Positions 1 to 64,000 of a stretch of 64,000 bases of DNA are shown piece by piece. A program made the position numbers and the translations under genes. The DNA comes from Cycloclasticus sp. Lineage in GTDB: Bacteria; Pseudomonadota; Gammaproteobacteria; Methylococcales; Cycloclasticaceae. Each line of letters starts with the position of its first letter. Position 1 is the first letter of the stretch. The DNA is taken from contig JBFLJU010000001.1 in assembly GCA_040743155.1 (NCBI GenBank), positions 1,674,001 through 1,738,000 on the forward strand. The letters run 5' to 3'. The notes under the pieces were generated by a model that was not told where the DNA came from, did not search any database, and saw nothing but the letters and a program-made list of their open reading frames with translations.

Positions 1-513
1 CATTGCCATCTTACGCATGGCTTTATAGGCTGCATCTTCATTAATATTTGAACGTTGCATCAAAATTCCTTTAGCTTTATCAATAAATTTACGTTCGCTT
101 AAGGTATTTTTGGTCTTTTCAAGTTCGTTTTTAATACTTTGTTGCTCGTTAAAACGAAAGCGAGCTGTGTCCAAAATAGACAGCATCCGTTTGGCTTGAA
201 GACCGTCAACTATATAAGCGCTAACACCTGCTTTAATGGCTAATTGAATAACATCCCTGCTGTCGTCGTAAGTGAAGACAACAACAGGGATTGGCTTATG
301 CAAATTAATCTGCTGTACACAGGTAAATAATTGACCGAACCGTTTATCAGTGACCGCCATAACAAGATCCACAGAACCCGATAACGCTGCTTGGCTGATA
401 TCACTCAAGTCTGAGGTGATCGCTATTATTTCGTAGCTTGTTTCAGACAAACGCTCTTGAATATCAAGCAGTTCATCGGCGGTTGTGTTAAATAATAGAA
501 CTTTTGTTTTCAT
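1..513 (-). CDS. nasT: ANTAR-domain response regulator, NasT/AmiR type (partial, 3' end outside window)
   Basis: The 171 codons visible run off the left edge without a stop. The N-terminal part reads as a receiver-like domain (MKTKVLLFNTTADELLDIQE at the start). A coiled linker follows, then the start of an ANTAR domain whose signature AKGILMQRS...EDAAYKAMRKMAM is plainly readable. ANTAR proteins of the NasT/NasR/AmiR group bind paired hexaloop hairpins in leader RNA and prevent termination, typically for nitrate or nitrite assimilation. The gene follows the porin gene at 568-1836 with a 54-bp gap on the same strand, and that porin has a matching leader. NasT is preferred over AmiR because of the porin neighbour, but the effector partner is not in the window. 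Confidence 0.8.
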   Translation of the reverse strand, partial: MKTKVLLFNTTADELLDIQERLSETSYEIIAITSDLSDISQAALSGSVDLVMAVTDKRFGQLFTCVQQINLHKPIPVVVFTYDDSRDVIQLAIKAGVSAYIVDGLQAKRMLSILDTARFRFNEQQSIKNELEKTKNTLSERKFIDKAKGILMQRSNINEDAAYKAMRKMAM

Positions 514-567
514 CGAAATCTATTATGTTTTGTCGGTCATTAATAAGTCAGCTGATGCAGGCGTTAA

Positions 568-1836
568 TTAAAACTTAGCTTGAACAAATGCCCATAATTT
601 AGTGACATCGTTAGCTGCCGCCGTATTCATGCTATTTTTATCGGCATTGTAGTCCGCATATTTAAAACCAACGGTGTAGTTTTTAGCCACTTTCTTTGTT
701 GCCAATATATTGAACTCAGTACCGTAATCGTAACTGTTATTCTCTGAACTAAAGTCGTGATAAGCAGTAACAAATTTCATGCCGTACGCTTTTGCAACGG
801 CCGTTAGGTAAATGTCTTTAACGCCATCACTTGGCGTAACTAAAAACTGATCAGCCCAACCTTGATAAGCGTGGTTAGTACCTAAGATAGTTACAAAACG
901 ATCGGCACCACCATTGCCTTCTTGAAGTTCGTAGCTGGCTTTAACCAATAACATTTTAACTGGACCGTTGAATGTCATTTTTGCACCAACTTCACCTAAG
1001 AAATAATCCGCATCAATAGAGTTTGGATTGTCAGCCGCATCTGATTGGGTCGCGTATTCCGCAGTATAAATAGCGTTAACACCATCTGCTATTGGCGTAG
1101 CACCGCTGGCTCTTAAACCGTATGTGTTGGTTGAAAACTGGTCTGCATTATCAAAATCATACAAATAAGCATAAGCTTCAATTTTTGCTGCTTTGAACCC
1201 CGTGTATTGGGCATTGAATAAGTGTGAGTCACTCTCAAAATCATCCCATGCTTCTGGAGCATCTTCACCAAATATTCGGTTAACGTTCCATACATAAGCA
1301 TAACTAATGGTTGTATCTTCGATTGATTTGTTTGAAACAGACAAAGCATCTAGTGTTTGCCAGTTTTGACGCCATGCAACAGTACCAATATGCCGGTGAA
1401 ATGGAGCATCACGATAAGTAAGCGCTTGACGGCCTAATTTGATAGAAGTGTCTGTAAGGCCGGTGTAAAACAAATAGCCTTGGTTTAGTTCCGTTTCGTT
1501 AGGATCGGCAATAACAGGGTATGTTCCGCCTTTAGATTGTGATTTATGTGCGTAGTTATTGCTAAATAAACTGTGTACGCTTTCAATCTCACCAAAAGCA
1601 CCAAAACCGTAGTAAGTACCTGTTTTATATGCAGCGGTTATTCTAGCAGTGTAAGCATTAGCGTCTTCTGGCTTGTTTTCTTGATCTACGTTTTCATAGC
1701 GTAAACGCGCACTGAAACTCGCTTTACCATTTGTTAACGCATTAATAAACGACTCTTCTGCACTTACCAGTGGCGCAGCACAGACTGTAGTAACCCCTAC
1801 CAGCAAACCTAAGAATATATTTTTTTTAATTTTCAT
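568..1836 (-). CDS. alginate-export-family outer-membrane porin
   Basis: This 422-residue protein has a clear signal peptide (MKIKKNIFLGLLVGVTTVCA, cleavage expected near PLVSA-EE). The rest is amphipathic beta-strand sequence ending in a C-terminal aromatic (VQAKF), as in outer-membrane beta-barrels. The central block LGRQALTYRD...VAWRQNWQTLDAL matches the alginate-export porin family. Members of this family occur in nitrate assimilation clusters of marine gammaproteobacteria, so uptake of nitrate or another small anion is a reasonable inference, but no substrate is shown. It lies upstream of the ANTAR regulator gene on the same strand. Its roughly 160-nt leader carries the regulatory elements at 1875-2122. 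A weak AGAGA ribosome-binding site precedes the ATG. Confidence 0.8.
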   Translation of the reverse strand: MKIKKNIFLGLLVGVTTVCAAPLVSAEESFINALTNGKASFSARLRYENVDQENKPEDANAYTARITAAYKTGTYYGFGAFGEIESVHSLFSNNYAHKSQSKGGTYPVIADPNETELNQGYLFYTGLTDTSIKLGRQALTYRDAPFHRHIGTVAWRQNWQTLDALSVSNKSIEDTTISYAYVWNVNRIFGEDAPEAWDDFESDSHLFNAQYTGFKAAKIEAYAYLYDFDNADQFSTNTYGLRASGATPIADGVNAIYTAEYATQSDAADNPNSIDADYFLGEVGAKMTFNGPVKMLLVKASYELQEGNGGADRFVTILGTNHAYQGWADQFLVTPSDGVKDIYLTAVAKAYGMKFVTAYHDFSSENNSYDYGTEFNILATKKVAKNYTVGFKYADYNADKNSMNTAAANDVTKLWAFVQAKF

Positions 1837-1874
1837 TTTAAATCTCTAAATTAGTTAATAAAAACCATACAAAT

Positions 1875-1908
1875 AAAAAAGCCAACACGATTAGTATTCG
1901 AGTTAGCT
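1875..1908 (-). terminator. leader terminator upstream of the porin gene
   Basis: On the minus strand AGCTAACTCGA pairs with TCGTGTTGGCT around a 7-nt loop. There is one G-U pair and one mismatch, and T6 follows (1875-1880). It lies about 40 bp before the porin ATG, inside the untranslated leader, so it should stop transcription unless prevented. Its 5' arm overlaps the 3' arm of the small hairpin at 1905-1916, an arrangement expected of antitermination. Confidence 0.65.
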
Positions 1909-1959
1909 ACATTGCTTTATTTATTTTGATTTGTTCTGTATTCACTGCGCCGTTACAGT
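1905..1959 (-). promoter_or_regulatory. candidate ANTAR target: two hexaloop hairpins
   Basis: Hairpin 1 (1944-1959) is ACTGT-AACGGC-GCAGT: five pairs including one U-G, with a hexaloop having A at position 1 and G at position 4. Hairpin 2 (1905-1916) is AGC-AATGTA-GCT, again a hexaloop with A1 and G4, but its stem is only three pairs. Known ANTAR RNA targets are two such hairpins, the second competing with a terminator, and that is the layout here. The weak second stem is the main reservation. Confidence 0.5.
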
Positions 1960-2003
1960 TGTGGCTCTTGCAAAAGAATTACAAAAAACACATGACCTAG
2001 GGC

Positions 2004-2020
2004 AAGCAGATTACGTGCCA
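2004..2020 (-). promoter_or_regulatory. candidate sigma-54 promoter of the porin gene
   Basis: The minus strand reads TGGCACGTAATCTGCTT. The invariant GG and GC dinucleotides are separated by exactly 10 bp, and the sequence differs from the -24/-12 consensus TGGCACGNNNNTTGC at a single position. Transcription would start near 1995 and give a leader of about 160 nt. Sigma-54 control is usual for nitrate assimilation genes under NtrC. Confidence 0.6.
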
Positions 2021-2107
2021 ACATGCATTAACTTTTAAATTACAAAGACTTAATAGGAGAATAAAATTACAGCTTTTGCTGCGACACACCATAACAGCCA
2101 CGGCCCC

Positions 2108-2122
2108 GCACCATCTAAGTGC
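2108..2122. promoter_or_regulatory. candidate NtrC enhancer site
   Basis: GCACCATCTAAGTGC is a near-dyad with the half-sites GCACC and AGTGC separated by 5 bp, close to the NtrC consensus GCACC-N5-GGTGC. It lies about 115 bp upstream of the predicted sigma-54 start, a usual enhancer distance. Confidence 0.45.
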
Positions 2123-2123
2123 A

Positions 2124-3124
2124 ATAATTTCTACCCCACCTGCGATTCCGCCCTTTTGAAAGACGGGTAACCTTGCCTGATTTTATAGCCTTACACATCC
2201 ACATCACCTAACACGACTCTTCGTTATGCTCACCTGAGTACTAAATCATTGCAATCAGCCGCTGATAGCGCTTCAGATTGTATGGAACGGGCATTAAAGA
2301 AAGTATCGTAACAACAAACTGGTCAACCGATGAGAGCTCACGCTTTCGTTGGTTCGCCACCCTTCCCTATTTTTTCGATTTCACCCCCAAACTCAATTCG
2401 AGTCGTCCCGCTCTGGCACCCTATCGGCAAAAACCCAGATGGGTCTAACCCATGGCCATCCGGTGGAGAAAAGCGCCGAGAGGTGACGGCTCAGAGCAAA
2501 TGGCCAAATCTTGGATTCCAGCTGCAAGTTTCGGTATCGGGTCAAAGTTCGGTTTTGAAAACTCCTTACGTTTCTTCGGCTTGTAGGGACTTCATATAAA
2601 TATCCCGACATAGAAGTTCTGAATAGTCTCGTATTTCCAAAAACAGGGGCAACTCATAAGTAAAAACCATTAGCTTTCTTCGACTTAGGGGAGTCATACA
2701 GGCCGGAACTAGAGTCGCTTGGCCTTGGTGGTGAACGCTCAGTTAGCTATAAAGCCAACATTCGTTTATTGTCTAAGGTTATCGATACTCACAGCATCGT
2801 AGAAAAGTCCGAGGGCGTGATATTATCAAGAAGTAAAACTCGAACGGAGTCACCTAATGACGAACAAACAACGGACAAACTCAATCAACGCCAAGAAGCA
2901 ATCAGAGCGCAGAGCTAAACCCTTACCATACAGAGTTCAAAGCCTGACACTTCACTTGGAAGAAGGAACTATAGCGAGCTTACCCAGACCCTCTCAGGAA
3001 TCGCAGGCACAAAAACTCTAACTGGTAGTCTGTAAAAACAGGTAACTGCTAGCTCTAAGTCAGGGCTTCTACAGGTTACACTTAGCCAGGTTTCTTGAAA
3101 TTCTGCATGCACGACTAGCTAAAA
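2124..3124. other. about 1 kb without a convincing gene
   Basis: Both strands contain only short open frames with no recognisable product. The stretch around 2330-2600 is visibly richer in GC than its surroundings, and overlapping frames are open on both strands (270 bp plus, 219 bp minus). No RNA gene, transposase motif or terminal inverted repeat was recognised. It separates the nitrogen locus from the adhesin and could be a decayed insertion. The small open frame at 2857-3021 is listed separately. Confidence 0.4.
2857..3021 (+). CDS. possible small basic protein, 54 residues
   Basis: An ATG preceded by CGGAG at about 7-nt spacing opens a 54-codon frame. It encodes a basic, Gln- and Arg-rich peptide beginning MTNKQRTNSINAKKQSERRA. 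No family is recognised. It is the only open frame in the surrounding 1 kb with a credible ribosome-binding site. It may be a remnant or chance. Confidence 0.22.
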   Translation: MTNKQRTNSINAKKQSERRAKPLPYRVQSLTLHLEEGTIASLPRPSQESQAQKL

Positions 3125-6100
3125 CTAGATAATCGAATCAATAATACTTTCTTGTATTTTGATGGTTGCTGCGCCACTGCTATAAACATCGAATGCCACT
3201 AAATCTTCAGTAACTGTTCCCGTATTAGTCCATGTATTGCTGGCTTCATTCAGTAAGGTTACTGTATCAGCATTGTCTCCAAAAACTCTCAACTCATTGC
3301 CGGTATCGGTTAGGTCCAGTACATCTTGCATCGTAATAGATGTTAATGAGTGAGCACCAGATAAGCCTGTATCGGCATCATTAGTTAAATCAAGGGCTTC
3401 AAAATTTAATATCTCAGGATGATCGAGTGAGAAGTTAATACTGTCGTCTGTATTAAAAACTAATGTGTCTACACCCCCCGAGCTTGACTGCTCATCGCCG
3501 GCATCAATGGCTGTTTTACTTGCGTCATAGACAATAACTTCATCACCATCAAGGCTTATAACTACGTTACCAGAATCATTATCGCCATCAGTATCAGTAA
3601 TGGTGTACGCTAAATCCATATCAAAATCAGTGTTGTAACTAATTGAGCTAATCGAGTCTATACCTAGCTTATAAGAACTTTCATTACCAGCTAGAAATTC
3701 CACGCCAATAAAAGCACCACCGGTGCTACTTGTTACGGTGTAATGCTGTTCCGTTAAATCCGGGTCACCCGTTAAAATAATTTCTTCTCTCGTTGCTGTA
3801 GCAATACTGTCTCCAGTTAAAACGGTAATAAATAGCTCGTCTCCTGATTTTTCTGAACCAAAGTTAAATAAGGTGATGTCCATTGCAATCACATCATTTT
3901 TATTAGTCGTATTACTATCCCCATCTGAAGCTATTGTGGCGAAATCAAAAACCAACTGTTGCCCTGCATTCATATTATTACTATTAACACCAATATAATA
4001 ATTATTGGTATTAACGGTGTGTTCTGCCGCAGGGCTTAATAATTCAGCCGCCGTATCTTCAATAAGGTTATGGGCGGTAACGATGGCATTAACACCAGAG
4101 GCTGAACCGCTAGCATCATTAAAACCAAGAAATATAGTGTCATTATTTCCACCGCCAGGCAGCACAATGCCACCATCAAATGTTTCTTTGATACCTAATA
4201 ACTCCGATGCTTGAGTATAGATAACATCGGTAGTATTTCCATCGGCCATGTTAATTTGAACTGTAAATACTGTTGTTGAGCCGCCATCGACTGTTCCGGT
4301 AAGCGTTCCTTGATCTGTTCCTGTAACAGAATAAGTTAAAGTGACTAACTCACCATCTACATAAATCACGGGCAAGGTCGATGCATCTTGATCCCATGAG
4401 AATACATTGCCGCCATCAGCTGAAAAATAAGTATCAATGGTATCGACTAACGTACCGACAAAACCTGCCTCATTTGCCATGATCAGAGTATTGTTGCCGA
4501 TAATAGGAACATCATTAGAGGACACTGTATCAAGCTTAACAGCCACTGCGCTACTTGTTGCTGTAGAGCTTCCGACAGTTTCCTCTGAGGTAACAGTAGC
4601 AGTCAGTGTGAAGCCAGATCCGGTAGTGGCTACAGTTTCTGAAACGGTTATTTTAAGTCCCTCTACTTGAGCTTGGGTAAAACTCCAATTACCAGCTCCA
4701 AGGTTTGTGCCTACGCTACCAGACGTATTACTAAACGTTGCGCCAACAGGTGCACCACTGATGGAAATGGAGTCTTGAATAAATTCACTGCCGTCTATGT
4801 CACTGTTAGCAAAATCAATAGTAACATCATAAGTATATGAAACATGAGCATCTGAAAAGGCACTGACATTATCTATAGAAATATCTGTACCGGATAAAAC
4901 AAATGCATTTAATGATGCATTACTCCCTATCGTGGCTGTATTTGATATGGCATAAGTATGCGTACCCGCTGAAAGCCCTGACGCAATTATTACTTCTGTC
5001 GCACCATCAGATATATCGCCAATCCATGATATTTGGCCATCACTACCAGTACCCGTCATCGTAAATGTAATACTGTAATTTGCACTGTCTTCACTTAAGG
5101 GTACATTTACATTTTGAATCAGCCATTGATCGCTCAAATCAACCTGACTACTGGTGCCAGAACCATCATCGGTCAAGGTAAGTGTCGTATCTTTTGCATC
5201 TAGGATGGCCTTCACTGATGCACCAGGTGACTCCTTCCCATACCAATTCCCATCAACACCGGCATCAGCACTTAGAGCACTATCAAAAGTACCATTTACT
5301 AATTCATTAACACCTGTTGATACGACTTTATTATTGATAGTCATCGTAATGATAGGAGCATCAGCAATTGCAGTTACATTGACTTGTGCTGTGGCAGTAA
5401 ATGATTCTCCTGTTACCGTATCAACCTTAGTAAACGCAAAGCTATCTGAACCAGAAAAATCTGTATGTGCTGTATAGCTTAATGTGCCGTCACCGTTGTC
5501 TACAACTGTGCCATTTGCACCATCGCCCACTTTAATGTAATTAAAGTTAGGGTCAACGGTCGTCGTAATGCTTGTAGTCCCTGTTGAAAGACCGTCTTTT
5601 TCTTCGTTTATTGCTAGAATAATTGGGTCAATAATAGTCGTGTTGTCGCTTGCACTGTTACCGAAAGTTGATACTCCAGCGTCAACAGTCGTTGCTGTTA
5701 AAACTAAACTCTCAACACTTTCAGAAATAACGTCGGTGATCGTAGTTATTTTTACTAGGATTGATTTTGCGACACCTACATCGCCTAAAATAGAGAGGCT
5801 TGAACCTTGAATATCAGAATTACTTGTTATCCAGGTTGCTCCGTCATCCGTAGAATATTCAAAAGAGGCTTGATCATAATCAAGCGCGCTAAAATCACCG
5901 CTTAGGTCCAGCTGAACAAGCGTATCTGTTATTTTAATATTACTTAAACCAATTTCAAATATAGCATCACTTCCTTCTGTCACTGATGTTGGTGCGGATA
6001 CAAAAAGCTGGGGAAGTTCAGAGATAAGTGTGCTTGCTGCGGCAGATGTATTTGCCATAGCAGCTAGATTGCCAGATGAAGAAACATCAATATTAGCGTT

Positions 6101-9100
6101 TAGTATCAAATCTTCATTATCATCAGATAGGGCGTCCGCTTTTGTTTTGATTTTAATATCAACATGCGTATACGGAAGTCCGGTTACAGGATTTAATGTT
6201 GCAGACTCCGCTATCTGTACATAATAGTTTGTACCGTCGAATAACACGTCTGACCAAACACCTGGCGAGCTTTCATATTGAATATCGCGTGATACATCAC
6301 CAAAATCATAAAAATCATCACCGGCTGTCGCTTCTCCAGAGACAGTAAGGATTATTTTTGTCGCATCAACTCTACTGTCAGCTAACTCAATTCTAAAAAT
6401 AGCAGAATTACCTTCTTCAACCACCGCTTGAGATGAAACAGATAAGCTATTGCTTGCAACGCTAATTACCGTGCTTGCTGTATTAGAGCTTGCGCCATCG
6501 CTGTCAGTTACGACAATATCAATATCACGATCAAGCACGCTCGCCCCAGTATTGGCGTTATAAAATGTTACCGCTTCAATAGCTGATTGATAATCTGATA
6601 GTGACCCACTGCCCGTTAGTGTAATAAGGCCTGTTCCCGAGTCATAAGCACTTGCACTGATGCCACTTGGTAGAGACCCTACGAAAAGTAAATCACCTGC
6701 TTGAGCATTGGTCAGTGTAATCGTTGCGCTTTGAATAGTACTGTCCACATCGGTTATAGAAACGTCAATATCTCCGATGCTGATACCTTCCTGTCCAAGC
6801 GCATACGATGTGACGTGACCGGTGCCATTGACGGTTGAATCATTAAAGTCTAAATCAAGCGTTGGCGCTTCATTTATATTAGTCTCATTAAGTGAAACAC
6901 TTATATCCGTATTGTTAGCACCATCTGTTGCTCTAACAACAACGCTGTGTGCATTGCTAGCGGCTTCAAAGTTGTTAGCAAAGGATGCTACACCTGCGGC
7001 GGTTAAGCTAATTTCACCTGTCGTGCTATTGATCGCATAAACATCGTTACCTAAACCATCGTCGACGTTGGTCGTAATACTATAGCTAACCGTATCGCTA
7101 ATATCGTCATCGGTAGCAGAGACGGTGCCTAATACATTAGAGGAGGGAGTGTTCTCAGCATAGTTAAAAGAATAACTAACAGCATCAAACACAGGCGCGT
7201 TCACGATAATAATACCTATTACCGTACTTGCTGTATTTGAGTTTGCGCCATCGCTGTCAGTTACGACAATATCAATATCACGATCAAGCACGCTCGCCCC
7301 AGTATTGGCGTTATAAAATGTTACCGCTTCAATAGCTGATTGATAATCTGATAATGACCCGCTGCCCGTTAGTGTAATAAGGCCGGTTCCCGAGTCATAA
7401 GCACTTGCACTGATTCCGCTTGGTAGTAATCCTACAAAAAGTAAATCACCTGTTTGAGCATTCGTAAGTGTAATCGTTGCGCTTTGGATCGTACTATCCA
7501 CATCGATTATAGAGACATCAAGGTCGCCGATGCTGATACCTTCCTGCCCAAGCGCATACGATGTGACGTGACCGGTGCCATTGACGGTTGAATCATTAAA
7601 GTCTAAATCAAGCGTTGGCGCTTCATTTATATTAGTCTCATTAAGTGAAACACTTATATCAGTATTGTTAGCACCATCTGTTGCTCTAACAACAACGCTG
7701 TGTGCATTGCTAGCGGCTTCAAAGTTGTTAGCAAAGGATGCTACACCTGCGGCTGTTAAGCTAATTTCACCTGTCGTGCTATTGATCGCATAAACATCGC
7801 TACCCAAACCATCGTCGACGTTGGTCGTAATACTATAGCTAACCGTATCGCTAATATCGTCATCGGTAGCAGAGACGGTGCCTAATACATTAGAGGAGGG
7901 AGTGTTCTCAGCATAGTTAAAAGAATAACTAACAGCATCAAACACAGGCGCGTTCACGGTAATAATATCTGTCGAGCCATTAATATTTATAGTTACCGTG
8001 GTGTACCTTAAATCGCCATCTGTATCTTTAATGGTGTATGTGAATACATCTGTGGCTGTATCGCCATCTGATAATGCATTCGTATCAGGGTCAGAGTTGT
8101 TTAACGTATAGGTATAACTTCCATTAGTCTCAATCGTAATTGAGCCGTATACGCCTTCAAGTAAGACCCCTACACCCGAACCATCAAGTGCAGCAGAGGT
8201 ATCTCCAACAGCAACACCTACAACGACAGCCCCTAAAGGGACTGCATCAGCAGTTGCATCACCCGCACCTGTTATAACGTTACCTGTCGAAGTAGATACA
8301 CCATCTTCGGTTACGGTTGCTTGATCAGGGTTGGCGGTCGAATCAACATCGGTAATTAAGATGTTTAAACTGGCTTGTGCTTTAACACCACCAGTATAGG
8401 CAGCAACAATAGAAATAAGGTCTAAAACTTCACCACCCGTATGATCTTTACTGATTCCACTTGGGTCATAGTCATAAGTAACAACACCTGTAGTATGATC
8501 AAATCCTGTAACTGTTAACGTGCCTTCATCTGTTGTTACTAGAACATTAGATGCATTGCTTGCTTTTAATTCAGCTAATGATACGGCCCTACCGGCAATT
8601 GAAATTGACATTAAGCTTTCTGATGTCACTGCAAATGTTGCGCTGCTAATCTGTTCTGTTTCAGGCACGCTGATATCGCCCGCTGCAATGCCGTTGCTGT
8701 TACCAATAGTAATGTCGACAATAGCGCTCTCCACACTAAGAACAAGCTCTTCGCTATTATTTGTATATAGTATTTCTAATGAAGAGTCGAACTTTTTAAT
8801 GATTTCTTCGGTCTCATGCCCTGCATCAGGAGTGCCTTCAGGCTCAAGGTATGGGATGTCCATAAAACTAGTGCCTTCATCTTGTTCAGGCACTGTACTA
8901 GGCCCAAATAATGGCGACTTAGCGAAGGCTACCTTACCCCCTTTTGTTTCAAAGGCTGTTAATGACACCTCATCAAAGGGAACCTCAACATCATTACCTA
9001 AGTTAACCGATCGCCCATCGTTCAAGGTAATAACCACTACTCCATGTAACCCCGTCATCACCACATCACCAGCAAAAACAATGTCACCTTCTTTCAAAGT

Positions 9101-9175
9101 GCGGATTTGACCATCAGCTGATTTAGCTGTAACAGTACCGTTAATAAATTTTACAATTCCAATATTAGTCGCCAT
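3125..9175 (-). CDS. giant LapA-like adhesin, retention-module protein secreted by type I system
   Basis: This 2016-residue acidic, Thr/Ser/Asp-rich protein has no Sec signal. Residues 1-80 resemble the LapA retention module (IGIVKFINGTVTAKSADGQI; LNDGRSVNLG). A VCBS-like repeat lies near 282-402. Two almost identical cadherin-like units of 251 residues lie near 406-907. Two Calx-beta-like domains follow near 915-1160, then a jelly-roll-like segment near 1300-1450 and further Ig/cadherin-like domains. The last ~110 residues (GGVDTLVFNTDDSINF, LDLTDTGNELRVFGDN) match C-terminal type I secretion targets. Classical RTX nonapeptides were not seen. The family anchors in the outer membrane and mediates surface attachment or biofilm formation. 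No lapBCE, lapG or lapD homologue is in the window. The start codon follows the truncated NTPase fragment by 47 bp. Confidence 0.8.
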   Translation of the reverse strand: MATNIGIVKFINGTVTAKSADGQIRTLKEGDIVFAGDVVMTGLHGVVVITLNDGRSVNLGNDVEVPFDEVSLTAFETKGGKVAFAKSPLFGPSTVPEQDEGTSFMDIPYLEPEGTPDAGHETEEIIKKFDSSLEILYTNNSEELVLSVESAIVDITIGNSNGIAAGDISVPETEQISSATFAVTSESLMSISIAGRAVSLAELKASNASNVLVTTDEGTLTVTGFDHTTGVVTYDYDPSGISKDHTGGEVLDLISIVAAYTGGVKAQASLNILITDVDSTANPDQATVTEDGVSTSTGNVITGAGDATADAVPLGAVVVGVAVGDTSAALDGSGVGVLLEGVYGSITIETNGSYTYTLNNSDPDTNALSDGDTATDVFTYTIKDTDGDLRYTTVTININGSTDIITVNAPVFDAVSYSFNYAENTPSSNVLGTVSATDDDISDTVSYSITTNVDDGLGSDVYAINSTTGEISLTAAGVASFANNFEAASNAHSVVVRATDGANNTDISVSLNETNINEAPTLDLDFNDSTVNGTGHVTSYALGQEGISIGDLDVSIIDVDSTIQSATITLTNAQTGDLLFVGLLPSGISASAYDSGTGLITLTGSGSLSDYQSAIEAVTFYNANTGASVLDRDIDIVVTDSDGANSNTASTVIGIIIVNAPVFDAVSYSFNYAENTPSSNVLGTVSATDDDISDTVSYSITTNVDDGLGNDVYAINSTTGEISLTAAGVASFANNFEAASNAHSVVVRATDGANNTDISVSLNETNINEAPTLDLDFNDSTVNGTGHVTSYALGQEGISIGDIDVSITDVDSTIQSATITLTNAQAGDLLFVGSLPSGISASAYDSGTGLITLTGSGSLSDYQSAIEAVTFYNANTGASVLDRDIDIVVTDSDGASSNTASTVISVASNSLSVSSQAVVEEGNSAIFRIELADSRVDATKIILTVSGEATAGDDFYDFGDVSRDIQYESSPGVWSDVLFDGTNYYVQIAESATLNPVTGLPYTHVDIKIKTKADALSDDNEDLILNANIDVSSSGNLAAMANTSAAASTLISELPQLFVSAPTSVTEGSDAIFEIGLSNIKITDTLVQLDLSGDFSALDYDQASFEYSTDDGATWITSNSDIQGSSLSILGDVGVAKSILVKITTITDVISESVESLVLTATTVDAGVSTFGNSASDNTTIIDPIILAINEEKDGLSTGTTSITTTVDPNFNYIKVGDGANGTVVDNGDGTLSYTAHTDFSGSDSFAFTKVDTVTGESFTATAQVNVTAIADAPIITMTINNKVVSTGVNELVNGTFDSALSADAGVDGNWYGKESPGASVKAILDAKDTTLTLTDDGSGTSSQVDLSDQWLIQNVNVPLSEDSANYSITFTMTGTGSDGQISWIGDISDGATEVIIASGLSAGTHTYAISNTATIGSNASLNAFVLSGTDISIDNVSAFSDAHVSYTYDVTIDFANSDIDGSEFIQDSISISGAPVGATFSNTSGSVGTNLGAGNWSFTQAQVEGLKITVSETVATTGSGFTLTATVTSEETVGSSTATSSAVAVKLDTVSSNDVPIIGNNTLIMANEAGFVGTLVDTIDTYFSADGGNVFSWDQDASTLPVIYVDGELVTLTYSVTGTDQGTLTGTVDGGSTTVFTVQINMADGNTTDVIYTQASELLGIKETFDGGIVLPGGGNNDTIFLGFNDASGSASGVNAIVTAHNLIEDTAAELLSPAAEHTVNTNNYYIGVNSNNMNAGQQLVFDFATIASDGDSNTTNKNDVIAMDITLFNFGSEKSGDELFITVLTGDSIATATREEIILTGDPDLTEQHYTVTSSTGGAFIGVEFLAGNESSYKLGIDSISSISYNTDFDMDLAYTITDTDGDNDSGNVVISLDGDEVIVYDASKTAIDAGDEQSSSGGVDTLVFNTDDSINFSLDHPEILNFEALDLTNDADTGLSGAHSLTSITMQDVLDLTDTGNELRVFGDNADTVTLLNEASNTWTNTGTVTEDLVAFDVYSSGAATIKIQESIIDSII
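6464..7959. repeat. two near-identical 0.74-kb tandem units inside the adhesin gene
   Basis: Copies at about 6464-7206 and 7217-7959 are offset by 753 bp (251 codons), which I checked at both ends. Long blocks are identical at nucleotide level, including silent positions, with few scattered differences. Each unit encodes one cadherin-like domain plus an Asp-rich domain containing NEAPTLDLDFNDSTVNGTG. Confidence 0.9.
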
Positions 9176-9222
9176 AGATATTTGTTTTACTTTAAAGAGT
9201 GATGAATCGTAAGATGGTCAAA

Positions 9223-9732
9223 TTAGTATACTGCCCTTGAATAAGCCACTGATCTGGACCTGTTTCTTCCAATTGTACTAGAACATTCAGAAGCACTCAT
9301 ATCAACAGCATCACTAGCAACGCCAGCAGCCATACCTATTACGTCACCCGCTTTTGAAGCCCTAGATAATAATGATTTGCCAATAGCTGAGACTTTTTTG
9401 AATGAATCTTTAGAGGATTTCTTGGTAAGTAAGCCAATTTGGTCGATTAAACCAATAATGATTTTAACTAACGTTTCATCGGGCTCAGATAATATGGAAT
9501 ATTCCCAAGTATTTAGCCATACAGGATAATGCTTTGTTCCTTCTTGGTCACACAACTCACCTCGAATTGTATTTAATAACAAGGTCTTCCCACTCCCCCA
9601 CTTCCCTTGAATCCCAATAGTAATAGGGGTGGCAGAGGTTTCTATAAAACGTATGAGTCCGTTCGTATATTTTTCAATCTCTAACAAGTCGCCTTGATTA
9701 GGCTCTTTTGCTTTGTCAATTATACTAGCCAC
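9223..9732 (-). pseudogene. truncated KAP-family P-loop NTPase
   Basis: The 169-residue product starts like a KAP NTPase. It has a Walker A at GIQGKWGSGKT (near residues 42-52) and the family-typical VWLNTWEYS a little later. KAP proteins are usually several hundred residues long, with membrane segments inserted between the Walker motifs and a Walker B that this product lacks. It changes to an unrelated Arg/Ser-rich tail (SSTIGRNRSRSVAYSRAVY) and stops. Another minus frame over the same tail, from about 9300 to 9182, reads as ordinary protein ending GPDQWLIQGQYTNLTILRFITL. That suggests a deletion or frameshift joining two coding remnants. It is probably inactive. Confidence 0.6.
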
Positions 9733-9925
9733 TTCAACTTCTTTTTAAAATCCAGTAGCTAGCAAATATATCATTTAAAACACTTCTTGTAGATAAAAGT
9801 ATTCAATGAATGAATACTGTTGAAAAAGAATAATAAAGACCAACAAGTCAAAAACAAACACCTTAAAAAGATGGCAGCTCAACACATAAACACGCTGTAA
9901 TTAGTTGTAGTTTCTTGCCTTGAAA

Positions 9926-9943
9926 TGTCCCACCAGTGTCCCA
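9926..9943. repeat. TGTCCCA direct repeat beside tRNA-Lys
   Basis: TGTCCCA occurs twice, starting at 9926 and 9937, an 11-bp offset of about one helical turn, 48 bp from the 3' end of tRNA-Lys. Short phased direct repeats at tRNA ends are often arm-type binding sites of tyrosine integrases. No integrase gene is present, so this could be a relic or coincidence. Confidence 0.35.
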
Positions 9944-9950
9944 TGAGCAC

Positions 9951-9979
9951 AAAAAAACCAGCTTAAAAAGCTGGTTTTT
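9951..9979 (-). terminator. terminator after tRNA-Lys
   Basis: AAAAACCAGCTT pairs with AAGCTGGTTTTT around AAA, with T-runs on both strands. It lies 11 bp beyond the CCA end of tRNA-Lys and fits termination of the queE-queC-tRNA transcript or of the tRNA alone. Confidence 0.85.
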
Positions 9980-9990
9980 CATGTATTAGA

Positions 9991-10066
9991 TGGTGGGTCG
10001 TGCGCGATTCGAACGCGCGACCATCGCATTAAAAGTGCGGTGCTCTACCGGCTGAGCTAACGACCC
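9991..10066 (-). tRNA. tRNA-Lys (anticodon TTT)
   Basis: The 76-nt cloverleaf on the minus strand has acceptor GGGTCGT paired with ACGACCC, an encoded CCA end, a D-arm GCTC...GAGC, an anticodon loop CTTTTAA and a T-loop GTTCGAATC. It lies just downstream of queC, as in Pseudomonas, where the equivalent tRNA-Lys is an integration site for PAPI-1-type islands. Confidence 0.97.
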
Positions 10067-10154
10067 TCCAAGAGCGGTGCATGATACCGGATTGACGCAA
10101 AAAGACAAGTCGAATTTGCGACTTTAAATGTTAATTTTTATACTACTACTAACT

Positions 10155-10829
10155 TTAGTACTGATAGCGGGTGACGTCGGCTAGATGCGCCTTTTCAAAA
10201 CCTTGCTTACGTAAACGGCACGATTCGCATTCACCACATGCTTCACCCTTTGCATTGGCTTGATAACAAGACACCGTTGCGCTGTAATCGACCTTTAAGG
10301 CATCACCTTTTGCTATTATTTGAGCCTTACTGAGGTTAATTAGCGGTGTGTGTATTTTAAACTTACCTTGTTCAACGCCTGCTTTAGTGGCTAAGTTAGC
10401 CAAGCTCTCAAACGCCTTAATAAACTCAGGGCGGCAATCGGGGTAGCCCGAGTAATCCACCGCATTAACGCCAATAAAGATATCCCACGCATCTAGCACT
10501 TCTGCCCAACCTAGTGCTATAGAAAGAAAAACCGTATTTCTCGCTGGTACGTAGGTGACAGGAATGCCCGCTGACTTTTCAATCGGAACGTTTATGTTTT
10601 CATCTGTTAGCGCAGAGCCACCAAATTCACCCATTCCTAATTTTATTGTTTTGTGTTCTGAGACATTAAAAGTTTTAGCTAACTGGCTAGCCGCCTCCAA
10701 TTCAGAATTATGGCGCTGCCCGTAATCAAAACTGAGTGCATAACACTCATAACCTTGTTCTTTGGCGATCGCCAAAACGGTGGCTGAATCTAACCCACCG
10801 GAAACTAATACTACTGCTTTTTTAGACAT
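10155..10829 (-). CDS. queC: 7-cyano-7-deazaguanine synthase
   Basis: QueC converts 7-carboxy-7-deazaguanine and ammonia to preQ0, using ATP, in queuosine tRNA-modification biosynthesis. The N-terminus shows the PP-loop [11 protein letters not shown], followed by SFDYGQRH. The C-terminal zinc site is visible as C-X8-C-X2-C-X2-C in the segment [17 protein letters not shown]. The length of 224 residues is normal. The ATG at 10829 is preferred over the adjacent GTG at 10832. It lies 21 bp downstream of queE, so the two pathway enzymes are co-transcribed, probably as the tail of the tol-pal transcript. Confidence 0.95.
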
Positions 10830-10850
10830 CACTTAATCTTTTATGGTTTG

Positions 10851-11498
10851 TTACTTACCGGGCGTGTCGCCCCACAAGTATTTATGGAGCTGAATCTGAA
10901 ATCTTACTGGCAGCTTTTCCTCTATCACCCAATTTGCAAGATCTACTGCTTGAAGCTGCCCTTGCACCGGTGAAAACAGTATTTCGCATTTATCGGCCAG
11001 CTCATGCTCTTGCATGTGTTGTTTCGACCAATCAAAATCTGTTTTATCACAAATAACGTATTTTACTTGATCACCTTTTGCTAGGTATTGATAATTTTCA
11101 TGAAGGTTTTTAGCCATCTCACCAGAACCCGGGGTTTTAACGTCTAGTACTTTAATAACACGCTGGTCGACCTCAGAGACACTCAATGCACCGCTGGTTT
11201 CTAATGAAACATGGTAGCCAGCATCGCATAATTGGCGCATCAAATCATGCACCCGTTTTTGCGCCAATGGCTCACCACCGGTTACATTAATATACTGTGC
11301 ACCCTGCTTATCAACTTCTTCAAGAATGTCGTCAATGCGGCGAGTTTCACCGCCATGAAATGCATACTCTGTATCACAGTAACCACACCGCAAAGGGCAG
11401 CCCGTTAGGCGGATAAAGGTCGTAGGCAAGCCCACTGTTTTACCTTCCCCTTGCAGTGAATAAAAAATTTCCGTAATACGTAAACTATCTTTCGACAT
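10851..11498 (-). CDS. queE: 7-carboxy-7-deazaguanine synthase (radical SAM)
   Basis: This 215-residue radical-SAM enzyme rearranges 6-carboxytetrahydropterin to 7-carboxy-7-deazaguanine, the substrate of QueC. The CX3CX2C cluster motif is TGCPLRCGYCDT near residues 33-43. YSLQGEG at the N-terminus and NVTGGEPL are family hallmarks. It lies between cpoB (30-bp gap) and queC (21-bp gap) on the same strand. The pathway's folE, queD and queF homologues are not in the window. Confidence 0.95.
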   Translation of the reverse strand: MSKDSLRITEIFYSLQGEGKTVGLPTTFIRLTGCPLRCGYCDTEYAFHGGETRRIDDILEEVDKQGAQYINVTGGEPLAQKRVHDLMRQLCDAGYHVSLETSGALSVSEVDQRVIKVLDVKTPGSGEMAKNLHENYQYLAKGDQVKYVICDKTDFDWSKQHMQEHELADKCEILFSPVQGQLQAVDLANWVIEEKLPVRFQIQLHKYLWGDTPGK

Positions 11499-11528
11499 AG
11501 CGATTACAACTGGGCCTTAAGTAAGTGA

Positions 11529-12302
11529 TTAATGTTTATCTTGCCGCATTTTGGCAAGCCTTTTCTTGGCGAGGCTGGCTACGGTGGTTCCTGGGTACGC
11601 TGCAGTCACTTTTTCTAACGTTACCGTTGCTTGTTGCCATTGTTTATTTTCGTATTGAATAAAGCCGACTTTCAACATCGCATCTTTTGCCTTTGAATGT
11701 GCGGGGTACTGCGATATCACTTTGCTAAACTCATCAAACGCACGCTTAAAATCGCGGTTTACATAACTCGCTTCGCCTAACCAATACAGAGCATTGGGTA
11801 TATAAATACTGTTAGGAAAACTAGAAACAAACTCCGTAAAGTCGGTAATTGACTGCTGATATCGACCCGACTTTAAGCTTGAAAATGCCTTATCGTATGC
11901 CAGCTTATCGTGCCCGCCTGCCACCACTGATGACTGAACCGTTTGAGCCGGTACGCCATTTTGCGCTTCGACTGGCGTTAGCTGCCCGATGTTTGGCAAG
12001 GTTTTTTTACCGGCTTCTAATTGGACAATTCGTCTATCGGTATCAAGATATAAATCACGCTGACGTTTTTTCAGCGTTTCAATTAGGTAGTTTTGCTCTT
12101 CAATTTGACCACGCATTTGCTGAACTTCACGCTGAAGCTGCTCAAGCCGGTTGTACATACCTAACAAGCTAGCAGCCGATGTTTGCGCGGGTGCTACCGA
12201 TAAGCGCCCACTAGTGCCATCCACAACTGGCGGTAGGGCTGCCGAAGCAGCCCCACTCATAAGCATTAAGGCGGCAAACCGCCCTATTGTTTTTTTACTC
12301 AT
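11529..12302 (-). CDS. cpoB: Tol-Pal system coordinator of cell division (YbgF/CpoB)
   Basis: The 257-residue periplasmic protein has a signal peptide ending near GAASA. An N-terminal trimerising coiled coil (LEQLQREVQQMRGQIEEQ) follows, then C-terminal TPR-type repeats (YDKAFSSLKSGRYQQSITDF, NALYWLGEASYVNRDF). CpoB links Tol-Pal constriction energy to peptidoglycan synthesis by PBP1B in well-studied species. Its ATG overlaps the pal stop in a TGATG arrangement, indicating coupled translation. The upstream TTG at 12305 is a less likely start. Confidence 0.93.
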   Translation of the reverse strand: MSKKTIGRFAALMLMSGAASAALPPVVDGTSGRLSVAPAQTSAASLLGMYNRLEQLQREVQQMRGQIEEQNYLIETLKKRQRDLYLDTDRRIVQLEAGKKTLPNIGQLTPVEAQNGVPAQTVQSSVVAGGHDKLAYDKAFSSLKSGRYQQSITDFTEFVSSFPNSIYIPNALYWLGEASYVNRDFKRAFDEFSKVISQYPAHSKAKDAMLKVGFIQYENKQWQQATVTLEKVTAAYPGTTVASLAKKRLAKMRQDKH

Positions 12303-12838
12303 CAATGTGCTGGGTAAATAAGTTCAACACGGCGGTTTAAATGCCAAGCTGATTCATCATGTCCTCTTGCAACTGGCTTTTCTTCACCAAGAGCTACCGC
12401 TTCGGTTTGGTGAGCCGACGCACCTTGAAGTGATAATAGATTTTGAACCGTTTTCGCACGTTTTTCACTCAACGCTACGTTGTATTCACGCGTTCCACGT
12501 TCGTCGGCATGGCCTTCAACAATAACTGAAACATTGCTGTTTGCAGCTAAATACGCACCATGTGCTGCCAATACTGCTTCGTATTGAGGCTGTACCGCAC
12601 TGCTATCAAACGCAAAGTAAATAACCTTTGTTGACAAGGGGCTTGATGGATTATCAAGCGGGTGCCCTGAAAAACTACTGCCATCGCCAACACCACTTGT
12701 TGTTGCACCACCGCTCGCACTACCGTTCGCACTACCTGCTATTCCTGAGCCGGCGTCTTCGTCGCCACCAAACATACTACAACCCGCTAAAACCGTTGAA
12801 AGCAAAAGAGCAGTTAATAAATTCTTACAGATTTTCAT
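12302..12838 (-). CDS. pal: peptidoglycan-associated lipoprotein Pal
   Basis: Pal is an outer-membrane lipoprotein that binds meso-DAP of peptidoglycan and TolB. The 178-residue precursor has a type II signal peptide with lipobox LAGC (Cys near residue 20). A Gly/Ser-rich linker leads to a C-terminal OmpA-like domain with the motif EGHADERGTREYNVALSEKR, which carries the conserved Asp and Arg that contact peptidoglycan. It sits between tolB and cpoB in the canonical order. Confidence 0.97.
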   Translation of the reverse strand: MKICKNLLTALLLSTVLAGCSMFGGDEDAGSGIAGSANGSASGGATTSGVGDGSSFSGHPLDNPSSPLSTKVIYFAFDSSAVQPQYEAVLAAHGAYLAANSNVSVIVEGHADERGTREYNVALSEKRAKTVQNLLSLQGASAHQTEAVALGEEKPVARGHDESAWHLNRRVELIYPAH

Positions 12839-12852
12839 TTTTATTCCTTACG

Positions 12853-14154
12853 TTAATATTTAAAAGGCGACCACGCTGGTTCTCTCACTTCACCACCTTG
12901 CAGACGAAGCTTTTGACGAACTTTACCGTCAGATGATACCGCAGCTAAAATGGATTTCAAGCCATCATTGGTTGAATATAAAATCATACTGCCATTAGGC
13001 GCGTAACTCGGTGATTCATCTAATTTTCCATTCGTTAAAATATTAGTGAAACCGGTCTTCAAATCCATTGTAGCAATTCGGTACTGGCCGTTAACTCGAT
13101 GCACCATCGTAATGTATTTTCCATCTGGTGAATAACTGGCTCTCGCGTTATACGAGCCTTCGAAAGTTATTCGACCTGCCTGCCCACCGTTTGCCGAAAT
13201 TCGGTAAATTTGTGGCTTACCACCTCGGTCAGAGGTGAAAATAATCTGACGCCCATCAGGCGACCAATCCGGCTCCGTATCAATAGCATAACTTCTCGTT
13301 AAACGACGAAATGAGCGAGTGATCACATTATAAATATAAATATCGGCGCTCCCGTCTTTAGAAAGCGTTAACGCTAATTGGCTACCGTCTGGCGACCATG
13401 AGGGTGCGCCATTGATCCCTTTGAATGAATGTAACTTCTCACGTTGCCCGGTCCTAAGTGTTTGTGTATAGATCGAGGAACGTCGCTGTTCATACGACAC
13501 GTAAGAAATCTTATCGCCTGTTGGCGACCAAGCCGGTGACATAACCGGTTCAGATGAGGTCACTATTGTTTTCGCGCCGTAGCCATCAGCATCCGCTACT
13601 TGAATTTTATATTCCGTTTGACCATTCGCTCCAGGCATCGATGTGACGTAGGCCATTCTGGTACTAAAGGCACCTTTTTGACCGGTTAATTTTTCATAGA
13701 TCAAATCACTAATTCGATGCGCGACACCCCGCAAACTCGAGCGGTTAGCAGGAATACTAAACCCCGTTAACTGCTCTCCTTTATACACATCAAACAATTG
13801 AAATTGAACCGATAAGCTACCATTCGCAGCGGACGTTACCTTGCCAATAACTAGGTTATCTTGCCCCAACGCCTGCCAGTTACGAAAATTCACCTGTTCA
13901 GCCGATGATGGTTTGCTCAACATGTCGGTACGCGGCAATGCCTTAAAACGACCACTTCGCGCCAAGTCATCAGCAATAATTTGAGCTATATCAACCGGCA
14001 AACCACCCATAACCTGCGCGCTTGAAAACGGCACAACGACAATCGGTTGAGCGGATGAAACGCCTTGCGTTATTTCAATTCTCAAGGCGTCAGCCACGGC
14101 AGAAAAACTCAACAACACGCATAACAATAAACTGGCTTTAATCATTCTGGTCAT
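12853..14154 (-). CDS. tolB: Tol-Pal system beta-propeller protein TolB
   Basis: This 433-residue periplasmic protein has a Sec signal peptide ending near VADA. An N-terminal alpha/beta domain (VVVPFSSAQ...IIADDLARSGRFKAL) is followed by a six-bladed propeller with repeated (S/A)WSPDG and SPDGKYI motifs. It shuttles between Pal and TolA during outer-membrane constriction. It is 6 bp from tolA and 14 bp from pal, consistent with one operon. Confidence 0.97.
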   Translation of the reverse strand: MTRMIKASLLLCVLLSFSAVADALRIEITQGVSSAQPIVVVPFSSAQVMGGLPVDIAQIIADDLARSGRFKALPRTDMLSKPSSAEQVNFRNWQALGQDNLVIGKVTSAANGSLSVQFQLFDVYKGEQLTGFSIPANRSSLRGVAHRISDLIYEKLTGQKGAFSTRMAYVTSMPGANGQTEYKIQVADADGYGAKTIVTSSEPVMSPAWSPTGDKISYVSYEQRRSSIYTQTLRTGQREKLHSFKGINGAPSWSPDGSQLALTLSKDGSADIYIYNVITRSFRRLTRSYAIDTEPDWSPDGRQIIFTSDRGGKPQIYRISANGGQAGRITFEGSYNARASYSPDGKYITMVHRVNGQYRIATMDLKTGFTNILTNGKLDESPSYAPNGSMILYSTNDGLKSILAAVSSDGKVRQKLRLQGGEVREPAWSPFKY

Positions 14155-14160
14155 TCGTTA

Positions 14161-15045
14161 TCAGCCTCCTGGCCTAAAATAAAATTCAAGTGTTCGAAAG
14201 TAATTAAACATACTGGGGTCGCTTGGCAGTGGCAGTGGTGCGGCCTTTCTTGTAGCGCGTTCAACAGAGCGGTCAAAAAACGTATTACCACTCGATTTAA
14301 TCACCTGCGCATCAATCACATCGCCGCCAGGAATCAAGCGGACTCGCACAACGCAATTTAAGCCCATAATATCACCCGGTGGCTGTATCCAATTGCGTTC
14401 CACTTTTTGTCTAATCAAGTCGGTATAACTGGCAACCGCTACTTGTGCACGCATTTGTTGTTCTTCCAATGCCGCCTGTTCACGCAAATCCTGTTCTCGT
14501 TCAGCCTGTTCTCGTTCAGCCTGTTCTCGTTCAGCCTGTTCTTGCGCTGCTTTAGCTTCCGCCGCTGCTTTAATTTTTTCGGCTTTTTCCCTCGCCAAGC
14601 GCTGTTTTAGCTCTTTAGCTTGCGCCAGTTTCTTTTTCTTTGCTGCTTCAGCCTTTTTCTTTTTAGCCAGCGATTTTTGCTTCTTTAACTTAGCTTGTCT
14701 TGCTGCTTCGTCGGCTTTTTGTTGTGCTAACTTTTTCTCTTGGCTGGCCTTTTTCTTTTTAAGGTCGGCAATTTTCTTTTCTTCAGCTAATCGTTTCTTC
14801 CTTAAATCATCAACCCGCTTTTTGTCTTGTAGCTTCTTTTTCTTTTCTAATTTTTTAAGCTCTTCAGCTGCTGCCTTAATTTTTGATTCGTCGATAACCG
14901 TTGCTTTAACGATATTAACCGGCGGCTTTGAGTGTATTTCATCATCTGTAAAATCGATGCCAAACACAAAAAACGCCACTAGCAGCAAATGGAAAGTAAC
15001 TGACAAGACAACCGCTAAAGGGTGCTTTTTAAATATACCTATCAT
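14161..15045 (-). CDS. tolA: cell envelope integrity protein TolA
   Basis: TolA spans the inner membrane (one segment near residues 10-30, VVLSVTFHLLLVAFFVFGID). A long Lys/Ala/Glu coiled coil crosses the periplasm. The C-terminal TonB-like domain (residues ~210-294: YTDLIRQKVERNWIQPPG, LIPGGDVIDAQVIKSSG) contacts TolB. Length 294 is shorter than the E. coli protein. The coiled coil holds a short in-frame EREQA repeat encoded by three 15-bp units. It lies between tolR (14-bp gap) and tolB. Confidence 0.95.
   Translation of the reverse strand: MIGIFKKHPLAVVLSVTFHLLLVAFFVFGIDFTDDEIHSKPPVNIVKATVIDESKIKAAAEELKKLEKKKKLQDKKRVDDLRKKRLAEEKKIADLKKKKASQEKKLAQQKADEAARQAKLKKQKSLAKKKKAEAAKKKKLAQAKELKQRLAREKAEKIKAAAEAKAAQEQAEREQAEREQAEREQDLREQAALEEQQMRAQVAVASYTDLIRQKVERNWIQPPGDIMGLNCVVRVRLIPGGDVIDAQVIKSSGNTFFDRSVERATRKAAPLPLPSDPSMFNYFRTLEFYFRPGG
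14490..14540. repeat. 15-bp tandem repeat in the tolA coiled coil
   Basis: The unit CAGCCTGTTCTCGTT occurs three times in a row with a degenerate fourth, encoding EREQA in TolA. The in-frame length suggests tolerated slippage in the helical spacer. Confidence 0.8.
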
Positions 15046-15059
15046 TGCAATATCACTAC

Positions 15060-15476
15060 TTAACTGGGGTCGGTTAGCAAACCAACGCTAGGAACACCCG
15101 CCGCTTGCAAGGTCGTCATGGCACGCACCACTTCACCATACGCTACGCCTTTATCCCCTCGAATCATCACCGAGGTTTTAGGTTTGTTACGCAACACCGC
15201 GGCCACCTTAATTTGCAATGTTTCGCTCGAAATAGCTTGATCCGTATTCTCGCCAACATCCAAATAATATTGACCTTGTCGATCCACTGTAACGACCAAG
15301 GGTTGAATATTATTGTCATCAACTTGCTCCGCATCTGCTTGCGGCAAGTCGATCTCTACACCCTGCTGAATAAGTGGCGCGGTGATCATAAAAATAATCA
15401 GCAACACCAACATGACGTCGATATAAGGCACCACATTAATTTCACCCATCGGGCGACGTTTAGTACTACGCGCCAC
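15060..15476 (-). CDS. tolR: Tol-Pal proton-channel subunit TolR
   Basis: TolR forms the proton-driven motor with TolQ. The mature sequence begins [20 protein letters not shown], and the single membrane helix carries the essential Asp ([14 protein letters not shown]). The C-terminal periplasmic domain ends GLLTDPS. A longer upstream frame exists, but homologues start just before the RRPM segment. The GTG at 15476 is therefore preferred, giving 138 residues, a GAG Shine-Dalgarno core about 8 nt upstream and an 11-bp overlap with tolQ. Confidence 0.9.
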
Positions 15477-16167
15477 TGTTTTTCTCGTGCATACTGATAT
15501 GAGCTTGACGTTGTAACACGGTCGTAAAGTCATCCATAAACGTTTCATAACGCGTTGCTAAGCGGTCTGCATTCGTTGAAAACCGGTTATACGCCACCAC
15601 CGCTGGGATCGCTGCAAACAAGCCCATGGCTGTTGCTACTAGCGCTTCTGAAATACCCGGAGCCACTAAGGCCAGCGTTGCTTGCTTCATATTTCCAAGT
15701 GCTTGGAACGAACTCATAATGCCCCACACAGTGCCAAACAAGCCAACATAGGGACTGGTTGAGCCGACGGTGGCTAAAAATGGCAAGTGGTTGTCTAGCA
15801 GGTCCATTTCTCGGTTGTATTGAGCCTGCATCGCACGGCGCGCACCCTCAACCACGTGCATCGGTTCCATGCCTTTTTGTTCGTTTAAGCGCTTATATTC
15901 CACAAAGCCCGTGTGAAAAATACTTTCCATACCACTTTTGTCGTAGTGATCTGAACTGACTTGACGTGACAGTTCGTTCAGGTCGATACCAGACCAAAAG
16001 CGTTTTTCAAAGGTATTGGTTACTTTAAAGGCGAATTGAAACTCTTTATATTTTGCAAAAATAAACGTCCACGAAACAACCGATGCCATCACCAGTATCA
16101 GCATTACTAACTTTACGATGGGCCCTGCTTGAGAAATCAGGTGTACGATAGATAAATCATTAGTCAT
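15466..16167 (-). CDS. tolQ: Tol-Pal proton-channel subunit TolQ
   Basis: This 233-residue inner-membrane protein has three membrane segments: near residues 15-37 ([20 protein letters not shown]), near 130-155 ([19 protein letters not shown]) and near 167-190 ([19 protein letters not shown]). The conserved channel-lining Thr/Gly segments are present. Its start overlaps the ybgC stop by 4 bp. Confidence 0.96.
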
Positions 16168-16574
16168 GTTAATTGCTCAATCATTAATTTTGGAATAGCT
16201 TTAACCTTCATGCTGTGTGCATCGAGGCAAGCGACTTTTATTACCGCTTTGTTTATTATTTCACGGTTCGGCTGCTCTCGTATGATCGTTTGATGAAAAA
16301 TCAATGAAGCGCGTTTTAATTCTGCTATGTGGGTCTGTACTGTTAAATTATCGTCAAATTTGGCTGGCTTTAGATAATCCATTTGAACAGCCCTAACGGC
16401 AAACGCAACACCTTGCTCGTCTATCAACGCGCCTTGTTCAAACCCTTCGCTGCGTAAAAATTCGGTACGCGCTCTTTCTAAGTATTTTAGATAGTTGGCA
16501 TAGTACACAATACCTTGCATATCGGTATCTTCGTAATAAATCCTAATAGGCCATTGGTGATTTTTGTCTGTCAT
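16164..16574 (-). CDS. ybgC: acyl-CoA thioesterase YbgC
   Basis: This 136-residue single hot-dog-fold protein has the 4-hydroxybenzoyl-CoA thioesterase signature. YYEDTDMQGIVYYANYLKYL near residues 13-32 contains the catalytic Asp. It is the first gene of the tol-pal operon in most gammaproteobacteria, as here, and is thought to hydrolyse acyl-CoA in phospholipid metabolism. It overlaps tolQ by 4 bp. Confidence 0.93.
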   Translation of the reverse strand: MTDKNHQWPIRIYYEDTDMQGIVYYANYLKYLERARTEFLRSEGFEQGALIDEQGVAFAVRAVQMDYLKPAKFDDNLTVQTHIAELKRASLIFHQTIIREQPNREIINKAVIKVACLDAHSMKVKAIPKLMIEQLT

Positions 16575-16597
16575 AAGGTCAACTAAGGTGTATTGAC

Positions 16598-17644
16598 TTA
16601 CTCAGCGTCAAACGAAGCATTTTCTGCATCCGCATCGCTTTTACTGGGCACCTTTAAACCTAAGTGTTCATACGCATGACGTGTTGCCATTCGCCCGCGC
16701 GGCGTTCTCATAATGTAACCCTTTTGAATTAGGTACGGTTCGAGCACATCTTCGACGGTTCCGCGTTCTTCGCTAAGTGCCGCAGCCAAGCTATCTACAC
16801 CCACCGGGCCACCATCGAAGGTTTCTATTAGCGTCTTTAACAAACGACGATCCATCTTGTCAAAACCACTCTTATCCACCTCAAGCATCGTTAAGGCTTT
16901 ATTGGCCATATCGGCCGTAATCACGCCGTCACCTTTGACGTCCGCATAATCCCTCACCCGTCTGAGCAAACGATTCGCAATTCGAGGTGTGCCGCGTGAC
17001 CTTACGGCAATTTCCCTTGCGCCATCACTGTCTGAGCGCAACGCCAAAATATCCATTGAACGCTGAACGATATGCGATAAATCGGCATCATTATAAAACT
17101 CTAAGCGTTGAGTAATACCGAACCTGTCACGTAAGGGCGAGGTGAGCAAGCCCGCCCGCGTGGTTGCGCCCACTAAGGTGAATGGCGGTAAGTCTAATTT
17201 AATAGAACGCGCGGCAGGACCCTCGCCAATCATAATGTCTAATTGGTAATCTTCCATCGCTGGGTAGAGAATTTCTTCCACCACCGGACTAAGACGATGT
17301 ATTTCATCGATAAACAATACGTCGCCTTCTTCAAGATTAGTTAGTAACGCCGCCAGATCGCCGGCTTTTTCTAAAACAGGGCCGGATGTCTGCCGCAAAT
17401 TCACCCCCATTTCATGCGCAATAATGTGCGACAGTGTCGTTTTGCCTAAACCGGGTGGGCCAAAAATTAATACGTGATCCAAGGCTTCAGAACGCGCCTT
17501 TGCCGCCGACATAAAAATTTCCATCTGCTCACGAATAGCAGGCTGGCCGATATAATCTACTAATGTTTTAGGGCGAATAGCCCGGTCTATTGCTTCATCA
17601 TCAAGCAAGTTATCAGAACTAATGAGTCGGTCACTTTCTATCAT
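16598..17644 (-). CDS. ruvB: Holliday junction branch-migration ATPase RuvB
   Basis: The 348-residue AAA+ motor shows Walker [10 protein letters not shown], Walker B FIDEIHRL, sensor ATTRAGLL and arginine-finger segment [10 protein letters not shown]-terminal winged-helix follows ([18 protein letters not shown]). Hexamers drive branch migration at junctions bound by RuvA. It lies 12 bp downstream of ruvA. Confidence 0.97.
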
Positions 17645-17656
17645 ACTTATGGCTTC

Positions 17657-18256
17657 TTATTTTTTTGCCGCTGATTGTAAGGCAGAACGGATAATTTGTT
17701 CACTGCTTGCATCATCATTCGCAACGGCCCGCGCACGTTTCTCAGCATCTTGTGGTTTATAACCTAATGCCACTAAGGCACTAACGGCTTCATCAATTGG
17801 CGAGGCTTGTTGCGTTAAGCTGGCTGAAGCCAACTTGCTGTCGCCAGCTATTTTTTCTGGCAAACGATCTCGCATATCGATGATAAGTCGCTCGGCCGTT
17901 TTTTTGCCAATACCCGGCAAACGAACCATCGCAACCACGTTATTTTCGCTCACCCACAAACAAAAATCATCGACACTCACGCCCGATAAAATACCCAGCG
18001 CCACCTTAGGCCCAACGCCATTAACCTTAATTAAACTTCTAAATAACGCCCGCTCTTGCTCGGTTAAAAAGCCGTACAAGATATGCGCATCCTCGCGCAC
18101 CACGAGGTGTGTTCGCATCAACACCTTTTCACCTAATCCGGGCAAATTAAAGAAGCTCGACATCGGTGTTTCAATATCGTAGCCCACACCATTTACGTCT
18201 ATGATCACATGCGGTGCTTGTTTTTCATGCACCGTACCACTTAGAAAGCCAATCAT
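17657..18256 (-). CDS. ruvA: Holliday junction DNA helicase subunit RuvA
   Basis: RuvA binds four-way junctions as tetramers and loads RuvB. The protein begins MIGFLSGTV with an OB-fold. Tandem helix-hairpin-helix motifs follow ([13 protein letters not shown] and [13 protein letters not shown]), then a C-terminal UBA-like domain ([16 protein letters not shown]). A longer in-frame extension exists upstream, but the ATG at 18256 matches the family N-terminus and overlaps the ruvC stop as ATGA. Length 199 is normal. Confidence 0.96.
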
Positions 18257-18750
18257 GCGAACGCCCTTGAAGTTGTTTGATTTGTTTGATCTGTATGGAA
18301 GTGACAAAGCGCAACCGCTAGCGCATCACTCGCATCCATTTGCGGGTCGCCTTGTAGTTTTAACAAAACCTTCACCATATGTTGAACCTGTGTTTTATCC
18401 GCACTTCCTTTACCGGCTATTGCGAGCTTAATTTGACGCGCGGCATATTCAAAAACACTAATATCGTGATCAAATACAGCACATATAGCCGATGCCCTTG
18501 CTTGCCCTAATTTAAGCGCTGAGTCAGCATTACGCCCCATAAACACCTGTTCAACCGCCATTTGTTGCGGTTTATAGTGGTCGGTTATTTCGCGCACGCC
18601 TAAGTAAATTTTTTTTAATCTGTCGGGCAAGTCGCCGCCGCCGGTTCGAATGCAACCGCTGTCAACGTATTTGGCCTCTCTACCGGACACCTCAATAACA
18701 CCGTAGCCCGTGACTCTAGAACCCGGATCAATGCCTAATATTCGCAGCAT
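18253..18750 (-). CDS. ruvC: Holliday junction resolvase RuvC
   Basis: The 165-residue endonuclease has an RNase-H fold with its acidic active site visible: Asp in [13 protein letters not shown], Glu in AVEQVFMG, and the C-terminal Asp pair near [12 protein letters not shown]. It resolves junctions moved by RuvAB. The order yebC-ruvC-ruvA-ruvB on one strand is the common gammaproteobacterial arrangement, with yebC only 2 bp upstream. Confidence 0.97.
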
Positions 18751-18752
18751 AA

Positions 18753-19499
18753 TTACTCTGACAGCTCTGGCATGTCATTGGGAAAGTCAGCATTTGAATA
18801 AACGTTTTGCACATCATCCAAGTCTTCCAACACATCCAATAAGCGCAGAATTTTTTCTGCATCTTTTGCACTCACTGGCGACAGGTTGTCAGCGCGCAAA
18901 GTCACTTCTGCATGCTCATGAGGAAACTCAGCCTCAACGAGGGCATCACGAATTTTCATAAAATCTTCAGGCTGAGTTAGCACTTCAAACGAACCATCAT
19001 CATGCGTCACCACATCATCCGCACCCGCTTCTAATGCCGCCTCCATTAATGCATCTTCGTCCAACTCGCTAGAGAGGTTAATGACACCAAGTTTCTGGAA
19101 CATATAATCAACTGAACCACTGGTGCCCAAGTTACCACCCGCTTTATTAAATGCGTGTCGCACTTCAGCCACCGTTCTATTTTTATTATCCGTCAAGCAA
19201 TCAACAATCACCGCCGTACCCGCAGGGCCATAGCCTTCATAACGAATTTCATCAAAGTTTTCTGAATCAGTCGAGCCATCGCCTTTTTTAATGGCTGTTT
19301 CGATGGTGTCCCGTTTCATGTTGTTAGACAGCCCTTTATCAACGGCTGATCTTAAACGGGGGTTGTTAGCTGGATCTGGCCCGCCTGCTTTTGTCGCTAC
19401 AGTGATTTCACGGATCAGTTTAGTAAATAGTTTTCCGCGTTTAGCGTCTTGCGCACCCTTTCGAAACCGGATGTTTGCCCACTTACTATGACCCGCCAT
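18753..19499 (-). CDS. yebC: YebC/PmpR-family protein
   Basis: This 248-residue protein has the canonical start [20 protein letters not shown] and the conserved [19 protein letters not shown] motif. Members were described as DNA-binding regulators, and more recent work on the family implicates translation of difficult sequences. It is the first gene of the yebC-ruvCAB unit, 2 bp from ruvC. Confidence 0.95.
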
Positions 19500-19580
19500 A
19501 ACCTACCCTCTTCCATCGCCTTCTAAAGGTGAAGAGTGTATCACTCTCGGGATTTTTGATTAAGCGAAACTCGTGCTCAA

Positions 19581-19916
19581 TTAACCTGATATTCGGATGC
19601 GCGTACCATGCATTAAGGAAAGTGTTATTTCTTCAGGGCTAATATTTTTAGGAAAGTACACGCCACTGATTTTCGCATTGAAAAAACTACAGCCCTCTAG
19701 TTTACAATCACGTAAATCCGCACCCCTTAAATCTGCATTCTTGAAATAAGCACCGGATAAATCCAAACCGTTTAAGTTCACGCCTTTGAGGTCAAACGCA
19801 CGAAATTTAGCGTTTACTAGGTCAAGCGCCTTTCCTTCTTCTCGACCTTTATTAAAGGACTCTGCATCATCATGTAGCAAATAACCGTACATTTCACTTT
19901 GTTTGTCTTCTAGCAT
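19581..19916 (-). CDS. small pentapeptide-repeat protein
   Basis: The 111-residue cytoplasmic protein contains about eight consecutive A(D/N)LXX-like pentapeptides between residues 40 and 85 (GVNLNGLDLSGAYFKNADLR). These would form a short right-handed quadrilateral helix. The N-terminal 38 residues are charged and unlike known domains. Function is unknown; some pentapeptide proteins protect gyrase, but this one is much shorter. It lies alone between yebC and groEL on the same strand. Confidence 0.75.
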   Translation of the reverse strand: MLEDKQSEMYGYLLHDDAESFNKGREEGKALDLVNAKFRAFDLKGVNLNGLDLSGAYFKNADLRGADLRDCKLEGCSFFNAKISGVYFPKNISPEEITLSLMHGTRIRISG

Positions 19917-19993
19917 CGCTTCCAGCCTTATTACCCATGTTTTTTAGTAAGTGTAGTCCATTAAAAAAAAATAGCACGCCTCCTCTAGGCGCA

Positions 19994-20021
19994 TAAAAAA
20001 CCCCGCATAAGCGGGGTTCTT
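19994..20021 (-). terminator. groESL terminator
   Basis: On the minus strand ACCCCGC-TTAT-GCGGGGT is followed by TTTTTT, 25 bp after the groEL stop. It is a strong rho-independent terminator. Confidence 0.9.
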
Positions 20022-20045
20022 AGATCTAACGACGTGGAGGTCGAT

Positions 20046-21722
<1,677 letters not shown>

Positions 21723-21735
21723 TTAATTCGTGTTT

Positions 21736-22023
21736 TTATTCAACAACAGCAATGACGTCGCTTTCGCTCATCACTAATAATTCGTCGCCCTCTACTTCAA
21801 CTTCCGTGCCTGCATATTTGCCAAACAACACGTTGTCGCCAACTTTTACAGACATTGGACGTAAGTCACCTTTGTCATTTACCGCACCATTACCTACGGC
21901 AATAATTTCACCACGGCTTGGTTTTTCTTTTGCAGAATCTGGAAGTACAATACCGCCTGCGCTAACTGCTTCTTCTTCAACGCGTTTGATGATGACGCGG
22001 TCGTTTAATGGACGTAAGTTCAT
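21736..22023 (-). CDS. groES: co-chaperonin GroES
   Basis: This 95-residue cap subunit has the typical [18 protein letters not shown] start, the mobile loop around [17 protein letters not shown], and [23 protein letters not shown] ribosome-binding site lies about 9 nt before the ATG. It is the first gene of groESL. Confidence 0.98.
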
Positions 22024-22078
22024 TTCTTTAAGTCTCCTATTATTAAAATTGATATAGCCATTCCGGCTAGCAAAATAG

Positions 22079-22106
22079 ATATGGGGCGATGTATCACTAA
22101 ATCAAC
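22079..22106 (-). promoter_or_regulatory. candidate sigma-32 promoter of groESL
   Basis: The minus strand has GTTGATT, 13 bp, then CCCCATAT, close to the heat-shock consensus CTTGAAA-N13-CCCCATNT. The -10 element is perfect and the -35 element weaker. Transcripts would start about 45 bp before groES. Confidence 0.55.
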
Positions 22107-22143
22107 CCCCCCACACCTTTAAAATTAATGTCTCTTAAAACTA

Positions 22144-22170
22144 TTAGCACTCTTTCTTTAAGACTGCTAA
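22144..22170. promoter_or_regulatory. CIRCE element (HrcA operator)
   Basis: TTAGCACTC-N9-GACTGCTAA is the inverted repeat TTAGCACTC-N9-GAGTGCTAA with one base changed in one arm. It abuts the -10 box of the upstream groESL promoter, so HrcA binding should block it. hrcA itself is not in the window. Confidence 0.88.
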
Positions 22171-22197
22171 TAATAGCGACAGATGCTGTTGTGTCAA
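22170..22197 (-). promoter_or_regulatory. sigma-70 promoter of groESL
   Basis: On the minus strand TTGACA, 16 bp, TATTAT lies immediately upstream of CIRCE, so the expected start falls inside the operator. It would serve the housekeeping, HrcA-repressed transcript. Confidence 0.75.
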
Positions 22198-22317
22198 GTA
22201 GACGAGCCTATTCGAAGAAACTGACCTCGCTTTTATTCTTCTTCGGTGAAAGTTATGGTTAATAATCATCAAACTCGGTTACCATAATTGCCATAACAAT
22301 ATCCTTAAAGATTCATC

Positions 22318-23067
22318 ATGAATGACGAACAACTCTTAAGATACAGCCGACAAATCATGCTGCCTTCAATCGACATTGAAGGCCAACAAGCACTCCTTAA
22401 TTCTCGCGTTCTTATTATTGGCATGGGCGGATTAGGTAGCCCAGTGGGCCTCTATTTGGCCGCTGCAGGCGTTGGCCATTTGGTTATTAGCGATTTTGAC
22501 GAAGTAGACCTTTCCAATCTTCAGCGGCAGATCGCTCATACAAGCAACAGCATTGGTATGTCTAAAGTAGACTCTGCAAAGCAAACGTTTCATGCTATCA
22601 ACCCACACATTAATATAACGACAATTAATAAAAAATTTACCCCCGACACCTTATTAGAACAAGTCCATCTGGCCGACATTGTTGTGGATTGTTGCGACAA
22701 TTTTGAAACACGCTTCGCTGTCAATGATGCTTGCGTTGCCGCTAAAACACCGTTGGTTTCAGGCGCTGCGATTCGTTTTGAAGGGCAAATATCCGTTTTT
22801 GACCCACGCGATGAACAATGCCCTTGTTACAACTGCCTCTACCCTCGCGATGGCAGTGTTGCTCAAACCTGCTCTGAAAATGGCGTTATTGCACCCATCA
22901 CTGGGATTATTGGTAGCATGCAAGCCTTGGAAACGATCAAAGTCATCACCGGTGCTGGCGAATCATTACAGGGCCGTGTTTTATTGCTCGATGGATTATC
23001 CATGGAATGGCAAAGTATGCAGTTGCCACGCAACCCTAATTGCCCCACTTGCTCCAGCAACGCCTGA
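22318..23067 (+). CDS. moeB: MoeB/ThiF-family sulfur-carrier adenylyltransferase
   Basis: This 249-residue E1-like enzyme adenylates the C-terminal glycine of a sulfur-carrier protein (MoaD or ThiS). Visible features are the nucleotide-binding GMGGLGSPVGLYLAAAGVG, the DLSNLQRQ motif, and two zinc-binding cysteine pairs (CPCYNC near residue 165 and CPTC at the C-terminus). A conserved Cys sits in QTCSENGVIAP. There is no rhodanese extension, so MoeB or ThiF is favoured over MoeZ. It precedes the pqq operon by about 100 bp, but a functional link is not evident. Confidence 0.85.
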   Translation: MNDEQLLRYSRQIMLPSIDIEGQQALLNSRVLIIGMGGLGSPVGLYLAAAGVGHLVISDFDEVDLSNLQRQIAHTSNSIGMSKVDSAKQTFHAINPHINITTINKKFTPDTLLEQVHLADIVVDCCDNFETRFAVNDACVAAKTPLVSGAAIRFEGQISVFDPRDEQCPCYNCLYPRDGSVAQTCSENGVIAPITGIIGSMQALETIKVITGAGESLQGRVLLLDGLSMEWQSMQLPRNPNCPTCSSNA

Positions 23068-23169
23068 CCTAAAGCACTTGCAATCATCACCAAAAAACTT
23101 ATACTTGGAACCAATTCAGTGAAGAACTGTCTCAATAACTATTAAAAATGCAATCGAAGGAGATACATC

Positions 23170-23244
23170 ATGAAGTGGGAAACACCAACATATAAAGATT
23201 TACGTTTCGGTTTTGAAGTAACGATGTACATCTATAACCGATAG
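23170..23244 (+). CDS. pqqA: PQQ precursor peptide PqqA
   Basis: The 24-residue peptide [20 protein letters not shown]... carries Glu16 and Tyr20, the two residues cross-linked by PqqE to make the pyrroloquinoline quinone skeleton. A strong AGGAGA ribosome-binding site lies about 7 nt upstream. The length matches the family exactly. Confidence 0.97.
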
Positions 23245-23263
23245 ATAAAAGATTTCCAGTTGA

Positions 23264-23293
23264 AAAGGGGGTTCCAATCGGAACCCCTTTTTT
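23264..23293 (+). terminator. attenuator-like hairpin between pqqA and pqqB
   Basis: AAAAGGGGGTTCC pairs with GGAACCCCTTTTT around AATC, followed by T residues, in the 80-bp gap after pqqA. It should terminate most transcripts and so leave much more pqqA mRNA than pqqBCDE mRNA, fitting the need for a consumable precursor peptide. Confidence 0.85.
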
Positions 23294-23324
23294 ATTTCTG
23301 TCAATATTTAAAAATTTACTCATT

Positions 23325-24233
23325 ATGCAAATTCGTGTTTTAGGTTCTGGTGCAGGCGGCGGCTTCCCCCAATGGAATTGTAGCTGCCCAAATTGTAAGG
23401 CGGTAAGAGAAGGCTCAATCAAAGCGTCTACTCGTAATCAATCATCCATCGCCATCTCATCCGATGGTGAGCATTGGGCGTTATTTAACGCCTCCCCCGA
23501 TGTGCGCGCACAATTAGAAAACTTTCCGGAAATCCATCCTAAGAACAAAGTCCGCGGCACCGGCATAGAAGCGATTGTGATGTTCGATTCACAAATCGAC
23601 CATGCAACGGGCTTGCTGATATTGCGCGAAGGTGACCCGTTGACGGTTTACTGCACCGAAATGGTAAAACAAGACCTTTCGACTGGCTTCCCTATTTTTA
23701 ATATTCTAGAGCATTTTTGTGGTGTGGAAGATCACCCTATTCCGCTTAACGGAGACGCGTTTACCATCCCAAACATAGACGATTTAGAGTTCACCGCCCT
23801 ACCACTTAAAAGCAAAGCACCGCCATATTCGCCGCATAGGAACGACCCTCACGAGGGCGATAACATCGGCATGATTATTCGCCAAATTTCAACGGGCAAA
23901 ACAACCTTCTACGCACCTGGTTTAGGTGTTATTGAACCGCATGTTGAAAAAGCTATGAGCGACGCTAATTGCGTCTTAGTAGACGGCACATTTTGGACAG
24001 ATGATGAACTGGCCTCGGTTGGCCGCCCATTACTCGCCAGAAAGATCGGCCATTTACCGCAATCCGGTGAAGGTGGCATGATTGAGTTCTTAGATACGCT
24101 CGATAAACCGCGCAAAATTCTGATCCACATCAATAATACCAACCCCATTTTGAACGAGGAATCAGAAGAACGCGATATACTGACTCAACACGGCATTGAA
24201 GTGTCGTACGACAATATGAATATCGAGCTGTAA
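23325..24233 (+). CDS. pqqB: PQQ biosynthesis protein PqqB
   Basis: This 302-residue metallo-beta-lactamase-fold protein begins [20 protein letters not shown], with the CXCXNC zinc-site cysteines typical of PqqB (NCSCPNC). It ends in the conserved [13 protein letters not shown] segment. It is proposed to hydroxylate a tyrosine-derived intermediate late in PQQ synthesis. It is 2 bp upstream of pqqC. Confidence 0.96.
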
Positions 24234-24235
24234 AC

Positions 24236-24961
24236 ATGACAGATAAAGCCCCGTGGTCACCACAAGAATTTGAACAACGCATTCGTGATATGGAGCGTTT
24301 TTACCATATCAACCACCCGTACCACGTGATGATGCACGAAGGCACGCTAAGCAAAGAACAAATCCGTGGCTGGGTGGCAAACCGTTTTTACTATCAAATT
24401 AATATTCCATTGAAAGATGCCGCCATTATGGCGAATTGCCCAGACCGTGATACACGTGCCCAGTGGATTCAACGCATTATCGACCACGATGGCGCACCCG
24501 GAGAAATCGGTGGTATCGAAGCGTGGCTGCAACTCGGCGAAGCGGTTGGTTTAACACGCGAGGAAGTATTGTCAGAAGAACACGTACTACCCGGTGTTCG
24601 TTTTGCAGTAGACGCTTACGTGAACTTTGCACGACGCGCCGATTGGCACGAAGCGGCAAGTTCGTCGTTAACGGAGTTATTTGCGCCTAAAATTCACCAA
24701 CAGCGCCTAGACAATTGGCCTGAGCATTATCCGTGGATTGATTTAAAAGGCCTTACTTATTTCCAAAAAAGACTCTCTGAGGCACGACGTGACGTTGAAC
24801 ACGGTTTGCGCATCACGCTTGATTACTACAAAACACGCGAGCAACAAGAAAGAATGCTCGGTATTCTAAAGTTCAAGCTCGACATACTTTGGACAATGGC
24901 CGATGCCATGCACATGGCCTACGTGCATAAAATGCCGCCTTACTTCACGGTAAAATCATGA
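24236..24961 (+). CDS. pqqC: pyrroloquinoline-quinone synthase PqqC
   Basis: PqqC is a cofactor-less oxidase that performs the final ring closure and eight-electron oxidation. The 241-residue helical protein has [14 protein letters not shown] near the start and [19 protein letters not shown], holding active-site His, Arg and Tyr residues. Its stop overlaps the pqqD ATG (ATGA). Confidence 0.97.
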
Positions 24962-25233
24962 GCTTAGACAATAGCAAAGCTTTTCAGCTTTCGCCCACCT
25001 ACCGTCTGCAATGGGAAGAGGCGCAAAATATGTTTGTTCTACTCTACCCAGAAGGCCTTATTGAACTTAACCAAAGCTCAGCAGAAATTTTACAAGTATG
25101 TGATGGCAAAAATAAACTCAGCGACATTGTGCGCATTCTTGAAGAAAAATTCTCAGCGACTGGCTTGAAAAATGACATCAGCAATTTTTTAAACACGGCA
25201 CTCGGCAATGGCTGGATCACTCAAAGCGCCTAG
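24958..25233 (+). CDS. pqqD: PQQ peptide chaperone PqqD
   Basis: This 91-residue RiPP-recognition protein binds PqqA and delivers it to PqqE. The family segments [15 protein letters not shown] and [17 protein letters not shown] are present. It overlaps pqqC by 4 bp and pqqE by 26 bp, consistent with stoichiometric partner synthesis. Confidence 0.95.
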
Positions 25234-26317
25234 CCCACCACGCTGGTTATTAGCCGAGCTAACCTATGCCTGCCCGTTGCAGTGTCCGTACTGCTCTAAT
25301 CCGCTCGACTACGCTAACTTCACCAACGAGCTCAACACCGACGAATGGAAGCGTGTACTCAAGCAATCACGCGAAATGGGCGCGGTTCAACTCGGTTTTT
25401 CAGGTGGTGAACCCCTCGTTAGAAAAGACCTCACTGAGCTGGTGCGTTATTCACACGATCTTGGTTATTACATCAACCTCATCACCTCCGGTTACAACAT
25501 GGATGAGGCTAAAATTATTGAATTAAAAGAAGCCGGACTGGACCATATTCAAATAAGTTTACAAGCCAGCTCCAAAGAATTGAACGATTATATTGCCGGT
25601 ACAGAAAGCTTTGAGCACAAAAAAGTAGTCGCTAAGTTAATCAAAAAACACGGCTACCCAATGGTCTTGTGTGTCGTATTACACCGCGAAAACATCCACC
25701 AAATGAAAGACATTTTGGAGATGGCGATAGAACTGGGTGCTGATTTTGTCGAGCTCGCCAATACACAATACTATGGCTGGGCACAACACAACCGCGACCA
25801 GCTGCTTCCCACCCAAGAACAGCTAAAAGAAGCCGAAGCGATAGCAAAGGAATACCAAGAATCACAAGCTGGAAAAATGAAGATTTACTACGTGATTCCC
25901 GATTATTTTGAAGGCCGCCCAAAAGCCTGCATGAACGGCTGGGGAACCACTTTCTTAACAATAGCACCTGATGGCCTAGCACTGCCTTGCCATTCCGCAC
26001 GACAATTACCCAATTTCGATTGCCCCAGCGTACGCGACTACTCTATTAACGAAATATGGAACGAATCCACCGCGTTTAACTACTTCCGCGGTGATGATTG
26101 GATGAAAGAACCCTGCAGAAGCTGTCCAGAAAAAGACAAAGATTTTGGTGGTTGCCATTGCCAAGCATTTTTACTTACCGGCGACGCAACAAATGCTGAC
26201 CCCGTTTGTGATTTATCACCACAACATCACATCGTGACGGATGCAATCGCAACGGCAGAAAAACCCGCCGAACAACCCTTGCTCTTTAGAAACAGCAAGA
26301 ATTCGAAGTTATTTTAA
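25208..26317 (+). CDS. pqqE: PqqA peptide cyclase PqqE (radical SAM/SPASM)
   Basis: The 369-residue radical-SAM enzyme joins Glu and Tyr of PqqA. The CX3CX2C motif is CPLQCPYC near residue 20, FSGGEPL follows, and the C-terminal SPASM cysteines are visible in LPCHSARQL and in [20 protein letters not shown]. It is the last gene of pqqABCDE, and no pqqF protease gene follows. PQQ serves periplasmic alcohol or glucose dehydrogenases, none of which are in this window. Confidence 0.97.
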
Positions 26318-26349
26318 ATTAATTATTTGAGCTAAAACTGCTATTTACC

Positions 26350-26369
26350 AAAAGCGACTCGCCGCTTTT
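26350..26369 (+). terminator. weak hairpin after pqqE
   Basis: AAAAGCG pairs perfectly with CGCTTTT around ACTCGC, about 30 bp after the pqqE stop. The T-run is only four long, so it is a weak terminator candidate. Confidence 0.4.
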
Positions 26370-26520
26370 GCGCAGCCCAGTAAGCAATAGCGAGCGATCT
26401 TAATATTTATTGAGTAACGACCTACACGCTCTCCATTCAAGCCCTTAGACTTTGACAACTATAGCTAGAAACATTTGATATGGAAAAGTCGATTAGCTTT
26501 TCTATTGATGTGTTGGATCA

Positions 26521-26850
26521 CTAATTGGCCCGGCCTTCACGGATATAGCGACCACCTTCAAAGCGTGAAAAGATCCCAGCTAGCATCGGATGCCTGATCG
26601 GCTCACCACTCAAATCAAGCTCTAGATTTTGCTCAGCCACGTACGTGACATGGCTCGCACCGTGAACCAAAACCTGATACCAAGGCTTATCTTTCGGTGG
26701 ACGCGACCTCGCAACCGTTTCGTACCATTCATCAGTTGACCGGAATGTCGCATCAACATCTGCAATAACACCGCGATAATCGAAAAGTTGGTGATGGACT
26801 ACATCACCGATGGAAAACTTTGCCTTGCTAATACTGGTCGCCATGGTCAT
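26521..26850 (-). CDS. hspQ: heat shock protein HspQ (hemimethylated DNA-binding YccV family)
   Basis: The 109-residue protein is collinear with HspQ. KFSIGDVVHHQLFDYRGVIA and the signature YETVARSRPPKDKPWYQVLV are diagnostic. In E. coli HspQ modulates DnaA levels and stimulates Lon-dependent turnover. The ATG at 26850 has an AGGA core a few bases upstream; a second ATG two codons later is possible. It is convergent with pqqE. Confidence 0.92.
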   Translation of the reverse strand: MTMATSISKAKFSIGDVVHHQLFDYRGVIADVDATFRSTDEWYETVARSRPPKDKPWYQVLVHGASHVTYVAEQNLELDLSGEPIRHPMLAGIFSRFEGGRYIREGRAN

Positions 26851-27194
26851 ATATTCCTTGCTGCCCTAAACTCGCTTAATACCGTTATTTAAAATGATTT
26901 GTTTTTAACCGTATGCTTTGGGCTTTTTACCACCTTACTTGCTAATGCCGTTAAATTAAAGAGCTTTGGTCATTTGGATTTTTTTGAGTAACACCGATAA
27001 GCAACGCTTAATAAATTCACCAGCACTCAAGCAAAGCGACATATGCGAAAGTTTAACGGCGCACCAAAAAACCATTTCCAGTTCTTTTTAAAAATAGTGA
27101 TTTAACAAATCGTGATACAAAAACCAGTTAAAGCAACTAAATCAATCTGTTAAAGAGAAATTAGATTAGTTATCTAGGATAGCAACCTTTAATA
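26851..27194. other. AT-rich intergenic region, nothing recognised
   Basis: The stretch lies upstream of hspQ and downstream of the iminopeptidase, both on the minus strand. I see only scattered A/T runs, no open frame with a ribosome-binding site, no strong terminator and no RNA gene. It must include the hspQ promoter, but I could not place one. Confidence 0.4.
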
Positions 27195-28145
27195 TTAACC
27201 TTTAAAAATGGAATCTGTTGCTGTCACTAAGGCATCAATCATTTCTTCACCGTGCGCTAGGTGCGTTGAGTTTACCAGCTTAATAAGGGTTGCATTGGGC
27301 AACACTTTTGAAAGCGTTATGGATGATCCTATTGGGCACATAAAGTCTTTTTCACCGTGAATAATCGTACAGGGGATATTTTGTAAACTGGCGGCATTAT
27401 TTATAATTTCGTTCTCTTCAATAAAATAGCGGTTCATTCCATAGTGTGTTTCGATACGCGCTTGCGCCACCGCCGTTTCTGGCACGTCACCGTCTAATTC
27501 AGCTGCATTAAAATCATCCCCCAACACCACAGCGCCTCCCCATGCATCCCATTCACGTGTTGCTGCTTGCTGCACTTGTGGGTCGTCACTATTTAGCCGT
27601 CGATGGTAAGCGGCTAACAAATTTTCCTGCTCTGGTTTGGATACGTGTTTGATAAAACGTTGCCATGCTTCTGGAAATAATTGATTAGCGCCACCATCTT
27701 TAAAGAACCACTCTGCATCGCATGAGCGCGCTAGGAACGTTCCGCGCAATACCAAACCCGAGACTCGATGATTATGCTGTTGCGCATACAAAAGTGCTAA
27801 TGTAGCGCCCCAAGAGCCACCGAATAACAACCATTGCTCGATGTCTAAACGCTGACGAATCAACTCCATATCAGCCATTAGATATTGCGTTGTATTATTG
27901 CGTAGCTCGCCAGATGGCTTTGAACGCCCTGCCCCACGTTGATCCATTAAAATAATATGATATTTTTCTGGGTTAAAAAAACAACGATGATGATCTTTGC
28001 AACTAGAGCCCGGCCCTCCATGTAAGAAGATAACTGGTTGGCCATTTGAATTGCCTATTTGTTCAACGTAAATCTCATGCCCATCAGCGGTTTCAAGCCA
28101 ATCCGTCGCGAATGGCTCTATTTCGGGGTACAGCGTTTTCAACAT
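27195..28145 (-). CDS. pip: proline iminopeptidase
   Basis: This 316-residue alpha/beta hydrolase of peptidase family S33 removes N-terminal proline from peptides. Visible features are the oxyanion segment FLHGGPGSSCKDHHRCFF, the MDQRGAGRSKPSG motif, the nucleophile elbow GGSWGATLAL, and the C-terminal Asp/His regions GEKDFMCPIG and NSTHLAHG. The ATG at 28145 follows a GGA core and is preferred over the GTG one codon upstream. It is divergent from thiO. Confidence 0.92.
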   Translation of the reverse strand: MLKTLYPEIEPFATDWLETADGHEIYVEQIGNSNGQPVIFLHGGPGSSCKDHHRCFFNPEKYHIILMDQRGAGRSKPSGELRNNTTQYLMADMELIRQRLDIEQWLLFGGSWGATLALLYAQQHNHRVSGLVLRGTFLARSCDAEWFFKDGGANQLFPEAWQRFIKHVSKPEQENLLAAYHRRLNSDDPQVQQAATREWDAWGGAVVLGDDFNAAELDGDVPETAVAQARIETHYGMNRYFIEENEIINNAASLQNIPCTIIHGEKDFMCPIGSSITLSKVLPNATLIKLVNSTHLAHGEEMIDALVTATDSIFKG

Positions 28146-28242
28146 CACACATCCTTTAACTTCATCTATTAAAGCTGATAAGGCTCAGCAAATACCGAAT
28201 TAGACTACGCTATACTGAGCGTTTTTGAAACTTAACTCCTAC

Positions 28243-29325
28243 ATGTTCGATTTTCTTATTATTGGTGGCGGCATCATTGGTTTGTTAACCGCTAAAGAGC
28301 TACAAAAAAGCGGCGAAAACGTTGCCATTGTCGAAAAAAACAGCCCCGGGCAACAAGCAACTTGGGCCGCTGGCGGCATCTTATCCCCGATGCGTCCGTG
28401 GCATTATTCTGAACCGGTTAATGCCATTAGTTCGCCTAGCCAAGCAATATATCAGCAACTAGCGAGCGAAATGTACGACGAAACAGGCATAGATCCCGAA
28501 TGGCTACTGTCTGGCATGTTGGTGTTAAACGATGACGAGATGACAGAGGCCACCCAATGGTGTCAACAGCACAATGCCCCAAATGAAATGTTATCTGTTG
28601 AGCAACTCAAGCAACAGTTCTCTCATCTTAAGCCGTTAAACGAACCCGCTCTTTATCGCGCAGATGTGGCGACCATTCGCCCACATAAATTATTAAAGGC
28701 ACTGAACCGGTATCTCGCCGATAACGGCGTTACTTTTTATAACGGTCAAGCAGCCAATAAATTACTGATAAAAAACAACGTGATCACAGGCGTTCAGCTG
28801 GATAACTCCACCCTCCAAGCCAAAGAATACATTATTTGTGGTGGCGCATGGAGCCCACAATTAGTACCCCAAATTGCTCAACAACCCACTATTAATCCCG
28901 TTAAGGGGCAAATGATTTGCTTTCCACCTGTTGATACCCATAACCTCTGCATGGTGATGGATGGTGACCGCTACATTATCCCCAGAAAAGACGGCCGAGT
29001 CGTTGTTGGCAGCACACGAGAACATACCGAATTTGATGCTACAACAACCCAAGTTGCCTTCAATGAATTACGGAATTTTGCTCAACAATTGTACCCCGCA
29101 CTTTCCAATATTGAGCCTGACGCACATTGGGCTGGGCTAAGGCCGTCTTCACCGGATAGTATTCCTTATATTTGTAGGGTCGAGCCTTTCAAGAACCTAA
29201 GCCTTAATGCAGGGCATTACAGAAACGGAATCGTCACAGCACCGGCTAGCGCCGAACTGATGGCGGACATCGTGTTAAACAGAGCCACTAAAATTGACCA
29301 TTTACCCTACCAAATAATGCGATAA
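28243..29325 (+). CDS. thiO: glycine oxidase ThiO
   Basis: The 360-residue FAD-dependent amine oxidase oxidises glycine to iminoacetate for the thiazole moiety of thiamine. The Rossmann motif is FLIIGGGIIGLLTAKEL at the N-terminus, followed by ATWAAGGILSPMRPW. The C-terminal family signature is HWAGLRPSSPDSIPYI with GHYRNGIVTAPASAEL. An upstream TTG would add six residues, but the ATG at 28243 is better. Other thi genes are absent from the window. Confidence 0.92.
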   Translation: MFDFLIIGGGIIGLLTAKELQKSGENVAIVEKNSPGQQATWAAGGILSPMRPWHYSEPVNAISSPSQAIYQQLASEMYDETGIDPEWLLSGMLVLNDDEMTEATQWCQQHNAPNEMLSVEQLKQQFSHLKPLNEPALYRADVATIRPHKLLKALNRYLADNGVTFYNGQAANKLLIKNNVITGVQLDNSTLQAKEYIICGGAWSPQLVPQIAQQPTINPVKGQMICFPPVDTHNLCMVMDGDRYIIPRKDGRVVVGSTREHTEFDATTTQVAFNELRNFAQQLYPALSNIEPDAHWAGLRPSSPDSIPYICRVEPFKNLSLNAGHYRNGIVTAPASAELMADIVLNRATKIDHLPYQIMR

Positions 29326-29378
29326 CGTTCTCAAAAAACCTTGTGCTATACTCCTAAAACAGGATCAAGGTGATGACA

Positions 29379-29792
29379 ATGGTCAATAAAACAAATATAC
29401 AGTCTGTTAAATATTTACTGAGAGAACATGGCATTACGCCTACTCAGCAGCGTGTTGAGATTGCAAATTTTTTATTCCAAAAGCAACAACACGTCAGTGC
29501 GGATCAAATATTATCCAATCTCAATCAGGGGGATCAGCCCGTCTCAAAAGCCACTGTGTACAACACTCTCGGCTTATTCGCCGATAAAGGTTTGCTACGT
29601 GAAGTCATTATCGACCCCAACAAAGTTTTTTACGACACCAACACCAAGCATCACCACCATTTTTATAATACCGCCACCAGTACATTAACGGATATAAAAA
29701 ATACTGACATCATCATCGAAAATCTGCCCAAACTTCCAGCCGGAACTGACTTTCAATCCGTTGATGTAATCATTAAAGTCCGCAATAAGTAA
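29379..29792 (+). CDS. Fur-family regulator, Irr-like
   Basis: This 137-residue regulator has the Fur winged helix (HGITPTQQRVEIANFLF, SKATVYNTLGLFADKGLLRE). It lacks the CXXC zinc pairs of ordinary Fur and PerR. A His cluster DTNTKHHHHFYN, then IIIENLPKLPAGTDFQSVDVII, closely follows the alphaproteobacterial Irr pattern, where the His run participates in heme-dependent control of iron genes. The second ATG (29379) has AAGG at suitable spacing and is preferred. It lies 53 bp after thiO and before tRNA-Thr. Confidence 0.8.
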   Translation: MVNKTNIQSVKYLLREHGITPTQQRVEIANFLFQKQQHVSADQILSNLNQGDQPVSKATVYNTLGLFADKGLLREVIIDPNKVFYDTNTKHHHHFYNTATSTLTDIKNTDIIIENLPKLPAGTDFQSVDVIIKVRNK

Positions 29793-29840
29793 ACAACTTG
29801 TCGTTCCTTTAATATTTCCCTATACTTTCACGTCCTTTTG

Positions 29841-29916
29841 GCCGATGTAGCTCAGTTGGTAGAGCACCTCATTCGTAATGAGTAGGTCGGCGGTTCGAAT
29901 CCGCCCATTGGCTCCA
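29841..29916 (+). tRNA. tRNA-Thr (anticodon CGT)
   Basis: The 76-nt cloverleaf starts GCCGATG and ends CATTGGCTCCA with an encoded CCA. The anticodon loop TTCGTAA gives CGT, and the T-loop is GTTCGAATC. It stands alone between the Irr-like gene and the YheT gene. Confidence 0.97.
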
Positions 29917-29924
29917 CGCTAACC

Positions 29925-30914
29925 TTATCGTTTCTTCAAACTATCCAAAAAATTAGGGACTCTTTGCTCTAACCAAAAGCCCAACTCGTCGTTTTCTAAT
30001 CGACTTATAAAACCCACATGCCCACCGTTATCCACTACCTCTAATTGCGTGGTTGGCGACAGCAATTCTAGCTCAGGTATAACAGACGGTGTTAGAAATG
30101 GGTCGTCCTTTGCTTGAACCAATAATGTGTTGGTTTGGATGTCTTTTAAAAAGCCAATCGAACTGTTTTTTTTGTAATAGTCATGCACATCATCAAAGGC
30201 ATGTAGACGAGCGACAACATGGTCATCAAACTCCCAGAATGACTTTATCCAAGAAATATCACCCAAAGCTTCCAACTTCTTTGCCTCATTTAACAAGTTA
30301 TTTGCTTTAAAGAAATTTAATTTATTTAATAACTTCTTTTTCATCTCGCTAATTAGATGATAACGATAGATTCTAGATAAGCCCTGATCAACTCTATCCG
30401 CACAATTGGCTAACTTGAACGGCACGGAAATGGCGACCGCCCCGCTTATGTCTAACTCGCTGGCTTTTTCGGCTAACCACTTAAGCATGATATTTCCTCC
30501 CAATGAGAAACCCACGGTGTAGATGGCCGTTTGTGGATTTTTATTTCGAATATTTTGATACAGTTGATTGATGTCTTGCGTAAAGCCAGCATGATAACTT
30601 GCCGCTTTTAGGTTGGGTTCACCACTACATGCACGGAAATTAATGGCTGCCGTTGTATAGCCCTCCTGCGTTAATATATCTTGCATGCCTAAAATATAAT
30701 GAGAGCTAGAACACCCCGTTAGACCGTGCATTAAGATAACGATTCCTTTTTCGCCATCTCCGTACCAATCCACATCAAAAAAGTCGTCATCGGGCGTTAC
30801 ACAGCGCTCTCTTTGACGAATTAAATTGGGTACCTTTCTAAAAATAAAGGGCCACATCGTTTGAACATGTCCGTTCGATAACCATTTAGCAGGCGTGAAA
30901 CTATCTGACATCAT
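29925..30914 (-). CDS. YheT-family alpha/beta hydrolase
   Basis: The 329-residue protein carries the family N-terminus WLSNGHVQTMWPFIFR, an oxyanion segment LMHGLTGCSSSHYI, the nucleophile elbow GFSLGGNIMLKW and a terminal His in NGGHVGF. Relatives are membrane-associated esterases of uncertain physiological substrate. Its ATG overlaps the msrQ stop, so it is translationally coupled to msrPQ. Confidence 0.88.
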   Translation of the reverse strand: MMSDSFTPAKWLSNGHVQTMWPFIFRKVPNLIRQRERCVTPDDDFFDVDWYGDGEKGIVILMHGLTGCSSSHYILGMQDILTQEGYTTAAINFRACSGEPNLKAASYHAGFTQDINQLYQNIRNKNPQTAIYTVGFSLGGNIMLKWLAEKASELDISGAVAISVPFKLANCADRVDQGLSRIYRYHLISEMKKKLLNKLNFFKANNLLNEAKKLEALGDISWIKSFWEFDDHVVARLHAFDDVHDYYKKNSSIGFLKDIQTNTLLVQAKDDPFLTPSVIPELELLSPTTQLEVVDNGGHVGFISRLENDELGFWLEQRVPNFLDSLKKR

Positions 30915-31537
30915 TAGGCCTTTTCCGAAAAGGCTTGAAACATTTTCTTAAACATTGGCCACCTAAAGGCTAACAAAATTGATAGTAAGACGGCGTAAAT
31001 TAACGGCTCGACGTAATCTAGTTTTGTTAACCAGAAGAAATGGACAACCCCCAGAATGCCCACCAAATAGATAACTTTATGCAGCGAGGACCATGACTTC
31101 CCCATCCTGCGCATCATGCCGGCCGTCGAGGTTACTGCTAGCGGTATCAGTAATAAGTACGCAAGTATGCCTAAAATAATATAGGGGCTTTCAGGCACAT
31201 CTTCGATCATATTAGCAAGATTAAGCGACTGATCCAGCACCAACCAAACCAGCATGTGCAAACTGGCATAAAAGAAACTAAATAAGCCGAACATGCGGCG
31301 GAAACGTATCGGCACCGGTGAATGCAACAAGCGTTGTAACGGCGTCATAGCCAATGTGATGAGCAGAAAACGTAGGGTCCAATCACCCGTTCTAAAGTGT
31401 AGTGTTTGAATGGGGTCTGCGCCAAGTAAGTTGTTCACCGTATCCCACGTGATAAGACAAGACGGCAGTAAACACACACTAAAAACGACCGTTTTTAAAC
31501 CAGCTAATTGAGTCTTAGAAAGCCTTTTTCTTGCCAC
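30914..31537 (-). CDS. msrQ: MsrPQ heme-binding membrane subunit MsrQ
   Basis: This 207-residue six-helix membrane protein is of the ferric-reductase-like YedZ family. Conserved heme-ligand histidines lie in FYASLHMLVWL and GVVHFFWL, and the LHKVIYLVG segment is typical. It passes quinone-derived electrons to periplasmic MsrP. It lies 15 bp after msrP. Confidence 0.94.
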   Translation of the reverse strand: MARKRLSKTQLAGLKTVVFSVCLLPSCLITWDTVNNLLGADPIQTLHFRTGDWTLRFLLITLAMTPLQRLLHSPVPIRFRRMFGLFSFFYASLHMLVWLVLDQSLNLANMIEDVPESPYIILGILAYLLLIPLAVTSTAGMMRRMGKSWSSLHKVIYLVGILGVVHFFWLTKLDYVEPLIYAVLLSILLAFRWPMFKKMFQAFSEKA

Positions 31538-31552
31538 TGACTTGATAGCCTT

Positions 31553-32521
31553 TTAGAAGAATTTTTTTAAGTTCATGCCTTTGTATAAACTCGCCACCTG
31601 TTCACCATAGCCATTAAATATTTCTGTCTCCCTTTTGGGCGTAAACAATGACGCACCAATGATACGTTCGCGACGTTGGCTCCACCTTGGGTGAGGCACC
31701 TGCGGGTTCACATTCGCAAAAAAACCGTATTCGTTTTTAGCCCCCTCATTCCATGATGTTTTTGGCATGTGTTCGGTTAACCTGATTTTTACGATGGATT
31801 TGATACTTTTAAAGCCGTACTTCCAAGGCACAATCAGTCTCAACGGTGCACCGTTTTGATTCGGCATTTCTTCTCCATACAGCCCCGTTGCCATCAATGT
31901 GAGTGGGTTCATTGCTTCGTCCATTCGCAACCCTTCAACATAGGGCCATTTTAAGGTACGGCGCTTTTGCCCTGGCATCTGTTCAGGGTCATACAGGGTA
32001 GTAAATTCAACGTATTTTGCTTTCGATGTTGGCTCCATTTGTCTAATCAGTTCAGACAAAGAAAACCCTATCCACGGCACAACCATTGACCACGCCTCCA
32101 CGCAGCGTAAACGATAGATGCGTTCTTCTAACTGCTGGCGCTTCAAAATATCTTCTAAGTTATAGATGCCCGGTTTACCTACTTCACCTTCGACGGTCAC
32201 ACTCCAAGGCTTAGTTTTAAGCAAATGCGCATTAACAGCAGGGTCACCTTTTGCCGTGCCAAATTCGTAAAAATTATTATAGGTTGTTACATATTCGTAG
32301 GGGGTGAGTTTTTCATTAAGCGAGAAAATACTTTTTTTATAGTTCTCTATTTTATTGCCTGCCCATAAGGTGCTTGGTGCCAAACCACTCGCTAACATAA
32401 TGCTTGAGCTCTGCGCCAAAAACTGTCGGCGTGATTTAGATATGAGCGAGCGGCTACTATAAAAATCTTCCTTGGGCGTTATATCATTTTCACTGAATAA
32501 GGCCGGTTTTTTTATGAGCAT
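31553..32521 (-). CDS. msrP: periplasmic methionine-sulfoxide reductase catalytic subunit MsrP
   Basis: The 322-residue molybdoprotein has a Tat signal ([10 protein letters not shown] near residues 28-37 followed by a hydrophobic stretch). The molybdenum-ligand Cys lies in [15 protein letters not shown]. It repairs oxidised methionines in envelope proteins. The N-terminal region before the twin arginines is longer than usual, with no better downstream start. Confidence 0.94.
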
Positions 32522-32688
32522 TTGTTTTCCTAATACGTCATGGGGTTATTCTGTAGACCCTATCCTACCGCAAATCCTTTCACACAGAATAAAACGGAGC
32601 TGCAGCTCCACTTTCTCCGTTATGCATACAATTAGCCCTTATTGCTAACTTTAATGCGCTATGGAAGCGCTGGTTATATTTCCAGGTA

Positions 32689-34014
32689 CTAAATTGATTT
32701 CTTCTCATGATTACGAATTAGAAATGATGCCGCTGCAGTGATGAAGCACAGGCCACCAAAAACAATGAAATTAATATTCAGCCCAAACGAAGCGGTAACG
32801 AGTGCGCCAGCAACCAATGGGCCTATGATCGAGCCCGCACGCCCAACACCAAGAGCCCAACCCACACCCGTTGAACGAATATGCGTGGGATACATATAAC
32901 TGGATAATGCATTTAAACTGACCTGGCCTCCAACGATAAAAAACCCAGCAAAAAAACTCAATAGCATCACCAAGTTTATTGAAGAGCCTAATTGACCAAC
33001 CGCTATCATGCTGACCCCACCCAAGACAAAGCAGCTTGATAGTAACGCTTTAGTCCCTATAACACGGACTAACCTAGAAAATACAAACGGTGCAACCGCC
33101 CCGCCTATATTTAGCACCACCACCGTTATAGTCGCTTGACTTAAATCATAGCCAGCCTGAACCAACAAAGTTGGAATCCAACTGTATAAAAAGTACGCAA
33201 CCATCAAATTAAAGAAAAACACACTCCATAACAGCAAGGTATCTCTTGCCCTTCCCTCCAAAAACAAGGCCTTAACGCTAAAGTGCTTTTCTTCCTCAAT
33301 ATGGTGAGCAAAGACTGATGTATCAGACACCACCTCATTAGAATCAATTTTACGGGCTATTTTCCGCAACAAATCATCATTATCACTGGCGTGTTCAACT
33401 AAAAAGCGCGGCGATTCAGGCAGCCATATCAGTAACACAAAGGCTAATATTACTGGCATTAAACCGCCGACATAAAACAAGGATGACCAACCAAACATTG
33501 GAATAAGTTGGCCCGCTAACAAGCCACCGGTGATACCACCAATTGGCATACCTAAAAAAATAACCGCTACCGCCAAATTTCGGTGTTTAGTTGATACATA
33601 TTCAGTTATTAGCGCGGTCACATTTGGCATTGCACCACCTAGACCCAAGCCCGTAACGAATCTTAAAACCAGTAATTCATCATAGGTTTTAACAAAGCCC
33701 GTTAATAGCGTACATAAACCAAATATAAATACGCTACCAATAACAGCATTACGCCGGCCATATTTATCACCTATTGGCCCTAGTATTAATGCACCTATCA
33801 TCATCCCGGCTAAACCAGCAGAAAAAACGAAACCCAATTCACTTTTTTCTATCTGCAAAGCCTCGCTGATGGCAGGCGCTGCAAAAGCAATCGCTAATAC
33901 ATCAAAGCCATCAAACACAATAACCAAGGCACAAAAAAACATGACTACTTTTTGAAAAGTTCCGAGTGGGCTTTGCTCAATAATGTCGCCCATTTCTAAT
34001 ACTTCTTGTTTCAT
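32689..34014 (-). CDS. MFS transporter, aromatic acid:H+ symporter type
   Basis: The 441-residue protein has twelve predicted membrane helices. The first contains VIVFDGFDVLAIAFAAPAI, the acidic DGxD motif of the AAHS group (PcaK, BenK, MhpT). Loop 2-3 GPIGDKYGRRNA is the general MFS signature. Substrates in this group are benzoate-like acids, but the specific substrate cannot be told. It overlaps the upstream luciferase-domain gene by 4 bp. Confidence 0.85.
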   Translation of the reverse strand: MKQEVLEMGDIIEQSPLGTFQKVVMFFCALVIVFDGFDVLAIAFAAPAISEALQIEKSELGFVFSAGLAGMMIGALILGPIGDKYGRRNAVIGSVFIFGLCTLLTGFVKTYDELLVLRFVTGLGLGGAMPNVTALITEYVSTKHRNLAVAVIFLGMPIGGITGGLLAGQLIPMFGWSSLFYVGGLMPVILAFVLLIWLPESPRFLVEHASDNDDLLRKIARKIDSNEVVSDTSVFAHHIEEEKHFSVKALFLEGRARDTLLLWSVFFFNLMVAYFLYSWIPTLLVQAGYDLSQATITVVVLNIGGAVAPFVFSRLVRVIGTKALLSSCFVLGGVSMIAVGQLGSSINLVMLLSFFAGFFIVGGQVSLNALSSYMYPTHIRSTGVGWALGVGRAGSIIGPLVAGALVTASFGLNINFIVFGGLCFITAAASFLIRNHEKKSI

Positions 34015-34487
34015 ACACCCCTCTCGTTTTTTTTAATTGCATTATTAAATGACGCTTCAACGATGCTTAACACCGTTGCAATTTCTTCACTATTTCTTGG
34101 TCCGTACACCAACACAACCGTTTCAGGAATTGGCCCCATTCCAGCCAATGGGTGCTTCTCACCCCATTGTTTATCGATCACCTGATGGAAATCCGCTGCT
34201 GACAAAACCATATGCAAGCTGCCGTCATAGGCAGGGTGAACGTGTGCAAACTCGCGGCCAATCATAAAACTGTCTGCGCAATTGCACGCTTGACCTTCAT
34301 TCAACCAGAGCGCCTCGGCACCGGGCACTGAAATAATACTGGGCCTGCGAGACACATGATCTAGCTTAAACAACTGTTCTTTAAATTGTTGATGCATTTC
34401 AATATCAGGGTTTTGCGTCAACTGCTCATGAGGATTGGTGTTAGTCGTTTCCGGACGTTCCCCTTCTCTAACGGGTATATTTAGCAT
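34011..34487 (-). CDS. luciferase-domain (DUF5519-like) protein
   Basis: This 158-residue cytoplasmic protein resembles the small luciferase-domain family. FAHVHPAYDGSLHMVLSAADF is followed by WGEKHPLAG, VVLVYGPRNSEEI and a C-terminal helix. Biochemical function is not known, and no cofactor motif is visible beyond the conserved histidines. It is the first gene of a two-gene unit with the aromatic-acid carrier (4-bp overlap), suggesting a role tied to uptake or use of that substrate. Confidence 0.7.
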   Translation of the reverse strand: MLNIPVREGERPETTNTNPHEQLTQNPDIEMHQQFKEQLFKLDHVSRRPSIISVPGAEALWLNEGQACNCADSFMIGREFAHVHPAYDGSLHMVLSAADFHQVIDKQWGEKHPLAGMGPIPETVVLVYGPRNSEEIATVLSIVEASFNNAIKKNERGV

Positions 34488-34542
34488 GTTTGTGTTTTAT
34501 AATTTGATGTAACAAAAATTTAACATATATTATCATTATCTT

Positions 34543-35037
34543 ATGAGTCGTTACCGCCCACCTGCACCGCCAAAATCACCTTACATTACAAAAAAAGGTT
34601 TCGAACAATTACAAGCCGAAGAAAAGAGCTTATGGCTCAAACGCCGTCCGGTAGTTACAGCCTTATCTGCCGCCGCCGCAGAAGGCGATCGCTCTGAAAA
34701 TGCCGAGTTCATTTACCGCAAAAAGGAGCTTCGCGAAATTGACCGACGTATTCGATACTTGCAAAAGCGCTTACCGAATTTAACAGTGGTTTCGGAAAAG
34801 CCAACTAATTTAGATCAAATTTTCTTTTCCGCCATCACGACATTAGAGGATGAAGAAGGTAATGAAACGACTTACCGCATCGTCGGCCCAGATGAAGTCG
34901 ACCAGCAAGCGAACTACATTAGCATGGACTCACCCGTTGCCAAGGCATTATTCAAAAAGCGCTTGGATGACGAAGTAACCGTCACCACGCCTGCTGGCAA
35001 GATCAGCTACGTCATCATTGATATCCAATATGAATAA
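34543..35037 (+). CDS. greB: transcription elongation factor GreB
   Basis: This 164-residue factor rescues backtracked RNA polymerase. The N-terminal coiled coil has the catalytic acidic tip (AAEGDRSENAEF). The C-terminal FKBP-like domain includes ISMDSPVAKALFKK and DDEVTVTTPAG. The start YITKKGFEQLQAEEKSLW and the basic coil fit GreB better than GreA. Confidence 0.95.
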   Translation: MSRYRPPAPPKSPYITKKGFEQLQAEEKSLWLKRRPVVTALSAAAAEGDRSENAEFIYRKKELREIDRRIRYLQKRLPNLTVVSEKPTNLDQIFFSAITTLEDEEGNETTYRIVGPDEVDQQANYISMDSPVAKALFKKRLDDEVTVTTPAGKISYVIIDIQYE

Positions 35038-35515
35038 GGTCAATTGCCCTTGTGGTTCCTTAAGACCGTACGATGATTGCTGCGGCTTATTCATTAGCAA
35101 AGGGCTTAGCCCTAAAACAGCTGAACAGTTAATGCGTTCACGCTTTAGTGCTTTTTACCTCGCTAAATTTCAATACATCGTTGATACGGAACACGTGTCT
35201 AAACGACACAATACCGACATATCCGAGCTAAAAAAAGATCAAAGCGGCATCACTTGGATTCAACTGATCATTCATCGAACAGCCGGTGGATCACAAGAAG
35301 ATACAGACGGCATGGTTGAATTCTCCGCTTTCTTTAATGAAAACAACCAGTTTTATGAACTGCGAGAAACATCACAATTTGCCAATGAAAATGGCACTTG
35401 GTTTTATCTAGATGGTAAGTCTGCCATCCAAGCCATTAACCTTACGTTCAAGAGAAATTCCCCGTGTTGGTGTCGTAGCGGAAAAAAATATAAAAAATGC
35501 CATGCAATGATGTAA
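35030..35515 (+). CDS. YchJ-family SEC-C protein
   Basis: The 161-residue protein has SEC-C zinc motifs at both ends: CPCGSLRPYDDCCG at the N-terminus and CWCRSGKKYKKCH at the C-terminus. A central NTF2-like domain starts MRSRFSAFYLAKFQYIVDTE. Function is uncharacterised. The ATG at 35030 lies inside the greB end (8-bp overlap) and is preferred over a TTG four codons upstream. Confidence 0.88.
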   Translation: MNKVNCPCGSLRPYDDCCGLFISKGLSPKTAEQLMRSRFSAFYLAKFQYIVDTEHVSKRHNTDISELKKDQSGITWIQLIIHRTAGGSQEDTDGMVEFSAFFNENNQFYELRETSQFANENGTWFYLDGKSAIQAINLTFKRNSPCWCRSGKKYKKCHAMM

Positions 35516-35588
35516 GTAATTGTATTTGTACTTGAATCCTTCGCCCGAACGCGCATAATCAAGTCGCAAACACTTACTTTCATGAACC

Positions 35589-36575
35589 ATGAACCAACAT
35601 AATAAAAAAGTAACGTCATCAAAAAAACATGACACTTTTGCAGCATCAAGTGTTTTAGACAGCATTGCTATTCCAACCTTTGCGATTAATGTTGAACATA
35701 AAATAACGCATTGGAATAGAGCCATCGAGAAGGCGTCAGGCCTACTTGCTAAAGATATGATTGGCACCACAAACCAATGGAAACCATTCTACCCTAACCC
35801 TCGTCCCACCATGTCCGACCTTATCGTCGAGGGCGCCAAAGATGAGTCCGTTGAACGCTTTTATACAAATAAATTTCACAAGTCTAACGTTCTAGAAAAC
35901 GCATACGAAGCTGAAGATTTTTTCCCTGCAATGGGTAGCGGTGAATGGCTTTCGTTCACCGCAGCACCCATACTGGATACTGACAACAACATTATAGGTG
36001 CCGTTGAAACGTTAACCATTATTAGCGACCGAAAACACGCTGAACTAGAATTAATTATTAGCCAACAGAAATATCGTGAACTCAGTACCTTAGATGATTT
36101 AACTCAATTATTTAACCCTCGGCATTTCTTTGTAAAAATAGAAGAAGAAATTGACCGTTGTAACCGTTACAGTCAGACTTTATCTATTTGTATGTTAGAT
36201 TTAGATAACTTTAAAGGTATTAATGACGCGTACGGTCATCAATTTGGAAACCTCATCCTCACCGAGTTTGCGAAAATTATAAAAACAAATATCCGCCAGG
36301 TTGATATAGCCTTTCGCTACGGCGGTGAAGAATTTATTATCTTATTCCCCTTTGTTATCGCCAATCACGCCGCCACCGTAGTTGAAAAAATTCGAGTTCA
36401 ATTTGAACAAGTTGACTTCAAAACTGATGACAACGCCGTTATTAATGTAACGACTAGCGCTGGCCTTGCCACTTATGGCTCTAAAGAAGGTAAAGACAGT
36501 TTGATTAAAAGAGCAGATAAGGCCATGTACCAGTCAAAATCTGCTGGCAAAAATAAAATCACCATTGCTGATTAA
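35589..36575 (+). CDS. PAS-GGDEF diguanylate cyclase
   Basis: The 328-residue protein has a PAS-like sensor near residues 20-150 (DSIAIPTFAINVEHKITHWN, ending AVETLTIISDRKHAE). A GGDEF domain follows with active site FRYGGEEFIIL. The RxxD inhibitory site (RQVD) lies five residues before GGEEF, so product feedback is expected. There is no EAL domain and no membrane helix. It would make cyclic di-GMP, the signal controlling LapA-type adhesins, but is far from the adhesin gene. Confidence 0.92.
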   Translation: MNQHNKKVTSSKKHDTFAASSVLDSIAIPTFAINVEHKITHWNRAIEKASGLLAKDMIGTTNQWKPFYPNPRPTMSDLIVEGAKDESVERFYTNKFHKSNVLENAYEAEDFFPAMGSGEWLSFTAAPILDTDNNIIGAVETLTIISDRKHAELELIISQQKYRELSTLDDLTQLFNPRHFFVKIEEEIDRCNRYSQTLSICMLDLDNFKGINDAYGHQFGNLILTEFAKIIKTNIRQVDIAFRYGGEEFIILFPFVIANHAATVVEKIRVQFEQVDFKTDDNAVINVTTSAGLATYGSKEGKDSLIKRADKAMYQSKSAGKNKITIAD

Positions 36576-36648
36576 GCACACTTTTAAATACAATCAGGCT
36601 TACCCTAGCAAGTGAGCATTACATCATCGATGACGAAACGTAGAAAAT

Positions 36649-36855
36649 ATGGATTCTAACGACTTTGGGTTATGGGCAATGTTTGCCTTTTGGGCTAGTG
36701 CTATTGGAGGCATTATGCTCGCAATTAAGTGGGCGAATAAAAGGGGCAAAAAAAGCCCCGCACCACCATCTATCATTATCGAGTCACTCAAGAAACGATT
36801 AGCGGAAGGCGAAATAAGCGAAGAAGAGTATCAACGTCGCCTACGTGATCTCTAA
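36649..36855 (+). CDS. small SHOCT-domain membrane protein
   Basis: The 68-residue protein has one N-terminal membrane helix (LWAMFAFWASAIGGIMLAIKW), a basic linker and a C-terminal SHOCT motif (LKKRLAEGEISEEEYQRRLRDL). SHOCT segments are thought to mediate oligomerisation. Function is unknown. It is convergent with purL. Confidence 0.75.
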   Translation: MDSNDFGLWAMFAFWASAIGGIMLAIKWANKRGKKSPAPPSIIIESLKKRLAEGEISEEEYQRRLRDL

Positions 36856-36967
36856 GCCACGCTCTGTCAACGAAACATCGCATGCGGGGCTTCATAACCT
36901 CAGCCCCAACCAACACCTCTGCGCATTATTCTATTTAATGCAAAATTTATCCGCTAACGAGTGCTTA

Positions 36968-39900
36968 CTAACCCACCCACTGACGGGCATTCCTAAACAT
37001 TCTCATCCACGCACCGTCTTCTGACCAATCATCTGGTGACCAGCTATTTTGTACGGCTCTGAAGCAACGTTCTGGGTGCGGCATCATAATAGTAAAGCGA
37101 CCATCATCCGTGGTTAAGCCGGTAACGCCTTGCGCCGATCCATTCGGATTAAACGGGAACTGCTCCGTTACTTCACCTTCGTGATCGATGTATCTCAGAG
37201 CGATATGGCCCTTTACGCCTTCATTTTTGAACTCCGCGCGACCCTCGCCGTGTGCTATCGCAACCGGCATTTGTGAACCTTCCATGCCAGACAATAAAAT
37301 AGAGGGAGATTGCTGAATTTCAACCATTGCAACTCGTGCTTCAAATTGCTCGGATTCATTTCTTACAAAATGCGGCCAAGCTTGTGCGCCCGGAATAAGT
37401 TCACGCAAATTGGATAACATTTGGCAGCCATTACACACGCCTAATCCAAACGTATCTGGGCGATTAAAGAAGTCGCTAAATGTCGTACGCGCTTGCTCGT
37501 TAAATAAGATGGATTTCGCCCAACCTTCACCAGCACCTAAAACATCACCGTATGAGAAGCCTCCGCACGCCGCCAGACCGACAAATTCAGAGAGGTCTTT
37601 TTGCCCTGAAATAAGTTCACTCATATGAATATCGACGGACTCAAAGCCTGCCTTATCAAAGGCTGCCGCCATTTCAACGTGCCCGTTAACGCCCTGTTCG
37701 CGTAATATACAAACTTTTGGACGACTTTTCGATTCAATTAAATCTTTAACAATATTATTTTGCGGATCAAAACTTAACGCTGAAAACAAACCGTTATCGT
37801 CATTGTTGTTAATTCGATCAAACTCTTGTTGCGCGCAATTTGGGTTATCCCGTAACGATTGAATTTTATAACTGGTTTCAGACCACGCTTGTTGTAAGTC
37901 TGCACGCGACTCATCTAGCAACACGCTACCCTCGTGTTTAACGACGATACGTTGCGATTGATTAACTGAACCAATAACAGACACGCATTGAGCTAAGCCC
38001 CCTGCTGATAGAGTTGCAACAACGGCTGCTTCATCCGTCTTACGAACTTGAATAACCGCGCCCAGCTCTTCGTTAAATAAGCCACCGAGTAAATCTGCTT
38101 GTAGTTCTAACTCAATGCCACAACGGCCGGCAAAGGCCATTTCTGTTACGGTTGCCCATAAACCACCATCGGAACGGTCATGATAGGCCAATAATTTCCC
38201 GTCTTCATTTAATTGCTGAATGCCATTGAAGAAGACTTTGAAGGTTTCCGCATTATCTAAATCCGGTGCTTGTTCACCCAGCATTTGCTGTGTTTGTGCT
38301 AATACCGACCCACCCATGCGATTTTTACCCGCACCTAAGTCAATCAATACCAGGCTAGATTCTTGCTCTAATATTAACTGCGGCGTAAGTGTTTTACGTA
38401 CGTCTTTAACTGGAGAAAAGGCGGTAATAATCAACGACAACGGAGAGCTAACGGTTTTTTCCTCACCCTGCTCCTTCCACGACATTCTCATTGACATAGA
38501 GTCTTTGCCTACTGGAATCGCCAAGCCTAAACTTGGACACAGTTCCATACCCACGGTTTGCACGGTATCAAACAAGCTCGCGTCTTCACCTGGCTCGCCA
38601 CAAGCGGCCATCCAGTTAGCGGATAAACAAACTTCATCGAGACCTTTAATACTTGCCGCTGCTAAGTTGGTTAGGGCTTCACCTATCGCCATTCGACCGG
38701 ATGCTGGGCCATCAATCAACGCCAACGGCGTGCGCTCACCCAATGACATCGCTTCGCCAGTATAGTGATTAAAACCACTGTTAGTCACCGCCACATCGGC
38801 TACTGGAATTTGCCAAGGGCCAACCATTTGATCTCGCGCCACTAAGCCGGTCACCGAACGGTCACCGATATGAATCAAAAAGGATTTATCGGCCACCGCG
38901 GGGAAACGCAGCACTTGGTAAGCGGCTTGTTTTAGGTCGAAGGCTTGCGCATCAAACGTCGGCACATTGCTTGCCACGTGGCTAACGCTACGCTCCATTT
39001 TCGGTGGTTTACCGAATAATAAGGACATCGGTAAATCAATCGGCTGATTATCAAACAAACGATCATTCAGTACCAATTGCTCATCTGCCGTGGCTTCACC
39101 AATATGGGCAAATAAGCAGCGCTCGCGTGCGCACATCGCCTTAAATTCTTCTAAACGATCGGCTTTTAGCGCAATCACATAGCGTTCTTGAGATTCATTA
39201 CACCAAATTTGCATCGGCGATAAACTGCTATCTGCGCATAAAATATCACGTAATTCAAACCGTCCGCCCAAGTCACAATCGTGAATAATTTCAGGCACGG
39301 CGTTAGATAAACCACCCGCACCCACGTCGTGGATAGAAATAACCGGGGTGTTGTCGCCCATTGCGTTACAGGCTTCGATCACCTCTTGGCAACGGCGTTG
39401 CATTTCTGGATTTTCACGCTGCACCGAGGCAAAATCTAAATCTTCTGAGCCCTCGCTAGAGGTTTGTGACGATGCTGCGCCACCACCCAAGCCGATTAAC
39501 ATCGAGGGGCCACCCAAGACAATAATCGGTGAACCCGGTTCAATGCGTTGTTTTAGAGCGTGCATCGGGCGTACCGAGCCAACCCCGCCAGCCAACATAA
39601 TTGGTTTATGGTAACCACGCGCCTTCGCGCCTTCGCTGCCGGGTACATTTTGCTCGAAGGTCCTGAAGTAGCCAGTTAGGTTTGGTCGACCAAATTCATT
39701 ATTAAACGCTGCGCCACCTAGCGGGCCTTCCAACATAATATCGAGTGCTGAGGCGATACGCTCCGGCTTGCCAATACTTTGTTCCCAAGGTTGTGCATAA
39801 CCAGGAATATTCAAATGCGAGACGGTAAAGCCTGTTAACCCCGCCTTGGTACGTGAACCACGGCCGGTTGCGCCTTCATCGCGGATTTCACCACCCGAAC

Positions 39901-40825
39901 CGGTTGCCGCGCCGGGGTAAGGTGAAATGGCGGTGGGGTGATTATGCGTTTCAACTTTCATTAAATACGGCACATGCTCTTCCACAAAATGGTAGCGACG
40001 GCTTTGCGGATCACGAATCATTACATCGGCATCACTGCCTTCAGCCACCGCGGCGTTATCGCTGTATTTTGAAATAATGCCTTTCGGGCTTTCAGCGGCG
40101 GTATTTTTGATCATACCGAACAGACTCTGCTGTTTTTCTTCGCCGTCGATCTGCCAATCGGCATTGAAAATTTTATGTCGACAATGCTCTGAGTTTGCCT
40201 GCGCAAACATCATCAGTTCGATATCATTTGGGTTTCTACCCAAGGCGGTAAAATTATCCACCAGATAATCAATCTCATCGTCTGATAAGGCCAAGCCCAT
40301 TGACTGGTTTGCATCAACCAAGGCTTGACGGCCTGTCGCTAAAATATCGACTGATTCTAAAACCGAAGGTTCTGCCTGCTCAAACATATCGTCTGGCTGC
40401 CGACCATCACGCAATACGCGCTCAGTCATGCGATCGTAAAGTAGCTCAGCCACTTGGCTTAATTGAGCATCGTTTAATGCCCCTTGCACGTAATACGCAA
40501 CACCGCGCTCTAAACGCTTAACCTGAGTTAAACCACAGTGCTGGGCAATATCTGTCGCCTTGCTCGACCACGGTGATAAAGTGCTAGCGCGTGGTGCAAC
40601 CAATAGGCGTGCGCCCTGGTGTTCAACCGCCTCACTTTTAGGTCCGTACGTTAGCAGCTGCTTTAACTTATCTAAATCCATCTCAGATAAACTGCCCGAT
40701 ACATCTGCAAAATGTATAAATTCTGCACGAATGGCCGTTACCTGAGGCACGACTTTGTTTAGTTTATTCAGTAAACGCTGCTGACGGAAAGCAGATAAGG
40801 CCTTGCTGCCAATGAGTTCAAGCAT
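36968..40825 (-). CDS. purL: phosphoribosylformylglycinamidine synthase
   Basis: The 1285-residue single-chain PurL makes FGAM from FGAR, glutamine and ATP. Visible features are the linker and synthase domains with [20 protein letters not shown] and [13 protein letters not shown]. The C-terminal class I glutaminase has nucleophile Cys in [10 protein letters not shown] and HGEGRAEF. The upstream in-frame extension to 40882 has no family counterpart. The ATG at 40825 overlaps the MBL hydrolase gene by 8 bp. Confidence 0.97.
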
Positions 40826-41606
40826 GTATTGTCTCTTTAACTTTAATATTTGTTTGTAATGTGCACCAAGGCAAACCATCATTTTGATCGATGACTTTTA
40901 ACCACGCTCGGTCGCATCCTATAGCCCTGCTCACACTGTCTAAGACCAGTTCATGGCTATTATTCTTTTCACTGACGTGCGCCAGCACTAAGTGTTGCAA
41001 ATCGTCTGTATTCACACGCTGTAATAATTCAATTGATTGTTGATTATCTAGGTGTCCCCAATCGCCCAGCACTCGTCGTTTTAAGGATTCGGGATAAGCA
41101 CCATTGATTAGCATCTCTCGATCATAATTACACTCGAGTAGCAGACCGTCACAGTCCATTAACGCCTCCACCATATGTGGCGTAATAGAGCCGGTATCCG
41201 TCATCACACCGAGCTTTAAATTATTAGAGCTAAAGACAAACTGTGTTGGTTCACGTGCATCGTGCGGAACTAAAATCGGTTCCACTGAGATATCGCCCAA
41301 TTCAAACACCTTGTGGCTATTAAAACAGTGTAACGTTTCAACGTTTTTTATCATCGCGGCCGTGCCATGACTGGCCCAAACCGGAACATTATAACGGCGC
41401 GCATAGCGGGCAACACCACCTACGTGGTCACCGTGCTCGTGGGTAACAAGGATAGCGCTAATGTCATCGCCAGTTATGCCCAGCCGTGCCATCCGTTTAT
41501 CGGTTTCTTTTATAGAAAAGCCATTATCTATCATCAACATCGTTTCGCCGAACTGAACGAGCGTTGAGTTCCCTCGGCTACCACTGCCTAGGGAGGCAAA
41601 CCTCAC
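40818..41606 (-). CDS. MBL-fold metallo-hydrolase (YycJ-like)
   Basis: This 262-residue beta-lactamase-fold protein has metal ligands in [10 protein letters not shown]. The start [20 protein letters not shown] is typical of the YycJ/WalJ branch, with [10 protein letters not shown] and [11 protein letters not shown]. Relatives are hydrolases or nucleases of unclear substrate. It overlaps bamC by 4 bp upstream and purL by 8 bp downstream, making a tight bamC-MBL-purL unit. Confidence 0.85.
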
Positions 41607-42223
41607 GGTGCTAACTGAGCGAATAAATCTGCCAGTATTTCTTTAGACACCTTGTTATCTATACGGTTTTTTTCTTCGTCCAACACGCGTACTTCTACGC
41701 CATTTTCTACCGCCTGTAACACTAGGACATACACGCTGGTGTCAGCTTTTTTCCAGAAAGATAAACTTGAAAGCATACTGCTTGAACTATCATCTTCGGC
41801 AATATTTAGATACACCTGACCCGTTTGGCGATTCTTATCTTCAATATCATAGCCCTGTTCTTCAAGCACACCGATCGTCTTACGCCACGTATTACGCAAA
41901 CTGTCTCTCACTAGCAAATGGCTGTCTACGCCGCTAGCTATTAACTCCGCTTCTGGTTGATTATCGCTCAACGGCGTTGTTTCAACGACGGCAGTAGCCG
42001 TTGGCGCGGAAACCGTACTTTTCGTACCACCATCGTACTCATCTTTAATCACGCCACCAGATAAGCCTGGGGGTATTTCTAAGGATGGTAATTCATGCGC
42101 TCTTTTATAGTCCTCTTTTTGATCGACAAAGACGTCATCTACCGCAGGCATCATGCCGCAAGCGGTTAAGACAGAACCTAGCATTAGTAAAGGAATTAAT
42201 TTAACCACTCTTCTCATTTTCAT
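41603..42223 (-). CDS. bamC: outer-membrane assembly lipoprotein BamC (short form)
   Basis: The 206-residue lipoprotein has lipobox LTAC (Cys near residue 22). A flexible acidic N-terminal segment (LPSLEIPPGLSG) resembles the part that binds BamD in E. coli. One helix-grip domain follows (VRDSLRNTWRKTIGVLEEQG). E. coli BamC is 344 residues with two such domains, so the C-terminal domain is missing here, as in some other gammaproteobacteria. It lies 18 bp after dapA, a classic bamC neighbour, which supports the call. Confidence 0.85.
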   Translation of the reverse strand: MKMRRVVKLIPLLMLGSVLTACGMMPAVDDVFVDQKEDYKRAHELPSLEIPPGLSGGVIKDEYDGGTKSTVSAPTATAVVETTPLSDNQPEAELIASGVDSHLLVRDSLRNTWRKTIGVLEEQGYDIEDKNRQTGQVYLNIAEDDSSSSMLSSLSFWKKADTSVYVLVLQAVENGVEVRVLDEEKNRIDNKVSKEILADLFAQLAP

Positions 42224-42241
42224 TACGTTAACTCTTTAAGT

Positions 42242-43111
42242 TTATTGGGCTGCTGCCATTGCTTTTTTGACGACACTCTCGCAGTCGGGACTTAACCATG
42301 TCATCGGCAAACGAATACCCTTCTCGATTAAGCCTAACTCGTGCACGGCCCACTTCACCGGGATTGGGCTAGACTGTACAAACAAGTCATTGTGCAGCGG
42401 CTGAAGTGTCTCATCAATCGCCTTCGCAGCTTCCGCATCACCCGCTAATGCTTTTTCACACATCCGGTGATTTTTTGCTGGGGCAACATTTCCGGTCACG
42501 GTGATAGAGCCTTTTGCACCCATTAAAATTAATTCACAGGATGTTGCATCGTCACCAGAGTAAACGGCAAAATTCTCGTCGCTTAAATCGATGAGTGCTT
42601 GACCAATAGCCATGTCCCCTGTTGCATCTTTAACACCAACAATATTTGCCACGTCTTTTAATTTTGCAACCGTTTCTGGCAGCATATTACAAGCCGTTCG
42701 GCCGGGCACATTGTATAAAATTTGTGGAATATCCACCGCTTCAGCGATGGCCTTGTAATGCAATACCAAGCCTTCTTGAGTTGGTTTATTGTAGTATGGC
42801 GTTACCAGCAAACAGGCATCTGCACCTGCTTCGGCGGCGCAGCGTGTTAAGTCAATCGCTTCTGTGGTGGAATTTGCACCCGTTCCTGCAATAACCGGAA
42901 TTCGACCAGCCACTATGTCAACCACTTGGCGAATAACGTGGCAATGTTCTTTTTCATCTAGGGTTGCAGATTCACCCGTGGTACCCATTGCCACAATGGC
43001 ATCGGTACCTTCTTCAATATGAAACTCAAGCAACTTCCGTAAACTTGCCTCGTCTAACGAGCCGTCTTCATGCATGGGGGTAACGAGTGCAACAATACTG
43101 CCTTGAAACAT
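42242..43111 (-). CDS. dapA: 4-hydroxy-tetrahydrodipicolinate synthase
   Basis: This 289-residue TIM-barrel aldolase condenses pyruvate and aspartate semialdehyde in lysine and DAP synthesis. GTTGESATL, the Tyr in ILYNVPGRTACNM and the Schiff-base Lys in NIVGVKDATGD are visible. The ATG at 43111, preceded by GGA, is preferred over a TTG four codons upstream. It is followed by bamC. Confidence 0.96.
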   Translation of the reverse strand: MFQGSIVALVTPMHEDGSLDEASLRKLLEFHIEEGTDAIVAMGTTGESATLDEKEHCHVIRQVVDIVAGRIPVIAGTGANSTTEAIDLTRCAAEAGADACLLVTPYYNKPTQEGLVLHYKAIAEAVDIPQILYNVPGRTACNMLPETVAKLKDVANIVGVKDATGDMAIGQALIDLSDENFAVYSGDDATSCELILMGAKGSITVTGNVAPAKNHRMCEKALAGDAEAAKAIDETLQPLHNDLFVQSSPIPVKWAVHELGLIEKGIRLPMTWLSPDCESVVKKAMAAAQ

Positions 43112-43267
43112 AGTTGAATCCAATTTAAACGAAATTTAACGGCTATTTTAACGTGCTTATTCAAATAACCAACTGAATTGGGCATTATACATACATCAAT
43201 GCTACAACTAAAAATCAGTCTGTTAAAATGCTAGCGAAATCACTCATTTTTTATAGGATTATCGTTA

Positions 43268-43741
43268 ATGAACACCGTAGAACTCAACCAAGCTGTTCCT
43301 GAATTTTCTTGTGCAACAACGGCCGAAGAAGCTTTAACGCTTGCTAGTCTAAAAGGTAAAAATATCGTCATCTACTTTTACCCAAAAGACAACACGCCAG
43401 GCTGCACCCAAGAGGGGCAAGATTTTCGTGATCATTACGACGAATTTCAAGCAGCCAACACAGAAATCTTCGGCGTCTCTCGTGATTCCGTTCGTGTCCA
43501 TACCGGCTTTAAGAGCAAACACAGTTTCCCATTTGAGCTCATCAGTGATCCCGACGAATCCTTGTGTGAATTATTCGATGTCATCAAACTTAAAAAACTT
43601 TACGGCAAAGAATACATGGGCATCGAACGCAGTACTTTCCTAATTAATGCCGACGGTATATTAATCAACCAATGGCGCAAGGTTAAAGTAAAAGTGCACG
43701 TGGCTGAAGTGCTAACTGAAGTAAAAGCGTTAAGCGCTTAA
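43268..43741 (+). CDS. bcp: thiol peroxidase Bcp (peroxiredoxin Q)
   Basis: The 157-residue peroxiredoxin has peroxidatic Cys in YFYPKDNTPGCTQEGQDF. A usual resolving Cys five residues later is not present; another Cys lies near SLCELFDV. It reduces hydroperoxides with thioredoxin. It is divergent from dapA and overlaps the end of the BON gene by 4 bp. Confidence 0.93.
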   Translation: MNTVELNQAVPEFSCATTAEEALTLASLKGKNIVIYFYPKDNTPGCTQEGQDFRDHYDEFQAANTEIFGVSRDSVRVHTGFKSKHSFPFELISDPDESLCELFDVIKLKKLYGKEYMGIERSTFLINADGILINQWRKVKVKVHVAEVLTEVKALSA

Positions 43742-44436
43742 AACCTAAATAGCGGAACGACTTTCTCCACACCGGCTACTTCATTAACAAACCGCGTGGC
43801 TTGCTGCGCGGTTGACTGACTTAGTTGGTCACCTAATAAATACACGTGGTTATCTGACACCACAACTTTGATCGTCTCTGCCTTATCGATAATGGCGGCG
43901 TGCAACAGTTTATTGAGTATGGTTGCGCGGAGCAGATCATCATCACTTTGTTCCGTTTCACTCATCGGTTTTGATACCCGAACTTCATTATAAAAACGAT
44001 TCACGGTGCTGCACTCTTCGACCGTTTTTAAGTTAAATCGGCGCTTATCATTTGCTGCTTTCTTAGACGCTTTTTGACCACATACTTGGGCGTTTGAAGG
44101 CTCCACATGGTTAACATCACCCTGCGTCCATTGGAGATGAGCCGCATTAAGCACAATACGTTGCACCCTTTGTTTTAATTCCTGCGTCCTTGCCTGTCCG
44201 GCAATCAGCACCGAACCACGGTTTCTTGACACAGCAATGTAGGTATTTTCCCGAAGCGCTTCATCACGCAACAGAGCAGAGTTAACTTTAAACTCGAATG
44301 CCGCATCTTTTAGTTGGCCTTCAATCCCCGTGGCCTTATCTTCAAATAGTCGATCCGTAATATCTGACATTTCAAATGCTTCTGCCGCACTTGTTAAAAA
44401 CAATAAGCCAAAAAACACACGTTGAATCAATTTCAT
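43738..44436 (-). CDS. BON-domain periplasmic protein
   Basis: The 232-residue protein has a signal peptide (MKLIQRVFFGLLFLTSAAEA) and two BON domains: residues ~40-110 (DAAFEFKVNSALLRDEALRE) and ~165-230 (DDLLRATILNKLLHAA, VYLLGDQLSQSTAQQATRFV). BON domains bind phospholipid or maintain the envelope, as in OsmY and DolP. It is not a lipoprotein, since there is no lipobox. Single Cys residues lie in the middle linker. Function is inferred as envelope integrity. Confidence 0.75.
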   Translation of the reverse strand: MKLIQRVFFGLLFLTSAAEAFEMSDITDRLFEDKATGIEGQLKDAAFEFKVNSALLRDEALRENTYIAVSRNRGSVLIAGQARTQELKQRVQRIVLNAAHLQWTQGDVNHVEPSNAQVCGQKASKKAANDKRRFNLKTVEECSTVNRFYNEVRVSKPMSETEQSDDDLLRATILNKLLHAAIIDKAETIKVVVSDNHVYLLGDQLSQSTAQQATRFVNEVAGVEKVVPLFRF

Positions 44437-44467
44437 TTATTTCCTTTGTACATTAAATTATTAAAAA

Positions 44468-45529
44468 TCAGCTGCTTGAAACGGTTTGACGATTAAGCCA
44501 GGCAACTAAAACCGCTTGTACCAGCGTCGCCAAAGGTATGGCGAAAAACACACCCCAAAACCCCCAAACCCCACCAAAAAATAAAATGGCGACAATAATG
44601 GCAACGGGGTGAATATTAACCACTTCTGAAAACAATAATGGCACCAATACATAACCATCTAAGGCTTGAATAATTAAGAAAACACTCATCAAATAGACGA
44701 ACTCATTACCCCATTGCCACTGGAAATAAGCGACAAGCAGCACTGGAATTGTTACCACCGTTGCGCCAACATAAGGCACAAGAACTGACAAGCCGACCAA
44801 AAAACTCAGCAGTACTGCGTAATGTAAGCCTAATAAATTAAAGGCGATAAAACACGCTACCCAAACAATTAATATTTCCCATATTTTACCTCTGACATAA
44901 TTGGCTATTTGTAGGTTCACCGTCGCCCACACTTCTTTCGTTAAGCGCCTGTTGCTAGGCAAGAAACTCGTAAACCATTGAGTAATTTGCTGCTTATCCA
45001 TGAGAAAAAAGAACACCATCATTGGAACCAATAATAGGTAGATAATCAACGCAACAATGTTTAGCACCGACGCTGCCGAGAACGATAATAAATTCTGGCC
45101 GTATTTTATCGCCTCTGAACTCACTTGACCGAAAATCAATGTCACTTGTTCTTCGCTAATAAAGTTAGGGTACTTTTGTGGCAGCGCCATAAACAAATCA
45201 ATGCCTTGATTCAACATACTGGGTAATTGTTGAGCCAATTGAACAGTCTGGATCGATAACAGCGGAATAAGCCCAAAAACCATATACGACAATAGCGCCA
45301 TAAACAAACTAAACGAACCGATCACCGCTAACTTTCTGGACAAGCCCACAGACTGAAACTTAACCACCATGCCTTCTAATAAATAGGCAATAACAATACT
45401 CGCTAAGACTGGCGAAAGCACATCGCCTACCCACAAAATAGCTAAAAGCCCAAACAGCAATGTACCCGCCAAAGCTAACGCTTCGGGATTTGCTAATACT
45501 CTATTAAACCACTGCTTTATATGTTCCAT
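44468..45529 (-). CDS. AI-2E family transporter (PerM-like)
   Basis: The 353-residue protein has about eight membrane helices and the family C-terminal pattern (GLSVLVPYVGATVVTIPVLLVA, IQALDGYVLVPLLFSE, NIHPVAIIVAILFFGGVWGFWGVF). Members are putative permeases for signals or osmolytes; true autoinducer-2 transport is shown for few. It lies 31 bp upstream of the BON protein gene, on the same strand. Confidence 0.88.
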   Translation of the reverse strand: MEHIKQWFNRVLANPEALALAGTLLFGLLAILWVGDVLSPVLASIVIAYLLEGMVVKFQSVGLSRKLAVIGSFSLFMALLSYMVFGLIPLLSIQTVQLAQQLPSMLNQGIDLFMALPQKYPNFISEEQVTLIFGQVSSEAIKYGQNLLSFSAASVLNIVALIIYLLLVPMMVFFFLMDKQQITQWFTSFLPSNRRLTKEVWATVNLQIANYVRGKIWEILIVWVACFIAFNLLGLHYAVLLSFLVGLSVLVPYVGATVVTIPVLLVAYFQWQWGNEFVYLMSVFLIIQALDGYVLVPLLFSEVVNIHPVAIIVAILFFGGVWGFWGVFFAIPLATLVQAVLVAWLNRQTVSSS

Positions 45530-45600
45530 TTAACTCTTAACCTTTGTAATCAAAGACATCCTTCCATAAGTGCACACAGCTATTAAATCAGCACTGCCAA

Positions 45601-46044
45601 CTAAACAGAGCCGCCACCAACAAGAAAGAAATAGGGGTATTCTTGCACATAACCCGACAGCCAGCCCGTTATAACCGCCACGATGAAGAAACCGAGCATG
45701 CCAACAAGCACTCGCTTAACTAGTTCAGCTGCTATTGATATTCTCTGCACTCCAGCCATGGCAGAGTCCCTCACATCATAACTCGATTTTATCGGTTTCA
45801 TTGCCAACAAAAAACCCACCAAAAAAGCCAAGCCAACCGAGATGGTACCCATGAGCACTGAAGCGCACCAAGGGCATTGATGCGCTGCTTCTGGATTATG
45901 TATATTGCAATGACTGTCAAGCCCTTGCCATGGCCACGTACAACCACAATCAAACAATAGGCCACATAAAGGCGCTATTAAAACAAGCATGGCTAAAAGT
46001 GTATATAGACCCGCTTGGTACCTTGCCAACCGTAATTCGCGCAT
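45601..46044 (-). CDS. uncharacterised membrane protein, Cys-rich loop
   Basis: The 147-residue protein has three or four membrane helices. Between the first and second is a short loop with several cysteines (FDCGCTWPW...HCNIHNPEAAHQCPWC), which could bind a metal or form disulfides. No family is recognised. It is on the same strand as the PerM-like gene but 71 bp upstream, and divergent from the CDF transporter. Confidence 0.55.
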   Translation of the reverse strand: MRELRLARYQAGLYTLLAMLVLIAPLCGLLFDCGCTWPWQGLDSHCNIHNPEAAHQCPWCASVLMGTISVGLAFLVGFLLAMKPIKSSYDVRDSAMAGVQRISIAAELVKRVLVGMLGFFIVAVITGWLSGYVQEYPYFFLVGGGSV

Positions 46045-46174
46045 TCGCTACGCTCCGTTATTATTATTTTTCACTAATAGTACGCTTTATTACTGTAGTT
46101 TCAAGCCTGATAAAACTTTACAGCTAGGCAAAATATAGCGACACTTGCCATTTTAAAATCAACCTATAAAAACC

Positions 46175-47107
46175 ATGTCATCATCTTCCAAAAAAGTCAT
46201 TTATGCGGCACTTGCAGGTAACGCGCTCATTTCCATTACCAAATTTTTCGCTGCGTTTTATTCAGGAAGTTCTGCCATGTTATCTGAAGGTATCCATTCA
46301 TTGGTCGATACCGGCAACCAAGTCCTGCTTTTGTACGGCTTAAAAAAAGCTCAACAACCCGCCGACGAACAATTCCCTTTTGGCCACGGTAAAGAAATTT
46401 ACTTTTGGAGTTTTGTCGTTGCTATTCTTATTTTTGCTGTTGGTGCCGGCGTCTCTGTTTATGAAGGCATTCACCATATTATTTCACCGACCCCAATGGG
46501 CGACCCAACATTAAGCTTCTACGTTCTCGGCTTAGCCCTACTATTCGAAGGGGCCGCATGGTTTTTTGCCCTACGCGAATTTACCCGCAGCAAGGGAAAA
46601 TGGGGCTTTATTGACGCCGTCAAACGCGGCAAAGACCCATCCATGTTTGTCGTCTTATTCGAAGATTCTGCTGCTATGCTAGGATTAATAGTCGCCTTTA
46701 TTGGCATTGGTATTGCTCACTATACTGGCAACCCTTTATACGACGGTATCGCCTCTGTCATTATCGGTTTAATTTTGGGTGGCACCGCTATCTGGCTCGC
46801 CTATGAAACAAAAAGCCTACTGATTGGCGAAAGCGCTAACCCAGAATTAGTGACCGAGATCCGAAACATTGTTAGTGACTATAACGTGGTTGAATCTGTG
46901 AACGAACTACTCACCATGCACATGGGGCCCGATTTTGTTTTAGCCACGCTGAATGTCGATTTCAAGGATGATATGACTGCCGGACAACTAGAACAAACCG
47001 TTGCCGATATAGACCTACAAATTAAGCAACGTTGCCCCAGCGTTAAGCGCGTTTTTATTGAAGCCGAAGCATGGAGCGCACTAACGGCAAAACATCAACA
47101 GCGTTAA
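46175..47107 (+). CDS. cation diffusion facilitator transporter
   Basis: This 310-residue inner-membrane metal/H+ antiporter has six helices. Metal-site residues lie in LSEGIHSLVDTGNQVLLL (helix 2) and FEDSAAMLGLIVAFIG (helix 5), and the cytoplasmic loop has FPFGHGKEIYFWSF. A C-terminal cytoplasmic domain (residues ~215-300) follows. The metal is probably Zn, Fe or Mn but cannot be fixed by eye. Confidence 0.92.
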   Translation: MSSSSKKVIYAALAGNALISITKFFAAFYSGSSAMLSEGIHSLVDTGNQVLLLYGLKKAQQPADEQFPFGHGKEIYFWSFVVAILIFAVGAGVSVYEGIHHIISPTPMGDPTLSFYVLGLALLFEGAAWFFALREFTRSKGKWGFIDAVKRGKDPSMFVVLFEDSAAMLGLIVAFIGIGIAHYTGNPLYDGIASVIIGLILGGTAIWLAYETKSLLIGESANPELVTEIRNIVSDYNVVESVNELLTMHMGPDFVLATLNVDFKDDMTAGQLEQTVADIDLQIKQRCPSVKRVFIEAEAWSALTAKHQQR

Positions 47108-47117
47108 TTAATGACCG

Positions 47118-47732
47118 ATGCAGGATTTAACGAGGACCTTGCAAGAAGCCGAGTCATGGTTATCTGCCAACGACCCACTCCTTGGCGCCATTATTAGCAA
47201 CGGGCCATCGTTATCTTACAAGGTTTTTAATAAAGAACCGTTCGAGGCACTTGTTCAGGCGGTGATTTCGCAGCAACTCTCTGTCAAGTCGGCATCCGCT
47301 ATTCAACAAAGAGTTCACCGCTTACTCGCTACCGGAGATGTGTCAGCGTATGCGTTTGGCCGGATATCAGCCGAACAATTGAAAAAAGCAGGCATGTCAG
47401 CTGCAAAAGTCCGCACCGTCGAAAGCCTTATTGAATTTGCTTTAGCTGAGAGCAACCGCTTTGACGTTTTACATAAATTGCCGAATCAAGAAGTTAAACG
47501 CCAACTCTGTGCATTAAAGGGCGTTGGGCCGTGGACTGCCGATATATTTTTAATGTTCGGCTTAAAACGACTCGATGTGTTTGCCGCAGGCGACCTCGGA
47601 CTTCGCAAAGCAGTTAAGCAGCTACATAAGCTTAAAGAACTTCCTTCAGCCGATGAATGCCGTATTATTGCCAAAAAATGGCAGCCATATCGTACCGTTG
47701 CTGCTTGGCATTTATGGCAAACAATCGACTAG
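47118..47732 (+). CDS. DNA-3-methyladenine glycosylase, AlkA type
   Basis: The 204-residue base-excision enzyme has the HhH-GPD motif LCALKGVGPWTADIFLMF. The catalytic Asp is in FAAGDLGLRKAV, and VQAVISQQLSVKSASAI near the start is typical. It removes alkylated purines. It lacks the N-terminal AlkA domain of the 282-residue E. coli enzyme, like many short bacterial homologues. It starts 10 bp after the CDF gene and converges on the EamA gene (4-bp overlap). Confidence 0.9.
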   Translation: MQDLTRTLQEAESWLSANDPLLGAIISNGPSLSYKVFNKEPFEALVQAVISQQLSVKSASAIQQRVHRLLATGDVSAYAFGRISAEQLKKAGMSAAKVRTVESLIEFALAESNRFDVLHKLPNQEVKRQLCALKGVGPWTADIFLMFGLKRLDVFAAGDLGLRKAVKQLHKLKELPSADECRIIAKKWQPYRTVAAWHLWQTID

Positions 47733-48619
47733 CTAGACGACTGCTTGCTCAAATTTATCTGCAGCAACAAACCACCTACAATTAGCGCCGCTCCCAACCC
47801 CAATGTCATTGTGAATGGCTCATCTAGCCACAAAATGGACGATAGTATTCCCATTAATGGCACCATTAAAAACCCTAACGAAACGGTCACCGCGGGTAGA
47901 ATCTGCGTCACACGCATTGAAGCCCATTGCGCCAGTGCCGTTGCCATCACACCGTTATACAATAAAATAATTATTAACTCGGTACTCCAAATAACAGGCT
48001 TTGTATTTGAAAACCATGCGTATGGCACCACAATCAGCAACGCCACCATAATCTGCCAAGGCGTTAACTCCAATACACTGCCTTTCCACTCATGCTTTCT
48101 AATGTGCAAAATTGATAATGCCCACACTAAGGCCGCCAACAATAATAATCCGTTGCCTTTAACCACCGAAGCGTCACTCCAATCAAAACCTAACGGGTTA
48201 AATAAAATTAGTAGACCACAAAGCCCTACACTCGCGCCCACCAACTTCATACGAGAAATCGGCTCTTTTAAAAAAAAGTAAGCGCCAGGTGTTACCCACA
48301 ATGGCGTGGTATAAGCCAATAAAGCCGCCCTGCCTGCATTAACCTCGGTTAAACCTAAGTTTATTAAGGTCACGAATGCCGCAAATTGCATCACTCCTAC
48401 GCCCAGCACGATAGGAAAGTCTTGCCTATGTGGTCGCTTAAAACGCCCTAAAAACAGCAATAAAATCGAAATAGCGATCAAGGCTATGCCCAATCTTGCA
48501 GCGGTAAACCAAAGCGGGTCAATCGACCTTAGGCCAATTTTCATAATAGGCCAGTTTGAGCCCCATATAACCACCACTAGCACCAACAAAACCCACGCAG
48601 ACGATAATATTTTTTTCAC
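47729..48619 (-). CDS. EamA/DMT-family transporter
   Basis: The protein has ten membrane helices in two EamA repeats: IWGSNWPIMKIGLRSIDPLWF begins the first and LLLAALVWALSILHIRKHEW the second. DMT carriers export amino acids or metabolites; the substrate is unknown. The frame is open further upstream to 48688, but the hydrophobic start KKILSSAWVLLV favours the GTG at 48619. The true start is uncertain because no good ribosome-binding site is visible. Confidence 0.85.
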   Translation of the reverse strand: MKKILSSAWVLLVLVVVIWGSNWPIMKIGLRSIDPLWFTAARLGIALIAISILLLFLGRFKRPHRQDFPIVLGVGVMQFAAFVTLINLGLTEVNAGRAALLAYTTPLWVTPGAYFFLKEPISRMKLVGASVGLCGLLILFNPLGFDWSDASVVKGNGLLLLAALVWALSILHIRKHEWKGSVLELTPWQIMVALLIVVPYAWFSNTKPVIWSTELIIILLYNGVMATALAQWASMRVTQILPAVTVSLGFLMVPLMGILSSILWLDEPFTMTLGLGAALIVGGLLLQINLSKQSSS

Positions 48620-48709
48620 AGTCCATTCTTTTAATTTGAAAAAACACGTCATAGCATTACATATTGCCCGTCTATAATGTGAAATCATCCCGTATTTTAA
48701 GAGAGCAAC

Positions 48710-49135
48710 ATGGCTAGATTATCAATAACATACCCACAACGGACACTATTTAGTTGCGCATTACCCGTTCGCATTACTGACATTAATTACGGGCAACATC
48801 TAGCGCACGACAAACTCATTTCAATGATTCACGAAGCCCGCGCGCAGTTCTTCCTTCATTTTAATATGCAAGAATCCAATATCGCCGGATTGGGCATTAT
48901 CTTGGCCGATCTATCGATTAGCTACCAAGCCGAATCGTTTTACCCCGACATACTTAGGATTGAAATGGCGTTAGATGAGCCTAGCCGCTGTGGCTGCAAT
49001 ATGATTTACCAAATAACTCGGGATAATGGCGAAACTGTCGTCGCTACTGCAAAAACGGGGTTGGTGTTTTTTGATTACGACAAGAAAAAAGTTGCCAGCA
49101 TGCCGAATGAATTTAAACAACTACTCAGTCAATGA
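48710..49135 (+). CDS. hot-dog-fold acyl-CoA thioesterase
   Basis: The 141-residue protein has the 4-hydroxybenzoyl-CoA thioesterase-like motif RITDINYGQHLAHDKLISMIHEAR and SYQAESFYPDIL. The substrate is unknown. Its stop overlaps the next gene (ATGA), coupling it to a dehalogenase-like hydrolase. Confidence 0.82.
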   Translation: MARLSITYPQRTLFSCALPVRITDINYGQHLAHDKLISMIHEARAQFFLHFNMQESNIAGLGIILADLSISYQAESFYPDILRIEMALDEPSRCGCNMIYQITRDNGETVVATAKTGLVFFDYDKKKVASMPNEFKQLLSQ

Positions 49136-50013
49136 CAACGCCATTGAAACTTCACGGCTTTGATTACCAAACAGTCATTACTCAAGGCGCCACCATTAAT
49201 GTCGCCAGCGCTGGAAGTGGTCCCGCACTACTGTTGTTACACGGCTACCCACAAACCCATTTGATGTGGCATAAAATCGCACCGTCTCTGGCTAAGAAAC
49301 ATCACATTATTTGCCCTGATTTACGCGGCTATGGCGATAGCTCGAAACCTGACAGTGACGCTCAACATCGGCCATACAGCAAGCGGGAAATGGCCAACGA
49401 TATGATCGAAGTGATGAGGCAAATGGGATACGAACGTTTTTTCGTTGTGGGACACGATAGAGGCGCACGCGTTGCCCACCGCATGGCGTTAGATTTTCCA
49501 GCAAAGATTTTAAAAGCCGCCTTTTTAGACATAATTCCAACCTATGAGATGTTTAAACAAATCGACCAGACCATCGCTACGAGCTACTACCACTGGTTTT
49601 TCTTGATCCAAGATAAGGGCGTTCCTGAGCACCTTATCGGGCTAGACCCAGATTTTTACCTAAACGATAAACTCAATAGATGGAGCCAATACCCAGAACA
49701 ATTTGATAACGCGATTGTTAATCAGTACTTGCGCTGCTTTAAGGACCCGGCAACCATTCACGCCACTTGCGAAGATTATCGCGCCGCTGCCAGTATCGAC
49801 CTTGAACACGATGAAGCTGATTTAGACAAAAAGGTCGGCTGTCCTTTACTTGTCCTCTGGGGCAAGCACGGCATCATGGGTAAGCACTTCGATATGCTCG
49901 ATATTTGGCAACAAAAAGCGGATAACGTGACCGGAAAAGCGCTAGATAGTGGGCACTTCTTGGCTGAAGAAGCCGCCAGTGAAACCTTAGAAAACCTGCT
50001 AAATTTTTTCTAA
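49132..50013 (+). CDS. haloacetate (fluoroacetate) dehalogenase-like alpha/beta hydrolase
   Basis: This 293-residue hydrolase has HGYPQTHLMWHKIAP. The nucleophile elbow is VGHDRGARVAHRMALDFP, in which the Asp replaces Ser and the two Arg residues match those binding the substrate carboxylate in fluoroacetate dehalogenases. The halide-cradle residues also appear: His-Trp in YYHWFF and Tyr in CEDYRAAA. The catalytic His lies in LDSGHFLAEEA. Activity on 2-haloacids is therefore likely; an epoxide hydrolase is the main alternative. It overlaps the thioesterase gene by 4 bp. Confidence 0.82.
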   Translation: MTTPLKLHGFDYQTVITQGATINVASAGSGPALLLLHGYPQTHLMWHKIAPSLAKKHHIICPDLRGYGDSSKPDSDAQHRPYSKREMANDMIEVMRQMGYERFFVVGHDRGARVAHRMALDFPAKILKAAFLDIIPTYEMFKQIDQTIATSYYHWFFLIQDKGVPEHLIGLDPDFYLNDKLNRWSQYPEQFDNAIVNQYLRCFKDPATIHATCEDYRAAASIDLEHDEADLDKKVGCPLLVLWGKHGIMGKHFDMLDIWQQKADNVTGKALDSGHFLAEEAASETLENLLNFF

Positions 50014-50140
50014 TTTACAATAAACAACATTGCTAATTATCGCTAAATGCCGTCCAATAAAACCATCTATTAAATATGCGTTACAATACCTGCGCTTGTA
50101 TTAGCAATACCTTTTATATTCATTACATTTAAAAATCAAT

Positions 50141-51445
50141 TTGTCGACTCATCACAAACCAGCATCATACACACTACGTGAACTAGGCTTACCAGCTGAT
50201 AGGCTAGACCGTCACGCCGTTTCCATTACCGACCGCCTCGTTAAAGCAGGCTTTAAGGCCTATTTAGTCGGCGGCTGTGTTCGCGATTTGTTATTGGGTA
50301 TGCACCCAAAAGATTTTGATGTCGCCACCAATGCCGAGCCGGAACAGGTGCAAGCCTTATTTAAAAACTGTCGCCTGATTGGCCGCCGGTTTCGATTAGC
50401 GCACATCCATTTCGGCCGACATATTATTGAAGTGGCAACATTTCGTGGGCCACACCTCAAGCACGATAAAAACGACAGTCACGCGCACAAAGACGGCCGC
50501 CTATTACGCGATAATGTATACGGCACCTTAGAAGAAGACGCATGGCGTCGTGACTTCACCGTTAACGCCTTATACCTTGACGCCCAAAAGAAAACCGTTA
50601 TAGATTACGTCGGCGGCATTGAAGACCATCAAAACAGGGTGCTGCGTCTGATGGGCGACCCTCTGACCCGCTTTAAAGAAGACCCCGTTAGATTAATTCG
50701 CGCGGTGCGGTTTAAAGCAAAATTAAACTTTCAGATAGAGGCTGGCACCGAAGCACCGATGGCAGAAATGGCGTCATCGTTAAAAGACATACCGTCTGCG
50801 CGCTTATACGATGAAATCATCAAACTTTTCTTAAATACCCATGCAAATCAAGTTTTCGACACACTGCGTCAATATGGTTTGTTTGAAGCGCTTTTTCCTC
50901 AAACAGAATTATGCCTAAAAAATGCCGATTCTGACGCACCGCTGTTGTTGATCAAACAAGCGATGGAAAACACCGAAACACGGTTAAAGAACGATCAACA
51001 CGTCACGCCTTATTTTTTACTGGCGACTTTATTATGGGAACCGGTTCGTCGACTGACTGAGCAAAACAGGCCGTCTTTCAGTAGTGACACCCAGGCTATC
51101 CACGCCGCCGCACATGAGGTTATTGCACACCAAGTGAGTCGTATCGCCATTCCAAAGCGCATGACAACACCGATGCGCGAAGTGTGGGCATTACAACCAC
51201 GGTTTCATAAACAAGTTGGTGTTCGCTGCCTGCGCTTTTTAGAACATCCACGTTTTCGAGCGGCTTATGATTTTATGTTGCTGAGATCACAATATGGTGA
51301 AGTCGACGCGAATATTGCTGAGTGGTGGACCCATATCCAAACGTTAGAGCCTGCTGAACAGAAATTAATGACCCGCCCCAACCAGTTCAAGCATAAAAGA
51401 AAACCACGTAAAAAAGCAGCTAAAAGCACGCCGCCTTCGAGCTAA
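50141..51445 (+). CDS. pcnB: polynucleotide adenylyltransferase (poly(A) polymerase I)
   Basis: The 434-residue class II nucleotidyltransferase has AYLVGGCVRDLLLGMHPKDF, giving the GG and DxD catalytic motifs. The flexible WRRDFTVNALYL region and a C-terminal Lys/Arg-rich tail (KHKRKPRKKAAKS) that binds RNA are present. It adds 3' A-tails that promote decay. The start appears to be TTG at 50141. The tail separates it from CCA-adding enzyme. folK follows after 1 bp. Confidence 0.93.
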   Translation: MSTHHKPASYTLRELGLPADRLDRHAVSITDRLVKAGFKAYLVGGCVRDLLLGMHPKDFDVATNAEPEQVQALFKNCRLIGRRFRLAHIHFGRHIIEVATFRGPHLKHDKNDSHAHKDGRLLRDNVYGTLEEDAWRRDFTVNALYLDAQKKTVIDYVGGIEDHQNRVLRLMGDPLTRFKEDPVRLIRAVRFKAKLNFQIEAGTEAPMAEMASSLKDIPSARLYDEIIKLFLNTHANQVFDTLRQYGLFEALFPQTELCLKNADSDAPLLLIKQAMENTETRLKNDQHVTPYFLLATLLWEPVRRLTEQNRPSFSSDTQAIHAAAHEVIAHQVSRIAIPKRMTTPMREVWALQPRFHKQVGVRCLRFLEHPRFRAAYDFMLLRSQYGEVDANIAEWWTHIQTLEPAEQKLMTRPNQFKHKRKPRKKAAKSTPPSS

Positions 51446-51446
51446 C

Positions 51447-51935
51447 ATGCCCATTCATGTTTTTATTGGGCTGGGTAGCAATTTATCTAACCCCGTTCAG
51501 CAAATTATTAAGGCCATACAAGACATCAGCGCATTAGAGCAATGCTCGCTGGAGGTAGCGTCGAGTTTATACGAAACGCCCCCGATGGGCCCTCAAGATC
51601 AGCCCAACTATATAAACGCTGTGGTAAAAATCAGCACTTCGCTCAAGCCATATGAGCTGTTAGACGCCTTACAAAGCATTGAAAATCAGCACGGCAGAAC
51701 CCGCGATACCGGCAGATGGGGCGCTAGAACGCTAGACTTAGACATATTGATTTACGATGACATCATTTCTCACGACCCTCGACTGACCCTGCCCCACCCC
51801 GGCTTAGCGTCTAGAGCATTTGTTTTATACCCTTTAATTGAAATTGATCGCCAGCTGAAACTGCCAAACCTAGCCCCTCTTCAACAGCTGATTGAAGAAC
51901 TTGATGAAGTGCCACCACGCATCGTCTATCAATAA
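51447..51935 (+). CDS. folK: 2-amino-4-hydroxy-6-hydroxymethyldihydropteridine diphosphokinase
   Basis: The 162-residue HPPK has IGLGSNLSNP at the N-terminus, SSLYETPPMGPQDQPNYINA, and the signature RTRDTGRWGARTLDLDIL with catalytic Asp residues. It activates the pterin for folate synthesis. The pcnB-folK-panBC order is conserved in gammaproteobacteria. Confidence 0.96.
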   Translation: MPIHVFIGLGSNLSNPVQQIIKAIQDISALEQCSLEVASSLYETPPMGPQDQPNYINAVVKISTSLKPYELLDALQSIENQHGRTRDTGRWGARTLDLDILIYDDIISHDPRLTLPHPGLASRAFVLYPLIEIDRQLKLPNLAPLQQLIEELDEVPPRIVYQ

Positions 51936-52013
51936 ACAATTCAACCGATAAAGGCTTGAAACATAATGCCGTATCGTGCAAAGTTCTCACACATTTAATA
52001 TAAGAAACTCACT

Positions 52014-52679
52014 TTGGACACACATATCTTAGAAACTTCTCAGCCACCTAAATTCATTGTTGTTGAAGGACCCATCGGCGTTGGTAAAAGCAGTCTGGCT
52101 CAAAAGCTGGCTAAAAGTTTTACCTGCGATATTGTTAAAGAAAAAGCGGATGAAAACCCTTTTCTGGAGCACTTTTACACCCACACCAACCAATCTGCCT
52201 TACCAGTACAACTGCATTTTTTGACCGAACGCGCAAAACAGTGGAATGAATTAGGCCAAGATGACCTGTTTTCGATCGGTGTCGTCTCCGACTTCATGCT
52301 TGAAAAAGATCGTTTGTTTGCAAAACTCACCTTAACGAACGAAGAATTCAAACTGTACGACCAGATGTATCAATCGCTTGCAATACAACCGATTAAGGCA
52401 GATTTAGTCGTCTACTTGCAAGCACCTGTTGATGCTTTACAATCTCGAATTAGAAAACGCGGCATCAAACACGAGAAAAATATCAGTGGAAAGTACCTAC
52501 AGAAACTATCCGATGCTTACACAGAGTTTTTTCATCATTACGATGCGGGGCCATTATTAATTGTTAATGCAAGTGATATTAATCCCGTTGATAACGATGA
52601 AGACTACCAGCAGTTGCTTAAACACATCTGTTCAACTCGCGCAGGTCGTCATTTTTTAAATCCATTACCCATTTTATAA
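52014..52679 (+). CDS. deoxynucleoside kinase
   Basis: This 221-residue P-loop kinase has Walker A VVEGPIGVGKSSL and the dNK segment ENPFLEHFY. SDFMLEKDRLFAKLTL and the lid region LQSRIRKRGIKHEK also match. It phosphorylates deoxynucleosides (specificity undetermined) for salvage. The start is TTG at 52014. It sits between folK and panB; similar kinase genes occur at this position in related genomes. Confidence 0.88.
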   Translation: MDTHILETSQPPKFIVVEGPIGVGKSSLAQKLAKSFTCDIVKEKADENPFLEHFYTHTNQSALPVQLHFLTERAKQWNELGQDDLFSIGVVSDFMLEKDRLFAKLTLTNEEFKLYDQMYQSLAIQPIKADLVVYLQAPVDALQSRIRKRGIKHEKNISGKYLQKLSDAYTEFFHHYDAGPLLIVNASDINPVDNDEDYQQLLKHICSTRAGRHFLNPLPIL

Positions 52680-52696
52680 CCTCTTTCGAGATCGAT

Positions 52697-53509
52697 ATGA
52701 GCCAACATTCAAGCAGCAAACAAATCACCAATACTGAATTATCAGCCATGAAGGCTCGTGGCGAAAAAATCGTCAGTCTCACCGCATACGATGCTAGTTT
52801 TGCCCATATTTTAGATAACGCCGGTGTTGAAATGATCCTTGTCGGCGATTCGCTTGGCATGGTCGTTCAAGGGCAATCCAGCACTGTGCCGGTTACGGTG
52901 GATGAAATGGCCTACCATTCCAAGATCGTTTCTCGCGGACTAGAGCGTGCTTTATTGGTCACCGACCTGCCATTTATGAGCTACCCCGACCCACAAATAG
53001 CGGTTGATAATGCAGCTATCTTGATGCAACAAGGCTACGCCAACATGGTCAAACTCGAGGGTGGTCAAAAAATCCTCGATAGCGTTCAACACATTGTCAA
53101 TCAAGGCATTCCCGTGTGTGGGCACTTGGGGCTACTGCCGCAATCTGTCAACCAGCTCGGTGGTTATCGGGTACAAGGCAAGGAAGAAACCCAAGCAAAT
53201 ATTATCATTGAAGACGCTAAATGCCTTGAACAAGCGGGTGCCAGCGCCATCGTGGTTGAGTGCATTCCTTCTTCATTAGCTAAGACATTAGCCGCTGCCG
53301 TCAATATCCCTATTATTGGTATTGGTGCCGGTGTTGATTGTGACGGGCAAGTATTAGTAAGCTATGACATGTTAGATATTACGTTTGGTAAACGCCCAAA
53401 ATTCAGTAAAAACTTTATGCTTGAAGCCGGCAATATTGCAGATGCCGTTAGCGCTTACGTTCATGCCGTTAAAAACAAGCAGTTCCCTGCTGACGAACAT
53501 TCTTTCTAA
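52697..53509 (+). CDS. panB: 3-methyl-2-oxobutanoate hydroxymethyltransferase
   Basis: The 270-residue PanB catalyses the first committed step of pantothenate synthesis. Features are VSLTAYDASFAHILDNAGVE, the metal-binding VGDSLGMVVQG, and HLGLLPQSVNQLGGYRVQG. It is 2 bp from panC. Confidence 0.97.
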   Translation: MSQHSSSKQITNTELSAMKARGEKIVSLTAYDASFAHILDNAGVEMILVGDSLGMVVQGQSSTVPVTVDEMAYHSKIVSRGLERALLVTDLPFMSYPDPQIAVDNAAILMQQGYANMVKLEGGQKILDSVQHIVNQGIPVCGHLGLLPQSVNQLGGYRVQGKEETQANIIIEDAKCLEQAGASAIVVECIPSSLAKTLAAAVNIPIIGIGAGVDCDGQVLVSYDMLDITFGKRPKFSKNFMLEAGNIADAVSAYVHAVKNKQFPADEHSF

Positions 53510-53511
53510 TC

Positions 53512-54363
53512 ATGCTTGTAGTACGCACTGTTAAAGAACTTCAAGAGAAACTGAGCCAACACAGGCAGTCAGGGCAGTCTATCGCCCTAGTGCCAACCAT
53601 GGGTAATTTACACCAAGGTCATCTTCAACTCGTTAAAACGGCTCAACAATACGCCGATGTCGTGGTTGTCACCTTATTTGTAAACCCAACCCAGTTTGGT
53701 GAAAATGAAGATTTAGACAGTTACCCGCGTACCTTTCAAGACGATTGTGACAAACTTGAGGCGCTCGATACGAACATTCTATTTGCGCCAAGTAACGATG
53801 AAATTTACCCACTCGGTGGCGGCAACACAACACACGTACACGTGCCGAGTATCACCAATGTATTATGTGGCGCATCTCGCCCCGGCCACTTTGATGGTGT
53901 TACCACCATCGTTTGTAAGCTGTTTAACCTCACCCGTGCTGATGTCGCTATTTTTGGCGAAAAAGATTATCAGCAAATCGCAGTTATTCGCCGAATGGTC
54001 GACGATTTAAATATCCCCATAAAAATAGTAGGCGAACCCATTGTGCGTGAGCAAGATGGTCTCGCCATGAGTTCCCGTAATGGCTATTTAACGGATGAAG
54101 AACGCACACTCGCGCCCACCCTTCAGGAAACATTACAGCGTATTAAACAGGCTATTTTGAATGGCGAAGACGACTTCAATTCCTTAGAAATTAACGCTAA
54201 AACGACGTTAAGCGCAGCCGGTTTTAAACCTGACTACCTGCATATTTACCAACGTAATCAATTAAGACCCGCGACTGAAGACGATACTGAGCTTGTTATC
54301 TTAGTAGCGGCCTTTCTTGGCGCGACTAGGCTGATTGATAATTTAAATGTAGATCGCATATAA
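53512..54363 (+). CDS. panC: pantothenate synthetase
   Basis: The 283-residue ligase joins pantoate and beta-alanine. It has VPTMGNLHQGHLQLV (HIGH-like), FVNPTQFGENEDLDSYPRT, FGEKDYQQIAVIRRMV and MSSRNGYL (KMSKS-like). It follows panB. Confidence 0.97.
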   Translation: MLVVRTVKELQEKLSQHRQSGQSIALVPTMGNLHQGHLQLVKTAQQYADVVVVTLFVNPTQFGENEDLDSYPRTFQDDCDKLEALDTNILFAPSNDEIYPLGGGNTTHVHVPSITNVLCGASRPGHFDGVTTIVCKLFNLTRADVAIFGEKDYQQIAVIRRMVDDLNIPIKIVGEPIVREQDGLAMSSRNGYLTDEERTLAPTLQETLQRIKQAILNGEDDFNSLEINAKTTLSAAGFKPDYLHIYQRNQLRPATEDDTELVILVAAFLGATRLIDNLNVDRI

Positions 54364-54379
54364 CCCACTACTACTTATT

Positions 54380-56125
54380 ATGAAGAAGACACTATTCGCC
54401 CTCGTTCTAATTTTAAATATCAGCGTCTGCCTTGCTCAAGAAGAAACAACAGCCACAGCGGAGCTGGCACCTAGCATAACCGCTGAATCGCTCGGTCTAA
54501 GCTCACCACGGGATACCCTGACAACATTCCTGCACAGCATGAATGACATTAAGCGGGGAAAGGCGGCGCGTATAGACAGCGCAACAAGCACCTTAGATTT
54601 ATCCGCCATTAACCCGCTTATTCGAGAAGAAAAAGGCCGTGACCTCGCCTGGATGCTATTGGAAGCAATCGATAAAACTAAGATTGTTAATCTCAGCAAA
54701 ATTCCTTCTAAAAAAACCGGCAAACCTTACGTCTTTGCACAATATCGAAATGGCATCATCAGTATTCAGCTATCAAGCAATGGTCGTTGGTTGTTTACCC
54801 AAGCCAGCTTGTCTTCCTTGCCTGCCATCATTGAAGAACTGGCCTCTAAAAAAAGTCTGAAAATAGACGAGCAAAATGCTCAGTTCATACCGTGGCATAT
54901 TCAACTGCGTCAGCAATTACCAGAGTCTCTTAGAAGCCGTTCTTTTTTACTCGAAAACTGGAAGTGGCTGGGTATTTTACTGACTATTGCATTAGGTGTT
55001 ATTGCCGATAAAGTTGCCTCGTTCATACTGCAACTTGTCGTTAAAAAATTCCGCAACAAGACTCAAACGCCCGCCTTTAAAGATACCCCTGAAGATATGC
55101 TCCGACCACTGGCTATGCTCGTCATGGCGGGTATTTGGTGGGCTGGGCTGAACTTACTCGCTCTGCCGGATCAAGCGATGATAATTTTACTCGTTGCAGT
55201 CAAAATGTTAGCGGGTATTGCTGGTGTTTGGGGTGCTTACCGGTTGGTTGACTTAGTCACGCTTTATTTACGTTATCAAGCCAGTCAAACCGATAATAAA
55301 GTCGACGATGTTTTGGTACCTTTAATCAGAAAAACTTTAAAAGTTTTCGTCACCGTTATTGGCATCACCTTTGTTGCATCGAATTTAAATTTAAACGTCT
55401 CAAGCCTCCTCGCAAGTCTTGGCTTAGGCGGTTTAGCATTTGCCTTAGCAGCAAAAGATGTTGTACAAAATTTATTTGGCTCAATCACCGTTATTTTAGA
55501 TCAGACTTTCCATAACGGAGATTGGATCGTCGTTAACGATATTGAAGGCAGCGTAGAAGAGGTGGGCTTAAGAAGTACTAAGATTCGTACCTTTTATGAT
55601 TCGCTTATTACGCTTCCCAACGCCATTTTTATTACCGCAAAAGTCGATAATATGGGGCAACGTAGGTACCGTCGCCTTAAATGCAACGTTTCATTAACGT
55701 ACGACACCCCTCCGGATAAAATTGAAGCGTTTTGTGAAGGCATTAGAGAGCTGGTTCGGCTTCACCCTTATATGAGAAAGGACTACTTTCACGTCTACCT
55801 CAACTCACTGGGTGCCTCCTCCTTAGATGTTCTTGTCTATGTTTTCTGGGAGACGCCTGACTGGAGTACCGAATTACGTGAACGCCAACGTTTTTTATTG
55901 GATATCCTACGCCTCGCAAAAGCTCAAGAAATTGATATGGCATTCCCAACGCAGACATTACATTTATTAACACCAAGCGACCAGCAAAGCGCCACTGATG
56001 TTACAGCTTCAGCGCCTCACAAACCCTCTAATGACGCCCTTTCAGAGCAGTTTAGAAACACCGCAAAAGATATCGTTTCACAGTCAACTGGCCTTGATAA
56101 TAAACCGCCGCCTGTTAAATTCTAA
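54380..56125 (+). CDS. MscS-family mechanosensitive channel with periplasmic domain
   Basis: The 581-residue protein has a signal peptide (MKKTLFALVLILNISVCLAQ) and a periplasmic region of about 170 residues. Several membrane helices follow (from ~195), then the MscS pore and beta domain ASLGLGGLAFALAAKDVVQNLFGS with FHNGDWIVVNDIEGSVEEVG. The C-terminal tail is Ser/Pro/Thr rich. It should protect against osmotic downshock. It starts 17 bp after panC and lies between panC and panD. Confidence 0.9.
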   Translation: MKKTLFALVLILNISVCLAQEETTATAELAPSITAESLGLSSPRDTLTTFLHSMNDIKRGKAARIDSATSTLDLSAINPLIREEKGRDLAWMLLEAIDKTKIVNLSKIPSKKTGKPYVFAQYRNGIISIQLSSNGRWLFTQASLSSLPAIIEELASKKSLKIDEQNAQFIPWHIQLRQQLPESLRSRSFLLENWKWLGILLTIALGVIADKVASFILQLVVKKFRNKTQTPAFKDTPEDMLRPLAMLVMAGIWWAGLNLLALPDQAMIILLVAVKMLAGIAGVWGAYRLVDLVTLYLRYQASQTDNKVDDVLVPLIRKTLKVFVTVIGITFVASNLNLNVSSLLASLGLGGLAFALAAKDVVQNLFGSITVILDQTFHNGDWIVVNDIEGSVEEVGLRSTKIRTFYDSLITLPNAIFITAKVDNMGQRRYRRLKCNVSLTYDTPPDKIEAFCEGIRELVRLHPYMRKDYFHVYLNSLGASSLDVLVYVFWETPDWSTELRERQRFLLDILRLAKAQEIDMAFPTQTLHLLTPSDQQSATDVTASAPHKPSNDALSEQFRNTAKDIVSQSTGLDNKPPPVKF

Positions 56126-56248
56126 GCCGTATTTGAAATTTATAGCTGTATGATTCCTAACGTATTATTGCATTTGCACATAAATGTTGATGAAAAACAA
56201 CATATCAGGCATAATTCCCATCCGTTTAGTTAAACCAATCTAATATTT

Positions 56249-56629
56249 ATGCGTTCAACGATGTTACAAACCAAGTTACACAGAGCCACTGTGACTCACA
56301 GTGAACTTCATTACGAAGGCTCGTGTGCAATTGATGGGAATCTCCTTGACCTTTCAGGCATCCAAGAGTATCAACAAATCGATATCTATAATGTTAATAA
56401 TGGCGAGCGTTTTACAACGTACGCTATCCGAGCTGAAAACAACAGCGGTATCATCTCTGTAAACGGAGCTGCTGCACGCCGTGCGACCGAGGGCGACATC
56501 TTAATTATTTGCGCTTATTCTGAGTACAACGAAGCTGAGTTGGCCACATTCAAACCACGCCTTATCTATCTCGATGATAACAACGGCGTTAAAGAAACAA
56601 AAAATGCGATCCCTGTTCAAGCAGCCTAA
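56249..56629 (+). CDS. panD: aspartate 1-decarboxylase
   Basis: The 126-residue pro-enzyme self-cleaves at Gly24-Ser25 (YEGSCAID) to a pyruvoyl form that makes beta-alanine for PanC. The start [17 protein letters not shown] aligns with the E. coli N-terminus, so the first ATG is right. It is separated from panBC by the MscS gene. Confidence 0.97.
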
Positions 56630-56648
56630 GCATGAAAAAAACACTACA

Positions 56649-56676
56649 GCCCGATGATTCATCATCGGGCTTTTTT
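56649..56676 (+). terminator. terminator after panD
   Basis: GCCCGATGAT pairs with ATCATCGGGC around a 2-nt loop, and T6 follows. It begins 20 bp after the panD stop. Its T-run ends at the ATG of the next gene. Confidence 0.9.
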
Positions 56677-57273
56677 ATGCCTAAAAAAAACAATCGACAC
56701 CATATCCAATCTCTACAAAAATCTATTCAACTGACGAGTATTGTCTGCCTTATTATTTTCCTCTTCGTATCAACCAACTCCACCGCGAGTGAGCCACTGA
56801 CTATCAACGTTGAGTACGATAACAACATTTATACTACCTCTCTCTCTACGACCATTCATGCACCGCGCGACCGTGTTTATAGCTTATTAACAGCCTACGA
56901 TCACTTGCACTTATATAGTCGACTCATTTATAAAAGTGAGCTATTAACAAATGGGCATTTATTGCTCAGGCTGAAAGTCTGTTTTATCTTTATTTGTTTC
57001 GATAAACAGCAAACCTTATCATTAGACGTCTCAGAGCATTCTATCGTAGGACATATTATCCCTGAACACAGTGATTTCAAATCCGGCTCGATGAAATGGC
57101 AACTAGCCGATGACAAGGCTGATAGCGTCATACTTTTCTCAAGTGAACTCACCCCAGACTTCTGGGTCCCGCCTCTTATCGGGCCAATATTAATAAAAAA
57201 TAAATTGAAAAATGAGGCCTTATACAGCATTGGACAATTAGAGCTATTATCTAACCTAAATCCTCACAGGTAA
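56677..57273 (+). CDS. exported SRPBCC/START-like protein
   Basis: The 198-residue protein has a long charged N-terminus, a hydrophobic stretch (SIVCLIIFLFVSTNSTASE) and a START-like domain (TTIHAPRDRVYSLLTAYDHLHLYSRLIYKS). It is probably periplasmic or membrane-anchored and may bind a lipid, but this is not established. The frame is also open from an ATG at 56632, which would run through the panD terminator. The ATG at 56677 abuts the T-run, and neither has a good ribosome-binding site. Confidence 0.65.
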   Translation: MPKKNNRHHIQSLQKSIQLTSIVCLIIFLFVSTNSTASEPLTINVEYDNNIYTTSLSTTIHAPRDRVYSLLTAYDHLHLYSRLIYKSELLTNGHLLLRLKVCFIFICFDKQQTLSLDVSEHSIVGHIIPEHSDFKSGSMKWQLADDKADSVILFSSELTPDFWVPPLIGPILIKNKLKNEALYSIGQLELLSNLNPHR

Positions 57274-57274
57274 T

Positions 57275-57300
57275 AAAAAAGCGCCATCGGCGCCTTTTTT
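57275..57300. terminator. bidirectional terminator
   Basis: AAAAAAGCGCC-ATC-GGCGCCTTTTTT sits between the convergent SRPBCC and persulfide dioxygenase genes and has T-runs in both directions. Confidence 0.9.
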
Positions 57301-57316
57301 GTTTTCACTGAAACGC

Positions 57317-58360
57317 TTATCGCTCGACAGAGTAACCACATTTATTCCACTGCAACATACCACCCTTCATATTCTTAACATCATGGAACCCTAGCCCCTT
57401 CAAAATAGCCGCTGAGGTTGTGCTCCTAGCACCGGAACGGCACACCAAAATAACCTCTTTATTTTTCAGCGATTCCAACTCTTCTAATGCGTTAGGTATG
57501 GTGGCTAATGGGACTAAACGACTACCGGCTATATGCCCTAATTCACCAATAAACTCCGCTTCTTCTCTTACATCAATAATAACGCTGTCATGCCCTACTT
57601 CCTCGATGCGACTTTTTACCGCTGTCGGATCCATTTGTAATACTTGATTAAGTTCCGCCACCATTGGGAATTTAATGACGTCATCATCGACCTCACTCTG
57701 ATTAATTTGCAACACTTCTTGAATTTTCTCAGGCAGCGGTAAATTCAAATTGGCCATAATATTAATATATTCTTCACGTGTTTTTCCAGCCACACGCGGA
57801 TTCGTTAACCTTTCTTGTTCAACGGTTGATTGTGTATGGCCACGGTAGTCGTGTCCTGGGAATATCAACGTATCACCCGGTAACGTAAATATCTTATTAA
57901 CGATTGAATCAAATTGATCACCTGCGTTACCGCCAGCAAAGTCTGATCGACCCGTTCCTTGAATTAGAATAACGTCACCTGTTAAAACACGGTCTTCATT
58001 AACATAAAGACTAACGCTATCTGGTGTATGTCCAGGCGTATAAAGCACTTTGAGCTTAATATTGCCGACGCTTAATTCATCACCATCGGTATAACGTTCA
58101 TCCACACTCGGCTGTGGCGACAACTCATGCATCATCACTTTGCAATTGGTGAGTTTCCTTATGGCCGTACAGGCAGAGCGGTGGTCGGCATGGGTATGCG
58201 TATCTGCTACAAATTTTAATCTTAGACGATGGTAGCCAAGCACCGCAAGGTACCTGTCAATATTGCTTTCTATGGGGTCGATAATAGCCGCTTCCCCGGC
58301 CTCTAGATCTGCAATTAAATATGACTTACATTGAATATTGTTAAGTTCTTGAAAAAACAT
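57317..58360 (-). CDS. persulfide dioxygenase-rhodanese fusion
   Basis: The 347-residue protein joins two domains. Residues 1-~235 are an ETHE1-type MBL domain with metal ligands in ADTHTHADHRSA, YTPGHTPDSVSLY and FPGHDYRGH. Residues ~245-347 are a rhodanese domain with active-site Cys in LVCRSGARSTTSA. Such fusions oxidise glutathione persulfide to sulfite and transfer the sulfane sulfur, acting in sulfide detoxification. No sulfide:quinone reductase gene is in the window. Confidence 0.9.
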   Translation of the reverse strand: MFFQELNNIQCKSYLIADLEAGEAAIIDPIESNIDRYLAVLGYHRLRLKFVADTHTHADHRSACTAIRKLTNCKVMMHELSPQPSVDERYTDGDELSVGNIKLKVLYTPGHTPDSVSLYVNEDRVLTGDVILIQGTGRSDFAGGNAGDQFDSIVNKIFTLPGDTLIFPGHDYRGHTQSTVEQERLTNPRVAGKTREEYINIMANLNLPLPEKIQEVLQINQSEVDDDVIKFPMVAELNQVLQMDPTAVKSRIEEVGHDSVIIDVREEAEFIGELGHIAGSRLVPLATIPNALEELESLKNKEVILVCRSGARSTTSAAILKGLGFHDVKNMKGGMLQWNKCGYSVER

Positions 58361-58439
58361 AAATCCACCTGGTTATTCTATTAGATCATTAGCTTATATC
58401 TATTTTAACGCATTAACGGACTGTCATCATTGATTTGAA

Positions 58440-59204
58440 TCAATTAAGTGTACTTACCCAGCCAATCTCTGTGGCCGTTTTATGACCAACCATACACTGC
58501 CTCAATGACTGCGCCATCACCGACTCACTTTTATTCAACGGAATTCTACCCGCCATTATTTCAGCCTTTGATTGGTTATAGTTGCTATTAGGCATCGCAA
58601 AGCCGTTTGGATAAATGGGCTGTCCTGTCACTAAATCATACTTATCCGATGCCCCTACCGTATGTAACAACTCATGCGCGATAACGATGTTATTGCGCTC
58701 TTGGTGCGCTGCTGAAGCATAGCCATTCACGACACCAATTAAGCCCTTTTGAAGCCCCAATGAATGCGCCAAACGCTTACCGCTATCCGTTTGGTGAAAG
58801 CGCACAAAAATATTGACGGTGCTCATATCACTCGTAATGGAGTTTTGATACGCCCAAAGCCTCAAGCGTAAACTCCAGAAAATAACTTTTAATGTGTTTC
58901 CATCTACTGGCGGTTCTGGCGGCTGAGACATTACCGCGGACTGCAACCTTACCTCAACCGGGTTAAAATCGAATTCACTATAAAGTCCCCATTGTTTCTT
59001 GAAGAATTCATCCACACTGCTAAAGTTTTTCTTAGATAGCTGCGCTATATATTGCTCTGTTAAAGGTGCTCCGTCACCATTGATGGGGTAAATTAAAACC
59101 GCTAGTGTTTCCGTCCAAGCCATGCTTTCGAGGCGTTGCAACTTTGTATAAAAAGCCACGAAACCAAAAACACATAGCAGCAATATAATTCTCAATGCCT
59201 TCAT
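58440..59204 (-). CDS. membrane-anchored putative zinc metallopeptidase
   Basis: The 254-residue protein starts with one hydrophobic segment (ALRIILLLCVFGFVAFYTKL). Near residue 180 it has VIAHELLHTVGASDKYD, an HExxHxxGxxD-like zinc motif as in metzincin-related proteases. The rest matches no family I recognise. It would act in the periplasm. Substrate and partners are unknown. It is divergent from a small membrane-anchored protein at 59299. Confidence 0.6.
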   Translation of the reverse strand: MKALRIILLLCVFGFVAFYTKLQRLESMAWTETLAVLIYPINGDGAPLTEQYIAQLSKKNFSSVDEFFKKQWGLYSEFDFNPVEVRLQSAVMSQPPEPPVDGNTLKVIFWSLRLRLWAYQNSITSDMSTVNIFVRFHQTDSGKRLAHSLGLQKGLIGVVNGYASAAHQERNNIVIAHELLHTVGASDKYDLVTGQPIYPNGFAMPNSNYNQSKAEIMAGRIPLNKSESVMAQSLRQCMVGHKTATEIGWVSTLN

Positions 59205-59298
59205 ATTTTATTTAACCCTTCCTTACAAGCAGTTGAATTTGCGATATTTTTCAAAGAACATATAATTAAGTAATCATGGATTAATAAGGGAAAACCCA

Positions 59299-59733
59299 AT
59301 GCTTGCGTTTTTAATTCTACTCATATTAGTCGTCTCAATATTCTTTTACTATAAACATAAAAACTCTCAAAAGGCTTCAAGCAGCATCAATACTTCGATT
59401 AAAACTCAGCAAGAACAGCTTCAATCGCTGATTGATTCAAAGAAATACTGGGGCTTCAAAATTAGCTCCATCAACGAAGTGCAGTGCTGCCAAGCGGCAC
59501 TGAATCTTAAGAAAAAAAACTTCCCAATCAATAGTGTTCCTGCATTGCCGTTAGATGATTGCACTAAGAACCGATGCCAATGCAAACATCTCGGTCTAGT
59601 TGAAAAAAGAACCCCGCTTACTCAGCGGCGCAAAACAAATGATCGACGAGGCAGCATTAGGTTTGAAGAAATATCTGACCGTCGTTCACATATGGACCGA
59701 CGGTCTGACAATTGGACACAACACGACCAATAA
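59299..59733 (+). CDS. uncharacterised membrane-anchored protein with Cys cluster and DRR tail
   Basis: The 144-residue protein has an N-terminal helix (MLAFLILLILVVSIFFYYKH). A Cys pair (VQCCQAALNLKKK) and three more Cys near DDCTKNRCQCKHL follow. The tail is dense in arginine (RRKTNDRRGSIRFEEISDRR, then DRRSDN). The Cys spacing could hold a metal; the DRR repeats recall tails seen in some signalling proteins. No function can be given. The ribosome-binding site AAGGGAA precedes the ATG. Confidence 0.6.
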   Translation: MLAFLILLILVVSIFFYYKHKNSQKASSSINTSIKTQQEQLQSLIDSKKYWGFKISSINEVQCCQAALNLKKKNFPINSVPALPLDDCTKNRCQCKHLGLVEKRTPLTQRRKTNDRRGSIRFEEISDRRSHMDRRSDNWTQHDQ

Positions 59734-59742
59734 CCTTACAGG

Positions 59743-60552
59743 CTAGGGTTGTTTAACCGCGTTACATTTACTTAGGATTTCCTGGTCTGGCATACCCGCA
59801 TTTTTCCAATATAGAATCAACTCAACGGTACACGCTTGTGGCTTGAATGAGTCCACATCGGGCGCTGTTGTATCATCAATTGCACGCACTGATATAGGCA
59901 ATGCCTTTTCTGTCGTTAATGACGCCATCACAAGAGGGTCACTGAACAGTGCTTGCATTTTCTGCCTAAAGGCATGCGGTAACGTTCTTTTGGCATTAGT
60001 AATTGGCCCCGCAATAGATGCGCCACCAAAGGTATCGTGCCCTTGTGTTCGTTTATACGCGAGTAATTGCTTCTTGCTATTAAATGTTTCAAGCTGTGCA
60101 TCAAACCACAATGAGGTATCAATCGCCGTATGGCTTTTCCACTCTTTTAGCGTAATCAAAATGACTTTATTCGTACCCAATTTCAATAACTCGTCAATGG
60201 CGTCACCCTTTGACAGGCCAACAGCTAAATTAACCGTTTTAATTTGAGGAAACTTTGTACTCAATAATAGCGGTAGTTTATTTGTAAACTCATGCGCCAT
60301 GGGCTGCTTGGAATCTGTAAAAGCATCGTATGGACCACCCATTGATAATTCAAATTCACCAATATATTTTGCTTTTTTCTGTCCAGAAAGAACGTATGGC
60401 CTTTCATCTAAGACACCCACCACAACGGCGTTAGAACTACCCCCTTGCAACTCTAAAGCAGGTAAACGAAACGCAGCTTCACGCGTATTTTCTGTTAACA
60501 CACAGCCCGACAAAAACACCATTATCAAGATACTACTTAAACGATAAATCAT
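59743..60552 (-). CDS. uncharacterised lipoprotein
   Basis: The 269-residue precursor has a type II signal peptide with lipobox LSGC (Cys near residue 17). The body (VVGVLDERPYVLSGQKKAKY, NKVILITLKEWKSH, LWFDAQLETFNSKKQLLAYK) resembles periplasmic proteins with an alpha/beta GNA1162/TolB-N-like fold, but I cannot assign a family. Both neighbours diverge or converge, so it is probably monocistronic. Confidence 0.6.
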   Translation of the reverse strand: MIYRLSSILIMVFLSGCVLTENTREAAFRLPALELQGGSSNAVVVGVLDERPYVLSGQKKAKYIGEFELSMGGPYDAFTDSKQPMAHEFTNKLPLLLSTKFPQIKTVNLAVGLSKGDAIDELLKLGTNKVILITLKEWKSHTAIDTSLWFDAQLETFNSKKQLLAYKRTQGHDTFGGASIAGPITNAKRTLPHAFRQKMQALFSDPLVMASLTTEKALPISVRAIDDTTAPDVDSFKPQACTVELILYWKNAGMPDQEILSKCNAVKQP

Positions 60553-60684
60553 AGCTCACCACTCCCCCTTATTTATTATCCATTTAAGATACCGTTTGCC
60601 GCCTTTGCAATCAAGGCAAAGTCCCTGCGCCGACAAAAAAAACTGGTTTATAATAATAAAACGCTTTAAACAAAAACAAATGAC

Positions 60685-61164
60685 ATGACTTTCAAAACAG
60701 CAGACCTATGCGATGATTTTTCGGATAAGCTTCAAATTGTAGCGCCGCTATTTCAACCCTTTGGCGGTCATAGCCGTTTTAGCGGAAGCATTCAAACCGT
60801 TAAAATTTTCGAAGACAATGTATTAGTTCGTGAGATGCTATCTGAAAAAGTTAACGGTGATGTTTTAGTGGTTGATGGTGGTGGATCATTACGTTGCGCT
60901 CTGCTTGGTGACATGTTGGCAGAAATGGGGTACAAAAATGGTTGGTCTGGTGTTGTTGTTTACGGCTGCATCAGAGATTCAGTTGATATAAACGATATGC
61001 CTATTGGCGTACGCGCACTACAAACCAACCCGCTAAAGAGTATTAAAAAAGGTTGGGGGGATAAAAACATCTCAGTCACGTTTGCCGGCGCGACCTTTAA
61101 CCCGGGCGAACATCTCTACGCCGATGAAGACGGCATCATCCTATCTAAAACAGCTATCATTTAA
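60685..61164 (+). CDS. rraA: RraA-family protein (regulator of ribonuclease E activity A)
   Basis: The 159-residue protein has the RraA fold with TADLCDDFSDKL at the N-terminus. LVVDGGGSLRCALLGDMLAEM and VVYGCIRDSVDINDMPIGVRAL follow. In E. coli RraA binds RNase E; some relatives are 4-hydroxy-4-methyl-2-oxoglutarate aldolases, and the short form here fits RraA. It lies 4 bp before the adenosyltransferase gene. Confidence 0.92.
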   Translation: MTFKTADLCDDFSDKLQIVAPLFQPFGGHSRFSGSIQTVKIFEDNVLVREMLSEKVNGDVLVVDGGGSLRCALLGDMLAEMGYKNGWSGVVVYGCIRDSVDINDMPIGVRALQTNPLKSIKKGWGDKNISVTFAGATFNPGEHLYADEDGIILSKTAII

Positions 61165-61168
61165 TCTT

Positions 61169-61735
61169 ATGGGTCATAGACTATCTAAAATTTACACTCG
61201 AACAGGCGACTCTGGTACAACAGGGTTAGGTGACGGTAGCCGTGTCGACAAAGACTCCCTACGTGTTGAAGCTTATGGCACTGTCGACGAACTCAACAGT
61301 CAAATAGGTCTCGTGATGGCGTTTGGCACCGATGAAAAAATAGCCGATCAGCTACTCGACATACAACATGATTTATTTGACTTAGGGAGCGAGCTTTGCG
61401 TGCCGGGTTATAGTGCAATTAACGATGCCAACATTGAAAAGCTTGAAAAAATACTCGACGAGCACAACGCTGACTTACCCTCGCTAAAAGAATTTATTTT
61501 ACCTGGCGGCAACCTACCAGCTGCCAGCTGCCATGTCGCAAGAACGGTGTGTAGGAGATCTGAACGTATTGTCGTTAGCCTTGCAAAAGAAGAAAATATC
61601 AACCCACCCGTCGTAAAATATCTCAACCGATTATCTGATTTGCTATTTGTTTTATGCCGGGTACTTGCCCGTCAAGATGGTCAATCAGAGATCCTTTGGG
61701 ATAAAAAACGCCACTCATCAAACGATAATAAATAG
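61169..61735 (+). CDS. cob(I)yrinic acid a,c-diamide adenosyltransferase (PduO type)
   Basis: The 188-residue trimeric ATP:cob(I)alamin adenosyltransferase has YTRTGDSGTTGLGDGSRVDK at the N-terminus. VCRRSERIVVSLAKEE and YLNRLSDLLFVLCR carry the conserved Arg, Asp and Asn near the active site. It makes adenosylcobalamin. The ATG at 61169, 4 bp after rraA, matches the family start; the frame is open further upstream inside rraA. Confidence 0.93.
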   Translation: MGHRLSKIYTRTGDSGTTGLGDGSRVDKDSLRVEAYGTVDELNSQIGLVMAFGTDEKIADQLLDIQHDLFDLGSELCVPGYSAINDANIEKLEKILDEHNADLPSLKEFILPGGNLPAASCHVARTVCRRSERIVVSLAKEENINPPVVKYLNRLSDLLFVLCRVLARQDGQSEILWDKKRHSSNDNK

Positions 61736-62674
61736 ATGCAAATATTATTAGCTAATCCACGTGGTTTTTGTGCCGGTGTTGACCGCGCCATCGAAATTGT
61801 AGAAAGGGCACTCGATTTATTGGGCGCACCCATCTACGTTCGGCACGAAGTCGTGCACAACCGATTTGTTGTTGAAAACCTTAAAAAAAGGGGCGCCGTT
61901 TTTGTTGAAGAGTTAAGCGAAGTTCCTGACGATTCTACCGTTATTTTTAGCGCCCACGGTGTCTCAAAAGCTGTAGAAGACGAGGCTAAGCGCCGTCAAT
62001 TGAATGTCTTTGACGCTACTTGCCCCTTAGTCACAAAGGTGCATATGGAAGTGATTAGTAACGCCAAAAAAGGGCGCTGCGTTATCTTGATTGGCCACAA
62101 GGGTCACCCTGAAGTAGAAGGCACCATGGGGCGGTATGTACAGCAAAATCCAAATGTAAGCATTATTCTGGTTGAATCACCCGACGATGTTAAGGCACTC
62201 GACTTATCAAAGGACATTGGAGTTTCATACGTTACCCAAACGACTCTTTCTATGGATGATACTGGGTCAATTATTGATGCTTTACGTAAAAAGTTTCCAC
62301 ATATATCCGGCCCTAAAAAAAGTGATATTTGTTATGCCACTCAAAACCGCCAAGATGCTGTTAAAAAACTCGCTAAAAAATCTGATTTAGTATTGGTTGT
62401 CGGTTCTCCCAATAGTTCAAACTCCAATAGATTGCGCGAAATTGCCGATAAGTTAGGCAAAAAGGCTTACCTTATCGATGGCGCTGAAGATATTGATAAA
62501 AGCTGGCTAAACGGCGTTAATAATATTGGCGTTACTGCTGGCGCATCTGCTCCAGAGGAGCTCGTCCAACGTGTTATTTCACAACTAATGGAATGGGGTG
62601 GGGAAACCGTCACTGAAAACCATGGCATCCAAGAAATGGTTACTTTTTCTCTGCCAAAGGCGCTAAAAAAATAA
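61736..62674 (+). CDS. ispH: 4-hydroxy-3-methylbut-2-enyl diphosphate reductase
   Basis: The 312-residue iron-sulfur enzyme makes IPP and DMAPP in the MEP pathway. Its three cluster cysteines are visible in [23 protein letters not shown] and [26 protein letters not shown] and the active-site His/Glu motifs are present. Its ATG directly follows the previous stop. Confidence 0.97.
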
Positions 62675-62690
62675 CAGTTATTTAAGCCAT

Positions 62691-62721
62691 AAAAAAAGCG
62701 GGCTTAAAGCCCGCTTTTTTT
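62691..62721. terminator. bidirectional terminator
   Basis: AAAAAAAGCGGGC-TTAAA-GCCCGCTTTTTTT lies between the convergent ispH and thiolase genes, with T-runs on both strands. Confidence 0.95.
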
Positions 62722-62738
62722 ATCTAAGAAGCATTAAA

Positions 62739-63926
62739 TTACATACGTTCCCAAATAGTAGCAATTCCTTGCCCACCACCGATACATAAAGTAGCTAGTG
62801 CATATTTACCTTGTACACGCTCTAATTCATGAAGCGCTTTAACAACGATAATATTTGCAGAAGCACCAATAGGGTGACCTAGTGAAATACCACTGCCATT
62901 AACGTTAACTTTGTCCATTGGAAGGTCTAATTCACGACACACACTTAAAGCCTGCGCTGCGAATGCTTCATTTACTTCAAACACGTCAATATCAGCAATG
63001 GTTAAGCCTGTCTTTTCAAGAATTTTCTCAACAGCAGGAACAGGGCCAATACCCATAATCTCTGGTTCAACACCGGCATGTGAATAAGCCACTAAACGTG
63101 CCATTGGCTTTAAACCACGTGCTTCTGCCGCATCTTTTTCCATCATCACGATAGCTGAAGACGCATCATTAATACCTGACGCGTTACCCGCTGTGATTGA
63201 ACCGCCTTTTTTGAAGGCTGGACGCATACCTGATAATTTCTCAACAGTGATGTCGCCACGAACGTGTTCGTCTTTATCAAAAATGGTCACACCTTTACGT
63301 GTCTTCATTTCAACAGGAACAATTTGCGTATCAAAACGGCCTTCTGCTTGCGCGCGTGCTGCATTTTGATGACTCGTTACCGCTAAAGCGTCTTGATCTT
63401 CACGAGAAACATTGTATTTATCTGCTAAATTTTCAGCTGTCATGCCCATGTGGCCTGTGCCGAATGGGTCAGTTAGCGCAGAAATCATTAAATCAATCAT
63501 TTGGCCGTGGCCCATTTTTTGACCCCAACGTGCACCTGGCAATACGTAGTATGAGTTACTCATAGACTCCACACCAGCGCCGATAGCAACATCATAATCA
63601 CCCAACATAATGCCTTGAGCAGCATCTACAATCGCTTGCATACCACTTCCACATAAACGGTTTACCGTAACACATGACGTTTCACACGGAATACCTGCGT
63701 CGATTTGAGCAACACGCGCTGTGTAAGGTGTTCTTTCTTCTGATGGAATTACTGTTCCCATAACCACCATGCCTACTTCTGCAGGTGCAACGCCAGCTCT
63801 GGCAACACTTTCTTTCAACGTAATAGCCGCTAGTGCACTAGGCGTTACTGACTTTAAACTTCCACCAAAATCACCAATCGCAGTTCTAACAGCGCTTAGT
63901 ACGACAACTTCTCTTACTCCACTCAT
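62739..63926 (-). CDS. acetyl-CoA C-acyltransferase (thiolase)
   Basis: The 395-residue thiolase has nucleophile Cys in VNRLCGSGMQAIVDA. VFEVNEAFAAQAL, NGSGISLGHPIGASA and the second Cys in TLCIGGGQGIA complete the active site. It resembles biosynthetic acetoacetyl-CoA thiolases (AtoB/PhaA type). Polyhydroxyalkanoate, ketone-body or leucine metabolism are all possible, and there are no neighbours to decide. The ATG at 63926 with GGAGAG upstream is preferred over the TTG at 63938. Confidence 0.93.
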   Translation of the reverse strand: MSGVREVVVLSAVRTAIGDFGGSLKSVTPSALAAITLKESVARAGVAPAEVGMVVMGTVIPSEERTPYTARVAQIDAGIPCETSCVTVNRLCGSGMQAIVDAAQGIMLGDYDVAIGAGVESMSNSYYVLPGARWGQKMGHGQMIDLMISALTDPFGTGHMGMTAENLADKYNVSREDQDALAVTSHQNAARAQAEGRFDTQIVPVEMKTRKGVTIFDKDEHVRGDITVEKLSGMRPAFKKGGSITAGNASGINDASSAIVMMEKDAAEARGLKPMARLVAYSHAGVEPEIMGIGPVPAVEKILEKTGLTIADIDVFEVNEAFAAQALSVCRELDLPMDKVNVNGSGISLGHPIGASANIIVVKALHELERVQGKYALATLCIGGGQGIATIWERM

Positions 63927-64000
63927 GCTTCTCTCCAAGTTTTAGGTTATTCTTTAAGTCCAAGCCTATAATTATAGATGCATTGCAACAATAAATCACC

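Follow-up and report, generated by a model that had tools for sequence, protein, structure and literature searches.

We found that the gene at 49132-50013 on the forward strand of the analysed window, a stretch of 64,000 nucleotides at positions 1674001-1738000 of a single-contig Cycloclasticus sp. genome of 2.56 Mb, very probably encodes a soluble hydrolase of the fluoroacetate dehalogenase family (EC 3.8.1.3 type) that belongs to the NOS0089/DAR3835 branch and is likely to detoxify haloacetates. This assignment of the 293-amino-acid alpha/beta hydrolase draws on phmmer searches, alignments, an AlphaFold model and a phylogenetic tree. A preliminary description had placed a fluoroacetate-dehalogenase-like gene, coupled to a thioesterase gene, at 48710-50013, and the hydrolase reading frame is indeed present there and preceded by a thioesterase. 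The gene is a useful but ordinary find, an addition of the NOS0089/DAR3835 type to a known kind of enzyme whose close cousins have been tested in the laboratory. If active, it would enlarge the small group of difluoroacetate-type defluorinases by a marine, Cycloclasticus-like source and would suggest that an intact C-F pocket is maintained by selection in ocean bacteria. Our literature search found no paper joining Cycloclasticus and fluoroacetate.

Family, predicted fold and tree placement

In a phmmer search against the PDB, the best match of the hydrolase was 3qyj (Alr0039/NOS0089; E 3.2e-111), followed by 8sdc (DAR3835; E 7.1e-93), with 4nvr, RPA1163 and FA1 ranking behind these two. The NCBIfam equivalog of haloalkane dehalogenases, PRK03592, scored 69.0 bits, below its cut-off of 241. 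We modelled the protein with AlphaFold from an input of the window protein and 41 of 80 named loci that carry relatives of it, and obtained a mean pLDDT of 91.6. In VIA-align, 288 residues of the predicted structure superposed on 3qyj (55% identity) with Z 46.9 and an rmsd of 1.0 Å, and 8sdc gave Z 45.8 and rmsd 1.0; the structures of DAR3835, RPA1163 and FA1 gave Z values of 43-46. The modelled fold and cap are those of solved fluoroacetate dehalogenases (Z 43-47), and the overlay that the preliminary description had proposed as a check superposes the whole predicted chain at 1.0-1.4 Å. Because alignments whose Z values differ by no more than 1 count as ties, the subtypes cannot be ranked by structure alone.

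In a quick tree built from 37 sequences (eight proteins of the genus, nine references and controls, and 20 of the 80 loci), all proteins of the genus formed a single clade with an SH-aLRT support of 100. This clade groups with NOS0089 and DAR3835 at a support of 82, which lies under the 95 mark, while FA1, DehH1 and RPA1163 fall outside. RPA1163, 4nvr and two controls sit on long branches, and their placement is unsure. Together, the overlay and the grouping, with its modest support, speak for the fluoroacetate-dehalogenase-like reading.

Predicted active site and its relatives

The active-site residues listed in the preliminary description were all found. The predicted nucleophile D109 (codon at 49456-49458) lies in the elbow G107-H108-D109-R110-G111 and aligns with Asp104 of FA1 and Asp110 of RPA1163. 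It is directly followed by R110, a predicted carboxylate-binding Arg (FA1 Arg105, RPA1163 Arg111), and R113 (49468-49470) is the second such candidate (FA1 Arg108, RPA1163 Arg114). H154-W155 (49591-49596; RPA1163 His155-Trp156) and Y216 (49777-49779; RPA1163 Tyr219) would form the halide pocket, and the terminal H275 (49954-49956; RPA1163 His280) is predicted to activate water. Beyond these, we identified the predicted catalytic acid D133 (49528-49530; RPA1163 Asp134) and the cap residue W184, which completes a set of nine. All codons lie on the forward strand. By alignment, the protein possesses the Asp-His-Asp triad of EC 3.8.1.3 alpha/beta hydrolases (D109, H275, D133) as well as the two Arg residues and the His-Trp-Tyr halide pocket of fluoroacetate dehalogenases; displaced halide-site residues, named beforehand as a finding that would speak against the assignment, were not seen in the aligned sequences. 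Excerpts of two sources give the active site of FA1 as Asp104-His271-Asp128 with Arg105, Arg108, His149, Trp150 and Tyr212 (PMC11022551, PMC5485738).

By homology, the carboxylate of the substrate would be held by R110 and R113 and the leaving halide by H154, W155 and Y216. D109 would attack the alpha carbon in an SN2 reaction to form an ester, and water activated by H275 and D133 would then release glycolate. The enzyme probably acts on haloacetates, with fluoro-, chloro- and bromoacetate as likely substrates and possibly difluoroacetate, which would yield glyoxylate. According to a table in one review, NOS0089 and DAR3835 accept fluoroacetate, difluoroacetate and two further fluorinated acids, and a second review reports for three enzymes of this sort that difluoroacetate is turned over at a rate comparable to that of monofluoroacetate (PMC11022551, PMC11003709).

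The full set of nine residues is present in the alignment of all five characterised enzymes (NOS0089, DAR3835, RPA1163, FA1 and DehH1). NOS0089 of Nostoc sp. PCC 7120 is 55-56% identical to the window protein, but comes from another host and carries C for K at position 180 and I for M at 249. DAR3835 of Dechloromonas aromatica (8sdc/8sdd; 46-50% identity, rmsd 1.0-1.1) likewise has C at 180, with F/V at 248/249. RPA1163 of Rhodopseudomonas palustris (3r3u and others; 44-48%, rmsd ~1.1-1.3) shares K180 in addition to the nine residues, whereas it has F for Y39 and lies outside the NOS0089/DAR3835 group, on its long branch of unsure placement. DehH1 of pUO1 and FA1 (FAc-DEX FA1) are 44-47% identical and, unlike the window protein, form a branch of their own.

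The nine residues are invariant in a 42-row alignment of the window protein with 41 of the 80 loci, as well as in all 87 tblastn alignments, which comprise the 80 named loci and seven loci of the genus, about five of the latter repeating named contigs. Other alpha/beta hydrolases of the same genome were examined as a control; six reading frames, of eight loci tried, aligned over the site, and all carry Ser at the nucleophile position. As these proteins are too distant for a sharp test, we turned to plasmid-borne relatives of 26-43% identity, ten of which we chose ourselves from a listing that sampled 986 records in 60 rows; to our knowledge, none of them is characterised. The full set was found in none of the ten, R113 being lost in nine and H154, W155 and Y216 in the tenth. 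At the level of aligned residues, the nine-residue set therefore discriminates between characterised fluoroacetate dehalogenases and the sampled relatives. This absence from all ten, together with the E value obtained for 3qyj, indicates that the residue match is not due to chance. The Salmonella enterica structure 4nvr, deposited as a putative acyltransferase, shares 47% of its residues with the window protein but carries W in place of H154 and Q in place of W184, so that overall similarity alone cannot secure the pocket.

These comparisons also bear on whether the gene might encode an epoxide hydrolase or another Asp-nucleophile (Cif-like) hydrolase that merely resembles dehalogenases. The fold family is shared, and the cap His and Tyr are also found in epoxide hydrolases. 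Cif and epoxide hydrolases occur among the PDB matches at E 1.7e-35 and weaker, and a group of Pseudomonas aeruginosa entries named 'probable epoxide hydrolase' (4b9a, 4bat) matches at E 5e-80 to 6e-81. However, the named fluoroacetate dehalogenases reach E 8e-81 to 2e-88, and NOS0089 3e-111, compared to that 1.7e-35 at best for the named soluble epoxide hydrolases, and R110, R113 and W155 are absent from all five relatives sampled at 26-30% identity. We consider an epoxide hydrolase or Cif-like enzyme highly improbable.

The upstream thioesterase and the gene neighbourhood

The dehalogenase gene is surrounded in the window by genes for EamA, 4HBT_2 and PcnB proteins. Directly upstream, at 48710-49135 on the same strand, lies the gene of a 141-amino-acid hot-dog thioesterase of the 4HBT_2 (FadM-like) type, which we treat as a neighbour with, at most, a putative part in the function. 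The two genes share four nucleotides (ATGA, 49132-49135). The order thioesterase, dehalogenase, pcnB and folK is common to all five of the nearest named contigs, four of them Cycloclasticus MAGs and one labelled Piscirickettsiaceae, at protein identities of 71-78%. A promoter and terminator scan returned two promoter-like sites where 3.5 were expected, and no fluoride riboswitch above the Rfam gathering scores was found in the three stretches searched (L109, L089, L128). A phage origin was also considered and rejected: five phage records matched, and the sole one spanning most of the protein is 27.7% identical.

Only two Pfam families matched the thioesterase at E <= 0.001, namely PF13279 (4HBT_2; 74.5 bits, cut-off 25.5) and, just above its cut-off, PF01643 (25.2 versus 23.7 bits), and the YbgC/FadM NCBIfam model TIGR00051 scored 33.0 bits, below its cut-off of 68.7. 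We therefore label the protein no more closely than 'FadM-like'. Elsewhere, the genome encodes a further member of the same Pfam family (G000:C1:1149051-1149464, in L128), a thioesterase with 47% identity to the first, and the type recurs in several genomes of the genus.

An arrangement of this kind is known from fluoroacetate gene clusters, in which FlK, a fluoroacetyl-CoA thioesterase (PF22636), is likewise a hot-dog protein encoded directly upstream of a fluoroacetate dehalogenase. On pUO1, we found a gene for a 294-amino-acid fluoroacetate dehalogenase (11276-12160) after an FlK gene (PF22636, 121 bits), followed by an IS481 transposase gene and crcB. We take this gene to be dehH1, because one of the two reviews places dehH1 on pUO1 with 294 amino acids and 61% identity to FA1 (PMC11022551, PMC11003709) and because FA1 is its best PDB match. 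The available part of a 2024 announcement on Caballeronia S22 describes genes for a methyltransferase, FlK, a dehalogenase and CrcB together (PMC11812338), and the row at 10043-13690 of pUO1 (methyltransferase, FlK-family thioesterase, fluoroacetate dehalogenase, crcB, with IS481 between the last two) resembles that cluster. The window locus differs from both. Its dehalogenase gene lacks the FlK and crcB flanks of dehH1; FlK had no match in the whole genome, in a search that finds it in five of 14 control genomes, and the single crcB of the genome is ~514 kb away from the dehalogenase gene. Among the stretches around the 80 named loci, several being cut short by the end of the contig, tblastn likewise gave no match to FlK or crcB.

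The thioesterase might nevertheless free haloacetate from haloacyl-CoA for dehalogenation by the hydrolase, so that the two genes would form a module standing in for the FlK-dehalogenase pair of pUO1. The four-nucleotide overlap, the same gene order in seven of 18 genus genomes and the fact that FlK immediately precedes the dehalogenase on pUO1 and, according to the announcement as excerpted, in Caballeronia S22 (PMC11812338) fit such a module. On the other hand, the window thioesterase belongs to another hot-dog family than FlK: PF22636 had no match in it, and BLASTP found no meaningful similarity to FlK of pUO1 (E 45). The two genes also occur separately within the genus. In three genomes (G001, G002, G016), the thioesterase gene adjoins pcnB without a dehalogenase gene, with 181-246 nt between the aligned parts, and in a fourth (G012) it stands beside a broken dehalogenase gene. 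Conversely, in the 78% complete genome G008 the dehalogenase gene and the aligned EamA gene are 67 nt apart, and the thioesterase has no match anywhere. Across 276 sampled genomes of the class, ten others have a relative of the dehalogenase and 14 others one of the thioesterase, none having both; this is a weak test, as only ~0.5 shared genomes would be expected by chance.

A joint module is thus very unlikely. Less likely still is its extended form, a lineage-specific haloacyl-CoA/haloacetate detoxification pair that would parallel the FlK-dehalogenase pair independently. Some Cycloclasticus, among them contigs labelled as symbionts of mussels and sponges, would retain it as protection from haloacetates that occur naturally in the sea, and its enzyme would also remove both fluorines of difluoroacetate. 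On the grounds of family, BLASTP similarity and separate occurrence, we rejected the thioesterase as an FlK-like partner. Of the coupling that had been proposed, the overlap itself stands, but its functional weight is not supported: the pairing hardly strengthens the functional assignment, and shared transcription rather than shared function is probably the best reading of the overlap. The separate fates of the two genes are a warning against inferring function from a short gene overlap.

Distribution, selection and likely role

An intact orthologue of the dehalogenase is present in eight of 18 genus genomes (five of the ten with a completeness of at least 90%) and accompanied by the thioesterase in seven of the eight; nine genomes lack the gene and one, G012, has a copy with several stops. 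In this copy (G012:C187:2954-3783; L097, L107, L135), the stops are joined by frame changes, while the adjoining thioesterase and pcnB genes are open. With ten of 18 genomes missing or breaking it, the dehalogenase is dispensable. When mapped onto a PcnB phylogeny that covers 15 of these 18 genomes, with G012 scored as lacking the dehalogenase and four of 12 inner branches well supported, the dehalogenase needs at least three changes of state and the thioesterase likewise three. Averaged over 28 genus pairs, the dehalogenase has a pN/pS of 0.22, somewhat higher than the thioesterase (0.16) and pcnB (0.17); pS is close to saturation for each of these genes. The dehalogenase, where kept, is under purifying selection, slightly weaker than that on its neighbours.

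At class level, a relative with an E value of 1e-60 or better was found in 11 of the 276 genomes, including the one studied here; some of these relatives are just 41-47% identical and are perhaps not dehalogenases. The thioesterase is present at five of the 80 named loci, all of the Cycloclasticus lineage. Few of the close same-strand neighbours of the relatives were named. Neighbours were clustered for 67 of the 80 loci, 13 having been dropped by a simple ORF picker, and outside the Cycloclasticus lineage the largest recurring families reach six of 67 loci; we thus rejected a conserved neighbourhood as a clue to the substrate.

Detoxification of haloacetates is the role we favour over growth on them. 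For GlcD, no match over the cut-off was found in the genome, and the nearest homologue is split across two frames; growth on the product is therefore not supported. This split gene of a GlcD-like FAD oxidase lies at G000:C1:387344-388556 (L150:1483-2788), where a sequencing error is possible, and its homologue is in one piece, likewise below the cut-off, in seven of 12 other genus genomes searched.

Compatible with a detoxifying dehalogenase is a variant in which chloro-, bromo- or iodoacetate is the natural substrate, activity on fluoroacetate a side effect and the thioesterase an unrelated operon neighbour. We give this variant slightly less than an even chance. The lack of an FlK match and of a linked crcB in the genome agrees with it, as does the lack of FlK and crcB matches at all 80 named loci. 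Against it stands W155, kept in all 87 alignments: its counterpart in FA1, Trp150, is reportedly required for C-F but dispensable for C-Cl cleavage, according to an excerpt of PMC11022551. In favour of the variant, and fitting haloacid substrates in general, the next gene in two of the 80 relatives (61 and 60% identical) encodes a type II haloacid dehalogenase above the NCBIfam cut-off. The two genes lie at L017:5960-6628 and L021:5970-6638, both in gammaproteobacterial MAGs.
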